A DNA stretch of 64,000 nucleotides from Bacteroidia bacterium (GTDB lineage Bacteria; Bacteroidota; Bacteroidia; AKYH767-A; OLB10), in assembly GCA_016788165.1 (NCBI GenBank), contig JAEUTH010000015.1, positions 62,001 through 126,000 of the forward strand. The letters run 5' to 3'. A program made the position numbers and the translations under genes. Below, piece by piece: positions 1 to 64,000 of the stretch. Below the pieces are notes generated by a model. It was not told the DNA's origin, did not search any database, and saw only the letters and a list, made by a program, of their open reading frames with translations. Numbering within the stretch: position 1 is the stretch's first letter; each line of letters starts with the position of its first letter.

Positions 1-809
1 TGGTAACAATTAAAGAGCAAGAGCGCTACCAGCATGGAAAAAAATTTGCATTAAGCCTGGGCATAAAAGCTGCCATACATAACCGATTGTTATTTACCGA
101 TGCCGATTGCTTACCTGCTTCCGAAGATTGGATTAAGGAAATGATGATGGCTTACACCAACCAAACTGAAATAGTTTTAGGGTATGGAGCTTATCAAAAA
201 TCGAAAGGGCTGTTAAATAAATGGATACGGTTTGATACGGTTTTTAATGCAATACAATATTTAAGTTTTGCATTATTAAAGTTGCCATACATGGGTGTAG
301 GACGCAATTTGAGTTATACCAAAGAATTATTTTTTAAGCGCAAGGGGTTTGCCTCACACCAACATATTTTGTCGGGCGATGATGATTTGTTTGTAAACGA
401 ACATGCTACAAAACATAATGTTCGGATATGTATAAAACCATATGCATTTACAGTTTCAATACCTAAAAAGAATTGGAACGATTGGTTTAAACAGAAAAAA
501 AGACACTTAAGTACATCAGCGTATTACCGTGCAAAACACAAACTGCTATTAGGCATATATCACTTATCGGCATATTTGTTTTTTATAGCCGCTCCAGTAC
601 TGCTTGCCATACAATATCAATGGATGACTATCACTGTATTATTGGTTTTACGTTATCTGTTACAAATATTTATTTGGCAAAGTTGTTTTAAGAAATTAGG
701 CGAACAAGACCTGATTTGGATGGCACCTTTTTTAGAAATTTTCATGCTTTTTGTTTATCCTTTTACTTTGATTTCTTCGAGATTTCAGAAAAATCAAACC
801 TGGAAATAA
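1..809 (+). CDS. Glycosyltransferase family 2, 5'-truncated by window edge
   Basis: The open frame runs in from the left edge (first full codon at base 3), so the true start lies outside and the first TTG/ATG codons seen are internal. About 268 residues remain. The GT-A signature TDADC near residue 33 is the DxD metal/nucleotide-sugar site. GDDD follows about 95 residues later and QKKRH resembles the QxxRW acceptor motif of processive GT2 enzymes. Three hydrophobic segments at the C-terminus suggest a membrane-anchored transferase acting at the inner face of the cytoplasmic membrane. The missing part should be the N-terminal nucleotide-binding strand, roughly 90-100 residues. The donor and acceptor cannot be told from the sequence. 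Confidence 0.85.
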   Translation, partial: VTIKEQERYQHGKKFALSLGIKAAIHNRLLFTDADCLPASEDWIKEMMMAYTNQTEIVLGYGAYQKSKGLLNKWIRFDTVFNAIQYLSFALLKLPYMGVGRNLSYTKELFFKRKGFASHQHILSGDDDLFVNEHATKHNVRICIKPYAFTVSIPKKNWNDWFKQKKRHLSTSAYYRAKHKLLLGIYHLSAYLFFIAAPVLLAIQYQWMTITVLLVLRYLLQIFIWQSCFKKLGEQDLIWMAPFLEIFMLFVYPFTLISSRFQKNQTWK

Positions 810-900
810 TTTATTGGATAACGGTATCATCAGATATTTTCGTTTTGGTAATTTCCTTATTGCAACACATCAATCAAAGTTAATTTTAAGCTGCGCCTTA

Positions 901-938
901 AAAAAAACAGCCGTTTCAAAAATCAATCTGAAACGGCT
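901..938 (-). terminator. Rho-independent terminator of tRNA-Ala
   Basis: A 10-bp perfect stem (909-918 with 929-938, core AGCCGTTTCA) is followed on the minus strand by seven or more T residues (the A-run at 901-907). It starts 8 nt beyond the 3' end of the minus-strand tRNA and fits it as transcript end. Confidence 0.85.
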
Positions 939-944
939 TTTGGA

Positions 945-1020
<76 letters not shown>

Positions 1021-1110
1021 ATTGCTGTAATAAGCGGGTGCAAATAAAATAATATTCAATACACTATTTCTAAATTTTTTATAAATAATTGAATTATTAA
1101 ATCAAGTGTA

Positions 1111-1836
1111 TTAAATTGATTCAATTTGTGTTTGAAAAAATTGCCAAAGTGCATCAGGCGGTACTTGCGCAACTATCCGAACCGTTTCTTGCTTTACAGG
1201 ATGTGTAAACTCAAGCATACGTGCATGTAATGATATGCTTCCATCGTCATTGCTTCGGTCGAAACCATATTTTAAATCACCTTTTATAGGCATTCCTTTA
1301 GATGAGAGTTGAACCCTGATTTGATGATGACGCCCCGTAATCGGATTAACCTGAAGCAAATAATATCTATCGCTTTGTGCTATTAACTTATAATCTAAAG
1401 TTGCCCATGTTGCCCCGGTTACTTGATAGGTAACTCTGCTTTTGTTTTTGGCTGTATCTTTTATTAAATAGTTTTCTAAACGTGCTTCATATACTACTGG
1501 CTGTTGTTTTACGATAGCCCAATATGTTTTTTTTATTGATCGTGCTTTAAATTGAGCCGACATACGCTCTAATGCTTTACTGGTTCGGGCAAATAAAACA
1601 ACACCACTTACCGGCCTGTCTAAACGATGGATAACACCACAAAAAACTTCACCTGGTTTATTGTACTTCTTTTTTATGTAGTGTTTTAACAGGTCGGGCA
1701 AAGTAAAATCTTGTGTTGCATCGCTCTGTACCAATTGACCCGATTTTTTATTTACTGCTATCAGATGATTGTCTTCATAAATCACATCTAAAGCGGGTAA
1801 CAAATCATCTAAAAATGCTTGACTAAATTTTTCCAT
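1111..1836 (-). CDS. RluA-family RNA pseudouridine synthase
   Basis: This 241-residue protein is a uridine isomerase acting on rRNA or tRNA. The catalytic motif HRLDRPVSG is at residues 70-78, with the conserved nucleophilic Asp at 73. The N-terminal strand VIYEDNHLIAVNKKSG (residues 18-33) is the usual RluA-fold opening. There is no S4 RNA-binding domain, so it is the short RluA/TruC-like architecture rather than RluC/RluD. The C-terminal GRHHQIRVQL block is the other family hallmark. It lies 29 bp downstream of panB in the same direction and may be cotranscribed. The modified position cannot be assigned. Confidence 0.93.
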   Translation of the reverse strand: MEKFSQAFLDDLLPALDVIYEDNHLIAVNKKSGQLVQSDATQDFTLPDLLKHYIKKKYNKPGEVFCGVIHRLDRPVSGVVLFARTSKALERMSAQFKARSIKKTYWAIVKQQPVVYEARLENYLIKDTAKNKSRVTYQVTGATWATLDYKLIAQSDRYYLLQVNPITGRHHQIRVQLSSKGMPIKGDLKYGFDRSNDDGSISLHARMLEFTHPVKQETVRIVAQVPPDALWQFFQTQIESI

Positions 1837-1865
1837 TACACTAACTACACTAAAAATTTTAGTGC

Positions 1866-2681
1866 TTAATATTGCTCTTTTTCATTCGGAAAATCATTGC
1901 TCTTCACATCGCTTATATATGCTTGTGTAGCTTCTAAAATTACCTGGTGCACATTTGCATATTTCCGCAAAAAACGTGGATGAAACTCATTGTTAATGCC
2001 TATCATATCATGTAATACCAACACCTGACCATCAACGCCATTACCGGCACCAATACCAATTACCGGTATATGTACCTCACTGCTTACTTTACGTGCTAAT
2101 GTTGCCGGAATTTTTTCGAGTACAATACTAAAGCATCCCGCTTGTTGTAAAATTTGAGCATCGGCAAGCAAACGTTCGGCTTCCATTTGTTCTTTAGCAC
2201 GTACCACATAGGTTCCGAATTTATATATGGATTGTGGTGTCAAACCCAAGTGTCCCATTACCGGAACGCCTGCTGATAAAATTCTTTCAATTGATTCTTT
2301 TACTTCGCGTCCACCTTCCAGCTTTACAGCATGTGCTCCACTCTCTTTCATAATTTTGATGGCACTGCTTAATGCTTCTTTACTGTTTCCTTGATAGGAA
2401 CCAAAAGGTAAATCAACCACCACTAAAGCGCGTTTAACTGCACGTACAACCGATGAGGCATGATAGATCATTTGATCGAGTGTGATGGGTAATGTAGTTT
2501 CATGACCTGCCATTACATTTGATGCCGAATCGCCAACCAATATTACATCAATACCTGCTTCATCAACAATGCCGGCCATGCTAAAATCGTATGCTGTAAT
2601 CATTGATATTTTTTCGCCCTTGCGTTTCATCTCTTGCAAGGTGTTAGTTGTTATTCGCTTAATTTCTGTATGAATTGACAT
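1866..2681 (-). CDS. panB: 3-methyl-2-oxobutanoate hydroxymethyltransferase
   Basis: PanB transfers a hydroxymethyl group from 5,10-methylene-tetrahydrofolate to alpha-ketoisovalerate, giving ketopantoate, the first committed step of pantothenate/CoA synthesis in the cytosol. The 271-residue length fits the family. Visible signatures are the Mg-binding [12 protein letters not shown] block near residue 50, DLPFGSYQG near residue 90, KLEGG near residue 120, and GHLGLTPQS and IGIGAG in the second half of the barrel. No panC or panD lies beside it, so the pathway is split. The preceding minus-strand gene ends only 8 bp upstream. Confidence 0.97.
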
Positions 2682-2689
2682 GAGCTTAA

Positions 2690-3796
2690 TTATTTGGGCA
2701 AATTAAAATTATCAGAAGGTTTTGTTTTTGGTTGTTCGAAAGGTGTATTTGCAGGTACCGGTTGTTGTTTTTGTATTAAATCAAGTTGTTCTTGCAGTTT
2801 AATAGTTTTTTGTTTTTCGGCTTTTAATGCCTTCGATAAATTGATAACAATATCACCTGTATTATTACTGTCGAAAATTGCTTTGTACTTATTTAAATCA
2901 TTGTTGACTCTGATTAGTGAGTCGTTTACTAATAATAATTTATTGTAAGCTAATTGATGTTGTTCAGCTGCTGTGGTTAACTGTTGTTTTTCCTGATTAA
3001 AATGTTTGGCTTCTTGTTTCATTGCTTCAATTGTATTTATAAGCAGCTCATTTTCTAAACTCACATTATTAAGCAACGTTTTTAGGTTAATAATTGATTC
3101 GGCTAAGATACTAATGTCGTCTTCGGGTTTAGCGCTAACATTCCCGTTACTATCATTGGTAAGAAGATAGAAAAAATCAATTTTAGCTTTACTTGATGGT
3201 CCAATTACAAAACCAAAATTACCGGATTTGTAACTTATGTTTTTGCAAGTAAATGCGAAGTTGGTATTTATATAAAAATCATAAACACCTTCCATAAACC
3301 TAAGTTCAATTAAATTAGCAATGCCATTTTGATGTATAAAATTACTTCTTACCCACCCTTCTCCTTTTAAATCGCCCGAAATAAATTTATAGCCATTGCC
3401 CGAAATTTCGCGGATACGGAATTGTTTTTGCCCATTAACTTCAAATAAAAAACCACCCTTTTTATCAGGTTGCAATTGAAATAATAAACCCATACTATTT
3501 AATTCGGTAGAAGCTTTATCCAGCTTTAATGATGTAATCAACTTATATTGTAAAGCTGTGTTTTCGAACCCACATACTATTGCGAATGGCGCTACCGAGT
3601 TTTTTCTATTTAGAATATACTCACCATCCTGTACAATAAAAAAGTTTTCGTTGTTGGCAGCAATCGTCCAGGCCGAAGTACTGCTGTCAAAGTTTTCTTT
3701 AACTAACGCCTTTTTAAAATCTAGAGTAATCGTTTGTGCAATTGTTGATACACTATTTAAAAAAAGTATAATTAAACTCATGTAAAAATATTTCAT
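2690..3796 (-). CDS. Secreted coiled-coil protein with LamG-like N-terminal half
   Basis: I chose the ATG at 3796 rather than the longer in-frame start at 3832, because it places a clean signal peptide ([14 protein letters not shown]..., cleavage after SVSTIAQ) at the N-terminus. Residues about 25-210 look like a concanavalin/LamG-type beta-sandwich, as in DUF1080-like proteins (aromatic, Gly-rich strands such as [10 protein letters not shown] and GNFGFVIGP). Residues about 230-345 are a coiled coil rich in Leu, Glu, Lys and Gln. The tail is Pro-rich. The protein is probably periplasmic or surface exposed. The function is unknown and the beta-sandwich assignment is by eye only. Confidence 0.7.
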
Positions 3797-3904
3797 TTCC
3801 CGGTAATGCATGTATCGTAATAACTTATGCATTACAAATAAACAGAAATAATAATGTTACCTTAAATTGCCGTAAAAAAAATAGAACTAATACTAACAGG
3901 CATA

Positions 3905-3935
3905 AAATAAAAAAGGTCATGCAATGCATGACCTT
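3905..3935 (-). terminator. Terminator of histone-like gene
   Basis: A perfect 10-bp stem (AAGGTCATGC at 3913-3922, GCATGACCTT at 3926-3935) with a 3-nt loop is followed on the minus strand by a T-rich run (A-run at 3907-3914). It sits 26 bp beyond the histone-like stop codon. Confidence 0.8.
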
Positions 3936-3960
3936 GTGTTTTTGAAAACTCCAGAAGCAA

Positions 3961-4158
3961 TTACTTAGCTTTAGGAGCAGCTTTCTTAGCAGCAGCTTTC
4001 TTAGGAGCGGCTTTCTTAGGAGCAGCTTTCTTAGGAGCAGCTTTCTTAGCAGCAGCTTTCTTAGGAGCGGCTTTCTTAGCAGCAGCTTTCTTAGGAGCGG
4101 CTTTCTTAGCAGCAGCTTTCTTAGGAGCAGCTTTCTTTGCAGCTTTTTTAGTTGCCAT
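3961..4158 (-). CDS. Histone H1-like Lys/Ala-rich DNA-binding protein
   Basis: The 65-residue protein begins MATKKAAKKAAPKK and is then built almost wholly from pentapeptide units AAPKK and AAAKK. This composition is typical of bacterial H1-like (Hc1-type) nucleoid proteins and resembles eukaryotic H1 tails. It should be unstructured, strongly basic and bind DNA or RNA electrostatically. The DNA is a 15/30-bp direct repeat (about 3970-4140), so copy number is likely to vary between strains by slippage. A longer overlapping minus-strand frame (3825-4220) reads LLLRKPLLRK repeats and is a frame-shifted shadow. The gene stands alone with its own terminator. Confidence 0.85.
   Translation of the reverse strand: MATKKAAKKAAPKKAAAKKAAPKKAAAKKAAPKKAAAKKAAPKKAAPKKAAPKKAAAKKAAPKAK
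3970..4140 (-). repeat. 15-bp in-gene direct repeats encoding AAPKK/AAAKK
   Basis: The coding strand of the histone-like gene is a run of near-identical 15-bp units, alternating Pro and Ala at one codon. Groups of units are duplicated exactly (30-bp periodicity), which suggests recent slippage expansion. Confidence 0.85.
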
Positions 4159-4355
4159 TGTGTTAAAGATTTAGTTACGTTATGCTTCAGTACTATTACT
4201 GTTGCGTTTTGCTGTTTCAATTTTAAATTGTAACAGTTACTCTATATGTTGATTGAGTATTTTATAAATCATTGCAAAACTTTTTCAAAGAACAATTTAT
4301 GTTTTGCTGTTGTCAAATGTATATGATTACTTTTTTGAACACAAATTTTCAACTA

Positions 4356-5600
4356 CTAAATACTAACAATTTTATTAACATTATATTTTCCGTTTTCTAA
4401 ATTCACTTTTATTTTTTTGAAACATTCGATGGTATAATTTACATCATCAATCGTATGCACAGCGGTAGGAATTAATCGCAACATTATAATTCCTTTTGGC
4501 ACAACAGGATATACAACCATCGAACAAAATATATCATACGTTTCGCGCAAATCAAAAATTAAATTTGTTGCTTCGGGTATGGTACCATTAAGATATACAG
4601 GTGTTACAGGCGATTCGGTTTTACCAATATCAAAACCTGCCTGACGCAATCCATTTTGTAATGCATAAACAATTTCCCACAAGTTATTTTTTAGCTGTGG
4701 TTGTGTACGCAGCAATTCTAATCGCTTTAATGCACCCATCACAATGGGCATGGGTAATGCTTTGGCAAAAATTTGAGAACGCATGTTGTATCGCAAGTAT
4801 TCAATAACATTTTCTGTTGAAGCAATAAATCCACCAATCGAAGCCATTGATTTTGCAAACGTTCCGAAATAAATATCAATACCTGATTGCACGCCTTGTG
4901 CTTCACCAGTACCTGCACCGGTTGCACCCATGGTACCAAATCCATGTGCATCATCAACAAATAATCTGAAATTGAATTTCGATTTCAAGTCAACAATTTC
5001 TTTTAATTTTCCCTGATCTCCACTCATACCAAAAACACCTTCGGTAATAACTAAAATACATCCACCACTTTCGTTAACCAATTTGGTTGCACGCTCTAAT
5101 TGCTTCTCTAGATTTTCGATATTATTATGTGGATAAACAAAACGTTTGCCCATGTGTAAACGCAAACCATCTATTATACATGCATGCGATTCGCTGTCGT
5201 AAACAATTACATCATGTCTGTCAACCAAAGCATCAATTGAACTTACCATTGCCTGGTAACCAAAGTTGCACAACAAGCAATCTTCTTTTTGCATGAATTG
5301 CGCAATTTCGTTTTCTAATTTTTCATGATAGTTAGAGTTGCCACTCATCATACGTGCACCCATGGGTAAAGCCATTCCATAATTGCTACTCGAGTCGGCA
5401 TCGGCTTTACGCACTTCGGGATGATTGGCCAATCCTAAATAATTATTTAGGCTCCAAACTAATTTTTCTTTTCCACGAAAAATCATTTTATTACTTATAT
5501 CGCCTTCCAACTTTGGAAATGTAAAATACCCATGCGATTCTTTTGCATGTGTACCTAATGGGCCTCTGTTCTTTTTTATCTTTTCAAATAAATCTTGCAT
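4356..5600 (-). CDS. Alpha-oxoamine synthase-family PLP enzyme (SPT/Kbl/BioF-like)
   Basis: This 414-residue fold-type I PLP enzyme belongs to the family that condenses an amino acid with an acyl-CoA. The Schiff-base lysine is K250 in GTFAKSMASIGG. The cofactor-contacting DDAHGFG starts at D216, and the ring-stacking His is at 139 in ESHACIIDG. The ASIGGFIA stretch after the lysine is shared with Bacteroidota serine palmitoyltransferases, so sphingolipid base synthesis is a reasonable candidate role. Glycine C-acetyltransferase or 8-amino-7-oxononanoate synthase are alternatives. No tdh, bio or ceramide-synthesis gene is adjacent to decide. The N-terminus is about 15 residues longer than typical Kbl. 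Confidence 0.85.
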   Translation of the reverse strand: MQDLFEKIKKNRGPLGTHAKESHGYFTFPKLEGDISNKMIFRGKEKLVWSLNNYLGLANHPEVRKADADSSSNYGMALPMGARMMSGNSNYHEKLENEIAQFMQKEDCLLCNFGYQAMVSSIDALVDRHDVIVYDSESHACIIDGLRLHMGKRFVYPHNNIENLEKQLERATKLVNESGGCILVITEGVFGMSGDQGKLKEIVDLKSKFNFRLFVDDAHGFGTMGATGAGTGEAQGVQSGIDIYFGTFAKSMASIGGFIASTENVIEYLRYNMRSQIFAKALPMPIVMGALKRLELLRTQPQLKNNLWEIVYALQNGLRQAGFDIGKTESPVTPVYLNGTIPEATNLIFDLRETYDIFCSMVVYPVVPKGIIMLRLIPTAVHTIDDVNYTIECFKKIKVNLENGKYNVNKIVSI

Positions 5601-5698
5601 ACATTATATATTTATAAATTTTACGTGCCAAAAGTATAAAAATAATTGTGCTGCTATTGATTACTTTACCTCCATACCAATACGTATTTGTTGGTACG

Positions 5699-6265
5699 TT
5701 ACAACATCAACCAGTTTTTTAATATTTGTTTTCCCATTGGTGTCATAACTGACTCAGGGTGATATTGTACACCATAACAGGGTAATGATTTATGTTCAAC
5801 ACTCATAATGTTGCCCATAGTGTCAACGGCTGTAATGTTGAGTTCATCCGGCAAGTTTGTTTCGTTGACTACCCATGAGTGATAACGCCCGCAATAAAAA
5901 TCAGCAGGTATATCTTTGTACAATGCATCTGGTTGCATTACATGTGTTAGCCGGGATACACCATGTTGTACGGTTTGCAAATTTTTTAGTGTGCCTCCAA
6001 AATGTTGAACTATGGCCTGCATGCCTAAGCAAACGCCTAATATTTTTTTTGTTGCTACATACTGTTTAATTACTTCCATCATTAAGCCGGCTTCGTTGGG
6101 TAAGCCGGGCCCGGGTGATAGTACGATGGACTGATAAATTTCAATTTCGTTTAAATATATTTCATCGTTACGTATAACATCAATTTGAAAGCTTGTTAGC
6201 TGCTGCAAATAGTGATATAGGTTGTAAGTAAACGAGTCGTAATTATCCAATAGAAGAATTTTCAA
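5699..6265 (-). CDS. pabA: Glutamine amidotransferase, PabA/TrpG type
   Basis: This 188-residue class I glutaminase releases ammonia from glutamine for a chorismate-using partner (aminodeoxychorismate or anthranilate synthase). The triad is visible: nucleophile C79 in GVCLGMQ, with H169 and E171 in YHPES. The oxyanion-hole region SPGPGLP is at 50-56. No pabB/trpE or other trp genes are adjacent, so folate versus tryptophan use cannot be settled. The solitary setting slightly favours PabA, often dual-function. It is divergent from ridA across a 56-bp gap. Confidence 0.88.
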   Translation of the reverse strand: MKILLLDNYDSFTYNLYHYLQQLTSFQIDVIRNDEIYLNEIEIYQSIVLSPGPGLPNEAGLMMEVIKQYVATKKILGVCLGMQAIVQHFGGTLKNLQTVQHGVSRLTHVMQPDALYKDIPADFYCGRYHSWVVNETNLPDELNITAVDTMGNIMSVEHKSLPCYGVQYHPESVMTPMGKQILKNWLML

Positions 6266-6321
6266 AATCAGCGGTTTATAATTTACTTTGACTGTTACTT
6301 TAAAATTACAATTGTTCTCAA

Positions 6322-6705
6322 ATGAAAAAAATTATTAATACCGAAAATGCACCACTTCCAATTGGGCCATATAGTCAGGCTGTACTTTGTAATAACATGT
6401 TGTATGTATCGGGTCAAATTGCAATTAATCCGGCAACGCAACAAATAGAAACCAATAGTATTGCTGACGAAACACATCAGGTAATGCAAAATATTAAAGC
6501 CATATTAAACTGTGCAAATTTAAATTTCGATGCTGTAGTTAAAACTACCATATTTTTAAAAAGCATGCAACAATTTGCTGCTGTAAACGAAGTGTATGCA
6601 ACCTATTTTACAGGAAATTTTCCGGCACGCGAAACTGTTGAAGTATCGTGTTTGCCTAAAAATGTAAATGTTGAAATAAGCATTACAGCGTATGCACCTA
6701 ATTAA
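6322..6705 (+). CDS. ridA: RidA family reactive enamine/imine deaminase
   Basis: The 127-residue protein (YjgF/YER057c/UK114 family) hydrolyses reactive 2-aminoacrylate and related imines formed by PLP enzymes such as threonine dehydratase. Family signatures are GPYSQAV near residue 15, YVSGQIAINP near residue 30, the central VVKTTIFL block, and the C-terminal PARETVEVSCLPKN with the substrate-carboxylate Arg near residue 103. The length is standard for the trimeric family. Its stop overlaps the convergent M61 peptidase stop by 4 bp. Confidence 0.95.
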   Translation: MKKIINTENAPLPIGPYSQAVLCNNMLYVSGQIAINPATQQIETNSIADETHQVMQNIKAILNCANLNFDAVVKTTIFLKSMQQFAAVNEVYATYFTGNFPARETVEVSCLPKNVNVEISITAYAPN

Positions 6706-8417
6706 ATATTAAGCCAATTTTTACGAACCAAATCTTGTTCGGCTGTTGTTTTTTGCATGCGCTCAACCTTGTAGAGGTTATAATAGGTTTGATTACTCTT
6801 GTTTAAAACTACTTGCTTTTCTTTGCCGTTACGTTTAATTACTAATGGCAATACTTCATTGGTGTGTTGCAAAAGCAAATCATTCAGATTGGCTTTAACG
6901 GGTTCGCCATAGGCTTGCAAAATTTCGTCACCTATGCTAAGCATGGCATCATCGGCAGGCGATTGCGGCATAACGCTAACTAACTTATTGGGCACAGCTG
7001 AGCTTAACCTGAAACCAAATACGGAAGCAGGCAAGTCGTTATTTTTTGTTTCCGTAATTTGATAACCTGCCAATAATAATGTTGGTATTAAAATATCAAG
7101 GTAGCTGGATGCTTTAAAAACATAGTTTTCGAAAACATCAACCATACTCACTTGCGATACAGCTTCGCACATGAGCTGCACATCTTTATCGGTATAGCCT
7201 AAGTTGTTTTTAGCATAATCTTGCCACAAGGCTAAGAACACCGTTTCTAATCTTCCGCCTCCTTTTGTATTACTAACAATAAGCAAATCAATAACCATTG
7301 CTATTAAACTTCCATCGGCATAAATATTTACCTTGCGATTTGGAATGCCTGGTGTATAACCGTCTAACCAAGTATCGAATGATGAGTCGGCCAATGACAT
7401 ATTAAGCCTGCCCGGGTTGTTAAGATGACTGTTTAAGTTTTTATTAATTTCATCTAAAAATTGTGATTCAGTGTATAGGCCACATCTCATTAAAAACATA
7501 TCGCCTAAGTAAGTAGTAAAGCCTTCATAAACATAGCCCGAACGTGAGTAGTTTTCCTTTTCGTAGTTGTAAGGCATAAATGCTACGGGCTTAATTGTTT
7601 TTACGTTCCAAACATGAAACAATTCATGCGAGGCCAAGCTTAAAAAATCGGCATATACTTCGGTATTATTCATGGTATCAGCACTTCCGAAAGCTAAAAC
7701 GGTTGAGTTTAAATGTTCAACACCATGATGCATTTTTTCGTTTAATATATGTATCAGCCAATGGTATTCCGTAACCGGAATTTCTTGCATGGATTTTATC
7801 TGGAAATCGGTAAATTTTTTAAAATCGGCAAGCCACTTATTCCAAGGTGGTGTATAATTACCTTGAACCCAAATATGAAAGTTTATGCCATTACTTTGAT
7901 AGGTTTGTTTTTGTATGGTTGGCGATGCAATAACAGGACTATCAACTAACTGGTGATAATTTTCGGCATGATAGCCACCTTCGTATTTAAATAATGCGGT
8001 GGCGATTTTCCAGTTTTGTGGAACATCAATAAACAATGTATGCTGTTGATCTATTTTATCGGGCACATACAAACAGCAATGAATGGGATTAAAATACAGC
8101 ATTTCGTCTGACACGAAACATGCACCGGCATCTAATTGATTAGCATAATAATTATATTTAATTATTAGTGCATTTCTTCCACCGGTTTTTATTTGCCAGG
8201 TAGATTTGTCAATCTTTTCATAGCCCATCACATTGCCTGCATCCAATGTAAAAACAGAAAAGCGTTGCACATTTTTTGAAAAATTTCCTAACTCATATCT
8301 GCCGGGGCGCCAATTGGGTAGCTTTACCAATATGGTATCTGTTGTTATGTTTTGTATCAACAACTCAACATCAACAAACCGTGTATGCGGCTTTTTACAA
8401 GAAATGGTGTACTTCAT
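6702..8417 (-). CDS. M61 family metallopeptidase with PDZ domain
   Basis: This 571-residue glycyl aminopeptidase-like enzyme has an N-terminal beta domain (about 1-165). The zinc site HELFH is at residues 264-268, with the downstream glutamate in YEGFTTYLGD as third ligand. A helical catalytic C-part follows, then a PDZ domain (about 455-540, with SVMPQSPADDAMLSIGDEI). No signal peptide is obvious, so a cytosolic location is likely, although many relatives are exported. The substrate is unknown. It stands between convergent ridA and upstream kup, both with short gaps. Confidence 0.9.
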   Translation of the reverse strand: MKYTISCKKPHTRFVDVELLIQNITTDTILVKLPNWRPGRYELGNFSKNVQRFSVFTLDAGNVMGYEKIDKSTWQIKTGGRNALIIKYNYYANQLDAGACFVSDEMLYFNPIHCCLYVPDKIDQQHTLFIDVPQNWKIATALFKYEGGYHAENYHQLVDSPVIASPTIQKQTYQSNGINFHIWVQGNYTPPWNKWLADFKKFTDFQIKSMQEIPVTEYHWLIHILNEKMHHGVEHLNSTVLAFGSADTMNNTEVYADFLSLASHELFHVWNVKTIKPVAFMPYNYEKENYSRSGYVYEGFTTYLGDMFLMRCGLYTESQFLDEINKNLNSHLNNPGRLNMSLADSSFDTWLDGYTPGIPNRKVNIYADGSLIAMVIDLLIVSNTKGGGRLETVFLALWQDYAKNNLGYTDKDVQLMCEAVSQVSMVDVFENYVFKASSYLDILIPTLLLAGYQITETKNNDLPASVFGFRLSSAVPNKLVSVMPQSPADDAMLSIGDEILQAYGEPVKANLNDLLLQHTNEVLPLVIKRNGKEKQVVLNKSNQTYYNLYKVERMQKTTAEQDLVRKNWLNI

Positions 8418-8471
8418 TTAATTTATAATTTTTACGTAGCAATTGATACAGTATAAATTATCAACACAACA

Positions 8472-10433
8472 TTATTCATCATCATTTACACTGCGATAGG
8501 GCACACGATTAATTTTTACCTGGCGTGGATTTATAAGCAACGGAAATTTTTCGAGCAGCACATTACTACTGTCTAATCCAAAAGATTTTTCATCGCTGGT
8601 TGATAATTTTTTAAGGATATTAAAGAAGTATGTAATAAACTTATCTACCACATTTATTCTATTATCATAAGACAAAAGTTTATCAATTACAATAAACCTG
8701 AAATCGCCAATTACTTTGTTTTTACTGAGCGATTGATAGCGGCTGTAAACATTTATTTCATTACGCTCTACCATTTCTTCGATGACCTTTCTGAAATAAA
8801 AGTTTATTTTTTGTTCAACCTTAAATCCCAGTCTGAAATCAATACGAACAATATTTTTTGCATGTAAAAATTTTACCGAATACTCCATAGTATGCGGTGC
8901 TTCTAAAACATCAACATGCACAAACCAATAAATATCGGCACGCTTTGGGCGTTGCTGCAGAATACTGTAAATGATTTTATTTTCGACCTGCATGGCATTG
9001 TTGGCACTGGTTAAATAAACGGCATGCGTTGCAAATTTTGGCACACCATCATCATGACTTAATTCATCAATTAATGGCATATAGTCATTAAGGTTTACAA
9101 AATCAACATACCTGTTGCGAATTTGACGACCTCGGTACCAAACATACATAACCATGCCTAAAATGCCTGCAAGAATGAGTGTTACATATCCGCCATGGAA
9201 AAACTTAACCAAATTGGCAAAGAAAAAGCTGAGTTCTATACTTAAAAAAACTATAAGGTATAACCCAATTACTAGTATGTGTACTCTTTTAAAATGTAAG
9301 TACGCGCTATACAATATGGTTGTCATTAACATGGTAAGTGTTATAGCTAAGCCATAAGCTGCTTCCATTTCGGCCGATTCTTTAAAATAAAGTGTTACAA
9401 GTATTGTACCTACAAAAAGTATTAAATTTATACTGGGGACAAATATTTGCCCGCGCATATCTGATGGGAAAAAGACCCTGATTTTTGGCCATAAGTTTAA
9501 TCGCATGGCCTCGCTTATTAGTGTAAACGAACCACTAATTAATGCCTGACTGGCTATAATTGATGCCATGGTAGCAACCACAATACCATAAGGTAAAAAT
9601 GCTTGTGGCATAATTAAATAAAACGGATTGTCTTGCTTTTGCAAAACCATGCCCGAATGGTCAATCGCCCACGCAGCTTGTCCAAAATAATTTAAGAGCA
9701 AACAACATTTTACAAAAATCCAACTAACTCTGATATTGGCTTTACCACAATGGCCTAAATCCGAATATAATGCTTCGGCACCTGTTGTACATAAAAACAC
9801 AGCACCTAAAACCCAATATCCTTCGGGATGTATAGCCAACAATTGATAAGCATACATGGGGTTAATTGCTCTTAAAACTTCGGGATGATAAAGCAATTGC
9901 GAAATACCCAACACAGCCAGCATACTAAACCAGATAAACATGATCGGACCAAATGCTACACCTACCCAATGGGTACCAAATTGTTGAATGGCAAAAATTA
10001 CAACCAGAATACTTATAACTATTGATACCGTATTTATTTCGGGATTGTAGTATCGTAATCCTTCTACTGCAGCCGATATCGAAATGGGTGGCGTAATAAA
10101 TCCATCGGCAAGTAATGCAGCACCACCAATCATGGCCGGATATAAAAGCCATTTACGACTACGTCTGATTAATGCATATAATGAAAAAATGCCTCCTTCA
10201 CCCCTGTTGTCAGCTTGTAGTGTAAGAACTACGTATTTAAAAGTTGTTTGTAAAGTGAGCGTCCATAATATACATGATATTACTCCGTATATAATTTCTT
10301 CGTTAATGGCTTCCTGCCCAATAGCTGCCTTCATCACATATAGTGGTGAGGTACCAATATCGCCAAAAATAATTCCGAGGGTAACTAATAAGCCTGCCAG
10401 AGAAAGCTTGTGATGCGCTGAATGTGATTGCAA
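8472..10433 (-). CDS. kup: Kup-type potassium transporter
   Basis: The 653-residue inner-membrane protein imports K+ with H+. The N-terminal signature GIIFGDIGTSPLYV is diagnostic of KUP/HAK/KT. About twelve hydrophobic segments cover residues 15-440, and the remaining 210 residues are the cytosolic tail typical of the family. The length matches E. coli Kup (about 620) with a slightly longer tail. A promoter of the Bacteroidota type lies just upstream (10456-10487). No regulatory partner gene is adjacent. Confidence 0.96.
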   Translation of the reverse strand: MQSHSAHHKLSLAGLLVTLGIIFGDIGTSPLYVMKAAIGQEAINEEIIYGVISCILWTLTLQTTFKYVVLTLQADNRGEGGIFSLYALIRRSRKWLLYPAMIGGAALLADGFITPPISISAAVEGLRYYNPEINTVSIVISILVVIFAIQQFGTHWVGVAFGPIMFIWFSMLAVLGISQLLYHPEVLRAINPMYAYQLLAIHPEGYWVLGAVFLCTTGAEALYSDLGHCGKANIRVSWIFVKCCLLLNYFGQAAWAIDHSGMVLQKQDNPFYLIMPQAFLPYGIVVATMASIIASQALISGSFTLISEAMRLNLWPKIRVFFPSDMRGQIFVPSINLILFVGTILVTLYFKESAEMEAAYGLAITLTMLMTTILYSAYLHFKRVHILVIGLYLIVFLSIELSFFFANLVKFFHGGYVTLILAGILGMVMYVWYRGRQIRNRYVDFVNLNDYMPLIDELSHDDGVPKFATHAVYLTSANNAMQVENKIIYSILQQRPKRADIYWFVHVDVLEAPHTMEYSVKFLHAKNIVRIDFRLGFKVEQKINFYFRKVIEEMVERNEINVYSRYQSLSKNKVIGDFRFIVIDKLLSYDNRINVVDKFITYFFNILKKLSTSDEKSFGLDSSNVLLEKFPLLINPRQVKINRVPYRSVNDDE

Positions 10434-10455
10434 GGTGCTGATGCTAAAACAACTG

Positions 10456-10487
10456 CAAACCTATTTATTAATAAACATTTGCACAAA
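10456..10487 (-). promoter_or_regulatory. Bacteroidota-type promoter of kup
   Basis: On the minus strand a TTTG box (10487-10484) is separated by 20 bp from TAGGTTTG (10463-10456). This fits the phylum-specific sigma-ABfr consensus TTTG-N19..21-TAnnTTTG. The transcription start would fall a few bases downstream, leaving a leader of about 20 nt before the kup ATG. Confidence 0.65.
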
Positions 10488-10568
10488 TTATTTTTAATTA
10501 CATCTTTTTAGCTCCAAATTTCAATTTTAAATCATAACCACATTTTTGGCGAAACCATCTTATACAGC

Positions 10569-13355
10569 ATGAATTCATTTATTGATTTACTGATTCAAAA
10601 ACTAATAGAAACGAAAATTCCGTTCAATGAAATGCAAGTGGTGTTTCCAACTAAACGCGCATGCATATTGTTTAAATATAAATTTGCATTACACTTTAAA
10701 CGGCCACAATGGTTGCCGCAAACAAGTAGTATTGAAGACTTTATTTTAAACCTATCGGCTTTAGAAAAAGCTAACGACTTGTTTTTGATTACACAATTGT
10801 TTGAAGCGTATAAAAAATTTGATAGCCAAATTGAGTTTGATAGTTTTTACAATTGGGGGAAAATTTTATTAGCTGATTTTGACGAAACCGACAGCTATTT
10901 GATTGATCAAAACAAGCTATATGTAACACTTCAAAATTTTGCGGAAGTTGATAATTCCTTTGGCATGAACGAAGAAGAATGGCAATCATTAATTTCGTTT
11001 TGGAAAAGTATTTACAATGGTAGCCCAACTAAACTAAGGCAACAATTTATAAATAGCTGGAAAATATTACCCGATGTACTAAATGAATTTAAGCAAAATC
11101 TGTATGCAGCAGGTAAGGTATATCGTGGTTTGGCTTATCGAACAGTGGCTGAAAATATACAAACTCAAAAACTCAGTCACACTGTATTTGCAGGTTTTTA
11201 TGCATTAAGCACATCGGAAGAATACATAATCAAGTATTTACTTGACAATAATATGGCCTCCATGTTTTGGGATGCAGACGCTTATTATTTAAACAACCCG
11301 ATTCAAGAGGCTGGTTACTACTTGCGTAATAACTTGCTTTTACATGAAAGGTACAGGAATAATTCAACCATTTTAAAAACCGATACAGGCTTGAGTTTTG
11401 CTGATGAAAAAGAAATCAACCTTACAGGTATTCCTTTAAAAGTAGGCCAGGCAAAATTTACCGGAAACAAGTTAAAAACACTTATTGATACTAATCAGCT
11501 TGATGATGCTAAAACGGTTATTGTTTTGCCTGACGAGCATTTATTAACGCCCATGTTGCATGCATTACCTTTTATTGAAAATGTAAATGTTACCATGGGA
11601 TACCCCATAAAACACACACAAGTTTATAGCTGGTTAAACATTTACATTCAATGTTTACAAAACAGGAGCAATGAATCGGTTTTCTTTAAAGATGATTTGA
11701 TGTTAATTTTCAATCATCCATTAGCAGGCAATTATCTGGGAAACAAACAGCATGAATTTATTGATCGCTTAAATGCAAGTGTTACTACTTTAATTAACAT
11801 AAATAAATTAAACACCATAGCCGAAAACCATATTCTACAGCTATTGTGCATGCCAACAATAAATATGTTTGAATGTGTTGCTGCTACTTCAGCATTTATT
11901 GACTTTCTTTTTATAAATCTAAGTTCAGCATTAAACACCATTGAGCATGAAGCCCTTGTAAATTTGCAAAACCAGTTTAAGCAACAATTCGAAACGGTTG
12001 TAAACAATGCATCTCTATCAACCAAATCGGCCTGGTTGCTGATAGCAGATACAATTAAAAATTTACGCATACCATTCGAAGGCAAAGCGGCCACCGGTTT
12101 GCAGATTATGGGATTTTTAGAAACACGCGTTTTAGATTTTGACAGGGTAATATTATTATCGGCAAACGAAAACTATTTACCGGCAGCAAAAGCTTCAAGC
12201 AGTTATATTCCATACAATTTGCGTAAAGCATTTGGATTACCGACAGCAGAAAATCAAAATGCAATTTATGCATACCATTTTTACAGGCTTTTACAACGTG
12301 CCCGTTACATTGACATTTTATACAATACCGAATTAAATAGAACAGGTGGTGGAGAGCCCAGCCGCTATTTATTACAAATCAAATACGAACTTTTAAAAAC
12401 AAACCCTGCAATAAAATTTACCGATAGCATTTACACCACTCCTATACATAGTATCGAACAAAATGCAATAACTATTTATAAAACCGCTGCCATTGAAAAT
12501 AAACTAAAATTAAAATATGTTTATACAAATGGTAATACCAATCAGTTTTCAGCATCATCGCTCAGCACATACATCAAATGCAAACTGGCTTTTTATTTTA
12601 AATATATAATTGAAATAAAAACAGAAACTGAAACCACTGATACAATTGATGCGGCTACGTTTGGAAACATTATACATAAAAGTTTAGAGCAACTTTTTGA
12701 AACCAGCAAACTTTATACGAGAGAAGATGTTGCCAAGCTTAACCAAAAAGTTACCGATGTAGTTGAAAATGCATTTAAATTAATTGTAGAAGCAAACACT
12801 TTCGAAGGCGAATTGTTGCTGAAAAAAATTACGATCGAAATGCTTATAAAAAGACTTTTACAAAAGGAAGCTGATAGGGCGCCTTTTATTGTTAAAGCAA
12901 ACGAACAAAAACTTAGTACTATAATAAATATTAATCAAAACAATATCGCTTTAGGTGGTAAAATAGACCGGATAGACAACACCACACTAACCACAATTAT
13001 TGATTATAAATCGGGTAAATTAGACTCTGATGTAAACAAACCGATTGCTATTGAAACACTTTTTTCTGATTCAAAATATCAAGCCATTTTTCAACTTCAA
13101 TTTTATGCATACCTACTACACCTAAACGATAATAATTTAAATATAAATGCTGCATTCTATCATATTAAAGAAATGGATTCCGGCCTAAAATATATAAATA
13201 ACAACATGCCATTTGAAGCCAACCATTACAAAGGTTTTAATAAACATTTAAGTGCATTACTATCCGAAATTTTTGATATAAGTACACCATTTACGCAAAC
13301 CGATAACATAAGAAAATGTATAAGTTGTAACTTTAAAAGTATATGTAATCGTTAG
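10569..13355 (+). CDS. AddB-like PD-(D/E)XK nuclease with Fe-S staple
   Basis: This 928-residue protein resembles the AddB subunit of AddAB recombination helicase-nucleases. The N-terminal part is an inactive helicase-like fold (start FPTKRACILFKYKF). The C-terminal nuclease carries GGKIDRID (about 796-803) and DYKSGK (from about 812), which are motifs II and III of the RecB/AddB nuclease. C671 plus C917-x2-C920-x5-C926 reproduce the split four-cysteine 4Fe-4S staple of AddB and related enzymes. AddB normally works with a UvrD-like AddA subunit, but none is adjacent, so the partner must lie elsewhere. The role is probably DNA double-strand-break end processing. Confidence 0.85.
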   Translation: MNSFIDLLIQKLIETKIPFNEMQVVFPTKRACILFKYKFALHFKRPQWLPQTSSIEDFILNLSALEKANDLFLITQLFEAYKKFDSQIEFDSFYNWGKILLADFDETDSYLIDQNKLYVTLQNFAEVDNSFGMNEEEWQSLISFWKSIYNGSPTKLRQQFINSWKILPDVLNEFKQNLYAAGKVYRGLAYRTVAENIQTQKLSHTVFAGFYALSTSEEYIIKYLLDNNMASMFWDADAYYLNNPIQEAGYYLRNNLLLHERYRNNSTILKTDTGLSFADEKEINLTGIPLKVGQAKFTGNKLKTLIDTNQLDDAKTVIVLPDEHLLTPMLHALPFIENVNVTMGYPIKHTQVYSWLNIYIQCLQNRSNESVFFKDDLMLIFNHPLAGNYLGNKQHEFIDRLNASVTTLININKLNTIAENHILQLLCMPTINMFECVAATSAFIDFLFINLSSALNTIEHEALVNLQNQFKQQFETVVNNASLSTKSAWLLIADTIKNLRIPFEGKAATGLQIMGFLETRVLDFDRVILLSANENYLPAAKASSSYIPYNLRKAFGLPTAENQNAIYAYHFYRLLQRARYIDILYNTELNRTGGGEPSRYLLQIKYELLKTNPAIKFTDSIYTTPIHSIEQNAITIYKTAAIENKLKLKYVYTNGNTNQFSASSLSTYIKCKLAFYFKYIIEIKTETETTDTIDAATFGNIIHKSLEQLFETSKLYTREDVAKLNQKVTDVVENAFKLIVEANTFEGELLLKKITIEMLIKRLLQKEADRAPFIVKANEQKLSTIININQNNIALGGKIDRIDNTTLTTIIDYKSGKLDSDVNKPIAIETLFSDSKYQAIFQLQFYAYLLHLNDNNLNINAAFYHIKEMDSGLKYINNNMPFEANHYKGFNKHLSALLSEIFDISTPFTQTDNIRKCISCNFKSICNR

Positions 13356-13485
13356 TTTAATAAAATCAAACTCAGGCAATGCTATTAGCAGATAGTTAAA
13401 ACCGAAGCCAGTAAAACTCGAAAGCAATTTTTTTTGGCACACAATTTGAAAAGCACGATTTCGAAAACCAATAATTGAAATAATT

Positions 13486-14346
13486 ATGAAATCGCTTTTG
13501 TATATTTTAACAGCATCAACAATTTTAAGTAGTTGTACTGATTACAAATCACAAATTGCACAATTGCAAAATGAAAAGCAAAAACTTATTCAAAATGCAG
13601 CTTATAAAGATTCAACCATTAACGATTTTGTTTCATCTATCAATGAAATTGAAAACGGTATTAATGCAATAACTGAAAAGCAAAAATTAGTTGCCAGCGA
13701 AACCGGAAATGAAGTTAGTACGGATGCCAAAGCACGTATTCAGAACAGAATTTTAGAAATTGATGAACTGCTTCAGAATAACAAAGAAAAAATAAGTGCC
13801 TTATCTAAAAAATTAAAAAATGCATCATTTAAAATTGATGGTTTAGAAAAAATGATTGCCGATTTAAATGCGCAGATTTCGACTAAGGATACTGAAATGT
13901 TGATACTAAATAATCAAATATCTTCGCTCAACCAAACGGTTAACGGTTTAAATACACAAGTTGCTGATTTGAACAAAATAGCTTCTGATAAATCAACCAC
14001 TATTGAAAAACAAACTTCAAAAATTAATACGGCCTACTATGCTGCCGGCACGTATAAAGAACTTGAAGCAAAAAAAGTGGTAGTTAAAGATGGCGGATTT
14101 TTAGGCTTAGGCAAAGCACAAATGGTTAAGAAAGATTTTGACCGAAATGCATTTGCAACAATAGATATTACAAAACTTACAAGCATTCCTTTAAAAGGGG
14201 ATGAAGTTGAATTGCTTACCAATCATCCGTCAGATTCTTATACGCTTAAAGTAAATGCGACTAAAACCGAATCTACGCTTGAAATAAATAATCCTGAAAA
14301 ATTTTGGAGTGCCTCCAAGTACCTGGTACTACTCGAAAGCAAATAA
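13486..14346 (+). CDS. Coiled-coil lipoprotein of unknown function
   Basis: The 286-residue product begins with a lipoprotein signal (MKSLLYILTASTILSSC), with the lipobox cysteine at residue 17. Residues about 20-185 form a long heptad-rich coiled coil (LQNEKQKL, KISALSKKLK, LNNQISSLNQ). The C-terminal 90 residues are a compact basic domain with GGFLGLGKA and a beta-rich tail. It should be membrane-anchored in the periplasm or outer membrane. I know this general layout from uncharacterised Bacteroidota lipoproteins and cannot assign a role. It has its own strong terminator. Confidence 0.8.
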   Translation: MKSLLYILTASTILSSCTDYKSQIAQLQNEKQKLIQNAAYKDSTINDFVSSINEIENGINAITEKQKLVASETGNEVSTDAKARIQNRILEIDELLQNNKEKISALSKKLKNASFKIDGLEKMIADLNAQISTKDTEMLILNNQISSLNQTVNGLNTQVADLNKIASDKSTTIEKQTSKINTAYYAAGTYKELEAKKVVVKDGGFLGLGKAQMVKKDFDRNAFATIDITKLTSIPLKGDEVELLTNHPSDSYTLKVNATKTESTLEINNPEKFWSASKYLVLLESK

Positions 14347-14385
14347 TTAGAATTGTGTAATTAGGTTTGAAAATGTGTGTGTGTT

Positions 14386-14418
14386 TCTCCCCGTCTGGTA
14401 AACGGGGAGATTTTTTTT
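14386..14418 (+). terminator. Strong Rho-independent terminator
   Basis: The 9-bp GC-rich stem (TCTCCCCGT at 14386-14394 with ACGGGGAGA at 14402-14410) has a 7-nt loop and is followed by eight T residues. It ends the coiled-coil lipoprotein transcript. Confidence 0.92.
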
Positions 14419-14425
14419 ATACCTA

Positions 14426-15121
14426 TTACAAGTTATTGTTAGTACCGGGTATGTTTATCTTATTAGATTTATATGATGGCAATACCAAACCTAATGATAT
14501 ATAAAACAAAGTACTTTGTGTGGGATTAAACGATACCCCTGCTACGTTAATTTTTTGGTTTTTGCCAATTAAAAAGTCGTCCAAATAATATTTAAAACGC
14601 ACATAGGCACCATTTTTAAAATTAATATCTACAAATGCAGATGGTAAAAAAGTATTGGTACGGTTACTAAACCAAATAGACGTACGCGACTTTTCATCAT
14701 TAACAAACACCTTTTGTTTGTAGTGAAATGCCAATTCGCCTTCAACGCCAATTGTAGCATAGGTTGAACTACTCATATTGCCTAACTTAATACCTACCGG
14801 CAATCCCAGTGTATAAACGCGTTGTTTTAGTTTTACAGTGTCGTTTAAATCATTAATAAACCCAACATTACGAAGCGAAAGGCCTGTAAAAACACCTACG
14901 TGGTTGGTAAAATTATAATGTAACTGTTCCTGTACATGTAAAAAACATGAGAACCGAAGCACATTGTTTACATCCAGATTCGGATCTTCAACGTTGCCGA
15001 ATGAAAAAATAAGTTCAGATGAAGAAGCCCAATATTTTTGTTTAATAGGCGCAACAATCATTTGGGCATTTGCCAAACCAAATCCTGTAAATGCTACAAT
15101 AAAAAGTAAAGTTCTATACAT
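14426..15121 (-). CDS. Small outer-membrane beta-barrel protein
   Basis: The start was set at the ATG at 15121, because it gives a normal signal peptide (MYRTLLFIVAFTGFGLANAQ). An upstream in-frame ATG at 15145 would add eight basic residues. The mature 210 residues alternate polar and aromatic positions (GVFTGLSLRNVGF, VRFKYYLDDFL, LFYISLGLVLP), as in 8-10 strand outer-membrane barrels. It is probably a member of the large uncharacterised Bacteroidota porin-like group. It is convergent with the preceding lipoprotein and separated from it by the terminator. Confidence 0.75.
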   Translation of the reverse strand: MYRTLLFIVAFTGFGLANAQMIVAPIKQKYWASSSELIFSFGNVEDPNLDVNNVLRFSCFLHVQEQLHYNFTNHVGVFTGLSLRNVGFINDLNDTVKLKQRVYTLGLPVGIKLGNMSSSTYATIGVEGELAFHYKQKVFVNDEKSRTSIWFSNRTNTFLPSAFVDINFKNGAYVRFKYYLDDFLIGKNQKINVAGVSFNPTQSTLFYISLGLVLPSYKSNKINIPGTNNNL

Positions 15122-15311
15122 ATAATAAATTTTTATTTTTCTCAAATGTAGTTTAATACCTTTTGGTTCAACTTAAACTATTTTAATTCTTATGCTGCTC
15201 AAGCTTAGCTAAAAAGTAGTGCAATTTTAACAAATTGTTAAATCAACTCATGTACCTCCGGTAAATTAAAAATCAAAAATAATTTTGAAACACTTAAATT
15301 ATAGTCCTTCT

Positions 15312-15818
15312 GTGAAAAGCCTTTACTTACTCAGACATGCCAAAGCAACTGATAAACTTGCAACAGTTGATGCACTACGCCCTTTGAGTACCAATGGTAT
15401 TATTGATGCCAACCTTATGTTTGACGCTATTAAAACAAAGCTTCAAAAACCCGATTTAATAATAACAAGCCCGGCATTACGCGCACATCACACTGCATTA
15501 ATTTTTGCTAATTGTTTATCAATTGATTTAAATAAAATTCATACCGAAGCCGGCCTGTACTTATATCACTTACAGTATTTAATTGATACTATAGTTCAAT
15601 TGCCTAACGAAATTAATGTAGCATTGTTGGTTGGTCATAATCCACATTTCGAGCAGTTAGGCACATTGTTAATACCCGATTTAGAAAAACTGCCAACATC
15701 AGGCTTACTCGAATTTAAACTTGAAAACGGATGGGAAAATCTAAATCAAAAGTCTGTTTTGAGCTATAAGATGTATTTAGCAGCTGCGTTTCGTAATAAC
15801 CAATTCAAAATAATTTAA
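15312..15818 (+). CDS. sixA: SixA-type phosphohistidine phosphatase
   Basis: This is a histidine phosphatase-superfamily protein of 168 residues from the GTG at 15312. I prefer this to the TTG at 15285 because family members start directly before the first strand. The catalytic RHAKAT is at residues 8-13, with R8 and H9, and the second His is in [10 protein letters not shown]. SixA removes phosphate from phosphohistidine in signalling proteins. Its stop is 1 bp before the ppk1 start and ppx follows, so it belongs to a polyphosphate operon. In this order it may instead act on phosphohistidine of the PPK1 type, which is inference. Confidence 0.88.
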
Positions 15819-15819
15819 A

Positions 15820-17262
15820 GTGTCAATTCTTAAAAAAGAAAATCAAAATTTATTTGTACCTCGTGATATCAGTTGGTTAAGTTTTAACCATCGCGTATTA
15901 CAAGAAGCAGCCGACAAACAAGTTCCACTAATTGAACGGATAAAATTTTTAGGAATCTTTTCGAGCAACCTTGATGAATTTTTCAGAGTAAGGGTGGCAA
16001 CTATAAGGCGATTAATAAAAACAAGAAGTAAAGGCAAGGATTTTTTTAACTACTCAGCCGAAGAAATTCTCAGTCAAATACAACTCATTGTAAAATCGCA
16101 ACAAGAGAAGTTTGAAGAAATATATAAAGGCATATTACAAGAACTTGAGGATAACAACATTTTTATAATTAATTAAAAGCAACTTTCGCTTACCCAAGGC
16201 AATTATATCCGTTCATACTTCAGAGAAAATGTACTGCCTCTTTTAACACCGGTAATGCTTGAAGGGCTTAAAAGTGCTCCATATTTAAAAGACAAAACCA
16301 CTTACTTATTAGTAACCTTAAATAAAAAAAATACAAATCAAAAAATAAAACACGCTTTAATCGAAATACCGGTTAGTCTGTTATCGCGTTTTGTTGTTTT
16401 GCCAAAAGAAAATAAATACATCATACTATTAGATGACGTAATAAGATATTGTTTAGACGAAGTAATTTATCCTGTCTTCCGCACTTTTTAATTTTGAAAT
16501 CAAGAATACAGCAAAATAAATAGTTTGAAGAGATTTTTTTTTGAGTTTTGGGTGTCCCGGCTTTTTAAAAAGTAAATTTATGGGATGTTTGTCTGACAAA
16601 AGAAGAATGCTTCTGGCGTAATAAGTGTGCAGGTAATAGATAAAAGCTCAAGCAAATACTGTGTTCTCAATACGAAAGGAAGTTAAGCAAATGCTGCCGA
16701 AATACATTTATTAGTAGCGCCTTTTTACATGCGCAAGCGTTTTAATAATTTGACAGATACAGAAATTGAAAACGCCAAAAAAAACAAAACTGCGGCTATA
16801 ACCATAAAGCTAAACAGCTTAACCGATGCGCAACTTATCAGCAAATTATATGAAGCAAGTCAGGCAGGCGCTAAAATAAAAATAATTGTAAGAGGAATAT
16901 GCTCCCTCATACCGCAACTAAAAAATGTTAGTACAAACATCGAAGTAAGAAGTATTGTAGATAAATATTTAGAACATAGCCGCATATTTATTTTTTCAAA
17001 TAATGGCGATGAAAAATATTTTATTTCTTCTGCCGATTGGATGCCCCGCAATTTGGATTATAGAAGCGAAGTAGCGGTACCTGTTTACGACAAAAACATT
17101 CAAAACGAATTACGAAATATTATTGACTTGCAATGGCACGATAATGTAAAAGCGCGTATTATAAATGCTACACAAAACAATCAATATGTAAGTGCTTTTG
17201 ACCAATCAAAAATTAAGGTAAGTGCGCAAGATGCCATTTACGCATACCTGGCAAAACCTTAA
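15820..17262 (+). pseudogene. ppk1: Polyphosphate kinase 1, inactivated
   Basis: PPK1 makes polyphosphate from ATP. The N-terminal domain ([31 protein letters not shown]) reads from the GTG at 15820 to an in-frame TAA at 16174-16176. It then continues in the same frame as good PPK1 (LTQGNYIRSYFRENVLPLLT ... LLDDVIRYCLDEV) to a second stop at 16491. A nearby +1 frame reads LFNFEIKNTAK, which looks like the next PPK1 segment. About 280 residues of the catalytic core, including the autophosphorylated His region, are absent. From about 16717 the C-terminal domain resumes (APFYMRKRFNNL ... SADWMPRNLDYRSEV). Nonsense, frameshift and deletion together make this a clear pseudogene. Confidence 0.93.
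16550..16716 (+). mobile_element. Left-end fragment of a decayed IS (IS1634-like) inside ppk1
   Basis: At the ppk1 deletion point lies non-PPK DNA. It opens with GGGTGTCCCGGCTTTT (from 16550), which looks like an IS terminal repeat, followed by an ATG at 16585. That frame reads MFV*QKKNASGVISVQVIDKS ... KYCVLNTKGS*ANAAEIHLLV, with two stops (TGA, TAA). It resembles the N-terminus of Bacteroidota IS1634/IS4-group transposases (typically SVQVIDKS-x-GKY-x-V-x-KTIGSS). It then joins the PPK1 C-terminal frame near 16717. I infer IS insertion followed by a deletion that removed the rest of the IS and the middle of ppk1. The family assignment is from memory of the motif. Confidence 0.6.
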
Positions 17263-17287
17263 AAAGTTTATTTAAACCTTGTGAAAC

Positions 17288-17305
17288 AATTATTGCACAA
17301 TAATT
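17288..17305. promoter_or_regulatory. Palindrome upstream of ppx
   Basis: AATTATTG-CA-CAATAATT is a perfect 8-bp inverted repeat with a 2-bp centre, located 47 bp before the ppx TTG start and just after the ppk1 remnant. The shape fits a dimeric repressor site, but AT-rich palindromes also arise by chance, so this is tentative. Confidence 0.3.
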
Positions 17306-17351
17306 ATCACCAAACAAATTACTTATTTATTTATTTCGCCCAAAAAACAAC

Positions 17352-18239
17352 TTGAAGTTTGCCGCTATTGATATTGGGTCTAATGCTGTACGATTGCTGT
17401 TTTGCAATGTATATGAACATGAGCGTAAAACTGTTTTTAAAAAAGCCGAACTTATAAGAGTACCTATCAGATTAGGCGAAAACGCTTTTACAAGTGGGTG
17501 TATAAGTTTACAAAAAGCAAATGATCTGGTAAAAACGCTTCAGGCATTTAAGTTACTTATCGAAGTACATAATCCAATAGCATACCGTGCATGTGCAACA
17601 TCGGCAATGCGCGATGCAAGTAATGGCAAACAAATTTTAGAACGAATTTCAAATGAAGCTAATATTGATGTTGAGCTGATTGATGGCAGCACCGAAGCCA
17701 GGCTGATCTATATGAACCATATTGAAGAAAACTTAGATCGTAATAGTTCATATTTATATATTGATGTTGGTGGCGGCAGTACCGAACTTACGTTGTTTTC
17801 ACAAAACCAACATATATTTTCAAAATCATTTAACATAGGTACTATACGCATGCTGAATGAACAGATTGAAAAGGCTTATTGGGCTGACTTTAAGGATTGG
17901 ATAAAATCGGCCACTACCAAATTTTATCCGGTTGTAGCAATTGGCAGTGGTGGCAATATTAATAAGTTGCATAAAATAGCGCGTCTTAAGGATAGTAAAC
18001 CACTTACTTATACAAAACTTGAGATGTTGTTCGAAGAAATAAACTCATACACCTATCAAGAGCGTATTGAGTTATTGGGACTTAAACCCGACAGGGCTGA
18101 TGTTATTATACCGGCATGCAAAATATTTTTATCCGTAATGAAAAATGCTTCTATTGATAAAATTTTTGTGCCCGAAATTGGTTTAAGCGATGGTATCGTG
18201 CATGAACTTTATGAAAGTTTTAAAACTCAAAAAACATAA
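17352..18239 (+). CDS. ppx: Exopolyphosphatase / Ppx-GppA family phosphatase
   Basis: The 295-residue protein starts at a TTG and has the ASKHA-fold signature AAIDIGSNAVRLLF at residues 4-17. The second phosphate loop YIDVGGGSTELTLF is around residues 136-149, with the catalytic acid region in between (YRACATSAMRDA). It is the short, single-core form of about 300 residues, not the 500-residue E. coli form with an HD domain. It hydrolyses polyphosphate or pppGpp. It follows sixA and the broken ppk1, so the degradation side of the locus is intact while synthesis is lost. Confidence 0.92.
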   Translation: MKFAAIDIGSNAVRLLFCNVYEHERKTVFKKAELIRVPIRLGENAFTSGCISLQKANDLVKTLQAFKLLIEVHNPIAYRACATSAMRDASNGKQILERISNEANIDVELIDGSTEARLIYMNHIEENLDRNSSYLYIDVGGGSTELTLFSQNQHIFSKSFNIGTIRMLNEQIEKAYWADFKDWIKSATTKFYPVVAIGSGGNINKLHKIARLKDSKPLTYTKLEMLFEEINSYTYQERIELLGLKPDRADVIIPACKIFLSVMKNASIDKIFVPEIGLSDGIVHELYESFKTQKT

Positions 18240-18244
18240 ATTCA

Positions 18245-18451
18245 GTGAAAGACTTTATTATAACATTCATTGTAGCATTTGTTCTATTTAAAGTATTGTC
18301 GAGCATTATGGATATGCGAAAACAACCCAATAAAGGAAACAATGGTAATACAACGCAACGCCATGTAGGCGACATAACCATAGAAGAAACACAAGAAGAC
18401 AAAAACAAAACAAACCAAACGGGTTATACTGATTACGAGGAAATTAAGTAG
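18245..18451 (+). CDS. Small membrane protein, DUF4834-like
   Basis: The 68-residue product starts at GTG 5 bp after ppx. One N-terminal membrane helix (residues 3-22, FIITFIVAFVLFKVLSSI) is followed by a polar, disordered segment and the C-terminal YTDYEEIK. A short protein with one N-terminal helix and a terminal D-Y-E-E-[IV]-K is the layout I recall for the Bacteroidota family DUF4834. The function is unknown. The tight spacing suggests cotranscription with ppx. Confidence 0.75.
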   Translation: MKDFIITFIVAFVLFKVLSSIMDMRKQPNKGNNGNTTQRHVGDITIEETQEDKNKTNQTGYTDYEEIK

Positions 18452-18572
18452 TTGCCCATTTGCAACCACGATAGATTAATTCTTACGGCTGTTTATATTT
18501 TTTATGTTTTCTTTGACATTAACTTGTGTAAGCACCACACAAAAACCGAACACTTATTTATATTAAAATTCA

Positions 18573-21014
18573 ATGCTAAAAAAAACGCAAGCTCTTGAAC
18601 ATGTAATTGCAATTGCCATTTTCCTATCACTGACATTTGTATATTTTATGCCAATGTTTCAAGGTAAAACCTTAAGTCAGCACGATATTGCACAATGGGA
18701 AGGAGCAGCCAAAGAAATTATAGACTTTAGAAATACCGAACATGCCGAGCCTCTTTGGACTAACAGAATGTTTGGTGGCATGCCTGCCTATCAAATAAGC
18801 ACTTTATATCCATCAAACCTGATAGCGCATGTTAATACATTCCTAACTTTTGGTTTGCCTTCACCGGCATATTTAATTTTTATGGGGCTGCTTAGTTTTT
18901 ATATTCTCATGTTAACCCTTAAAGTAGATTACCGTTTAGCAATTGGCGGTGCCATCAGCTATGCTTTTGTTTCGTTTAATGTGGTAGTTATTCAAGCAGG
19001 TCATAACTCAGAGGCACATGCAATTGTACTATTCCCATTAGTAATTGCCGGTGTGCTTATGGTTTTTAATAAAAATTATTGGGCTGGCGGTGCTTTAACA
19101 GCTATAGGTTTGGCATTACAACTGTATGCCAATCACTTACAAATTACCTATTACACAGCTCTTACCGTGCTTTGTTTGGTTATAGCCCGAAGTATATATG
19201 CAATTACCAAAAACGAAACAAAACACTTACTAAAAAGTGCTTTGGTGTTAAGTATTGCAGCCACTTTAGGTGTATTGCCCAACATTACCAATTTACTGGT
19301 AACAAATGAATATGGTAAAGCATCAACACGCGGCAGTAGTGAGTTAACAGAAAAAAAATCTTCGACAGGTTTAGATAAAGATTATGCATTAAATTGGAGT
19401 AATGGCAAGCGCGATGCGGTAACATTGTTAATACCCGATGCAACCGGTGGCGCTTCAACCAAAAAACTCGATCACAAATCGGCAACTTACAAGGCATTAG
19501 AAAGCAATGGTGTATTAGATCAGGCTGCTGGTTTGTTAGATGCAGCCCCAGTATATTGGGGAGGTTTGCCAAGCACTTCGGGACCGGTATATGCAGGCGC
19601 TATTATTATTCTGTTATGCGTTATAGGAATGCTAACTTTAAAAGGGCCTGATAAATGGTGGTTACTAATTGCAACCCTGTTGTCGGTTTCATTATCATGG
19701 GGGCGCTACTTTTTGCCGCTTACCGATTTATTCTTCAACTACTTTCCGGCTTACAACAAATTCAGGTCAGTATCAATGATAATGGTAATTGCTTCGTTTT
19801 GTTTACCGCTACTGGCAATAATGGGCCTGCAAGGCTTTATTAAGCTTACTGATGCAAGTGAGCGAAAGAAAATTTTAATGCGTGCGCTAAGTTTTACAGG
19901 TGGTTTTTGCGTGATAGTTTTACTGGGTTCTTACATGATTGATTACAGTGCCGAGAGCGACAAATACTATGCAAATGCGCCCTGGTTAATAGCTGCACTT
20001 AAACAAGACCGTGCTGCTATATTAAGAGCCGATACCCTTAGGTCATTAACTTTTGTTTTGCTTGCATTCGGTTTACTATGGTTTTATATAAACCAGAAAC
20101 TTAAATTACACTTACTATATATGTTGTTAAGTGTTTTGTTTTTATTTGATATGTGGCCTGTAGCTAAACGTTATTTAAACAACGATAGTTTTGCTGAAAA
20201 GACTGCCGAAGAAACACCCTTTACACCCACACAAGCCGACATGCAAATTTTACAAGATAAGTCATTAGGCTATCGGGTAATGAATACAACAGTTAGTACA
20301 TTTAACGATGCAGGTACCTCCTACTTTCACAATTCAATAGGCGGTTATCATGGAGCCAAATTAAAACGCTATCAGGAATTGATTGAGTACCAAATTGGCA
20401 AAGGCAATCAGGCAGTAATAGATATGCTAAACACCAAGTATTTTATTTTTCAAAACAAACAAAGCGGCTTACCCGAGGCACAAATAAATCCGCAAGCATG
20501 TGGCAACGCCTGGTTTGTAAGCAATATAAAATTTGTTGTCAATGCCGATGCCGAAATGGCTGCCTTGGATAAATTTAATCCTAAAACCGAAGTTTTTGTT
20601 GACCAACGTTTTAAAAGTCAGGTGGGTAGTATTCCTAATCAAACTGATAGTTCAGCATCAATAGTACTTACAAGTTATAAACCCAATTACATAAGTTATT
20701 CAAGTCAAACAAATACGGAACAATTCGCAGTGCTGTCCGAAATTTACTATGATAAAGGATGGAATGTTTATGTAGATGGCAAACCCACCGATTATGTAAG
20801 ATGTAATTATGTGCTACGCGGAATGAAAGTACCTGCCGGAAATCATAAAATCGAATTTAAATTTGAACCGGCAACTTATGCCATGGGCGAAAAAATATCG
20901 TTAGCTGGATCGCTGCTACTTTTTGCCGGTTGCCTGGCTGTACTTTTTATGGAGTTTAAAAAAACAAAACAAAGCCCGGAAACGCTGCCTGCAGGTAAAA
21001 AAGGCAAAAATTAA
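18573..21014 (+). CDS. YfhO-like multi-span membrane protein
   Basis: This 813-residue integral membrane protein has about 12-13 hydrophobic helices over residues 10-530 and a periplasmic/extracellular beta-rich C-terminal domain, closed by a last helix near residue 785. The GT-C-like layout, the early acidic loop (QHDIAQWEGAAKE) and conserved phrases such as MFGGMPAYQIS and VILGS..YD match the YfhO family. Bacillus members take part in glycosylation of teichoic acids. In Bacteroidota the acceptor is not known. The C-terminal Lys-rich tail is probably cytosolic. Confidence 0.85.
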   Translation: MLKKTQALEHVIAIAIFLSLTFVYFMPMFQGKTLSQHDIAQWEGAAKEIIDFRNTEHAEPLWTNRMFGGMPAYQISTLYPSNLIAHVNTFLTFGLPSPAYLIFMGLLSFYILMLTLKVDYRLAIGGAISYAFVSFNVVVIQAGHNSEAHAIVLFPLVIAGVLMVFNKNYWAGGALTAIGLALQLYANHLQITYYTALTVLCLVIARSIYAITKNETKHLLKSALVLSIAATLGVLPNITNLLVTNEYGKASTRGSSELTEKKSSTGLDKDYALNWSNGKRDAVTLLIPDATGGASTKKLDHKSATYKALESNGVLDQAAGLLDAAPVYWGGLPSTSGPVYAGAIIILLCVIGMLTLKGPDKWWLLIATLLSVSLSWGRYFLPLTDLFFNYFPAYNKFRSVSMIMVIASFCLPLLAIMGLQGFIKLTDASERKKILMRALSFTGGFCVIVLLGSYMIDYSAESDKYYANAPWLIAALKQDRAAILRADTLRSLTFVLLAFGLLWFYINQKLKLHLLYMLLSVLFLFDMWPVAKRYLNNDSFAEKTAEETPFTPTQADMQILQDKSLGYRVMNTTVSTFNDAGTSYFHNSIGGYHGAKLKRYQELIEYQIGKGNQAVIDMLNTKYFIFQNKQSGLPEAQINPQACGNAWFVSNIKFVVNADAEMAALDKFNPKTEVFVDQRFKSQVGSIPNQTDSSASIVLTSYKPNYISYSSQTNTEQFAVLSEIYYDKGWNVYVDGKPTDYVRCNYVLRGMKVPAGNHKIEFKFEPATYAMGEKISLAGSLLLFAGCLAVLFMEFKKTKQSPETLPAGKKGKN

Positions 21015-21082
21015 AATTGCGTTTTAGTATTGTTAATGCTTAATGATATCCAGTTAATAAATGTTTTTCAAGCACACGTTTA

Positions 21083-22852
21083 TTGAAAGAACTTAGCTAC
21101 TTAAATAAATACTTTTATAAATACCGTGGACGTATTGTATTGGGTATTTTATTTGTGGCACTCAGCAACATTTTCAGCATAGTACAACCTATTTTAATCA
21201 AACAAACACTCGATGATGTTGCTGCGCAAATTGCTGCCAAACACAATAAAACAACATTAATTTTATCAGATACGCTGCAAGATAAAGTGCTTTTATTTTG
21301 CTTACTGGTAGTAGGTGCAGCGCTGCTTCGCGGGCTGTTTTTATTTTTAATGCGCCAAACTATTATTGTAATCAGCAGGTTTATTGAATATGATTTAAAA
21401 AATGAAATTTACGCACACTATCAGGTTTTAGACGAAGCTTTTTATAAAACAAACAGCACCGGTAATTTAATGAACCGCATTAGCGAAGATGTATCACGTG
21501 TGCGCATGTATGTAGGACCTGCATTGATGTATTTGGTTAATATGTTTGTAATGTTTGTGTTTACAATTTCGGCTATGCTTTATAGCAGTATAACTTTAAC
21601 CTGCATTGTTTTAATACCGTTACCCATACTGATATTTATTGCTTATAAAGTGCACGATGTAATAAATACCCGTAGCGAATCCGTTCAGGAAAAACTTTCA
21701 AGTCTATCTAGTTTTGTACAAGAAACCGTAAGCGGTATCAGAGTTGTGAAAGCATTTGCACGTGAAAAACAATTTGAAACAAACCTTAAACAACAATCAG
21801 CCCTATACCGCAAACAATCGCTACTATTAGCGCAGGTTAATGCTTATTTTCATCCGGCACTTACATTGCTAATTGGCTTAAGCCTAACTTTAATCGTTTA
21901 TTTTGGTGGTTTAGGTGTAATGCAAAATAAATTTACAACGGGCATGCTGGTTGAGTTTGTGATGTATATAAATATGCTCACATTTCCCGTTGCATCATTG
22001 GGTTGGGTAATATCATTGGTGCAACGTGCTGCGGCATCACAAAAACGCATAAATGAATTTTTAAAAACACAGCCTTCCGTTCAATCCAAAGGTAGTGATG
22101 CTATTAGTATAAAAGGCACTGTTAAATTTAACCGGGTATCTTTCGCTTATCCCAACTCGAAAACAGCAGCAATAAAAAATATTTCGTTTGAGGTTAAACC
22201 CGGGCAAACCATTGCTTTTTTTGGTCGCACAGGCAGTGGCAAATCAACGGTTGCAAATTTAATGGTTCGTTTGTATGATGTATCGGAAGGCGAAATATTA
22301 ATTGATGGTATTAATATAAAAGACATACCAATACATATAGTTCGTGCAGCTATTGGTTACGTACCACAAGAAGTGTTTCTTTTCAGCGATACCATAAAAA
22401 ACAATATCGCTTTTGGTTATACAAATGCATCAGAATCGGAGATTACCCATGCTGCTATTGCAGCCGATGTATATCAGAATATTATAGGTTTCGAAAACAA
22501 ATTTGAAACCCTGTTAGGCGAACGTGGGATAAACCTTTCGGGTGGACAAAAGCAGCGCATTTCAATAGCCAGAGCGCTGGTTAAAAATGCAAAAATTTTA
22601 ATTTTTGATGATGTTTTAAGTGCAGTGGATACGAAAACCGAATCAAAAATTTTAAACAACTTAAAGCCAATTTTGGCTCATCAAACTTGCTTCATAATCT
22701 CACACCGGATTACTTCCATACAACATGCAAATCAAATTATAGTGTTAGAAAATGGAGTTGTTGTAGAAACGGGCAATCATCAAACCTTAATTAATAATAA
22801 CGGATATTACGCACGTCAATATCAATTACAAATGGAAGAAGAAGCCGCATGA
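21083..22852 (+). CDS. MsbA-like ABC exporter, fused permease-ATPase
   Basis: The 589-residue half-transporter starts at TTG. Six membrane helices lie within residues 17-310. The ATPase domain has Walker A GRTGSGKST (381-389), signature LSGGQ (485-489) and Walker B ILIFD (505-509). The residue after Walker B is Asp (D510), not the usual catalytic Glu. The motif FDDVLSAVD resembles the degenerate site of heterodimeric exporters such as the BmrC/YheI type. That would require a partner half-transporter, and none is adjacent. The substrate is unknown; lipid or drug export is typical. The downstream TPM gene overlaps by 4 bp. Confidence 0.9.
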   Translation: MKELSYLNKYFYKYRGRIVLGILFVALSNIFSIVQPILIKQTLDDVAAQIAAKHNKTTLILSDTLQDKVLLFCLLVVGAALLRGLFLFLMRQTIIVISRFIEYDLKNEIYAHYQVLDEAFYKTNSTGNLMNRISEDVSRVRMYVGPALMYLVNMFVMFVFTISAMLYSSITLTCIVLIPLPILIFIAYKVHDVINTRSESVQEKLSSLSSFVQETVSGIRVVKAFAREKQFETNLKQQSALYRKQSLLLAQVNAYFHPALTLLIGLSLTLIVYFGGLGVMQNKFTTGMLVEFVMYINMLTFPVASLGWVISLVQRAAASQKRINEFLKTQPSVQSKGSDAISIKGTVKFNRVSFAYPNSKTAAIKNISFEVKPGQTIAFFGRTGSGKSTVANLMVRLYDVSEGEILIDGINIKDIPIHIVRAAIGYVPQEVFLFSDTIKNNIAFGYTNASESEITHAAIAADVYQNIIGFENKFETLLGERGINLSGGQKQRISIARALVKNAKILIFDDVLSAVDTKTESKILNNLKPILAHQTCFIISHRITSIQHANQIIVLENGVVVETGNHQTLINNNGYYARQYQLQMEEEAA

Positions 22853-23364
22853 AACTAACTATATTAATTTCCAGTTTATGTATTCTTAGCACAAATGTAC
22901 ATGCGCAATTACTGCTAAAAAGTAGTGATGGCAAAAATGATATGGTTGCTATACCTATAAGCAAAGGTTATATAAATGACAGAGAAAAAATATTTAGTGA
23001 AACAGAAAAAAATCAGATACGCGATTTAATGATAAAATTTCGTTTCGATTCGAATACCATAAGCATATTAACGGTAGCCGAAATTGACCCGTTTGAAAAT
23101 ATACAAGCACTTGCTGTAGCTTATGCCAATGGATGGGAACTTGGTTGGGGCAATAAAAATGGCGTATTATTTGTCTTTAGCAAATCGAAACAAAAGTCAA
23201 CGGTACAAATAGGCGAAGCACTTGCAAAAAAAATCAGTACAGACCAATTAAATTATTTAGACCGATTAATGATTCAACAATTTGTACAAAACAATTATGC
23301 ACAAGGTGTAATAAATGCTTTAAGCGAATTGAACCAAATTTTAATACAAACTAACAAACACTAA
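22849..23364 (+). CDS. TPM-domain secreted protein
   Basis: The 171-residue protein has a signal peptide (MKLTILISSLCILSTNVHAQ) followed by a TPM domain. YINDREKIFSETEKNQIRDLM corresponds to the family's opening helix, and ANGWELGWGNKNGVLFVFS matches the WGxGxxxxNNGVLLL-type signature. Plant TLP18.3 and bacterial homologues are periplasmic or lumenal, with reported phosphatase or photosystem-repair roles. In Bacteroidota the role is open. It overlaps the ABC exporter by ATGA and is surely cotranscribed with it. It lacks the C-terminal membrane helix seen in longer TPM proteins. Confidence 0.85.
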   Translation: MKLTILISSLCILSTNVHAQLLLKSSDGKNDMVAIPISKGYINDREKIFSETEKNQIRDLMIKFRFDSNTISILTVAEIDPFENIQALAVAYANGWELGWGNKNGVLFVFSKSKQKSTVQIGEALAKKISTDQLNYLDRLMIQQFVQNNYAQGVINALSELNQILIQTNKH

Positions 23365-23377
23365 TAAATAAATTAAA

Positions 23378-23989
23378 ATGAAAAAAACATTATTCCTTTT
23401 AGCAATAGCAAGTTTTGCTTTATTAAAATCACAAGCACAATTTGTATTAAACCCACAAGCCGGTATTACAGCACAAACAGCCATTAAAGCTTTAGATAAC
23501 GAAGAGTTTAAAGCCCGCGTTGGTTATACATTAGGTACGGACGCACGCTTTGGCAGCCGTTTTTATTTTCAACCCGGGCTATATTTTTCTGCAGTAACTT
23601 CTGAATACCAATATGAAGACGGAGTTGACACCACAGACTATGATTACAAAACTGATTTTCAGCGCCAAACTTTAAAACTTAATGCAAAAGCCGGTTATAA
23701 TATTGTACATAAGGATGGATTTAAATTACGGGTAAATGCAGGCCCCAGCTTTGATGTTTTACTTAACGCCAAATCGGATAACGATGCCATTGATGATGAC
23801 GATTTTAAAAAGGGCTTTGTAAATTTAGATGCAGGTGTGGGTTTGGATATTTGGTTTGTATCGGTTGACTTAAGCGCTTCGTACGGACTAACAAAAGCTT
23901 TTGACAACACAACTACTGAAAACAACACACGGTTTTTAACCGGATTTTTAACAGTGGGTATTGTATTAGGTAATGGTTTAAAGGATTAA
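23378..23989 (+). CDS. PorT-like outer-membrane beta-barrel protein
   Basis: The 203-residue protein has a signal peptide (MKKTLFLLAIASFALLKSQAQ), then eight-strand-type barrel sequence (ARFGSRFYFQPGLYFSAV, LKLNAKAGYNIV, LRVNAGPSFDVLL, FLTVGIVLG). The family resembles PorT/OmpW-like outer membrane beta-barrel domains common in Bacteroidota. An acidic loop with several Asp residues (KSDNDAIDDDDF) is likely surface exposed. It follows the TPM gene by 13 bp and ends at a strong bidirectional terminator, so it closes the exporter operon. Confidence 0.8.
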   Translation: MKKTLFLLAIASFALLKSQAQFVLNPQAGITAQTAIKALDNEEFKARVGYTLGTDARFGSRFYFQPGLYFSAVTSEYQYEDGVDTTDYDYKTDFQRQTLKLNAKAGYNIVHKDGFKLRVNAGPSFDVLLNAKSDNDAIDDDDFKKGFVNLDAGVGLDIWFVSVDLSASYGLTKAFDNTTTENNTRFLTGFLTVGIVLGNGLKD

Positions 23990-24001
23990 TTTATATGCAA
24001 C

Positions 24002-24040
24002 AAAAAAAAGCCGAATAAGAAATTATACGGCTTTTTTTTT
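24002..24040. terminator. Bidirectional terminator after beta-barrel gene
   Basis: An A-run plus AGCCG (24002-24012) pairs with CGGCT plus a T-run (24028-24040) around a 15-nt AT-rich loop. It has T-tracts on both strands, ending the + operon and possibly the minus-strand response-regulator operon, whose stop is 81 bp away. Confidence 0.85.
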
Positions 24041-24120
24041 ACTATACGGTTTGCCTGATTTTAGTGGTTTTGCTTTTGCTCAAAACAGATAGATCTGGTA
24101 TTTATAATTGCGATTAACAT

Positions 24121-24780
24121 TTACCTATGCTTATCAACCAGGCCATGCTCAACAGCATATAAAACCAAACCGGCCAAATTTTTCGAATTTGTTTTTTGAA
24201 TCAATCTAATCCGATGGCCTTCTATGGTTTTATCACTCAGGCACATTACATCGGCAATTTCTTTTGTACTCATTTGAGCACATACATATTTAAGCACCTC
24301 TTTTTCACGGTCGGTAAGTTGGTTGCTCGTATCGCTGTTGTAAGTGCTCGTTTCGGCATGTATAATGCGTTGTAAAAGCACGTCCGATACTTCTTTGCTA
24401 TAATACTTGCCGCCCATCATAACTTCGTTAATGGCCATTTCTATTTCGGCTTTATTCGTGTTTTTAAGTAAGTAGCCATTTACACCTGCTTTAAACATTT
24501 CAAGTATATTATCTTTATCATCATACATACTTAAAGCAACAACTTTTACTCGCGGATATTTTTGTACAACCAACTTTGTGGTTTCAATGCCGTTTTGGTG
24601 CGGCATTTTAATATCCATAAAAATAATATCTACTTCTTCTTTCGATAAAATATCCATCACAAACAAACCGTTTTCGGCTTGCAATATTTTGCCAACGCTA
24701 TTTATTGTTTTGATGGATAGCTCTAAACCTTTTCTGAACATTTGGTGGTCGTCAGCGATAAGTACTTTAAGATTTTCCAT
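24121..24780 (-). CDS. NarL/LuxR-type response regulator
   Basis: The start at 24780 gives MENLKVLIADDHQMFRKG, the canonical receiver opening; an upstream in-frame ATG at 24846 would run into the kinase gene. The product is 219 residues. The receiver domain has acidic pair D10/D11 and phosphoacceptor D56 in FMDIKMP. The C-terminal LuxR HTH (LTDREKEVLKYVCAQMSTKEIADVM ... TIEGHRIRLIQKT) binds DNA as a dimer. It lies 11 bp after its cognate kinase. The paired GGGNNNNCC sites upstream of this operon are a candidate target by proximity only. Confidence 0.94.
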   Translation of the reverse strand: MENLKVLIADDHQMFRKGLELSIKTINSVGKILQAENGLFVMDILSKEEVDIIFMDIKMPHQNGIETTKLVVQKYPRVKVVALSMYDDKDNILEMFKAGVNGYLLKNTNKAEIEMAINEVMMGGKYYSKEVSDVLLQRIIHAETSTYNSDTSNQLTDREKEVLKYVCAQMSTKEIADVMCLSDKTIEGHRIRLIQKTNSKNLAGLVLYAVEHGLVDKHR

Positions 24781-24791
24781 GGTTTGGTTTA

Positions 24792-25583
24792 TTAGGTGGT
24801 AATAGTAAGTGTAGTGTGTTTTAATTGAAAATCTATTGAATAGCAAGTGCCTTGCCCCGGTTTTGAAACCACTTCACAAACCCCTTTATATAATCTGACC
24901 CGGGTTAGCACATTGTTTAAACCTAATCCCTTATTTACGCGCATTTCGTCAAACCCTTTACCGTTATCTTTGTATAATACTCTTAACAAACCGGCTTGCT
25001 TATGTGCTATAATATCAATACGCGTACATGCTGCATGTTTAATTGTATTATTTATAAGTTCCTGAATAATGCGATACAAATTTATTGCAAAGTCGGGATC
25101 TTGTATTTCCTTAAAACTTTCAATTTCTAAATCAATTTTTATAGGGCTTCCTTTTTCAATTTGTTTTTTAAATTCATGTAATTGAAGGTATATACCTTTT
25201 TCACTAATATACTTTGCTGCAAGGTTGCGCACAATAATTCTAATATCCGTAATTACGTTATCGAGCATTTCATTTGTTTCTGCAATCAGTTGGTTTCTAT
25301 CTTCAGTAGAAAAGTCGTTATGCATTAAATCAATACTAAGTTTAAGTGCGCTAAGCCTGGGTCCAATATCATCATGCAGGTCTTCCGCTATCCGGCCGCG
25401 TTCTTGTTCCTGTGCTTGCAGCGTAGCTTTAAACAAATCTTCTTGTTTACGTCTGATACTTTTGTAGTAACGCCACATTGCAAACAAAAAAATAGCAGCT
25501 ATTATGATAATAGTAATAAACACTATTAACAACGCCAGCAATGAGCGGCTATCGCTATCTAACTTTAAAAGTATTTCCTGCAA
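24792..25583 (-). CDS. Sensor histidine kinase, HisKA_3 type
   Basis: The 263-residue kinase has one N-terminal membrane helix (residues 13-36) and no sensor domain of its own. The dimerisation/phosphoacceptor segment ERGRIAEDLHDDIGPRLSAL carries H70. The ATP-binding domain shows QELINNTIKHA (N box), DNGKGFD (G1) and KGLGLNNVLTRV (G2). This NarX/DesK-like class pairs with LuxR-type regulators, here the next gene. Since the kinase has no input domain, the 7-TM and secreted proteins encoded upstream are likely to supply the signal. Its start overlaps the 7-TM gene by 29 bp. Confidence 0.93.
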   Translation of the reverse strand: MQEILLKLDSDSRSLLALLIVFITIIIIAAIFLFAMWRYYKSIRRKQEDLFKATLQAQEQERGRIAEDLHDDIGPRLSALKLSIDLMHNDFSTEDRNQLIAETNEMLDNVITDIRIIVRNLAAKYISEKGIYLQLHEFKKQIEKGSPIKIDLEIESFKEIQDPDFAINLYRIIQELINNTIKHAACTRIDIIAHKQAGLLRVLYKDNGKGFDEMRVNKGLGLNNVLTRVRLYKGVCEVVSKPGQGTCYSIDFQLKHTTLTITT

Positions 25584-26187
25584 CTAAGTATGTTTTAGTA
25601 AGTAGTAAACAAAAGATGATGTGACTAATATTGTAAAAAAGCCAAGCTTGCTTGGGCATTAAAAATACAGTACTAACTACAATAAGCGTAATTGAGGTAT
25701 AAACAAAAATTGAAGTTACGCCCCAAAAAACAGCGTTTTTGCTAATGATACTCGCTTCTTCAACAATTATAAATAGCTTAACTGCTGCAAATATTGCAAT
25801 AACTGACGATACAACTGTATTAAACACCGGCATTTGTTCAAAAATACCTAAACTACCTTTTTCATTTTGTGTAAGTAATGCTGAGTAGGCCCAGAATACA
25901 ATTAAAAGCAACAAACCAAAAATCAATTTCCATCTTTCTTTTATCGGCTTTGGCCAATTAGCTATCAAACTAAAAAGAATTACTTTTTCAAGTAAGATGA
26001 AAACATTAACCACAACCATATTATTTAAATGACGGGTAAAATAGGTTAAGCAAATTTGGTCGGATAAGAACGATAATGCTAAATAAAATAAAATCCACTT
26101 AAAGGGTTTGGTAAGTTTATCAAAATACCATAATCCAAGTGCTAAAGGAATTATAGTTGTGTAAATAGCAATGTATGGTAAAACCAT
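25555..26187 (-). CDS. Seven-helix membrane protein of unknown function
   Basis: The 210-residue product has seven predicted membrane helices at about residues 4-21, 29-49, 57-77, 87-105, 121-143, 152-174 and 180-203, with short loops and no soluble domain. It starts immediately after the TAA of the secreted-protein gene (TAAATG) and overlaps the kinase gene by 29 bp, so translational coupling is likely. Its position between a secreted protein and an input-less kinase suggests a membrane sensor or signal relay, similar in idea to 7TM receptor modules fused to other kinases. That role is inference; no motif identifies it. Confidence 0.75.
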   Translation of the reverse strand: MVLPYIAIYTTIIPLALGLWYFDKLTKPFKWILFYLALSFLSDQICLTYFTRHLNNMVVVNVFILLEKVILFSLIANWPKPIKERWKLIFGLLLLIVFWAYSALLTQNEKGSLGIFEQMPVFNTVVSSVIAIFAAVKLFIIVEEASIISKNAVFWGVTSIFVYTSITLIVVSTVFLMPKQAWLFYNISHIIFCLLLTKTYLVAGNTFKVR

Positions 26188-26886
26188 TTATCGTTTGTCA
26201 GTATTTAATGAATTTGAATCGCTACAATAATTGGGACAAGGCACATTCTGATCGGCAACATAAGCAACCAGGTCAACGCCCTTAGCATCAACTCCAAAAA
26301 GTACCATTGTTTTTTTTCCGCTGCTGTTTAGCCCAATATAAAAGCGCACACCTACACAGCCGGGTTGGTCTAACAAAGCCACTATAGCATCTTTACCAAA
26401 AAGGCCTCCCTTTATCTTGTCATTATAATGTGCTGAGTGCCTGTAATTAAATGCAGCTGTATCAGCTGTTCCTGTATCCACTTGTTGGTTTTGCTCAGGT
26501 GAAACTACAGTTGTGCCGGTTTGCAAAGCCACAATGCCAGGTAAAATATCATTGTGTCTTGTTTCTGTTTGACGCGTAGCGCCTACTATCAGTATAGTCA
26601 TTCTATCATTATGATAAGCATAATAACCTCTGATACCACTGGCATTTTTTTGACTTATGATTTTATTTAGAGTTGCCGAAGTATAAAAGGCTCCTTGGCC
26701 ACCTTGATGGTACTTATTAACTATGGCACGGCCTTCTACAGGATCAATGAGATGGTTAGCACGCGAAAGCGGTAACTCGGCAGGGGGTACGGCATAACTT
26801 GGTGTGAGCATAAAAGTTACCGAATGTGCTTTAGGTTGAAAGAATGCAATTAGCAATAATAAAAATACGGTTGTAAGGTTTTTCAT
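26188..26886 (-). CDS. Secreted protein of unknown function, first gene of two-component operon
   Basis: The ATG at 26886 gives a signal peptide (MKNLTTVFLLLLIAFFQPKAHS); an upstream ATG at 26919 would add eleven residues. The mature part of about 210 residues has no domain I recognise. It contains IRGYYAYHNDRMTILIVGA, a Cys in DQPGCVGVRFYIGLN and a Cys pair near the C-terminus (VPCPNYCSD), which could form a disulphide in the periplasm. It leads the operon with the 7-TM protein, kinase and regulator, so a ligand-binding or sensing role outside the cell is plausible but unproven. Confidence 0.7.
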   Translation of the reverse strand: MKNLTTVFLLLLIAFFQPKAHSVTFMLTPSYAVPPAELPLSRANHLIDPVEGRAIVNKYHQGGQGAFYTSATLNKIISQKNASGIRGYYAYHNDRMTILIVGATRQTETRHNDILPGIVALQTGTTVVSPEQNQQVDTGTADTAAFNYRHSAHYNDKIKGGLFGKDAIVALLDQPGCVGVRFYIGLNSSGKKTMVLFGVDAKGVDLVAYVADQNVPCPNYCSDSNSLNTDKR

Positions 26887-26970
26887 AATAATGGGGTTTA
26901 ATAAATTGTTAGGAAGCACAATAATATGACATTGAGAAAAAATTTCAATAAATAAAAACCCTTGTCGTTA

Positions 26971-27045
26971 CATAGGGAAAACCCTTACTTAAAATTCGGG
27001 AAAACCATCTTGACCTAAGCTCATTCTTTGTTGTGATTTGTATCA
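26971..27045 (+). promoter_or_regulatory. Paired GGGAAAACC sites plus TTTGTATCA, copy 1
   Basis: GGGAAAACCC starts at 26975 and GGGAAAACC at 26998 (23 bp apart, about two helix turns). TTTGTATCA is at 27037-27045, exactly 39 bp after the second site. The same ordered set occurs at 33679, 33703 and 33742. The 17-bp string AAGGGTTTTCCCTATGT is shared between loci in inverted orientation. The block lies about 90 bp upstream of the minus-strand secreted-protein gene and could also drive the + strand. The TTTG box fits the -7 element only loosely. Confidence 0.5.
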
Positions 27046-27349
27046 ATTGAAAACGATACCTGTTCATTGCCTCGGCATAAGGTTTCTAAGCCTTTCGTTC
27101 TTCTTTTAGTGGCTATTAAACAAATTTAATTTACCTACGGGGGTGAGTAATATTAAATTAGAGAAACAAAGCCATTAGTTTTTTGAGGCATGCCCTTTGG
27201 TTTGAAACGAAACGATTTTAATGGGCAGCACAAAATTGAAACCGCTTGAAAAGCCCCGTAAGGTTTACAATCGGTCAAAATTTGTTTAATTAACTAACTA
27301 CTAAAGACAATAAAAAAGCCACAAACAAGTATGGGTTTGTGGCTTTTTT
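27046..27349 (+). ncRNA. Candidate non-coding transcript with hairpins
   Basis: The 447-bp gap between the sensory operon and gcvP has no credible ORF but has ordered structure. After the TTTGTATCA box comes a long imperfect hairpin (27107-27177: TAGTGGCT/AGCCATTA outer arm, AATTTAAT/ATTAAATT inner arm, Gly-rich loop). A second hairpin follows with CCGTAA loop inside AAGCC/GGTTT (about 27252-27267), and then a strong terminator. The start is inferred from the box and the end from the terminator. No known RNA family is recognised. It could instead be an untranslated spacer. Confidence 0.35.
27311..27349. terminator. Bidirectional terminator next to gcvP
   Basis: AAGCCACAAAC (27316-27326) pairs perfectly with GTTTGTGGCTT (27335-27345), an 11-bp stem with an 8-nt loop, with T-tracts on both strands. 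It ends gcvP on the minus strand and any + transcript from the upstream non-coding region. Confidence 0.9.
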
Positions 27350-27366
27350 ATTTAATTTTTAAATCA

Positions 27367-30234
27367 TCAAGATGCTTCGTATGCAGCTAATGGCAGACAG
27401 GTACAAACCAAGTTTCTATCGCCATAAGCATTATCAACACGTTTAACACTGGGCCAAAACTTGTTTTCGGCCAGCCAGCCAAGTGGGTAGGCTGCTTGTT
27501 GTCTGGTGTAGGGATGCAACCAAGCATCAGCAATAACTTCTGGTGCAGTATGAGGCGCATTAATCAGTACATTGTCGGTACGGCTGGCAACTCCATTTTC
27601 AATTTCTTCAATTTCTTTTTTAATTGAGATCATTGCTTCACAAAAACGATCTAACTCATCTAAGGTTTCGCTTTCGGTAGGTTCTACCATTAAAGTACCA
27701 GCCACCGGAAACGATACTGTAGGTGCATGAAAGCCATAATCCATCAGTCGTTTGGCAATATCGGTTACCTCAATGCCGGCCGAAGTTTTAAAAGCGCGGC
27801 AATCTAAAATCATTTCATGTGCATTACGGCCTTGGCTGCCCCTGTATAAAATTGGGTAATAAGGTTCTAAACGTGTTTGCATGTAGTTGGCATTTAAAAT
27901 AGCTGCCACGGTAGCTTTTCTTACGCCATCTTTACCAAGCATTTTAATGTAGGCATAACTTATATGCAAAATACTGGCACTTCCCCAAGGTGCAGCCGAA
28001 ACAGCGTGTACACCATGTGAACCACCGGTTTTAATAATTGTATGTGATGGTAAAAACGGTGCTAAATGTGTTGCTACCGCAATGGGTCCCATACCTGGGC
28101 CTCCACCACCGTGTGGTATTGCAAATGTTTTGTGCAGATTTAAATGGCAAACATCGGCCCCAATCATACCGGGCGATGTTAGCCCTACCTGGGCATTCAT
28201 GTTGGCGCCATCCATATAAACCTGCCCGCCATGCTGATGGATTATTGAAGTTATTTCTGAAATACCTTCTTCATACACACCATGGGTTGATGGGTAAGTA
28301 ACCATAAGGCAAGCTAAATTATTGCTATGCTTTGCTGCCTTTTCGCGCATATCGGCAACATCAATATTGCCTTTTTCATCACATTTAACTACAACAATTT
28401 GATAGCCACACATAACAGCGCTTGCAGGATTGGTGCCATGTGCCGATTGAGGTATAAGTGCTATGTTACGATGCCCTTGGCCCTGTAGTTGGTGATATGC
28501 CCTAATTACCAATAAGCCGGCATACTCGCCTTGTGCGCCCGAATTGGGTTGTAACGATACTGCAGCAAAACCGGTGATTTCAGCTAAATACTGCTCCAAC
28601 TCCGTTATCATTTGTGCATATCCGGCAGCCTGGTCTAATGGTACAAAGGGATGGATATTGCTAAAGTGCGACCAGCTTAATGGTGCCATTTCTGTGGTAG
28701 CATTCAGTTTCATGGTGCATGAACCTAAAGATATCATGCTATGATTCATAGCTAAATCTTTATTTTCTAATCTTTTGATGTAACGTAGCATATCATGTTC
28801 GCTACGATTTTTACTAAACACATCAAATGTGAGGTAGGGTGTGGTTCGGTTTAAAAGATGTTTGCCTTGTGCCCCAAAATGTGTTTCAGCCTGAATTTGT
28901 ACGGGGTTGAAAGTTTTATTGGCTGCTTTGGCAAAAATGGAAATCAAATCGGCTAAATCGCTTGCATCCGTTGTTTCGTCAATACTTATACTTACGCCAC
29001 TTTCAAAATATCGGAGGTTTATTTTTTGCTCAAGCGCAAACTTGTTTATATTTTCAGTGGGCGTTGATATAGTGATGGTATCAAAAAATGCACCGGTGGT
29101 AACATTATAGCCTAATTGCATTAAGGCTGCTTTTAAATATCCGGCATTGTGATGTATGGTTGTAGCAATATGCCTGATGCCAGCCTGACCATGATATACT
29201 GCATACATACTTGCCATTACCGAGAGTAAAACCTGTGCTGTACAAATATTTGAAGTAGCCTTGTCGCGCTTTATGTGTTGTTCGCGCGTTTGCAATGCCA
29301 TACGCAACGCACGTTTTCCGGTAGTATCAACACTAACCCCAATAATGCGGCCGGGTATATCGCGTTTAAATTTTTGATGAGTTGCAAAATAGGCAGCATG
29401 TGGCCCTCCATATCCTAAAGGCACTCCAAAACGTTGTGTTGAACCTACCACGCAATCGGCACCCCATTGACCCGGTGGTGTAAGTAGGGCTAAGCTCATA
29501 ATATCGGCAGCTACACAAATCATCAATTGCTGTTTTTTTGCATTTGCTACAAAGTTGGTATAGTCGTACACATCGCCTGTAATAGTTGGGTATTGTATAA
29601 GGGCACCAAAATATGTTTCGTCAAAAACAATGTTGTTATGATTACCAATAACCAACTCAACGTCTATAGGATTAGCGCGTGTTTTTAAAACATCAATAGT
29701 TTGTGGAAAACAAGCATCGCTTACAAAAAACTTATTGGCATTTGCTTTTTCCTGCTCTTTAGTTCGAGAAGCAAAAAACATGTGTAGTGCCTCAGCAGCT
29801 GCTGTAGCCTCGTCAAGCAACGATGCATTGGCAAGCTCCATACCCGTTAAATCACATACCATAGTTTGGTAATTCAAAAGCGCTTCCATACGGCCTTGCG
29901 AAATTTCGGCCTGATAGGGGGTGTATGCCGTGTACCAACCCGGGTTTTCAAAAATATTGCGTTGAATTACACCGGGCACAATGGTATTATAATAACCCAA
30001 ACCGATATAAGTACGATATACTTTGTTTTTCATCGAAACCCCTTTTATAAACTTTAAATATGCAGCTTCACTCATGGCTTCGGGCAAATTTAAATCGCCT
30101 TTTATACGGATCGATTTGGGAACCGTTTGGCTAATTAATTCTTCGATTGATGCAACACCAATAGTGGTTAACATTTTGGCCTCCTGATTTGAATCGGGAC
30201 CAATATGACGGTCGGCAAATGTGTAGTATGACAT
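27367..30234 (-). CDS. gcvP: Glycine dehydrogenase (decarboxylating), P-protein
   Basis: GcvP decarboxylates glycine on PLP and passes the aminomethyl group to lipoyl GcvH, the first step of the glycine cleavage system in the cytosol. The 955-residue length is the fused P1-P2 form. The start [14 protein letters not shown] is the usual N-terminus. The PLP lysine lies near residue 700 in [16 protein letters not shown], and the glycine-rich GGPGMGPI follows. [15 protein letters not shown] marks the P2 half. gcvH and gcvT are not adjacent. Confidence 0.98.
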
Positions 30235-30345
30235 ATAGATTTGAAAATTTTATGGCCATAAGGCCCATTTTGAATGGATGCGAATTTAATATTTGATTGA
30301 CTTAAATTTTAATTGTATTAATGTTTCGATTATGTTATTTAAAAA

Positions 30346-31827
30346 TTAATAACGCAATTTATTCAAGTCTAAAATTGTTTGCTGTTTATCATTAATGTAA
30401 ACGCATGTTGAACTTGCATTAATTGAAAAAATACGTTCGGTAGGTTTAAGATACATGTATGCTAATTGTGCATCGGTGATATTGGGAAAGTATATCGTAT
30501 CGGTTTTTGAAGTTTCGCTAATTTTTAAAGCGATAAATTGATATGGGTTTTTTACATCGTTACTATAAACGTTTAATGGTTTTAAAAAGTAAAAGCTAAT
30601 AGTGCCACTTAAAATAAGCGCAAAACTTATAATTACCAATCGGTTTAACACCACATTTTTATGTTGCCAAAACGCATAAACACAGCCAACACCCATAATA
30701 AAAACTAATTGTGCCGCAACAAAATTGGCATAATGTGGCTGGTATGAAATAGTATGGCCTGCATTTATGGCTAATGCGGTTATAAATAAAACGGCAACAG
30801 GTAAACTCAAAATACAGTAATTTAAATATTTACGAATGCTTTTATCAGCCTTGCGCCATGCAACATAAATCAGGTGTAGCGGTATTAAAAGCAGCAATAT
30901 AATTTCGCGCAATTGCAAACCGGATTTTTGCAAACTATTGCCTAATGCAGGTAAGGCAAATTGAATAGAACCTATAATGCAGTTTAAGAAAGTAGTGGGC
31001 TGAACAAAATCCGAATTTTTGCTTAGTTCAGTAACATAGTAATTATTATGCGCATGCATTACGGCCATTCCTTTTAACCCGGCTACATACATCCATAGTG
31101 AAAGACCTGTTGCAGCTAACGATACAGCAACAAGAAAATAAAAAATCCGAATACGTTTGCGCAAGTATATTATAACCCACAAGCCTTGGGTAATAAAAAT
31201 ATAGGCAGTTAGATAATGGCATAAAAGTGCGGCAAGTGTTGCAACGATATAAAACAAAATGTTTACAACATGGGGTTTTGAATTAGGTTGATAGCTAAAA
31301 AAACAATGAAATAAAAAGTAACTGCTCCAAATCGTGTAAAATGTTGCTGCCGCATAAGGTCTTGCTTCGCGCGCATACATAATTAGTAATGGATGAAAAG
31401 CTGCAACGGCAGTAGCACCAATGGCTAAGGCAGGTATTTTAAATTTCTTTTTTGCAATATAGTACACTGAAAATAGCAATGCAATACCATAAAGCGCAGA
31501 TAACATACGCACAGCCACATCGGTAGCTCCAAAAAGCTTACACCAAAAATGCAATTGTAGTATGTAAAATATGCCATTGCCACCATCTAATACAACGTTA
31601 GCATGAACCACATTGGAAATAGTGTTTAAGCTTTCGAATTGCGAACTGGTAAAATATGCCGGTAACGCTTGCATAGTTAAGCCATGCGCTTCACGAATCG
31701 AAAATTTTTCATCGCACCAGGTTGCCGTTGCATCTAAATTAAAAGTACGTATAACAATTGCTACAGCAAATATGCATGCTAACCAAATCAGTTGTTGAGG
31801 CGTAACAATTACCTGAGTTTTGCGCAT
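30346..31827 (-). CDS. GT39-like (ArnT/PMT) membrane glycosyltransferase
   Basis: This 493-residue GT-C enzyme has about 11-12 membrane helices and a short C-terminal extracytoplasmic tail. After the first helix the loop ATWCDEKFSIREA holds the Asp-Glu pair used by polyprenyl-phosphate-sugar transferases, and REARPYA near residue 155 is another family-typical block. It should transfer a sugar from a polyprenyl phosphate donor at the periplasmic face. It sits 19 bp after a Dpm1-like GT2 and an epimerase in one direction. The GT2 may make the lipid-linked sugar that this enzyme consumes. Confidence 0.85.
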   Translation of the reverse strand: MRKTQVIVTPQQLIWLACIFAVAIVIRTFNLDATATWCDEKFSIREAHGLTMQALPAYFTSSQFESLNTISNVVHANVVLDGGNGIFYILQLHFWCKLFGATDVAVRMLSALYGIALLFSVYYIAKKKFKIPALAIGATAVAAFHPLLIMYAREARPYAAATFYTIWSSYFLFHCFFSYQPNSKPHVVNILFYIVATLAALLCHYLTAYIFITQGLWVIIYLRKRIRIFYFLVAVSLAATGLSLWMYVAGLKGMAVMHAHNNYYVTELSKNSDFVQPTTFLNCIIGSIQFALPALGNSLQKSGLQLREIILLLLIPLHLIYVAWRKADKSIRKYLNYCILSLPVAVLFITALAINAGHTISYQPHYANFVAAQLVFIMGVGCVYAFWQHKNVVLNRLVIISFALILSGTISFYFLKPLNVYSNDVKNPYQFIALKISETSKTDTIYFPNITDAQLAYMYLKPTERIFSINASSTCVYINDKQQTILDLNKLRY

Positions 31828-31846
31828 TAAAAAGTTTTAGTCAATC

Positions 31847-32569
31847 TTATTTTATTTTATTGGTAAGCAAAAAGCGCACATAACTAAAAGATGTGCTTAT
31901 TAATTTCATTTTCGATTTTCCTTTTCTGCGAGCTGAGTATAGCACCATGGGTACTTCAATTATTTGTGCCTGTGCTTTTATAGCTTTAATTAAAATTTCA
32001 ATCATGCATAAAAAGCCGGGCTCTATAATTAGTGAACCTTGTGCCGCTTTAATTTTTCGTAATAGCGAAATGTGATACACCCTGTAAAAGGAGCTAAGCG
32101 TTTGTACTTTAATATCAAAAATAAAGCGTAGCAAAAGGTTTGCTACTGACGACAAAACTTTACGCATAAAGCTGGTCTTATCAAAGCCGCCACCCTGTGC
32201 ATAAACCGATGCCAAAACCAAATCATATCCCATTGCTGAAATACCCAGCATGTGTTTCAAAATTTTAAGGTCGGAAGTATTATCAGCTTCTATCGTAATA
32301 ACAGTGCTACTATCTGAGTCATCTAATTTTAAAATATGCTCGAAGCCCATATTAAAACTATAGCCGGGTCCGTGGTTACTACCATCGCCTAATACATAAC
32401 ATTTTTGATTAACAAATAAGTTGGCTATTATCTTTGGCGAGTTGTCAGCACTGCCATCATCAACAAAAACATAAGTTACCTCCTGCCCTTCCATTGCCTG
32501 AATTAAATTATCGTGCAATGTTTTTAAATTATCGGCTTCGTTATAAACCGGAATTAAGATATAAAGCAT
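31847..32569 (-). CDS. GT2 family, polyprenyl-phosphate sugar synthase-like
   Basis: The 240-residue glycosyltransferase opens with MLYILIPVYNEADNLKTLHDN, the GT2/Dpm1 signature, followed by VFVDDGSADNSP (nucleotide-binding DDGS) and TIEADNTSD (a DxD-like acidic site) near residue 95. It lacks the extra C-terminal membrane helices of GtrB or DPM3-fused forms, so it is a soluble or peripheral enzyme at the cytosolic face. Conserved RRKGKSKMK near the C-terminus is typical of Dpm1-like members. It is between the epimerase (5 bp upstream) and the GT39-like enzyme. Confidence 0.88.
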   Translation of the reverse strand: MLYILIPVYNEADNLKTLHDNLIQAMEGQEVTYVFVDDGSADNSPKIIANLFVNQKCYVLGDGSNHGPGYSFNMGFEHILKLDDSDSSTVITIEADNTSDLKILKHMLGISAMGYDLVLASVYAQGGGFDKTSFMRKVLSSVANLLLRFIFDIKVQTLSSFYRVYHISLLRKIKAAQGSLIIEPGFLCMIEILIKAIKAQAQIIEVPMVLYSARRKGKSKMKLISTSFSYVRFLLTNKIK

Positions 32570-32574
32570 ATCGT

Positions 32575-33555
32575 TTAATTTGCCTTAAATAATTGGGTTT
32601 GCCATGCAATGGTTTTTAATAAACCTTCTTCTAACCGGTAGTTTGGTTTAAAATTTAGCATGTCTTTAATTTTTTCAATTGAAGGCACCCTGCGTCTTAC
32701 ATCTTCATAATTACCAAAGGTTTGATAGGGTATTAATTTAATATCAGGTTCGGTTTGATTTCCCTTTATTAATTTCCATATTAAAAAAGCCAAATCTTTA
32801 ATCGTAACTTCTTCGGTTGGTTCGCTGGCAATATTAAAAATTTCATTGTGTGCAGCAGGCTCAAATATACATTTGATAATACCTTGTATGGTATCGTCAA
32901 TATATGTAAATGTACGTGTTTGCAAACCATCGCCATGTATTTCAAGTGTTTTGCCTTCTAAAATATTCTGTATGAAAACAGCCTGAGGTCCACCCCACCA
33001 GGTTGTGTTTTGATTGGGGCCATAGCTGCCGAAAAAACGCATAATGGTATAAGGCAAATCGTATTCGCTTTGATGTGCAATGATAAGTTGTTCGCTATAA
33101 ATTTTTGATAGTGCATAAGCCCAGCGTTTAACTGTAGTTGGGCCTAACAGCAAATCTGATGTTTCGGCATAAGGTATTAATGGATTTTTACCATAAACAT
33201 CGCTGGTTGATGCAAAAACAAGTTTTGTACCTTTATTTTGATGGCAATGTGTAAGCACATTTTTAAGCATGATGCTGTTTTCATCTAAGGTACGCAGTGC
33301 ATTGCTGTAACGGGGTATTTTTTGTGATGCCAAATGCACTATTACATCGCCATTATAATTTTTTAATGTATCGGTATGGGTTATGTCAGCTTCAAAAAAC
33401 GAAAAATTTTTATGTTCTATCAGATTTGCAATGTTGGTTGGCGCACCATATGAAAAATTATCAATACCAATAACAGTATGGTTTTGCTGTAAAAGTGCCT
33501 TTGCCAGATTGGAGCCCACAAAACCTGCTACTCCGGTAATAATAATAACGGCCAT
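32575..33555 (-). CDS. NAD-dependent nucleotide-sugar epimerase/dehydratase
   Basis: The 326-residue extended SDR enzyme has the Rossmann motif GVAGFVGS at residues 8-15 and the acidic ribose-binding D32 after strand 2. The catalytic set is S116-T117-S118 region, Y147 and K151 (YALSK). The TSDVYG block is typical of UDP-glucose 4-epimerase-like and dTDP-glucose dehydratase-like enzymes. Substrate is not resolved. It heads a three-gene glycan cluster with the GT2 and GT39-like enzymes and would supply a modified sugar donor. Confidence 0.9.
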   Translation of the reverse strand: MAVIIITGVAGFVGSNLAKALLQQNHTVIGIDNFSYGAPTNIANLIEHKNFSFFEADITHTDTLKNYNGDVIVHLASQKIPRYSNALRTLDENSIMLKNVLTHCHQNKGTKLVFASTSDVYGKNPLIPYAETSDLLLGPTTVKRWAYALSKIYSEQLIIAHQSEYDLPYTIMRFFGSYGPNQNTTWWGGPQAVFIQNILEGKTLEIHGDGLQTRTFTYIDDTIQGIIKCIFEPAAHNEIFNIASEPTEEVTIKDLAFLIWKLIKGNQTEPDIKLIPYQTFGNYEDVRRRVPSIEKIKDMLNFKPNYRLEEGLLKTIAWQTQLFKAN

Positions 33556-33677
33556 AATGATTTTAAAACTGAAGGCACAATAATAGTGATTAAAGGTTTA
33601 TACCCTATTAGTTGCAATACTATTGGGCAAACATAACTTCCATTTTTATTATAGGCTCGCTTAATAAGTTTTAAAAA

Positions 33678-33750
33678 AGGGTTTTCCCTATGTTATTTCT
33701 ATGGTTTGCCCTCTTGAATTTCGGCTATGGTTTGATGCATCTTTGTATCA
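33678..33750 (+). promoter_or_regulatory. Paired GG-N-CC sites plus TTTGTATCA, copy 2
   Basis: GGGTTTTCCC (33679-33688) is followed by GGTTTGCCC (33703-33711) and TTTGTATCA (33742-33750). The offset from the second site to TTTGTATCA is 39 bp, the same as at copy 1, and the first-to-third offset is 63 versus 62 bp. CTGTTCA and GTTTCTAA follow in the same order at both loci. A TTTG box also precedes TTTGTATCA by about 10 bp in both. This points to a shared promoter/operator rather than chance. It lies about 125 bp upstream of the minus-strand epimerase and about 790 bp upstream of the + T9SS cargo gene. Confidence 0.5.
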
Positions 33751-33873
33751 GAAATTTTAGTCAACTGTTCAACAAAGTTTCTAACCAACATGAATCGCTC
33801 TTTGAACAATTAGTCAGTTAAAAGGTTCTGAACCTAGCCCAAAATTTGTCATTAAAATCTAATGACAATTTCA

Positions 33874-34148
33874 GCAGTAAAAACACAGCCCCGTAAGGCT
33901 GTTAGTTAATCCCGTAAGGTTAACACTGCAAAAGCCGCAGTAAAAACACAGCCCCGTAAGGCTGTTGGTTAATCCCGTAAGGTTAACACTGCAAAAGCCG
34001 CAGCAAAAACACAGCCCCGTAAGGCTGTTGGTTAATCCCGTAAGGTTAACACTGCAAAAGCCGCAGCAAAAACACAGCCCCGTAAGGCTGTTAGTTAATC
34101 CCGTAAGGTTAACACTGCAAAAGCCGCAGCCCTGTAAGGCTGCAATGG
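33874..34148. repeat. Tandem array of four 63-bp hairpin units plus a partial unit
   Basis: Units begin at 33874, 33937, 34000 and 34063 (exactly 63 bp each), with a short fifth unit from 34126. Copies differ at only one or two positions. Each unit holds ACAGCC-CCGTAA-GGCTGT (perfect 6-bp stem), GTTAATCC-CGTAA-GGTTAAC (imperfect stem) and CTGC-N7-GCAG. The CCGTAAGG core appears twice per unit. The last partial unit is GCAGCC-CTGTAA-GGCTGC, whose compensated stem bases argue that the hairpin is conserved. There are no spacers, so it is not CRISPR. Because 63 is divisible by 3, long spurious ORFs with repeated peptides appear on both strands. Confidence 0.92.
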
Positions 34149-34270
34149 ATGCTAAGGTTTCACATGTCGCGATGACAATGTAATTTACAAACACAACCAC
34201 ATTTGAAAAGATTATGGCCTAACCATTACCAACCTAAACTAACCACAACTTTAAACCTAAACCAACCACT

Positions 34271-34306
34271 TGCAATTAGCATCCGGTTTACTCCGGATGC
34301 CTTGCA
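34271..34306. other. Hairpin with 8-bp GC-rich stem
   Basis: GCATCCGG-TTTACT-CCGGATGC (34279-34300) is a perfect 8-bp stem, flanked by TGCAA/TTGCA arms (34271-34275, 34302-34306) that extend it. No T-tract follows on the + strand, so it is not a standard terminator. It lies between the 63-bp array and the T9SS cargo gene. Confidence 0.6.
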
Positions 34307-34379
34307 CCTTCAAACCTTTTAACAACAACTAATTTGATTATGATAATTACACTTGCTATGATGGAATGCAAGCTTTTTT

Positions 34380-34453
34380 CCAGCTGTTTTTATATGAAAC
34401 GGAGTAGATAAAAAATTAATGGGGGTTAATAAAATCTACTCCGTTTTAGCTGG
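34380..34453. other. Long fold-back inverted repeat upstream of T9SS cargo gene
   Basis: AAACGGAGTAGAT (34397-34409) pairs over 13 bp with ATCTACTCCGTTT (34434-34446). The outer arms CCAGCT (34380-34385) and AGCTGG (34448-34453) extend the stem past an internal bulge. The loop is AT-rich with GGGGG. It ends 87 bp before the cargo ATG and could be an attenuator, an mRNA-stability element or a small fold-back transposon remnant. Confidence 0.6.
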
Positions 34454-34540
34454 TTTAGTTACAACTAAAACTATTTATATTATTAATGTTATTGGCTAAC
34501 AATACTAAAGCTACATTTGAACCTTTGGTATCCAATAAAC

Positions 34541-36139
34541 ATGTTCAAATATTTACCGATTTTACTTTTGATTTGGCAAACAAAATTGTTTGCGCAAGCA
34601 CAACAGTTTACCGTTGCCGTAACCGATACAGCAACCTTACTTAGTATGCCTGCCGTACACTCGGGTGCTTACGCAGTTTATGATGGATGCTGGTTTGTAA
34701 TTGGGGGGCGCATAAACGGATTGCATGGCTTTACACCACCAAATGGATTTAAACCTAATGGTATAAACAGTATGGTTTACATGATTAGCCCGGCCAATGA
34801 TACCCGTAAAGAAAAGCATGTAATGCAAGATATATCCGACACAGCTATGCTTGATGCATTGCAGGCAGCATTTTATCAGTTTGCACAAAATGACAGTATG
34901 CTTTATATAACAGGTGGTTATGGTTTACTAACTGATAGTGCCGATAACTATACCTTACCAAACTTAATAGCTGTTAATTTAAAGCAACTTAAAACTGCAT
35001 TAAATAATAACACTTCTATTGCACCAAGTTTTAGATTAATAACCGACCCATTACTTAAAGTTTGTGGGGGTAATATGTATAGAACCGACTCAACTTACCA
35101 TTTGGTTTTTGGGCATGATTTTAACAGGAGCTATTCGGTAAACGATACGTTGGGGTTTTTTACACAGCAATACACCAATGCTATACGCAGTTTTAATATT
35201 AATGACGATGGCATTAGCTTATCAATAAGCAACATAAGTATTATAACCGACTCAGTTAATTTTCACAGACGCGATTACAATTTAGTTCCGCAAATATTTC
35301 CTGATGGCACAACAGGGCAAACAGCATTTAGTGGCGTTTTTCAATATTACACCCGACAGCCGTATTTAAATTGTGTAAACATTAAACCCACAGGCTACGA
35401 TGTAATAAATAATTTTAATCAAAACCTGTCGCAATATCAATCGGCTTGTATGCCTGTGTATAATGCAATTGATAATAAAATGAGCACCGTATTTTTTGGT
35501 GGCATGAGTTTATATACATACGATACAACAACACAAACATTTTTGGTTGATAGTATGATACCGTTTGTACCTACAATAAGTAAAGTAGTGCGCCATGCTG
35601 ATAGCTCGTTAACCGAATATTTAAACCCAACTGAAATGCCAAGCTTAATTGGCACCAACAGCATTTTTATAATTGATGATAGCATACCAACTTATACAAA
35701 TGGCATTATTAATTTAAATGCGCTTCCCTATGGCACCACACGTGTAGGAAGCATTATTGGTGGCATTAACAGTGATTTGCCACACGTTAGCAACACGCCT
35801 AATTTTTCGTATGCATCAGGTTTTGTTATGCGTGTTTACCTTACAAAAATTATTGACACAAAAACACCTGAAACCGAAGTAAAAAACAATATCATAAACC
35901 TGATTGCATATCCAAACCCAACCACAAAAAACATAACCATTCAGTTTGAACTTAATAAACCTGAGCAAGTGCAAATCGCCATTTTAAATGCAACTGGCAG
36001 TCGAATAAAAACCATGGAACTTCCATTACAACCTTCCGGATTTTATCAAATAAATTACCAAGCAGAAAAACAGGGCTTGTACTATAGTAAAGTTATAACA
36101 CCAACTTTTACCAAGACTGTAACTTTTATAGTTAAATAA
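34541..36139 (+). CDS. Kelch-like T9SS-secreted protein
   Basis: I start at the ATG at 34541 because it gives a proper signal peptide (MFKYLPILLLIWQTKLFAQ); a TTG at 34517 lies in frame upstream. The 532-residue protein has repeated Gly-Gly strand motifs spaced like Kelch blades (WFVIGGRINGLHGF, LYITGGYGLL, VFFGGMSLYTYD, GSIIGGINSDL), suggesting a beta-propeller. The last 80 residues are a type A T9SS sorting domain (NLIAYPNPTTKNITIQF ... GLYYSKVI). It should be exported across the outer membrane and retained at the surface or released. Its upstream region carries the hairpin array and fold-back. Confidence 0.82.
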   Translation: MFKYLPILLLIWQTKLFAQAQQFTVAVTDTATLLSMPAVHSGAYAVYDGCWFVIGGRINGLHGFTPPNGFKPNGINSMVYMISPANDTRKEKHVMQDISDTAMLDALQAAFYQFAQNDSMLYITGGYGLLTDSADNYTLPNLIAVNLKQLKTALNNNTSIAPSFRLITDPLLKVCGGNMYRTDSTYHLVFGHDFNRSYSVNDTLGFFTQQYTNAIRSFNINDDGISLSISNISIITDSVNFHRRDYNLVPQIFPDGTTGQTAFSGVFQYYTRQPYLNCVNIKPTGYDVINNFNQNLSQYQSACMPVYNAIDNKMSTVFFGGMSLYTYDTTTQTFLVDSMIPFVPTISKVVRHADSSLTEYLNPTEMPSLIGTNSIFIIDDSIPTYTNGIINLNALPYGTTRVGSIIGGINSDLPHVSNTPNFSYASGFVMRVYLTKIIDTKTPETEVKNNIINLIAYPNPTTKNITIQFELNKPEQVQIAILNATGSRIKTMELPLQPSGFYQINYQAEKQGLYYSKVITPTFTKTVTFIVK

Positions 36140-36330
36140 ATTTAGCCCACCACCTTAAAAGTAAGAATTTGATGCTACAGCCTATGATTTAGGTTTTGTT
36201 TTTTGCATGTTTATTTCACCGAAAAATTTTTAGGTTGAAAATTATTTTGCATGTTTAACCCGAAGCCAATTGCAGTAATGAAAGTTGAACAAACGGTTTT
36301 TTAAAAACAATCTAATTTAGGTCAATTAAG

Positions 36331-36714
36331 ATGGCAAGCATTAAACAAAAATTTCAGATGGAGTTTGAAATGCGTTCTTCTCCAAAAATATTATACAACT
36401 ATATAAGTACAGCCAGTGGTTTATCCGAGTGGTTTGCCGATGATGTACGTGTTAAAGAAGGTGTTTACTTTTTTAAATGGGAAGGAACCGAATCGCGTGC
36501 AAAACTTACCCACAAAAGAGAGAATCAAATGGCCCGGTTTAACTGGATTGATGAAACCGAAAAAACCTACTTCGAAATTGAAATTATTACCGATGAAATT
36601 ACCGGTGATATTGCCCTGCTGATTTCTGATTTTGCCGAGCCCGAAGAACAAGCCGAAATGCGCAGACTATGGGATTCACAAATACTTAATTTACGCCACA
36701 TTATTGGTTCATAA
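36331..36714 (+). CDS. START-like (SRPBCC) domain protein
   Basis: The 127-residue cytosolic protein resembles the Bacteroidota START-like/AHSA1-type helix-grip fold. MEFEMRSSPKILYNYISTASGLSEWFADDV is split here as an N-terminal strand (residues 10-16) and the LSEWFADDV loop that AHSA1-like proteins share. An antiparallel sheet follows, and then a long C-terminal helix (EEQAEMRRLWDSQILNLRHIIG). The ligand is unknown. Its stop overlaps the convergent next gene by 14 bp. Confidence 0.82.
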   Translation: MASIKQKFQMEFEMRSSPKILYNYISTASGLSEWFADDVRVKEGVYFFKWEGTESRAKLTHKRENQMARFNWIDETEKTYFEIEIITDEITGDIALLISDFAEPEEQAEMRRLWDSQILNLRHIIGS

Positions 36715-37279
36715 TTATTGTTGCCAACGTATTAAATTTTAAGGCATCGGGTATTAAAATTTCGAATTGGTTTAGCGGTGCCTTAACAGCAAGTTTTATA
36801 AAACCATTTTGTAATTGCTTTTCAAAAATTTGGTTGGTAATATTTTGCCAAGGCAAATAATTGTCAACTTTAAAATGATGCTGCCACTGATTATTATTTA
36901 CACAAAAATATAGAGGTAGTTTAATTTCATTTTTCCACGCATTTATTTTTACAAAGTCAGCTATTAAATAGCTGCCACCTACATGTAAGGTGCAGCTAAA
37001 AAAATTTGCCCAATAAAACATAGTACGTACAGCACATATATTTTGTTTATCATAAATACGCGGGTAATCTAAAACCATATAAGGCAAGCCTATATAATTT
37101 TCGCCCTTGCTAATTTTACCGTTATTGCTTTTAACAGGCATATCATTATTTGCATGCATTACAGCGTATAAGGCACCAAATGCATGCTCAATTTTAGACA
37201 AAGCCGTTGCTTTATTTTCTAAAAATGCAGAATCGTTAATTGTACAAAATTCATTAGGAGTAAATTCTAAATTTGCCAC
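36701..37279 (-). CDS. Conserved hypothetical protein, possible aminotransferase-like fold
   Basis: The 192-residue protein lacks a signal peptide and membrane helix and is probably cytosolic. Visible features are GENYIGLPYMVLDYPRIYD near residue 65, a pattern common to a Bacteroidota hypothetical family, and an aromatic-rich centre (FYWANFFSCTLHVGG). I recognise no catalytic motif and give no function; the word fold in the call is only a possibility. It overlaps the convergent START-like gene by 14 bp at the 3' ends and diverges from the LptF/G gene across about 50 bp. Confidence 0.6.
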   Translation of the reverse strand: MANLEFTPNEFCTINDSAFLENKATALSKIEHAFGALYAVMHANNDMPVKSNNGKISKGENYIGLPYMVLDYPRIYDKQNICAVRTMFYWANFFSCTLHVGGSYLIADFVKINAWKNEIKLPLYFCVNNNQWQHHFKVDNYLPWQNITNQIFEKQLQNGFIKLAVKAPLNQFEILIPDALKFNTLATIIMNQ

Positions 37280-37332
37280 CGTGTATTCAATAATTTATTT
37301 AGCACAAACAAAGTATTTAAATTAACCAACTG

Positions 37333-38757
37333 TTGAAGAAACTTAACCTATTGGTACTTAAATCGTTTTTAGGGCCATTTTTTCTTACTTTTTTCATTGC
37401 ACTATTTGTACTGCTGATGCAGTTTTTGTGGAAGTATATTGACGATTTGGTTGGTAAAGGTTTAGAGTGGCATGTAGTGGCCAGGCTACTTTTATATTCA
37501 AGTGTTTATTTGGTTCCAATGGCATTGCCTCTTGCCATTTTAATTTCGTCAATTATGACTTTTGGCAACATGGGCGAACACTATGAGTTGGTTGCAGCCA
37601 AAGCTGCAGGCATATCATTGAGCCGAATGCTTAGGCCATTATTACTTACAGCGGTACTAATTAGTTGCATTGCTTTTTTGTTTTCGAATAACATTTTACC
37701 ATTTATGACTTTAAAGCAGCAATCGTTACTGTATGATATTACACATCAGAAGCCTGCGTTAAACATACAGCCGGGTGTGTTTTATAATGGCATTGATGGT
37801 TACAGCATTAGGGTGGGCAAAAAGCATAATAAAACCAACTCGTTAGAGGATATTATGATTTATGATCATACAGCACTAAATGGCAATGTGAAAGTAATAA
37901 TTGCCGATTCGGGTACGATGAACTTAGCAGAAGACAATAGTTTTTTAGTAGTTAATTTGTTTAGAGGCAGCAGTTATGAAGAGCTTGCAACAGGTAAACC
38001 CAACGATACACATCAAAAAATTGAAAGCAAATTTGATGAAGAATTAATCAGATTCGACTTGTCGAGCTTTAAGCTAACACGTACTAATGAGGAGCTGTTT
38101 AAGGAAAACAAACAAATGCTTAACGTACAACAACTAACTGAAGCAATGGACAGTCTTCAGCTAAATTTACAAAGCCGTAAAGCAGATTACGTTCGGATGT
38201 ATAAACCCATGTTATCTTATTACCGAGATAGTATTGAAGGACAAACTGTGTTGGCGCCTGTTAATGCCCTATCCGATTATGAAAAGGCACAACAAGTAAC
38301 CATATTAAACAATGCATTGGCACATGCCCGTAGCTTGCAAGCTATGTATAATAACAATGCTGATGAATATGATATGCGATACGATAATATAAACCGATAC
38401 GAAATTGAATGGCACCGCAAATTCACACTATCAATTGCTTGTTTCGTTTTATTTTTGATTGGCGCTCCCTTAGGTGCTATTATCCGAAAAGGTGGCTTAG
38501 GCGTACCAATAATTGTTGCAATTATTTTCTTTTTAATATTTCACGTAGCATCCATAACTGGCGAAAAAATGGCCAAAGAAGGCAGTGCCACACCCATATC
38601 GGGCATGTGGGCTGCTACAGCCATTTTATTGCCTATTGGTTTGTTTTTAATTTATAAAGCCACTACAGACTCGTCAATTTTCGATAGCGAAGTTTATGGG
38701 CGTGTAATAGATTTTTTTCGCAAAAGGTTTACACGCAAACAAAATGCAGTAATTTAA
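37333..38757 (+). CDS. LptF/LptG family LPS-export permease
   Basis: The 474-residue YjgP/YjgQ-family protein is an inner-membrane component of the Lpt machine, which pulls LPS from the membrane to the periplasmic bridge. Three N-terminal helices (residues 14-35, 55-75, 100-122) and three C-terminal helices (360-445) enclose a large periplasmic beta-jellyroll (about 130-330). The segment FLGPFFLTFFIALFVLLMQF and the central AAGISLSRMLRP are family-typical. One of F or G cannot be chosen. It starts at TTG. The periplasmic domain has an extra helical insertion (about 250-340), larger than in E. coli LptF/G. Confidence 0.9.
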   Translation: MKKLNLLVLKSFLGPFFLTFFIALFVLLMQFLWKYIDDLVGKGLEWHVVARLLLYSSVYLVPMALPLAILISSIMTFGNMGEHYELVAAKAAGISLSRMLRPLLLTAVLISCIAFLFSNNILPFMTLKQQSLLYDITHQKPALNIQPGVFYNGIDGYSIRVGKKHNKTNSLEDIMIYDHTALNGNVKVIIADSGTMNLAEDNSFLVVNLFRGSSYEELATGKPNDTHQKIESKFDEELIRFDLSSFKLTRTNEELFKENKQMLNVQQLTEAMDSLQLNLQSRKADYVRMYKPMLSYYRDSIEGQTVLAPVNALSDYEKAQQVTILNNALAHARSLQAMYNNNADEYDMRYDNINRYEIEWHRKFTLSIACFVLFLIGAPLGAIIRKGGLGVPIIVAIIFFLIFHVASITGEKMAKEGSATPISGMWAATAILLPIGLFLIYKATTDSSIFDSEVYGRVIDFFRKRFTRKQNAVI

Positions 38758-38777
38758 TTTGTAATGTAAATCACACT

Positions 38778-39971
38778 TTGAAAATATTACAACTCTGCAT
38801 ACGCATACCATATCCACCAAACGATGGCGGCACTATTGCCATGTATAATGCTTCCGTTGCATTACAAAAAGCAAATGCTCAGGTTACGGTTCTTGCTTTT
38901 AACACCAAAAAGCATTACATCACAACACAAGAGATTGATAAAAAATATGAAGCGGCTTTTAATCTTCAAACAGTGTATTTGGATGCGGCTGTAAAACCCA
39001 TTGCGGCTTTTATTAATTTATTCAGCAATCAATCTTATAATATACAAAGGTTTAATTCTGTTGCATTTACCGATGCCTTAAAAAAAAATTTACAACAACA
39101 ATCATTTGATGTAATACAATTAGAAAGCTTATTTGTTGCACCATATATTGCTACCATTAGAAAATACAGTAAAGCAAAAATTGTTTTACGTGCTCATAAT
39201 ATGGAGTATTTAATTTGGGAACGATTGGCTTTGCAGGAAAAATCTGTTCTAAAAAAATGGTACTTAAATTTATTGAGCAAACGTTTAAAAAAATTTGAAC
39301 AAAAAGTTTTAACTCAAATTGATGCACTGGTAACCCTTACACCTGATGATGAAAAAGGATTTAAAATTTTAGGGTGCAATAAGCCCACTTTAGTTGCGCC
39401 CATTGGTATTGATGTTGCATCGTATAAAGCCATTGACTTAAATACCAGACCCATTCAGTTTTTTCACTTAGGTTCAATGGATTGGTTGCCTAATGAAGAA
39501 GCTGTAAGATGGCTTTTAAAAGAAGTTATGCCTATAGTTAAGCTTAAAACTACAGTTGATGTAAGTTTAGCCGGCAAAGGTATGCCAAAATGGATTTTTG
39601 ATTTAGCCGACCAACATTTACAAGTAGAAGGATTGGTAAGCGATGCTAAAAGCTATATGAGTAAACGGCATGTAATGTTGGTGCCAATTTTATCGGGCAG
39701 TGGTATGCGCGTAAAAATATTAGAAGGTTTGGCAACAGGCAATGTTATTATAAGTACAACTATTGGTGCCGAGGGTATAAAATATACGCATGGTAAAAAT
39801 ATTTTGATAGCTGACACACCGCAACAATTTGCAGATGGTATTTGCATGCTTTTAGAAAATCCGCTTTTGATGGAACAAATTTCAACCCAAGCCAAACAAT
39901 TAGCACAACAGTATTATGATAACGAAACTATTGGCAAAAGCTTAATTAGTTTTTTTACACAGTTAAAATGA
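38778..39971 (+). CDS. Glycosyltransferase family 4 (GT-B fold)
   Basis: The 397-residue protein starts at TTG 20 bp after the LptF/G gene. The N-terminal domain opens LQLCIRIPYPPNDGGTIAMYN, with the acceptor-side Gly-Gly loop. The C-terminal domain has LGSMDWLPNEEAVRWLL and the donor-binding EX7E region (PILSGSGMRVKILEGLATG), typical of GT1/GT4 retaining transferases. It is soluble or peripheral at the cytosolic face. Pairing with LptF/G suggests LPS or O-antigen sugar addition, but the sugar is not known. Confidence 0.9.
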   Translation: MKILQLCIRIPYPPNDGGTIAMYNASVALQKANAQVTVLAFNTKKHYITTQEIDKKYEAAFNLQTVYLDAAVKPIAAFINLFSNQSYNIQRFNSVAFTDALKKNLQQQSFDVIQLESLFVAPYIATIRKYSKAKIVLRAHNMEYLIWERLALQEKSVLKKWYLNLLSKRLKKFEQKVLTQIDALVTLTPDDEKGFKILGCNKPTLVAPIGIDVASYKAIDLNTRPIQFFHLGSMDWLPNEEAVRWLLKEVMPIVKLKTTVDVSLAGKGMPKWIFDLADQHLQVEGLVSDAKSYMSKRHVMLVPILSGSGMRVKILEGLATGNVIISTTIGAEGIKYTHGKNILIADTPQQFADGICMLLENPLLMEQISTQAKQLAQQYYDNETIGKSLISFFTQLK

Positions 39972-39972
39972 A

Positions 39973-39993
39973 AAGGCCGGTATTACCGGCCTT
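39973..39993. terminator. Hairpin terminator between convergent genes
   Basis: AAGGCCGG-TATTA-CCGGCCTT is a perfect 8-bp GC-rich stem directly after the GT4 stop and 30 bp from the convergent metalloprotease stop. T-tracts are short on both sides, so termination may be partial. Confidence 0.65.
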
Positions 39994-40023
39994 CTGATTA
40001 TCAAAAATTCGCAAACACAAATT

Positions 40024-42294
40024 TTATTGCTTAAGCAGTCGTTTGGTTGCTACACCACTATCGCTAATAATCAATGCTTGATAAACACCATTGGCAACAG
40101 TGTTTAAGTCTATTTGAACCAAATTGTTACTGGCATCAACATATAGTTGCTCTTGTTTTATTAGCCTGCCATTAACGTCTAAAATTTTAATGGTTACATC
40201 TCCGGCAATTTTATTTGCGTTAAGCGTAAACAGAAAATTGCCTGATGATGGATTGGGTGTAACACTTACAAAGTGCGACAACTCACTTTCATAAATTGCC
40301 GTAGGCACACCTATGGTAAAATTCTTGTCGTTAATATCAAAAAACACATTACCATCGCCTTCTATCATCAAACGACATTGCACACTTTGCTGATTTAAAA
40401 TTACACATGAGTAGGAACCATTGTTTGGTACCTGCCAGGCTTGCAGATGCGGAAACGTAAGGCCACCATCGGTACTAAGCCATATATTTACATTGGCACA
40501 ATTAATATTATTGGCAGTAGTACCTGCCACATCCCAAGTAATGGTTTGCCACGATAATGCAGGCCAGCTAATGCCTGTTGTGTTTGGGCTGGTAACTCTA
40601 AAGCCTAACGAAGATGTATTGACCACCGTAAGCGTAACCAATGCATTTGCATCGTTATTGGTAACTCCACCTCCACCGGCACGGTTGTCACGTACGGTAC
40701 ATTTAAACTTTAAGGTTCGTGCTGTATCAGGTTTTAGTTCGCCTTTACTTTGGAATGTGTAATTTGCCACAGCATTTAAAATATTAGATAACTTGGGGCA
40801 TAAACGCGTGTTAGATAATGTTGGTAAATATGGGCGCCATAACGGAGCATTACCAACAGGCACATTCCACGATCCGGCCGGCCCTAAATCGTACTGCTCC
40901 CAACTGTAAGTAATGGTATCGCCATCGGCATCAAATCCATTGGCTACCAACCTGAATGGTGTTTTGTAAGGTATGGTGTAATTGCCTTGCAAAGTCATGG
41001 TTGGTGGCGTGTTGCCTGTAGGTGTTTTTACTGCACAGGTATTACCACTACCGGTTTGTGAGTAAATGGTAATTTCATCGAAACTTTTTGGATGAAATGT
41101 TGCAATGCTATGCGTTGCTAAATTGTCGCTTGAGCCACAAATACCTGCATAAGCCATTATGGTTATACCACTGCCCGGCTCATATGCCGCAGTAAATGCG
41201 CGGTTTCCCTGACAAGCACCGGTTTCGCAATTAAAAGTGTGGTTACCACCAAATTGATGTCCCATTTCATGTGCCACATAATCAATATCAAATGGGTCGT
41301 TAATAGGCGAAGGTGAACCGGTTACACCTTGTGCTTTTGAAGAAGATTTGCATACACAACCCAAATTGGCAATACCGCCACCACCGGTACTAAAAACATG
41401 GCCAATATCGAAGTTATTAAGACCAATAATATTAACGCATTTGGTTTGGTTTTGACTTAACATGGCGCCACCACTGTTGTTGTCATATCCATCGGTTGCT
41501 GCATCCAGAAAAATCAATAGCGTATCATTGGGCACCAAATTCATTCTGATACAAACTTCGCGTTCGTAAACGCCATTTACGCGGTTCATGCTAGTAACCA
41601 TAGCCGCTAATACTGTGGGTTTGGTACCACCATGAAAATTGGCGTACTCGCCTGTGCAAGCCAAAGCCAAACGATAGGAACGCAATTCAGTACCAATAGT
41701 TTTATTAACACTGCTACTGCCGTTTTTATATTCATGCAAATGGTCGGTGGCAATTACTTCTTCCACACCACAGTCAAAACTTGGGCTGCGGTTTAAGTCA
41801 TGTTTGTAGTACATAATATACTTACTATCATCCTGTTGATTTACCGGATCTATAAAGTAAGTATTGTTTGCACATATCACCATTGCATGAAAACCATACA
41901 TGGTATAATCGCATTTTATAGTAGCAGTAGGGTCGGTAATACCTTGTCCGGTAAAAGTTTTTATTTGCGGATATACTGCCGCTAAATCGCGATGCATAAA
42001 GGGTGCATATACCATTTTAAATTCTTGTACACTACCATCGGGCATGGGCAAGGCCATAATAAAATTACTTGCGGCCACAGTTGTATTTAACTCGTCAGGT
42101 GCATTACTAATCAATTGCTTTAATTGATTTATATTTAATTGCATAAACCTGTATTGTTGTGGTAGCCATGAGCGATTAACCGCCTGCGCTGTTGCCGGCT
42201 TTTCAATATCTGCCCATAAATTTGCAGGCACTTGTTGTGCATTAGCAATAAGACTGCAGGCAAAAAACGAAATAAGAAATGCTGTTTTTTTCAT
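40024..42294 (-). CDS. Reprolysin-like zinc metalloprotease with T9SS sorting domain
   Basis: The 756-residue protein has a signal peptide (MKKTAFLISFFACSLIANAQ), a pro-region (about 20-190) and a metzincin catalytic domain. The zinc motif HEMGHQFGGNH lies near residue 340 and the Met-turn follows (TIMAYAGICG). A beta-sandwich/PKD-like domain comes next (TPPTMTLQGNYTIPYK..., with DADGDTITYSWEQYD), then a C-terminal type A T9SS sorting domain (VTPNPSSGNFLFTL ... NGVYQALI). Many Cys residues suggest disulphides. It should be exported and activated outside the cell. The next gene upstream is another T9SS metalloprotease, 30 bp away. Confidence 0.92.
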   Translation of the reverse strand: MKKTAFLISFFACSLIANAQQVPANLWADIEKPATAQAVNRSWLPQQYRFMQLNINQLKQLISNAPDELNTTVAASNFIMALPMPDGSVQEFKMVYAPFMHRDLAAVYPQIKTFTGQGITDPTATIKCDYTMYGFHAMVICANNTYFIDPVNQQDDSKYIMYYKHDLNRSPSFDCGVEEVIATDHLHEYKNGSSSVNKTIGTELRSYRLALACTGEYANFHGGTKPTVLAAMVTSMNRVNGVYEREVCIRMNLVPNDTLLIFLDAATDGYDNNSGGAMLSQNQTKCVNIIGLNNFDIGHVFSTGGGGIANLGCVCKSSSKAQGVTGSPSPINDPFDIDYVAHEMGHQFGGNHTFNCETGACQGNRAFTAAYEPGSGITIMAYAGICGSSDNLATHSIATFHPKSFDEITIYSQTGSGNTCAVKTPTGNTPPTMTLQGNYTIPYKTPFRLVANGFDADGDTITYSWEQYDLGPAGSWNVPVGNAPLWRPYLPTLSNTRLCPKLSNILNAVANYTFQSKGELKPDTARTLKFKCTVRDNRAGGGGVTNNDANALVTLTVVNTSSLGFRVTSPNTTGISWPALSWQTITWDVAGTTANNINCANVNIWLSTDGGLTFPHLQAWQVPNNGSYSCVILNQQSVQCRLMIEGDGNVFFDINDKNFTIGVPTAIYESELSHFVSVTPNPSSGNFLFTLNANKIAGDVTIKILDVNGRLIKQEQLYVDASNNLVQIDLNTVANGVYQALIISDSGVATKRLLKQ

Positions 42295-42324
42295 TTGAAC
42301 GATATGAAGCTTACTGTTATTTAA

Positions 42325-44433
42325 TTATTTATTTAATGATACTTTTTTTACCGCTTTACCATTTTCGTTTTCAATGGTTACAAAGTAAACTCCATTTACA
42401 AAATTTGATAAATCGAAGGTTGTTGAGGTTAAACCGGCTTCAATGGTATTTTTGTGGATAACCGTTTCGCCCAGGGCTGAAACAACTGAAACATAACTTA
42501 CCTGATTTGATGCCGGTATATTTATCTGAAACAAACCTGATGTAGGGTTAGGAAAAACTGTTACCAAGTCAGAAACATCGTTTAATTCAATACCCTGAAG
42601 TTGATCAACCGTAATATCATCAATATAAACATTATTGCCGCCTTTGGTAATATTTCTAACGATGAAAATAGCATTGGTTGCCGTTGCATAGGCTGTAAGA
42701 TTAATTACTTCGTTACGCCATTGTGTTGATGTTGGAATAAATGCCGATGTGGTTGCTGATGCAGTTTCTAATGCAGTGCCCCATTTTTTATATACCGATG
42801 TGTAAGTGTATCCGCAATCGGTACTGATTAATATCTCCAATGTATCAAGTGTACTTGCATTGCGTTGTGCATAAGCAACATTAAAGCTGAGGGTTGGATT
42901 GGGCTGTGTACTTAGGTTAATGGGTTGTGTGTATAAATCGAAAATGCGCTTTGCGTTGCCAGGTGTTTGCCCAAAATTATTAAAGTACATACTTGCCGGT
43001 GCTGAGAAATAGGCTGTTGTATTGCGTCCCCACCCTGTATTACAATCGTAACGTTTATTAGTCCATTGCGATGGCGGAAATGTTGTCGCTGAAAAACTTT
43101 GAACCACTGGCATGGCTGCATTGGTTGCTTTAATAGTTAATCTGCGCGACAAGCGGTTATTGGCAGTATTTCCATCGGTAGCAGCACCATTAGGATTGGT
43201 AGTATAGCAGTATAAATATTTATCGCCTGTGGTTGCAGTAATCGTACCCAAGGTAACGCTGGTAGATGTACCCGATGCCAAATTACCCGACCATGCTTGT
43301 GTTTGAACCGTACCGTTATCTAACTTGTAGTTTATGGTGCATGATGTTAATGCATTAGAACCAAAATTATTTAACACAACTTCGGGTATAAATGTATTGT
43401 TGGTGTTAACGCAAGGTGATAATGATGGATTTATCACATCGCTAATACCTGCATCATCAGCATACAACGAAGGTGGTGTTAAACCTAATGATGTTTTTAA
43501 TGCTGAGCGTGTGCCATTTAAAGTGGCATTCATACGAGCAGCCTGGCCTACAGTAAACATTTGCATACAGATATCGTCAACGTAATCCATATAGTTCATA
43601 TACATTTCGCCAAAGGGTGCGTTGGTGCACGATGTTTTTTGACATGGACAACCGTAGTTAGCCGTATTTTGAACCGGTGTGTCATTTACCAAATCGCTAC
43701 CGCAAGTTGCATCACCCCAAATATGGCGCAGGTTTAACCAATGCCCTACTTCATGTGTGGCCGTACGGCCCAAGTTGTAAGGCGAACCGGCCGAAACACG
43801 CCCCATTGATTGATACGTGATAACCACACCATCAGTTGCTGCCGAACCGGTGCCCGGAAATTGTGCATATCCCAAAATACCGCCTCCCATATTGCAAACC
43901 CAAAGGTTTAAATATTGTGTAGTTGCCCAGGCGTTAGAACCACCAGTTGCTGCCGATTTAACTGCATTATTTGTTGAGAATGATGCAGTAGTTGTAGCTA
44001 CGCGTACAATACCATTGGTAGCATTACCTTGCGGGTCGCGTGCTGCCAGTTTAAATTGAATTTCGGGGTTGCCTATTAAGTGTTGAAAATAGGGTGGCAC
44101 TTTAATTTTATCTGAATTTTTTGCCGAAAAGTCTTCGTTCAAAACATCAATTTGCGACTTAATCATATCATCGCTGATATTTTGAGCCGCTGTATTATAA
44201 ACTACGTGTACTACTACCGGTATGGTAACTACGGCTTGTGTGCCACTGCTGTTTTTATTTGCCAACTGTGTTTGCAAAACTTGCTCTTGCTGCTCCATGC
44301 GTTGCAACAATGCAGGGTCGTCTTTTATTAACTGATCTAAATATTGCATGGTGCCGCAGCGGTCGGTTTGCTGGGCATTAGCCAAATTGAAAAAACTTGA
44401 AAAGGCTATTGCCGAAAGTAATTTTAATTTCAT
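42325..44433 (-). CDS. M43 (cytophagalysin-like) zinc metalloprotease with T9SS sorting domain
   Basis: The 702-residue protein has a signal peptide (MKLKLLSAIAFSSFFNLANAQ), a propeptide and an M43 catalytic domain. The zinc motif HEVGHWLNLRH lies near residue 225, and the Met-turn is MNYMDYVDD (about 278-286). Middle domains are a CARDB-like beta domain (about 340-430, CTINYKLDNGTVQTQAW) and a jelly-roll/MAM-like domain with NNVYIDDITV. The last 80 residues are a T9SS sorting domain (VFPNPTSGLFQINIP). M43 peptidases degrade proteins such as gelatin. The neighbouring reprolysin-like gene suggests a joint extracellular proteolytic unit. Confidence 0.93.
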   Translation of the reverse strand: MKLKLLSAIAFSSFFNLANAQQTDRCGTMQYLDQLIKDDPALLQRMEQQEQVLQTQLANKNSSGTQAVVTIPVVVHVVYNTAAQNISDDMIKSQIDVLNEDFSAKNSDKIKVPPYFQHLIGNPEIQFKLAARDPQGNATNGIVRVATTTASFSTNNAVKSAATGGSNAWATTQYLNLWVCNMGGGILGYAQFPGTGSAATDGVVITYQSMGRVSAGSPYNLGRTATHEVGHWLNLRHIWGDATCGSDLVNDTPVQNTANYGCPCQKTSCTNAPFGEMYMNYMDYVDDICMQMFTVGQAARMNATLNGTRSALKTSLGLTPPSLYADDAGISDVINPSLSPCVNTNNTFIPEVVLNNFGSNALTSCTINYKLDNGTVQTQAWSGNLASGTSTSVTLGTITATTGDKYLYCYTTNPNGAATDGNTANNRLSRRLTIKATNAAMPVVQSFSATTFPPSQWTNKRYDCNTGWGRNTTAYFSAPASMYFNNFGQTPGNAKRIFDLYTQPINLSTQPNPTLSFNVAYAQRNASTLDTLEILISTDCGYTYTSVYKKWGTALETASATTSAFIPTSTQWRNEVINLTAYATATNAIFIVRNITKGGNNVYIDDITVDQLQGIELNDVSDLVTVFPNPTSGLFQINIPASNQVSYVSVVSALGETVIHKNTIEAGLTSTTFDLSNFVNGVYFVTIENENGKAVKKVSLNK

Positions 44434-44561
44434 TTTATAATTATTTGGGGGTTACTTAATTAATTGGTCAAATATAGTTTTTGAGGACAAAGGCTGATAT
44501 AAAAAAATGTTGTTTGAATCATTTTTACATTCTGAACATACCAAACTTAAAAAAATTTGTT

Positions 44562-46475
44562 TTAGGCCAGGGCTAAATTATTCTGCTTATCCACCTTTAA
44601 CAGTTCATGGTCGAGCATCCAGTTTAACACAGCCAATGCTTTTTCGGGGTGCCTTGTATTCAGGCTTTTTAATAGCGACTCATCGTCAAAAGAACCGTGT
44701 GCAATGTGCTCCTTAATGCTTTGCATGATTGCTTCAAACTCAATTTCATTAATGTTTAACTTGTTACGGTTGCGGCAATAATCACAAACGCCACATCGCT
44801 GTTTTATTTCTTCATTAAAATAACTCAACAGCATTAAACTACGGCATTTGTGTTTTTCTTCGGCATATTGTGTCATAGCTTTTAGTCTGATTTCGTAGCG
44901 TTTTTTACGCGCTGCCAAAACGCTTACCGAAATTTCTAAATGTGTATTAGGCACCCGTTGATGGAGGAAAGTAAGAAGCGGCTTATCGGTTTGCTTCAAA
45001 TATTCTATAACACCATATTTTTGAAGTAGTAATAGCTTATTAATTAGTTCCGGTATTTCGAGTTTGCAGCGTTGTGCTATTTCGCCTTCATGAATTTGTA
45101 CAAAATCGTCAAACAAACCACCATAGGAACGAAGCAATGTTTTAATTAATACATCTAATTCGGGGTGCTCCATTTGAAATCTGTACAAATCCTCATTTTG
45201 CAACAATATATGTAAACGCGATGGCATAAAAACACCATCGGTTAAACCGATTAATTTATCCATTTCCAAAATGTGCAATACGGCTGAAACCTGGTAGGCA
45301 TCCAATTTAAATACCTTACAAAAATTTACTATATCAAATTCAAATTCATCATTTAATCCAAAGCCTGTTGCTATCTGGAGGTAATTACATAAAGCACTAT
45401 ACACATTTCTGATAACATCTAATACCGGAAAATTTTGCGCTACACGCTGATGCATATCTGCAATATCGTTTGAGTTGAACAGAAGTACTGCAAAAGCTAG
45501 ATGCTCATCACGACCTGCCCTGCCTGCTTCCTGATAATATGCTTCTAAATTATCAGGCATATCAATATGAATTACCAAACGCACATCGGGTTTATCAATG
45601 CCCATACCGAATGCATTGGTTGCAACCATAACGCGGATTTTATTTTTTATCCAGTCTTCTTGCTTGTTGTTACGCTGCATGGTAGTTAATCCGGCATGAT
45701 AAAAATCGGCCGTAATGTTATGTTGATTTAAATACAAAGCGGTTTCCTGTGTACGTCTGCGGTTACGGCAATAAATAATAGCCGAGCCTGTTACACTATT
45801 TAAAATCTGCAAAGCACGTAGTTGTTTATCATCAACTTCGTTTACTACATAGGTTAGGTTTTTGCGTTCGAAACTTTTTATAAATACATTTTGCTTACGA
45901 AAACCTAATTGCAGTTGAATATCATTTATTACATCGGTTGTAGCGGTAGCTGTTAATGCAATAAACGGCACTTTGGGATGCAGGTTTCGTAGTGCAGCCA
46001 ATTGCAAATAAGGCGGTCTGAAATCATAGCCCCATTGCGAAATGCAATGTGCCTCGTCAATGGCCCACAGGCAAACCGGCATGCGTTGAATACGCAATTG
46101 AACCATATCACTTAATAAACGTTCGGGCGACAGATATAGAAATTTAACCTGGGCATATACGCAGTTTTCTAAAATTACATCCACCTCGCGGCTGTGCATA
46201 CCTGAAATTATACAATATGCTTTTATGCCTCTTTTTTGCAAATTTTGCACCTGATCTTTCATCAAAGCAATTAAGGGCGACACCACAATACAAATACCCT
46301 CAATGCACATAGCCGGTACCTGGAAGCATATAGATTTGCCACCACCGGTGGGCAGCAATGCCAATGTATCTTGCCCGGCCAATACACTTTCAATAACCTC
46401 CAGTTGGGTTGAACGGAAATTATTAAAGCCCCAATATTTTTGTAATGCTTGTTGTGGTGTCACTTTATAAATCAA
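44562..46475 (-). CDS. recQ: RecQ family ATP-dependent DNA helicase
   Basis: This 637-residue 3'-5' helicase has motif 0 (NNFRSTQLEVIES), Walker A LPTGGGKS (41-48), DEAH in AIDEAHCISQWGYDFRP, and motif VI QEAGRAGRDE. The RQC zinc site is HKCRSLMLLSYF ... RCGVCDYCRN. The region between helicase and zinc site holds a winged-helix-like segment (about 370-490). No HRDC domain is evident, and the C-terminal 50 residues are a short degenerate wing. It repairs stalled forks and recombination intermediates. It stands alone with an 86-bp gap to the fucosidase, which is divergent. Confidence 0.93.
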   Translation of the reverse strand: MIYKVTPQQALQKYWGFNNFRSTQLEVIESVLAGQDTLALLPTGGGKSICFQVPAMCIEGICIVVSPLIALMKDQVQNLQKRGIKAYCIISGMHSREVDVILENCVYAQVKFLYLSPERLLSDMVQLRIQRMPVCLWAIDEAHCISQWGYDFRPPYLQLAALRNLHPKVPFIALTATATTDVINDIQLQLGFRKQNVFIKSFERKNLTYVVNEVDDKQLRALQILNSVTGSAIIYCRNRRRTQETALYLNQHNITADFYHAGLTTMQRNNKQEDWIKNKIRVMVATNAFGMGIDKPDVRLVIHIDMPDNLEAYYQEAGRAGRDEHLAFAVLLFNSNDIADMHQRVAQNFPVLDVIRNVYSALCNYLQIATGFGLNDEFEFDIVNFCKVFKLDAYQVSAVLHILEMDKLIGLTDGVFMPSRLHILLQNEDLYRFQMEHPELDVLIKTLLRSYGGLFDDFVQIHEGEIAQRCKLEIPELINKLLLLQKYGVIEYLKQTDKPLLTFLHQRVPNTHLEISVSVLAARKKRYEIRLKAMTQYAEEKHKCRSLMLLSYFNEEIKQRCGVCDYCRNRNKLNINEIEFEAIMQSIKEHIAHGSFDDESLLKSLNTRHPEKALAVLNWMLDHELLKVDKQNNLALA

Positions 46476-46548
46476 GTAAATAAATTACAATGATTAAAAC
46501 ATCGAAAGTTAGTTTTATCATTGCTTACAAACAAAATAAGTTGCGTTT

Positions 46549-47865
46549 ATGCTGTTAAAAAATATTACTGCCATTTGCATTTTTTCAATTGCTGCCATTA
46601 ATATGGCTTGCGCACAAACGATACAAACTATTGATAGCAATACGCTGCAACGTATGCAATGGTTTAAGGATGCACGTTTGGGTATATTTATTCATTGGGG
46701 TATATATGCCGTTGATGGCGTTAGCGAAAGCTGGAGTTTTTATAATGGCTACCTAAGCCATGATGACTATATGAAACAGTGCAAAGGATTTACTGCTAAT
46801 AAATACAACCCAACTCAATGGGCCGATTTAATTAAACAAAGTGGCGCACGATATGCAGTTTTAACCGCAAAACACCATGATGGTGTTGCGTTATGGGACA
46901 CCAAACAACAAGGTTTAAGTGTTGTAAAAAATACGCCTGCCAAACGCGATTTAATTGGCCCGTATATAGATGCTTTAAGGAATCTAAATATTAAAACCGG
47001 CTTGTATTACTCGTTAATTGATTGGTCGCATCCTGATTATGATATTTTTACAAGAACCCAAAAACGTTATACAAACGACAGCTTGCGCTGGAAAAAATTT
47101 ACTGGTTTTTATCAGGCACAATTGCAGGAATTATCAACCAAGTACAACCCCGACCTATATTGGTTTGATGGCGATTGGGAGCATACAGCAGCCGAGTGGC
47201 AAGCCGATAAAGTGCGAAAGATGCTGATGTATTACAATAAAAATGTAATAATAAATAGCCGACTAACCAACCATGGCGATTATGCTACACCCGAACAAGG
47301 TGTGCCCATTCAGATACCTAAAGATTACTATTGGGAACTTTGTTATACTATGAATGATAGCTGGGGTTATCAGCCAAACGATACCCATTACAAAAGTTGT
47401 AATCAAATTTTAAATGTATTGGTAGATTGTATTTATAAAGGAGGCAACTTACTTTTAGATATTGGGCCTAAGGCAGATGGTACTATAGATGAAAAACAAA
47501 AACAACTGTTAGTGGATGTTGGACGTTGGACAAAAAAGCATGAAGCAGCCGTATTTGGTACATTACCCGGCATTAACACAGAGTATTGTATGTACCCAAC
47601 AGCCTTATCAGCCGACAGCAATATGCTATATGTTTTTGTAAGTGGTAAGCCGGCATCCGTTTACATAAAAGGCTTAAATAACAAAGTACACCGTGCTTAT
47701 GTTTTGGGGCAAGGAACCATGCTTAGCTATGATATTTTTGGCAAAGCATATTGGAATAAAAAACCGGGCATGCTTTCTATAAATTTACCACAGCAATTAT
47801 GTGATAATGAAATTACCGTTATAGCCATATTATTAGATGGCCCTGTTTCATTGTATAACGATTAG
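46549..47865 (+). CDS. Alpha-L-fucosidase, GH29
   Basis: The 438-residue secreted enzyme has a signal peptide (MLLKNITAICIFSIAAINMACAQ) and a (beta/alpha)8 barrel. Signatures are RLGIFIHWGIYAVDG near residue 43, TAKHHDGVALWDT near residue 105 and DLYWFDGDWEH with nucleophile D207. A short C-terminal beta domain follows. It releases terminal fucose from glycans in the periplasm or outside. No SusCD pair or other CAZyme is adjacent, so it is not part of a classic polysaccharide utilisation locus here. Confidence 0.93.
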   Translation: MLLKNITAICIFSIAAINMACAQTIQTIDSNTLQRMQWFKDARLGIFIHWGIYAVDGVSESWSFYNGYLSHDDYMKQCKGFTANKYNPTQWADLIKQSGARYAVLTAKHHDGVALWDTKQQGLSVVKNTPAKRDLIGPYIDALRNLNIKTGLYYSLIDWSHPDYDIFTRTQKRYTNDSLRWKKFTGFYQAQLQELSTKYNPDLYWFDGDWEHTAAEWQADKVRKMLMYYNKNVIINSRLTNHGDYATPEQGVPIQIPKDYYWELCYTMNDSWGYQPNDTHYKSCNQILNVLVDCIYKGGNLLLDIGPKADGTIDEKQKQLLVDVGRWTKKHEAAVFGTLPGINTEYCMYPTALSADSNMLYVFVSGKPASVYIKGLNNKVHRAYVLGQGTMLSYDIFGKAYWNKKPGMLSINLPQQLCDNEITVIAILLDGPVSLYND

Positions 47866-47893
47866 CTAACTATCATTAGATGAAATAATAAAT

Positions 47894-48781
47894 CTAATCT
47901 TTTAAAAGAGCTGCCTGCTTAACTTCAAAATGGTATTTACGTAATTGTTTACTGGTTAGTTTGTTTCCATTATGGCTCCAACCCGGTGGTCCAAATACAT
48001 ACATCCATTTATTGTAAAAGCCTTTTGCATTTTTCACATCGTTAATCATATCAATCCATTCATGTACTAAAACAATATCAATTCTGTTCGTATTAATATT
48101 GTTAGTTAAGCCATAAACTACCTTTTCGTCTTCAGCCTGATAGGTTCCAAACAATCTATCCCAAACAATTAAAAACATTCCCATATTTCTGTCTAAATAA
48201 TGTGCATTGCTGCCATGATGTACGCGGTGATTGCTGGGCGTAGCAAAAACTTTATCTAATACCCCCAACCTACCAATCATTTCTGTATGAATAAAAAAGC
48301 CCCAAAAATTAATAAACAGATAAACCAATAATATTTGAACAGCACTAAAACCTAATAATGCCAGTGGTATAAAAAAAATAAATCTATAAAGCGGTTGCAG
48401 CACGGATGACCTAATGGCCACAGAAACATTCATTTTTTCTGACGAATGATGATTGACATGAATAGCCCAAAAAAAACGGACATTGTGATCAACCCAATGC
48501 AACGTATAATAAGCTAAATCAACTAACAGAATCAATATGACCCAACTAAAAGCACTGTTATTCCAATTAATTATTGCAAACTGATTAAAGTATGTAAGCA
48601 CAAAAAAAGTAGCGCCTTTAAAAAACAAATCCAGAAAAAAATTTAAACTGCTTAAACTGATGTTTACAAAAGTATCGCGGCCATCGTACCAGCCCAATTT
48701 GTAAAATGCGCTTACTGCAGCCTCAGCAATAATGCACAAACACATAACTAACAACATCCAAAATTCAACTGAACTTACCAT
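47894..48781 (-). CDS. Sterol desaturase/fatty acid hydroxylase superfamily membrane enzyme
   Basis: The 295-residue protein has four to five membrane helices and the di-iron histidine clusters of the superfamily: HWVDH (HX3H), HVNHHS (HX2HH) and, at the C-terminal side, SNHRVHHGSN. These bind a non-haem di-iron centre for O2-dependent hydroxylation or desaturation of a lipid tail. Bacteria in this phylum generally do not make sterols, so carotenoid, fatty acid or sphingoid-base hydroxylation is more likely. The alpha-oxoamine synthase at 4.4-5.6 kb would fit a sphingolipid role, but they are not linked. Confidence 0.9.
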   Translation of the reverse strand: MVSSVEFWMLLVMCLCIIAEAAVSAFYKLGWYDGRDTFVNISLSSLNFFLDLFFKGATFFVLTYFNQFAIINWNNSAFSWVILILLVDLAYYTLHWVDHNVRFFWAIHVNHHSSEKMNVSVAIRSSVLQPLYRFIFFIPLALLGFSAVQILLVYLFINFWGFFIHTEMIGRLGVLDKVFATPSNHRVHHGSNAHYLDRNMGMFLIVWDRLFGTYQAEDEKVVYGLTNNINTNRIDIVLVHEWIDMINDVKNAKGFYNKWMYVFGPPGWSHNGNKLTSKQLRKYHFEVKQAALLKD

Positions 48782-48891
48782 TTTATATAATTTTTTAGGG
48801 CTGTAAATTTATATATGACTTTTATATTGAAAATAATTGCTCAGTAAAAAAAAATTAACTTATTTCGATTACAAATTTAATCCCCAAAAAA

Positions 48892-49710
48892 ATGAAAAAA
48901 CTACTCTCGCTAAGTTTAGCAACCTTAGTAATTATTAGCGCTTGCAAAAAAAAATCGGAAGACGAAACAGCACCACCTGCCGGTGGAGGCGGTAGTGGCT
49001 CAACTACCATACCTGTAGTGCAAAAGCAAATGGCCATGATGAATAAGTTAACTGCAACCTGGTGTGGTCCCTGTGGCCAATGGGGCTGGACTTTAAATGA
49101 AGATATTATTGCCGGTGGTGCCGGCAAAGCTGTTTTTATGGGTACTTACGGAAGCAGCAGCAGTTTGTTTTATAACCCTGCAGCCGCTGCTTTTAAAAAT
49201 CAGTTCGATGCAAGTGCAGGCTGGCCGGCATTTTGTGTAAATGGTCGTAATCGTACGGCATACAGTTCATCAGGTGGTATTTATACATCAACTACTAAAA
49301 CCAATGTATTAGCTGCAATTGACTCTACTGCTGCTGCTACGGCTAAAGTTAATACCGGCTTTAAAATGACTTATGGTACCGATAGTGTTAGAGTAAGCAC
49401 ACGTACCAAGTTTTTTGCCGAAATGAGTGGTGATATCTATTTAGGTGTTTACTTAATCGAAGATGGCGCATTAGGTGTACAAACCGGCCTTAGTGGTACC
49501 GTATCTCACCATCATGTTTTACAAGGAAGTTTTTCACAACCATTTGGTACACAAATAGCCACCGGTACCACTGCGGCTAATAAAGAAGTTTTGTCAAGCT
49601 TTGCTTTAAAAACAAATGCAGCCTGGGATAAAACCAAATTAAAAATTGCAACCGTTATTTGGAAAAAAAATGGAAGCACTTATGAATTTGTAAATGCCTA
49701 TACTGAATAA
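48892..49710 (+). CDS. Omp28-like lipoprotein with thioredoxin-type CxxC
   Basis: The 272-residue protein has a lipoprotein signal ending IISACKKK, with the lipid Cys at residue 20. TATWCGPCGQWGW near residue 60 is a thioredoxin-like active-site motif placed as in Omp28 family proteins. A Ser/Gly/Thr-rich linker follows the lipid Cys. The C-terminal half alternates beta-strand sequence (FFAEMSGDIYLGVYLIEDGA, VSHHHVLQGSF). It is probably a surface or periplasmic lipoprotein, and the redox role is inferred from CGPC only. It is followed by a strong bidirectional terminator. Confidence 0.85.
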   Translation: MKKLLSLSLATLVIISACKKKSEDETAPPAGGGGSGSTTIPVVQKQMAMMNKLTATWCGPCGQWGWTLNEDIIAGGAGKAVFMGTYGSSSSLFYNPAAAAFKNQFDASAGWPAFCVNGRNRTAYSSSGGIYTSTTKTNVLAAIDSTAAATAKVNTGFKMTYGTDSVRVSTRTKFFAEMSGDIYLGVYLIEDGALGVQTGLSGTVSHHHVLQGSFSQPFGTQIATGTTAANKEVLSSFALKTNAAWDKTKLKIATVIWKKNGSTYEFVNAYTE

Positions 49711-49726
49711 ATTTTTACAGTTTCAA

Positions 49727-49767
49727 TAAAAAAAGGCTGCCTCATTATTTTAAGGCAGCCTTTTTTT
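49727..49767. terminator. Strong bidirectional terminator
   Basis: An A-run plus GGCTGCCT (49727-49742) pairs with AGGCAGCC (49753-49760) plus seven Ts. It ends the Omp28-like gene on + and the convergent DinB-like gene on the minus strand. Confidence 0.92.
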
Positions 49768-49781
49768 ACAATCAAAAATTC

Positions 49782-50228
49782 TTAAGATCCTAGAATACGT
49801 CTGTGATAATTTATCTGACCCAAATGATATTGAAAGTGCAACATCAAATGCAGCAACATGTGCAAGGCAGTTACAGATTTACCATGTTTTAAATCAGGGA
49901 ACGTTTTTAGCAAGTCGGCATCAGAAAGTTTTTGCAGCGTTTCGGTTACAATATTTTTTGTAATGTCAATATCGGCAATAAGTGCATGAGCAGGTATGTC
50001 CTTTAAATCAAATTCAGCATCTCTATGCCTGATATAACCAGTGTGGCCTAACAATGCACCAATATAATGTTTAAGGTTACCGCATAAATGCAAGCAAAGG
50101 TTGCCTGCACAGTTCGAAATTCCATCAGCAACTTTCCATAAATCATCATCCGATTTATACTTTTCAATTTCAAGTTTTAGCGTATTTAAATCACGCTCCA
50201 AAAATTCAACTATTGTTTGCTTTACCAT
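49782..50228 (-). CDS. DinB-like / DUF1572-type four-helix protein
   Basis: The 148-residue cytosolic protein matches the DinB/YfiT-like four-helix-bundle superfamily. The metal-type histidines are in LCLHLCGNLKHYIGA near residues 50-60, and LHMLLHLMLHFQYHLGQINYH is at the C-terminal helix. Members are metal-dependent thiol- or hydrolase-like enzymes, many unassigned. Despite the name, it is unrelated to the DinB DNA polymerase. It is monocistronic. Confidence 0.85.
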   Translation of the reverse strand: MVKQTIVEFLERDLNTLKLEIEKYKSDDDLWKVADGISNCAGNLCLHLCGNLKHYIGALLGHTGYIRHRDAEFDLKDIPAHALIADIDITKNIVTETLQKLSDADLLKTFPDLKHGKSVTALHMLLHLMLHFQYHLGQINYHRRILGS

Positions 50229-50372
50229 AACTAATATATTTAAAAGTGGATATAAAATAAAAACTGTTTTCTACTTCAAATTTAAAAAGTTACCTGATTA
50301 AACACTATTTAAATCCCATTTATTTTTCGTATTTGAAAAATAAATTGAAACAGCGCATTATGTAACATTTAA

Positions 50373-52864
<2,492 letters not shown>

Positions 52865-52866
52865 TT

Positions 52867-53337
52867 CTAACGTGATATTTCGATAATTTCAAGTGATAAT
52901 GTACCGGCTGGTACCTGAACCTTTGCCAAATCGCCTTTACGTTTGCCTAATAAACCTTTTCCTATTGGGCTACTCACCGAAATCTTTCCGGTCTTAAGGT
53001 CGGCTTCGCTTTCGGCAACAAGTGTATAAACCACTTCCTTTTTAGAGTTATGGTTAAGTATAGTAACTTTTGACATTACAGCAACAATTGATGTATCAAT
53101 TTTTGATTCATCAATAATACGTGCATTGGCAACCACATCTTCTAATTTTGAAATACGAAGTTCTAATAATCCCTGTGCATCTTTTGCTGCATCATATTCT
53201 GCGTTTTCGCTCAGGTCGCCTTTATCGCGGGCTTCGGCAATGGCCTTTGAAGCTTTAGGGCGTTCCACATTTTTTAAAATTGCCAATTCGTCTTTTAGCT
53301 TGGCAAAACCTTCTTTAGTTAAGTATGAAATAGACAT
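52867..53337 (-). CDS. greA: Transcription elongation factor GreA
   Basis: The 156-residue protein rescues backtracked RNA polymerase by stimulating transcript cleavage. The N-terminal coiled coil (about 1-75) has the tip acidic pair in RDKGDLSENAEYDAAKD, which is the catalytic D/E site. The C-terminal FKBP-like domain (about 80-156) shows the ISVSSPIGKGLLGKRKGD signature. It starts at the ATG at 53337 and is followed by the HIT gene. Confidence 0.97.
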   Translation of the reverse strand: MSISYLTKEGFAKLKDELAILKNVERPKASKAIAEARDKGDLSENAEYDAAKDAQGLLELRISKLEDVVANARIIDESKIDTSIVAVMSKVTILNHNSKKEVVYTLVAESEADLKTGKISVSSPIGKGLLGKRKGDLAKVQVPAGTLSLEIIEISR

Positions 53338-53358
53338 TTTTTAATGAATATAAAAACG

Positions 53359-53388
53359 AAAGAAGACCCTCAAATGAGAGTCTTCTTT
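53359..53388 (-). terminator. Terminator of PorV-like gene
   Basis: AAAGAAGAC (53359-53367) pairs with GTCTTCTTT (53380-53388), a 9-bp stem with a 12-nt loop. It lies 28 bp downstream of the minus-strand stop at 53416 and just upstream of greA, so it separates the two transcripts. Confidence 0.75.
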
Positions 53389-53415
53389 TAAAATTTAGTT
53401 TGCAAAGATAGTTTT

Positions 53416-54480
53416 TTACAAATTCAAACGCGCACCAAAACTGTGTGTTCCGTTAAATGGATTGGTTGCACGATACGAGTAATCAACACCAAATGTTTTA
53501 CCACCTTTGCCAAGAGGTACTTCTAAAGTTACTCCGGCACAGGGTCCTGTTAAAGCAGTTGTACGTAACTCCTCATCAAAAATATCTTTTTCATAAACAA
53601 AGCCACCTCTTAACATCAGGTATGACTTAAACCCATATTCTAAGCCCAGTATAAATTGGTCGTTAGTAAATGAGTTTGCCACAAATGAACCAGCTACAGT
53701 AAGTCTATGATCTTTTGCAAGTTTCGCATCGTAAGTAACACCAATATTAATTAATGATGGTAATTCAAAACTGGCAGATTTATTTTCTACACTCATTTGA
53801 TAATCACCACTAATTGCTGTTCCTCTGTATGACAAACCATCGCCACTAAAACGCATAGGCGCTGAAACGTTTTTTAAAGATAAGCCAAATTTAAAATTAT
53901 CCTTTGTTTCATTAAATCCGGTTACATATTGTACGCCTGCATCAAAAGCAATGCCCGATGCTTTTACATCGGCAATAGCCTCTGATACCAATCTAACAGT
54001 AATACCGCCATAAATGCGGTTACTAAACTCTTTGGCGTAGGACAAACCAATATTTATAAATGATGGCGAAAAAGTTCCCAATCCACCTTCGGGTTGGTCC
54101 ACAGTAGTAATTGGAATGTCGCCAAAGTTCATTGACATTACACCTAAACCTAATACGCCTGATGCACCCACTTTTTGTGATAAGCCAAATGAATTGATGC
54201 CAATATCAGTGCCGCTTAACCAGTTGGTGTGCGAAAACAATAATTCTGTTTTTTTGGTAAATGCTAAACCTGCAACATTTAAGAATTGCGATTCCAAACC
54301 TCTCACACCGGCCGAATTTGCTCCACCCCATCCCGATGACCGTGCCCAAGGATTAATTAATAATTCTGTTGCACCGGCCGAACCAGCTCTGTCATTGTTC
54401 CCAGCAAGAACTTGCCCACCTGGCATTACAACCATTGAGGCAGCTATTCCTAAAAAAGTATATTTTAAATATTTAATCAT
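53416..54480 (-). CDS. PorV/PorQ-family outer-membrane protein
   Basis: The 354-residue protein has a signal peptide (MIKYLKYTFLGIAASMVVMPGGQVLA) and a FadL-like beta-barrel. PorV/PorQ-family sequence is seen in ELLINPWARSSGWGGAN, GLESQFLNVAGLAFTKKTEL and LSYAKEFSNRIYGGITVRLV. PorV is an attachment-complex component that shuttles T9SS cargo to the surface, while PorQ and relatives have related roles. I do not claim it is PorV itself. It follows the 1331-aa secreted protein and the TonB-dependent receptor in one direction, a conserved Bacteroidota arrangement. Confidence 0.85.
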   Translation of the reverse strand: MIKYLKYTFLGIAASMVVMPGGQVLAGNNDRAGSAGATELLINPWARSSGWGGANSAGVRGLESQFLNVAGLAFTKKTELLFSHTNWLSGTDIGINSFGLSQKVGASGVLGLGVMSMNFGDIPITTVDQPEGGLGTFSPSFINIGLSYAKEFSNRIYGGITVRLVSEAIADVKASGIAFDAGVQYVTGFNETKDNFKFGLSLKNVSAPMRFSGDGLSYRGTAISGDYQMSVENKSASFELPSLINIGVTYDAKLAKDHRLTVAGSFVANSFTNDQFILGLEYGFKSYLMLRGGFVYEKDIFDEELRTTALTGPCAGVTLEVPLGKGGKTFGVDYSYRATNPFNGTHSFGARLNL

Positions 54481-54520
54481 ATGATGATAAGTTTTAGGGT
54501 CAACTATTAAATTTAATAAA

Positions 54521-57500
54521 TTAGAAAGTATCCAAATCTACCGGACGCATTACGCAGAAGAATTTCAAAATCTTTTCTCCAAGTCCTGGAGCGTCAACAT
54601 GGATAATGTACATACCGCTTGCTACCGGAATTCCTTTGGTATTCTTCATATCCCAATCAAGCGATGTTGAAAGATTGGGGACATCAGTAGTTGAACCGCC
54701 CGAGTTATCGCTATTGGTATCCCGTTTAAACTTACGAATCAATGTACCATTAAGTGTGAAAATTGATATCGTACATTTTGATGGCAAATTGGTTACCCGT
54801 ACCCTGTTGTCTAATTGATTTACCTCATATTTCGAATATGCATAATATGGATTCGGAACAATATTAATCAAACTTAATGCATCAGTGGCTACCTCTGTTT
54901 GACTAACTTTATTTTCTAACCCTGCAGTTGTATAAGCATAGTATGGATTACTATTATTTTGTGCTGGGCCGCCAACAACAGATCCGGTACCTGTAAATGT
55001 AAGGTTTGTGGCATCTGTTGTAAACTTACTACCAACTGCAACTGCAGTACCATTATAGGTTGCAGGAGCTGTTAAAACTGTGTATTCCGTATTTGGAAGT
55101 AATGCATCTCCGGCATAAGCATCTTTACGGGTATCATATTGGCGGAATGTTTTTGCAACACGTAATTGTATTTTCAAATCATTAGACAATAGTGTTTGTC
55201 CGGGCTTTAATAGCGGAATTGCACACCACATAATATCTTCCAAAACATGTTTCTTGTCGGTTAAACTGTTTGTTAAAAGTTTTGTAGCAGCAAAATTACC
55301 TCTATCATAACGAGGGCCGTCAAGTGGTGCATCAGCATGATGTCCGAAAACATATATATAATGCATATTACCAAAAACAGGGGTAGCCAATGAATTGTAT
55401 CTTTCGCTGGTTGGGTTCCAAATCATATCTGCATCTAAAGATGAGTTTTCAGAGAATGCAATATTTAATCTTTCACCTGTTTCAACATTAATAGCATAAC
55501 CAGGGAACCAACTCATACCGGTTGCAAAATCGTTGTTGTCAGGACCGGTTGCAGTAGTGCCTTCTTTATCAACAGAAGGTGATTTTCGTAAGCTATACTG
55601 TGATACATTTGATCCTGCAGGTTGCGTGTTTGCTGCAACTTTACAAGCTTCTAAAACAACGCAACGCGACCATTTAGATTTATCGGATGTGAAAACAATA
55701 TCCACACTTGCTAAATTCTTTAAAGTAAGATTTGATGTTGCTGCATCCATTGATGCATTGCTCCATTTTACGCTCCAGTCTTTGTCCTTAGCAGCTACTT
55801 TATATGGCGCCCAAATACCCCCAAGAATTTTTTCATAAACATTTTGTGGATCAATGGTTCCATATGATGCGCTCTTTATCCAATTCTCATTAGCATCGCC
55901 CGGTACATTAGGTAAAAAGCTCATCCATTGACGGCTTTCATCTGCATAAGTAATAGATGCGCCTATAAAACCATTGTTTGCAGCTTCGGCACTTCCCGGT
56001 TCAGCCGTTTTTGATAAGTTAGCGGTAAATCCATACGAATTAAAGGTGTTTCCATCTAAGTAACCTAAAATTTGTTGATTTAAGACACCAAGTGGTCTTT
56101 CTGAATTGGTAATTTTTTGTGTCGTTGTGTTAACCAATTGCCAATTAGATGTATCGGCCACACCATCAAATTTTAAGGTGAAGTTATTGTTGGTTACTAA
56201 AACCGGATCGTAAACTCTAATACCTAAAGGACCTTTGTTAATGTTGTAAGTTGGGTAGTAGGTACGATAAGCCGGAGCAGTCATTGCTTCATTTAATGAA
56301 ACTTGTTGCATATCTAAGTACATACCACAATTACCCTGTCCTTCATAACGCGTAACTATAGGCGAATTACCAACATCAGAACCAAATGTTTGTCCGTTGT
56401 TTTCTACAACAGGCAAATGAGGAATTGCTGTGTAAGTTTTGATATTATTTCTGCCTTGGAAAAATGGTGTTGACTGGGTGTAATTAGTTGCTGTACCAAT
56501 TGTTGGAACAAATGGTGCAAAATTGTTGTAGGCATAAGAAATAATAGTAAAATAATACTGCTTATTGTTTATGAGCTTCGGATCATCGGTAGCAAACAAA
56601 TCAGTAGTTACGTTAAACACGTGTTTAATTCCCTGATTAGCCCCCTTAACTTTTTCTTGTGGTATCCAATAACCTAAATTGTCATCATAAGTATGATTTA
56701 CTAACTGCGAAATATTATCTGCAACGTCACATTGAAACTCGGCAACGGTACGTACTTTATCAGGATTACCTATATCAGCCGTAGTTACAGTTGCATTTTT
56801 AAACTGATATAAAATATATCCCTGAAACTTATACTTACGTTGTTCATCACTGTAATAAATAGTATCGTTACCTTGATAAACTACTTCAGGTATTACAGGG
56901 TCAATTTTTGAATAAAGTTCAACAGAAGAATCGTTATAGTTTTGAAGTGTTATAATAATTTGATTACTTAACTCTCGTATAGCTAAATCAGGTGCATTAG
57001 GGCCATCCAAAACTTGAAAACAATTGTCGAAAATCGCCTGAGCCTTAGCATCGGCTAATTTCATTAAGCTTATCGAACCTTCTGGACCTCCGGTACTGGT
57101 ACGTGCCCAAACTACTCCGGTGGTAATATAATTTACTGCGCCCGGTTGTAAGGTAAACTTACCGGCCGATTGCAGGAAACGTCTGTCTTCAGGTGTGTTG
57201 CCTGCCGTAACCTCTGTCCAGTTTGTTGAAGGGAAATCAGGGTCTGTTAAACCGGGGAACATATAGTTACAGGGTGGGTTATTGGCATCACGTCCGTCAC
57301 CGCCATAAGTCATAACCTGGCCATCGCCCCAAATTCCTTGCAAATAATTGTAGTGATGTGCTGCACCATTTGGGTTGCCATCTGGTGTATTATTTACGTT
57401 ATTGTAATAAAGATATTTAGACATGATAATTTGCTCGCCTGGTTCATCAATCACACCATCTTTATTATTATCAATGCCATCAAACGGATCTGCTAAAGGA

Positions 57501-58516
57501 CCTTGAAAAAAATCAATACCGGCAGCTGGTGGGTTTTGACCATAAGCACCTCCACCATCATCATCAGCATCACCGTTATAAACATATCCCAATCCTAAAC
57601 TTACGTCACATCCAACAAAGTCATCGGTCGCTTTTCCTAAATCAGGGTCGCACCATACACCAAAATAGGTGTTTAAAAGAGGCGAAGTACCGCGATTTAT
57701 AATTTGGTATTTATAAAAGGTCATATTGTTAACTTCATCATTGGTTTTGAATGCAAAACCTTGGCAACGTATTTCAACTCCAATTTGGCCTCCATCAACC
57801 GTTGCTGTATGCGCCTCACCTACATCATTTATCACCCACCAAAGTGTTTCATCACCAAAGATGTAATCATTACAAACGTTATTAGGGTAATTACCTGAAA
57901 AATTATAGTAAGGATAATCACCTGCATCAGAACTATACACACCGTTTTGGTCATTATCGAAAAATGGTGCCAGTGATTGATCCTCTCCATATGCTACATC
58001 ACCATTACCCGGCCATTCGCGTATATCTTTGGTTGCTGCACCGCCACCAATAAAATCTAAAACTTCAGCTTTGGTTACCTTCCAGTGTCTATCATAAAAT
58101 TTACAGCGCGATGCGTCAATGGAAACATTGGTTTTATTAATTGCACCCGGCCACATATCATCACCTGTTTGGCGGTATGTTTGTGCGGCAATTTTAATAT
58201 TACCACCGGCATCAACCCCGCCCATCCATAATGCTCCGGCATAAATGGAATGTAAACCACTTCCCTTGGGTACTTCATATCTGGGATTTGAATTTGCATC
58301 CCACCATTGATCGCCACCGGTTAAAATAGTTGTTCTGATATTATTTACATCTAAAGTTGTTTGGGCATTACCTGCTACACAACCTGCAAAAGTAGTATTG
58401 CCTCCATTTTTGTTAGCAACACCGCTAATACCTACATTTTTCTCAGCATTAGCCACTTGAATAACGGATAAGCCCATTATCAAGGTTGTTATTTTAAAAC
58501 TTAGCTTAATTGACAT
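54521..58516 (-). CDS. Large secreted protein with EF-hand-like repeats and C-terminal sorting-type domain
   Basis: The 1331-residue protein has a signal peptide (MSIKLSFKITTLIMGLSVIQVANA) and is rich in Asp, Asn and Gly. FFDNDQNGVYSSDAGDYPYY and DGIDNNKDGVIDEPGEQI are calcium-binding, EF-hand/thrombospondin-3-like loops near residues 190 and 345. The C-terminal ~130 residues (NPYYAYSKYE ... PVASGMYIIHV) form a FlgD-like/T9SS-type beta domain. It is likely exported to the surface as a structural or adhesive protein. It lies between the TonB-dependent receptor (30 bp upstream) and the PorV-like gene (40 bp downstream), so the three probably work together. No enzyme motif is visible. Confidence 0.85.
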   Translation of the reverse strand: MSIKLSFKITTLIMGLSVIQVANAEKNVGISGVANKNGGNTTFAGCVAGNAQTTLDVNNIRTTILTGGDQWWDANSNPRYEVPKGSGLHSIYAGALWMGGVDAGGNIKIAAQTYRQTGDDMWPGAINKTNVSIDASRCKFYDRHWKVTKAEVLDFIGGGAATKDIREWPGNGDVAYGEDQSLAPFFDNDQNGVYSSDAGDYPYYNFSGNYPNNVCNDYIFGDETLWWVINDVGEAHTATVDGGQIGVEIRCQGFAFKTNDEVNNMTFYKYQIINRGTSPLLNTYFGVWCDPDLGKATDDFVGCDVSLGLGYVYNGDADDDGGGAYGQNPPAAGIDFFQGPLADPFDGIDNNKDGVIDEPGEQIIMSKYLYYNNVNNTPDGNPNGAAHHYNYLQGIWGDGQVMTYGGDGRDANNPPCNYMFPGLTDPDFPSTNWTEVTAGNTPEDRRFLQSAGKFTLQPGAVNYITTGVVWARTSTGGPEGSISLMKLADAKAQAIFDNCFQVLDGPNAPDLAIRELSNQIIITLQNYNDSSVELYSKIDPVIPEVVYQGNDTIYYSDEQRKYKFQGYILYQFKNATVTTADIGNPDKVRTVAEFQCDVADNISQLVNHTYDDNLGYWIPQEKVKGANQGIKHVFNVTTDLFATDDPKLINNKQYYFTIISYAYNNFAPFVPTIGTATNYTQSTPFFQGRNNIKTYTAIPHLPVVENNGQTFGSDVGNSPIVTRYEGQGNCGMYLDMQQVSLNEAMTAPAYRTYYPTYNINKGPLGIRVYDPVLVTNNNFTLKFDGVADTSNWQLVNTTTQKITNSERPLGVLNQQILGYLDGNTFNSYGFTANLSKTAEPGSAEAANNGFIGASITYADESRQWMSFLPNVPGDANENWIKSASYGTIDPQNVYEKILGGIWAPYKVAAKDKDWSVKWSNASMDAATSNLTLKNLASVDIVFTSDKSKWSRCVVLEACKVAANTQPAGSNVSQYSLRKSPSVDKEGTTATGPDNNDFATGMSWFPGYAINVETGERLNIAFSENSSLDADMIWNPTSERYNSLATPVFGNMHYIYVFGHHADAPLDGPRYDRGNFAATKLLTNSLTDKKHVLEDIMWCAIPLLKPGQTLLSNDLKIQLRVAKTFRQYDTRKDAYAGDALLPNTEYTVLTAPATYNGTAVAVGSKFTTDATNLTFTGTGSVVGGPAQNNSNPYYAYTTAGLENKVSQTEVATDALSLINIVPNPYYAYSKYEVNQLDNRVRVTNLPSKCTISIFTLNGTLIRKFKRDTNSDNSGGSTTDVPNLSTSLDWDMKNTKGIPVASGMYIIHVDAPGLGEKILKFFCVMRPVDLDTF

Positions 58517-58546
58517 CTTTATTGAGAGTTTTTTATTTCTAATTAA

Positions 58547-61500
58547 TTAAAATTGTAGTTCAACACCTAAACGCATTCTGCGTGGAATACTAAAGTTATT
58601 TGGATTATTAACTTTTATATCATATAAATCACGGTATGCATTAACATCAGTAGCGTTGTTAATTAAGCCTTGCGCAGGTGCATAACTTAAATAACCATCA
58701 TCGCTCGGGCTGCCGGTAGCACGATATACATTGATAACATTTTTGGTATCAAACAAGTTTTGTATTTGTAGGTACACGTTTAGAACTAAGCCCTGATTAC
58801 TGCCGCTTGGTGCTTTTAACATAAAATCTTTATCAACCCGTAAATCAGCTCTGAACTGCCAAGGCAAACGCGATGTATTTACACCACCTTTTAATTGTGT
58901 GGTACCTTGTTGTTGCAATCCAATATTATCAGCTTCAGTTCTGATGTTTGATGTAGCACTATATGGTGTTCCTGAACCGGCACGGAAAATAAAATTAGCG
59001 CCTGCATTTGCAAAGAATTGTTTGCCAAACCACATAGGTCCATTGTAGTCAGCTCCTGAGCTATATCTGTAATCAACCGATGCTACAATATTATGACGTT
59101 GATCGAAGTCAAGTGGTGCAACCTGGAATAAATTAGGCTGACCTGAATTAATTAACTCTGAATTAGAAGCAGAGTTAGAACCGGTACCATCAGCAAACTG
59201 AAGTGTATAGCTTGCACTTAATCTTACATTACCTGTTCTGCGTAAATCATAAGTAATTGAAAAACCTTTAACGGTACCAAAATCCCTGTTTCCGTATGAA
59301 GTATAGGAGAAAGGATATGCATAATTTACCCTTACTTGTTGAATCATATCACGCAGCTCGCGATAAAAAGCAGAAATAGTAATGGCAGAACTACGAGATA
59401 AAGATTGTTTGAAACCCAATTCATAGTCAATGGTTTTTGATGCTTTAAGGTCGGCATTATTTATTGTGCCTGCAGCCAAATTAAAGTAATCACGCGGGTT
59501 CAACGCAACGTTAGAAGTTGGCCGTTGTGTTAAAACATCATAGTGTGCGAAAAATAATGCCATGTCAGAAATAGGGAATGAAAATGCAATACGAGGCATT
59601 ACGTTAATTTGCGGCACATAGTCTTTAAAACTTGTATTAACATCAAAAGTTGTTAACTGAATATCATCATCTGGGTTTGCCAAATAAGGTGATATCTGAC
59701 CTGTAGCAGTTTGGCGTTCCAAAATTCCGGGGTCAGCCAAAACTGCACCTGTGGCATCATACCAGGTATCGCCATCACGATATCCGATAACATCAGCATT
59801 AACCGGATCATTAACATCGTTAACATATACAACATAACCATCACCAATATTGTCAGGACGATTAGCAATATTTAATTCGCCTGCTGTACGTGTTTGATAA
59901 ATACTGTACTTGTCTTTAACTGTTTTTTGGTTTGCATCGAAACGATCAACACGTACACCCACGTTAAAAATTAAGTCATTAATGGCAAATTTATCCTGAA
60001 TAAATCCAGCCATATAAATTGGTTGGAATGGTGCAATTTCACGGGTTGGATTACCGTTTGCATCTAACTTACTAAAGTAATCTTGGAAAGATACTTTGTC
60101 AGTTCGGTTTTTGCCTGTGTAGTCATATCCACGGTATCCAACTAAACCTGAGTTGATTAATTCGTCTGCCGCAAAAAGATCTAAACTTAAAAAGTCCTTA
60201 TTGTTTAAATAGTCATACGAATCTAAATCAATCCAAGTTGTGTTTGATACGCCTAACTTTTTGCGCACTTGCTCAAAGAAACCAATAGTTCTATCGTTAG
60301 GATCCGGAGTCCATGGGTTTCCGGATTGTGAATAAAGGTATTGCGCAAACACTGTATCGCCTACTAATGAGCCATGTGCATAATCTAAGTTTGTTAATCT
60401 TAAATTTTGTTGTTGGCGCATTAAACTCCACATACCTACAGGGTTAACTCCCCAGTTGGCATCTTTGCGTTGTTCGTATTCAAAACCAAATTGAATAGCG
60501 TGATCTTTAATATCGGCAGAAGCCATACCAGTAATTCGAACTTGTTGATTATCCACTACTTGGTATAAATTGTTTATAAAACCTGTATTGCGCCATAATG
60601 AATATACGTTACTGGGTTGGCCACCATTTAAAATACCACCCACAACGCCACCACCTTGAATGGCTTGTAAAGTGTTATAGTAACCATCCTTTTGTGGCGC
60701 TAAGCTATACCATAGTGAAGTGTATGCATCAGATGTTGGATTTATACCACCTGGCGCAAACGTTACCAATGTGTCTTGGTAAAAATTACCAAAATTTGCA
60801 AAACCAATCGTATCATTATTAGCATCAACAACTGCTTGAGGAGCACCAAACTGGCCTACACGCTCGGCACGGTATGTTTTGAAGTTTCCAATATAACCAT
60901 AATCAAAAATGTTGTCCTTATGGTTCTCATCTTGCTGTGTAGTTTGATTACGTGAGTAGTCAGCTTGAATTGAGTAATACGCATTCTTTATCAATGAAGC
61001 TGAGTTTTCCTTATTATTTTCAGTTGAGCCTAATTTGTGAATAACACGTCCAAAAACACGATAAGTAGTTACAAGTTGTTGGGCGTTATTTCTGTTATTA
61101 AAAAGCGATGAGTTATAGCTAAATAAATTATTGTCTGACTTTTCATAGGAACCACCAACTGTAAATGTTACATTTTTACCAGCTTGCCAATCTAATTTAC
61201 CCTGAAGTCTGGTCGAAAAACTTCTAACGTTATGGTAGAAAGAAATTTTTTCCATATCGTCCTTTGAAATAAACTCAGAATTTTTTAAAACACCATTTCC
61301 ATTCGGATTGGGGCGAAATGGGGTTAACTCTAAATTACGTAAAACATCCCCTTTTATTTCATAAAAATCTATAGCCGAAGGATCAGGTACACGTTGATTT
61401 TCATGTTCACCAGAAATAAAGAATCCTAAAACCGGACGCTTGGTGCCATCCTCATTTGCTTTGGTGATTATGGGGCCAGAAATATTACCGCCTACTAAGT

Positions 61501-62242
61501 TATAACCATAATCGTCAAACAACTCTGATGTTACTAATTCTAAACCACCATTGAATTGGCGCGATGGGCCACGTGTTGTAATGTTTATAATACCACCAGT
61601 AGCATCGCCATATTGTGCAGGCACACCACCTGTTACTACTGTTATTTGCTCAATACCCGATTGTGGTAATCCTGATGACCCGCGAACTTTTATACCATCA
61701 ACAAAATAAACAGTTGATTCTGAGCGCGAACCTCTCACATTAACTGCATCACCTTCGTCTTGTTGAAATACCCCGGCAGCTGTTGACACCACTGAATTAA
61801 TATTACGTGTAGGTGCCGCTTTAATTTCTTCTTGTGTAATTGTTGCTTGTGTTGATGGATTACCCTTGTCAACAATAGGTACTTTGTAGTCAACAATTTT
61901 AACTTCCTTGATATCCACACCTTTCGACATTTTTATGTCGTAAAAAGTAATTTTATCAGCGGAGATTAAAACACCATTAACTTGTGCAGTAGTGTAGCCA
62001 ATGTATGAGGCTTTAATGGTGTATTTACCGGGTATCAATGGCTTAATGGTAAATTCGCCATCAAAATCGGTTTGTGAGCCGCCTGCTTGCGCACCATTAA
62101 GTTCAACAATAACGTTGGCAAATGGCAAAGGCTCATTGCTTGTTGCATCTAGCACCTTTCCTTTAAGCGTACCCACCTGGGCATGCACACCTAAATAGGA
62201 TGCTGTAAATAAAACGAGTAATACGTAAATTTTTCGAAGCAT
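58547..62242 (-). CDS. TonB-dependent receptor with carboxypeptidase-like N-terminal domain
   Basis: The 1231-residue protein has a signal peptide (MLRKIYVLLVLFTASYLGVHA), a CarboxypepD_reg-like Ig domain (about 23-115, GTLKGKVLDATSNEPLPFAN), a plug domain (about 140-240, INSVVSTAAGVFQQDEGDAV, VYFVDGIKVRG, QYGDATGGIINI) and a 22-strand barrel to the C-terminus, ending RRMRLGVELQF. No SusD partner is adjacent, so it is not a typical glycan SusC. It belongs to the operon with the 1331-aa secreted protein and the PorV-like protein, which suggests a role in outer-membrane export/assembly or in uptake linked to that protein. The cargo is unknown. Confidence 0.93.
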   Translation of the reverse strand: MLRKIYVLLVLFTASYLGVHAQVGTLKGKVLDATSNEPLPFANVIVELNGAQAGGSQTDFDGEFTIKPLIPGKYTIKASYIGYTTAQVNGVLISADKITFYDIKMSKGVDIKEVKIVDYKVPIVDKGNPSTQATITQEEIKAAPTRNINSVVSTAAGVFQQDEGDAVNVRGSRSESTVYFVDGIKVRGSSGLPQSGIEQITVVTGGVPAQYGDATGGIINITTRGPSRQFNGGLELVTSELFDDYGYNLVGGNISGPIITKANEDGTKRPVLGFFISGEHENQRVPDPSAIDFYEIKGDVLRNLELTPFRPNPNGNGVLKNSEFISKDDMEKISFYHNVRSFSTRLQGKLDWQAGKNVTFTVGGSYEKSDNNLFSYNSSLFNNRNNAQQLVTTYRVFGRVIHKLGSTENNKENSASLIKNAYYSIQADYSRNQTTQQDENHKDNIFDYGYIGNFKTYRAERVGQFGAPQAVVDANNDTIGFANFGNFYQDTLVTFAPGGINPTSDAYTSLWYSLAPQKDGYYNTLQAIQGGGVVGGILNGGQPSNVYSLWRNTGFINNLYQVVDNQQVRITGMASADIKDHAIQFGFEYEQRKDANWGVNPVGMWSLMRQQQNLRLTNLDYAHGSLVGDTVFAQYLYSQSGNPWTPDPNDRTIGFFEQVRKKLGVSNTTWIDLDSYDYLNNKDFLSLDLFAADELINSGLVGYRGYDYTGKNRTDKVSFQDYFSKLDANGNPTREIAPFQPIYMAGFIQDKFAINDLIFNVGVRVDRFDANQKTVKDKYSIYQTRTAGELNIANRPDNIGDGYVVYVNDVNDPVNADVIGYRDGDTWYDATGAVLADPGILERQTATGQISPYLANPDDDIQLTTFDVNTSFKDYVPQINVMPRIAFSFPISDMALFFAHYDVLTQRPTSNVALNPRDYFNLAAGTINNADLKASKTIDYELGFKQSLSRSSAITISAFYRELRDMIQQVRVNYAYPFSYTSYGNRDFGTVKGFSITYDLRRTGNVRLSASYTLQFADGTGSNSASNSELINSGQPNLFQVAPLDFDQRHNIVASVDYRYSSGADYNGPMWFGKQFFANAGANFIFRAGSGTPYSATSNIRTEADNIGLQQQGTTQLKGGVNTSRLPWQFRADLRVDKDFMLKAPSGSNQGLVLNVYLQIQNLFDTKNVINVYRATGSPSDDGYLSYAPAQGLINNATDVNAYRDLYDIKVNNPNNFSIPRRMRLGVELQF

Positions 62243-62409
62243 AGAGTTGAGGATTATTGAGATTGTTAATTATTAAACAAGAGGGGTTAACTATTTATTA
62301 AGTGGGGTAAATGTATAAATATTATATATCGTTAACATGCAATCATATTTTTTTTGACGTCCTTTTGACTTCAGCACCATTAAATGATTTATGTATTACA
62401 TAAAATTGA

Positions 62410-62766
62410 TTAATAAACCGGACGTTTTAAAAGTTCGCTGTGCAAAATCATATTCTTAAAATCGTTAGATGTCCAATTCGATTGGTGTTTATTTGGTTCA
62501 AGCGATTCGATGGGGGTAAATGTATTTGAGTGAATTGAATTGCCGCCTTCAATTGGCATTTTTTCAGTTGTTTGGATATTTATTTTTTTAAAATTTCTCC
62601 TGGGAATTACTGTAGTGTTATGAACCGTATTTTCTATTGGAGTTTCATTGTCGGTTTTTATCAAAATTGCTTTACGTTTAATTGCCTCAGCTTGTAATTT
62701 GGTATATTGCTTATAAACAAAATATATCAAGCCGGCAACCACATATAAAATAATTTTCACCTCCAT
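62410..62766 (-). CDS. Small membrane-anchored protein of unknown function
   Basis: The 118-residue protein has one N-terminal membrane helix (residues 3-18, VKIILYVVAGLIYFVY) and a basic juxtamembrane stretch. A polar, Thr/Asn/Pro-rich linker follows, then a conserved-looking C-terminus (NDFKNMILHSELLKRPVY) that may bind a partner. It is 93 bp downstream of tatA and both point the same way. The role is unknown; translocase accessory is only a guess from position. Confidence 0.6.
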   Translation of the reverse strand: MEVKIILYVVAGLIYFVYKQYTKLQAEAIKRKAILIKTDNETPIENTVHNTTVIPRRNFKKINIQTTEKMPIEGGNSIHSNTFTPIESLEPNKHQSNWTSNDFKNMILHSELLKRPVY

Positions 62767-62859
62767 AGTGCCAAACGAAAGACTTTTATATTGAAAATCA
62801 AAAATATTTTTTTACAATTTTTTCACGAATCATTAAATCAGTATTAACAATTCAGATTT

Positions 62860-63195
62860 TCAACCGTTTGACTGTTTAGTTGTCCCATCTTTTATTTCTG
62901 AACTCAAATTACTTTTTGCATCATCAACTACTTCTTCCACGTTTCTGACAAAAGAATTAATAGGTGTTTTTGCCACTAAATTTATTTCCTCTTTTAATTG
63001 TTGTACGGGCTCAATGGTGCTTTTTTCTATATCATTCTTCACATCATCCATTGCCGTTTTAAATTCGCGCATGGCCCGACCCATACTTTTCATGAGACCT
63101 GGGATTTTTTCAGACCCAAAAAAAATCAGCACAAAAAAAACAACTATTAATAGTTCGCCACCTCCTAAATTATCTAAAAACAAAAGTTTATTCAT
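62860..63195 (-). CDS. tatA: Twin-arginine translocase TatA/TatB-type subunit
   Basis: The 111-residue protein has an N-terminal membrane helix (about residues 12-28, GGGELLIVVFFVLIFFG), the glycine-containing hinge FFGSEKIPGLMKSMG and an amphipathic helix RAMREFKTAMDDV. It is followed by an acidic, disordered tail. This is the TatA/TatB/Hcf106 layout. The tail of about 55 residues is longer than E. coli TatA, so A or B cannot be separated by eye. TatC is not adjacent. It is placed between secDF and the small membrane protein. Confidence 0.93.
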   Translation of the reverse strand: MNKLLFLDNLGGGELLIVVFFVLIFFGSEKIPGLMKSMGRAMREFKTAMDDVKNDIEKSTIEPVQQLKEEINLVAKTPINSFVRNVEEVVDDAKSNLSSEIKDGTTKQSNG

Positions 63196-63254
63196 AATGG
63201 CTTCAATTTAACCAGATGTAAATTTGATAAAAAATGTTGAATGGGAGTTAACTT

Positions 63255-63281
63255 AATAAAAAACCCCGCTAATTGCGGGGC
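63255..63281 (-). terminator. Terminator of secDF
   Basis: CCCCGC (63264-63269) pairs with GCGGGG (63275-63280), a 6-bp GC stem with a 5-nt loop. The A-run at 63258-63263 gives a T-tract on the minus strand, 21 bp after the secDF stop. Confidence 0.88.
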
Positions 63282-63301
63282 TATTTATTAAGTTGTTTTT
63301 T

Positions 63302-64000
63302 TTAATGCTTAATTTCCTTGTCCTTACCTGAGAAGTCAATTACTATAGGCGTTGCAATGCAAATTGACGAATAGGTTCCAACTACAATCCCTATCAAAAG
63401 TGCAAACGAGAATCCCTTAATTGTTTCGCCTCCAAAAATAAATATTGCCAACAATACAAAGAAAACGGTAAGTGATGTATTTATTGTCCGACTAAGCGTT
63501 GAGTTAATAGCTTCATTAATTACAGTTTTTGAATCTCCTTTTTTGTGCAAGTTTAAGTACTCACGAATACGGTCGAATACCACAACCGTGTCGGTAACTG
63601 AATAGCCCATAACGGTTAATACTGCAGCAACAAAGGCTTGATCCATCTCTAAGCTGAATGGCAAATATCCCCAGAACAGTGAGAACAAGGTCATGATTAA
63701 TAACACATCATGCACTAAGGCAACAACGGCACCCAAACCAAAAGTCCACTTTCTAAACCTAGCCAGTAAGTAAACGAAAATGATAAATATCGAGAATAAA
63801 ATAGCTTTCCAGGCCGAATTGCGGATGTCATCAGCTACGGTAGGCCCAACTTTTTGTGAGCTTACTATTTGATCTTTAGTAATACCTAAACCTTCCATAA
63901 GCTTTGCTTCAGCTTTATTATCAGCATCAGGATCTTTACTATCAACTAAATATTTAGTAGTTATTTTTAAAGTATTTTTATTTTCTAAGGTTTTAACCTC
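63302..64000 (-). CDS. secDF: SecDF translocase, C-terminal (SecF) part, truncated by window edge
   Basis: The frame is open to base 64000, so the gene continues outside and the ATG at 63898 is internal. The visible 232 residues are a SecF-type domain. GPTVADDIRNSAWKAILFS is the conserved SecF segment before TM helices, and SVTDTVVVFDRIREYLN is the family's transmembrane D-containing block. SLSRTINTSLTVFFVLLAIF follows, and the protein ends with a basic tail. The ~30 residues at the right edge (EVKTLENKNTLKITTK...) look like the periplasmic P4/P1-type region. In Bacteroidota SecD and SecF are often fused, which I infer here. It uses the proton gradient to pull exported proteins across the inner membrane. 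Confidence 0.92.
   Translation of the reverse strand, partial: EVKTLENKNTLKITTKYLVDSKDPDADNKAEAKLMEGLGITKDQIVSSQKVGPTVADDIRNSAWKAILFSIFIIFVYLLARFRKWTFGLGAVVALVHDVLLIMTLFSLFWGYLPFSLEMDQAFVAAVLTVMGYSVTDTVVVFDRIREYLNLHKKGDSKTVINEAINSTLSRTINTSLTVFFVLLAIFIFGGETIKGFSFALLIGIVVGTYSSICIATPIVIDFSGKDKEIKH

Follow-up and report, generated by a model that had tools for sequence, protein, structure and literature searches.

Most of what is known of CsrB-type sponge RNAs comes from Proteobacteria, the response regulator GacA is of the NarL type, and a global RNA-binding protein in Bacteroides has been described only recently. In the CsrB/RsmZ systems one RNA ties up numerous molecules of a protein that binds mRNA, and selected CsrA ligands favour six-base loops (PMC7652899), while a palindromic site upstream of rsmX/Y/Z has been attributed to GacA (PMC2375449). 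The known Bacteroides small RNAs (sRNAs) GibS and FopS work by pairing; FopS RNAs are multicopy, ~65–70 nt long, and combine a single-stranded seed at the 5' end with one terminator hairpin, and the protein RbpB prefers single-stranded regions (PMC11697453). Here we describe a string of hairpins in a stretch of 64,000 nucleotides from a Bacteroidia bacterium genome of 3.34 Mb (the window), for which the most likely reading is an independent small RNA encoded at 33.75–34.15 kb and belonging to a new family spread across the class.

The array comprises nine hairpins, two in each of four 63-bp tandem units (4.1 copies, 98% matches) plus a last one (Table 1). All nine share the hexaloop CYGUAA, which is CCGUAA in eight and CUGUAA in the final hairpin. 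One 63-bp unit folds into a three-way junction closed by GCAGU/ACUGC, and the array region folds well beyond its shuffles (z −5.8). The element CCCGTAAGG occurs nine times against 0.12 expected, and of the five copies of CCCCGTAAGG in the genome, the array has four and the fifth is at 27254. An earlier, sequence-only reading of the window had named the dyads, the box TTTGTATCA (33742), the 63-bp units, a hairpin at 34279 and a 13-bp fold-back at 34397/34434, and all were found in place; the last two, counted there as parts of the same locus, lack the CYGUAA loop and are not members. The plus strand of the array holds no clear terminator, and four array hairpins are terminator-like on the minus strand. 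A coding role was rejected: arrays elsewhere show no three-base periodicity, and the ORF on the minus strand gave no Pfam match above the cut-off; the array is open in one frame on both strands because its unit length, 63, is a multiple of three. A plain DNA search for conservation of the locus gave just a 23-bp match (33860–33882) in one relative, probably by chance.

Table 1. Features of the array locus, the sibling locus and the two-component operon in the window.
Feature	Position	Strand	Remarks
NarL/LuxR-type response regulator	24121..24783	-	likely owner of the dyads
HisKA_3-type histidine kinase	24792..25583	-	
Predicted membrane protein, same operon	25555..26187	-	
Predicted secreted protein, first gene of the operon	26188..26886	-	dyads ~90 bp from its start
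Sibling operator doublet GGGAAAACCC, GGGAAAACC	26975..27006		between two-component operon (left) and single-hairpin locus (right)
Sibling promoter box TTTGTATCA	27037..27045	+	same box as at the array
Single CCGUAA hairpin, AAGCC/GGUUU	27250..27267	+	R1 23.4 bits, E 0.02
Terminator hairpin AAAAAAGCCACAAAC...GTTTGTGGCTTTTTT	27309..27352		usable from both strands; would end the sibling RNA
Operator dyad 1 GGGTTTTCCC (GGGTTTTCCCTATG on +)	33679..33688		one of two exact 14-mer copies in the 3.34-Mb genome
Operator dyad 2 GGTTTGCCC	33703..33711		24 bp after dyad 1
Putative promoter: TTG (33714-33716), 21 nt, CATCTTTG (33738-33745) overlapping TTTGTATCA (33742-33750)	33714..33750	+	
Four 63-bp tandem units with CCGUAA hairpin pairs	33874..34130	+	stems ACAGCC-CCGUAA-GGCUGU and GUUAAUC-CCGUAA-GGUUAAC
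Ninth hairpin GCAGCC-CUGUAA-GGCUGC	34126..34143	+	25.8 bits

The array lies upstream of a Kelch-like gene at 34541 on the same strand, with no strong terminator between the two, and it could be read as a cis-acting leader of that gene, as the sequence-only reading had suggested. This is probably not its role, and we consider it very improbable: a TAnnTTTG box of its own, TACATTTG at 34512–34519, stands ~20 nt ahead of the ATG of the Kelch-like gene, related genes in other genomes do not share the intergenic region of the window upstream, and arrays elsewhere adjoin unrelated genes. A search of the genome contigs with the Kelch protein gave no match.

The independent-RNA reading gains from a second locus in the window. 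Dyads and promoter box recur at 26975, 26998 and 27037, an agreement that had been pointed out before, with dyad-to-promoter spacing near-identical at 27.0 and 33.7 kb. The dyad doublet occurs twice in the window against 0.015 times per shuffle, and the 14-mer GGGTTTTCCCTATG with at most one mismatch has two copies in the genome, exactly at these loci, while TTTGTATCA alone is weak (four against 1.4 expected). What the two loci share in order is the dyads and the promoter box, not the full operator sequence: beyond the palindrome, GGGTTTTCCCTATG lies on opposite strands. A genome-wide scan with R1, a covariance model built for one hairpin, gives good scores to nothing but the array's nine hairpins and the hairpin at 27250; the best match after these has E 0.6. 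The one CCGTAA hairpin claimed for the second locus is located ~200 nt 3' of the second TTTGTATCA box and ahead of the terminator. The coincidence of two rare features at both loci is strong evidence that 27.05–27.35 kb is a one-hairpin sibling. As for further copies in the genome, the array itself proved unique, but this sibling exists.

The stems of the hairpin vary while the loop hardly does. Among CYGTAA occurrences, stems of at least 5 bp accompany 207 of the 243 inside arrays, 9 of the 149 outside them in the same loci and 1 of the 83 on the opposite strand. The units in the window are recent tandem copies, which makes stem covariation impossible within this genome, and covariation was assessed on 137 distinct CYGTAA 18-mers from inside arrays, taken with no stem filter. 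Paired cells reach 91% against 63.9% in shuffled sets and at most 46% with partners slid, double changes number 272 against 94, and compensatory change is seen at all pair positions. Covariation scores 0.777, compared with 0.264 shuffled and at most 0.166 with slid partners, in a test that is partly conditioned because stem-bearing hairpins had defined the array spans. The covariation that the sequence-only reading had named as a check is thus strong. A GNRA tetraloop register (CC-GUAA-GG) was rejected, as it shows no covariation and its two pairs are broken in 9 and 34 of the 137 hairpins. Closing pairs vary among C-G, A-U, U-A and G-C, so that the hexaloop itself is what is conserved. The inner five pairs include 34 G-U against 12 A-C, an excess which indicates that the CYGUAA strand is the RNA. 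Palindromic units in tandem would also suit a DNA-level element of the REP/BIME type, attC-like sites or transposase hairpins; however, this G-U excess, the confinement of the loop to one strand within each array, the presence of one to few loci per genome and the lack of any transposase seen in association make such an element extremely improbable. Linkers between hairpins are A-rich, and because of this the count of T tracts downstream of arrays was not discriminating.

The hairpin string is widespread in Bacteroidota. A search of 345 Bacteroidia genomes for two CCCGTAAGG near each other returned 68 places in 25 genomes, against five for the reversed pattern, with runs of up to 13 hairpins in which the loop is constant and the stems differ widely among loci (tcaacc/ggttga, cagcc/ggctg, gtaaaacc/ggttttac and others). 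Further arrays, among the matches listed from 84,980 species scanned, occur in named Bacteroidota including Adhaeribacter aerolatus, Chitinophagaceae bacterium IBVUCB1, Flavisolibacter longurius and Flavipsychrobacter. Stems of at least 5 bp on both hairpins were present in 29 of the 66 DNA-pattern matches in Bacteroidota and in none of 59 in other phyla (46 loci with the matching DNA pattern). Within the order of the window's organism, R1 matches in 39 of 42 genomes, and clusters of at least two close matches occur in at least 34 of the 42 among the matches listed, usually one cluster per genome. The majority of genomes in the window's family, and some genomes of family f3, have the cluster divergent from ribB (DHBP synthase, named from sequence and not via a family search) and pointing away from it, with a varying neighbour at its far end; the window's genome is exceptional in having its array away from ribB. 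At L331–L334 and L307–L315, the cluster stays divergent from ribB across genera as the other neighbour changes. Promoter boxes recur 5' of arrays, CATCTTTGTATCATCAAAC-like at L128, L144, L147, L174 and L088 and ACTTTGTATCATC at L093, and arrays elsewhere have CATCTTTGTATCATCAAAC- or GTAGTTTTACATCATGAAAC-like boxes in common. No family of Rfam 15 reaches threshold on the window array, the sibling, 20 array loci or 20 ribB-linked and further loci, and the motif in such a context was not found in the open literature (subscription journals and preprints being outside its scope). We conclude with high confidence that this is a new RNA family. Short ORFs accompany some arrays: L166 carries MKHFFSKPQNLDQFRQKTLLNSAIVMLVFSMAIFYGAYF between promoter and array, with a close relative in L136, a possible dual-function RNA, and at L128, L144, L147, L174 and L131 small hydrophobic peptides (e.g. 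MLTAIMIIAFFRKYSG) would be encoded by short ORFs directly 3' of the array.

The promoter-side dyads connect the window array with a two-component system. Orthologous operons of secreted protein, membrane protein, histidine kinase and response regulator (S-M-HK-RR), with dyads just upstream, are found in the window and in two other genomes, G035 (L110, dyads at 3403–3470 ahead of the operon, regulator 45% identical) and G009 (L335, dyads at 950, 976 and 997, first gene at 1150). Dyads that also precede the orthologous NarL-type operon in these genomes are probably that regulator's binding site. On the simplest reading of these sequences, the NarL-type regulator is predicted to bind the dyads and to control the operon that encodes it, together with both RNAs in this genome; that the neighbouring system controls the array is somewhat more probable than not. 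Tandem GGGN4CCC dyads precede the array in this genome only and relatives' arrays have other upstream sequences, so the operator wiring is lineage-specific. The core of the sequence-only reading, an operator and promoter set followed by a regulatory RNA, gains support from the covariation, the order-wide conservation and the dyads upstream of the two-component operon. Elsewhere in the order, dyad doublets or triplets occur at two loci in G005 and at ten in G035, where they are perfect TAGGGTTTTCCCTA repeats, mostly beside an TATATATTCCTTTACA-like promoter. The ten dispersed CTAGGGTTTTCCCTAG doublets and triplets of G035 (L059, L064, L067, L069, L071–L076), mostly with a conserved promoter-like box, in several cases precede genes with signal-peptide-like starts, which suggests that the dyad-binding regulator has a large regulon. 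The first gene of the operon at 24121–26886 is conserved, has no Pfam match and could belong to signal sensing. An operator for stable RNAs, considered in view of dyads beside the SRP RNA in one relative, was rejected, since the orthologous HK-RR operons explain the dyads better.

Taken together, the explanation that we favour on balance is a hairpin-string RNA under regulator control that titrates a protein in the manner of CsrB/RsmZ. The RNA would be a small RNA controlled by the two-component system, with the NarL-type regulator (24.1–24.8 kb) acting through the tandem GGGN4CCC dyads of its promoter and also governing its own operon and the sibling RNA at 27.05–27.35 kb. With its many loop copies the array RNA would offer many places to an RNA-binding protein specific for the CYGUAA hairpin, and would draw this protein away from other RNAs. 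The sponge mechanism itself, judged from the architecture of the arrays, seems to us slightly the better bet. Since lone hairpins are all but absent elsewhere in the window's genome, no target mRNA carrying this hairpin was found there.

Two rivals bear on how the loop would be used. In a base-pairing RNA, exposed CYGUAA loops, or conserved single-stranded stretches that adjoin the hairpins in relatives (UUUUAGGUUGAUU), would pair with targets and repeats would raise avidity, as GibS and FopS of Bacteroides act by pairing (PMC11697453). The larger module of family f1 fits this, as it keeps an unpaired-looking GGUUUUGGUUAGUUUUUAGGUUGAUU 5' of an outer stem GUCAG/CUGAC that encloses the CCGUAA hairpin (stem mostly 8–10 bp). 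However, the single-stranded stretch is conserved in f1 alone and the loop class-wide, and a fixed six-base loop in up to 13 copies on changing stems better fits a binding protein; we therefore regard pairing as unlikely. Alternatively, CCGUAA may be a favoured stable loop in Bacteroidota, serving in processing, stability or termination hairpins, and the array a minisatellite with no role in trans. The units here are recent tandem duplicates, lone CCGUAA hairpins are intrinsic terminators in G035 and G147, and T4-like phages place two behind the major capsid gene; with these phage pairs and lone terminators, the rival remains. It is nevertheless a still less likely account, as CCGTAA makes up just 5 of 974 other hexaloop hairpins in the flanks, and it leaves unexplained the runs of up to 13, the A-rich linkers, the recurring promoter boxes and the conservation of clusters beside ribB.

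The phage hairpins deserve separate mention. In T4-like contigs from IMG/VR (L241, L244, L245, L247, L253, L261, L262, L264, L270, L239), the major capsid gene is directly followed by two CCGUAA hairpins plus a T tract, and the pair could be a decoy or a stabilizer for the same protein. The closest named relatives of these phages infect Flavobacterium and lack the pair; the nearest named phage, Flavobacterium phage immuto, was examined as a counterpart and dismissed, having a UUCG terminator at that place instead. It is a tentative possibility that a Gac/Csr-like switch, unrelated in sequence, operates here, in which a NarL-type system makes CYGUAA sponge RNAs titrating an undiscovered global RNA-binding protein, and that some T4-like phages of these bacteria exploit or evade it through the capsid-side pair. 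Apart from this, the window holds at 3971–4143 a 15-bp repeat in 11 copies, AAKKAAPK-like on the minus strand and possibly a histone-H1/AlgP-like tail.

From a conserved RNA that is present almost throughout the order and repeats one loop up to 13 times, a specific new RNA-binding protein can be predicted in Bacteroidota, a group abundant in guts, soils and lakes. The array is an exact bait for the partner protein, the two-component link tells when to look, and the capsid-side pair in related phages has a bearing on phage–host conflict.

Compared with known systems, the array differs from a cis leader or riboswitch in that downstream genes vary and the commonest neighbour, ribB, is divergent. 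It shares palindromic repeat units with REP/BIME elements, which have many dispersed copies, whereas one array and one lone hairpin occur in 3.34 Mb here. CRISPR arrays likewise consist of repeated palindromic units, with identical repeats and unique, evenly long spacers, but in the array the stems differ and the linkers vary in length and repeat with the unit. The families of Rfam 15, none of which matches at threshold, resemble it as covarying structured bacterial RNAs. With GibS and FopS and their protein RbpB it has in common a place among Bacteroidota sRNAs, a presumed tie to an RNA-binding protein and an occurrence in phages (PMC11697453); unlike FopS and GibS, it has multiple hairpins, usually one locus per genome and no Rfam match. 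The closest likeness is to CsrB/CsrC and RsmX/Y/Z, regulated by GacS/GacA and BarA/UvrY, which are also intergenic, with many short hairpins and one invariant loop motif, linkers largely unpaired, two sibling RNAs in one genome and, in our case probably, a NarL-type regulator acting via a palindromic upstream site. The differences are the loop, CYGUAA in all arrays with no GGA motif (CANGGANG-like), the host, Bacteroidota, and the dyad, GGGN4CCC. The loop motif argues against CsrA/RsmA as the titrated protein and places the array RNA outside the CsrB/RsmZ family, although it would work like it.
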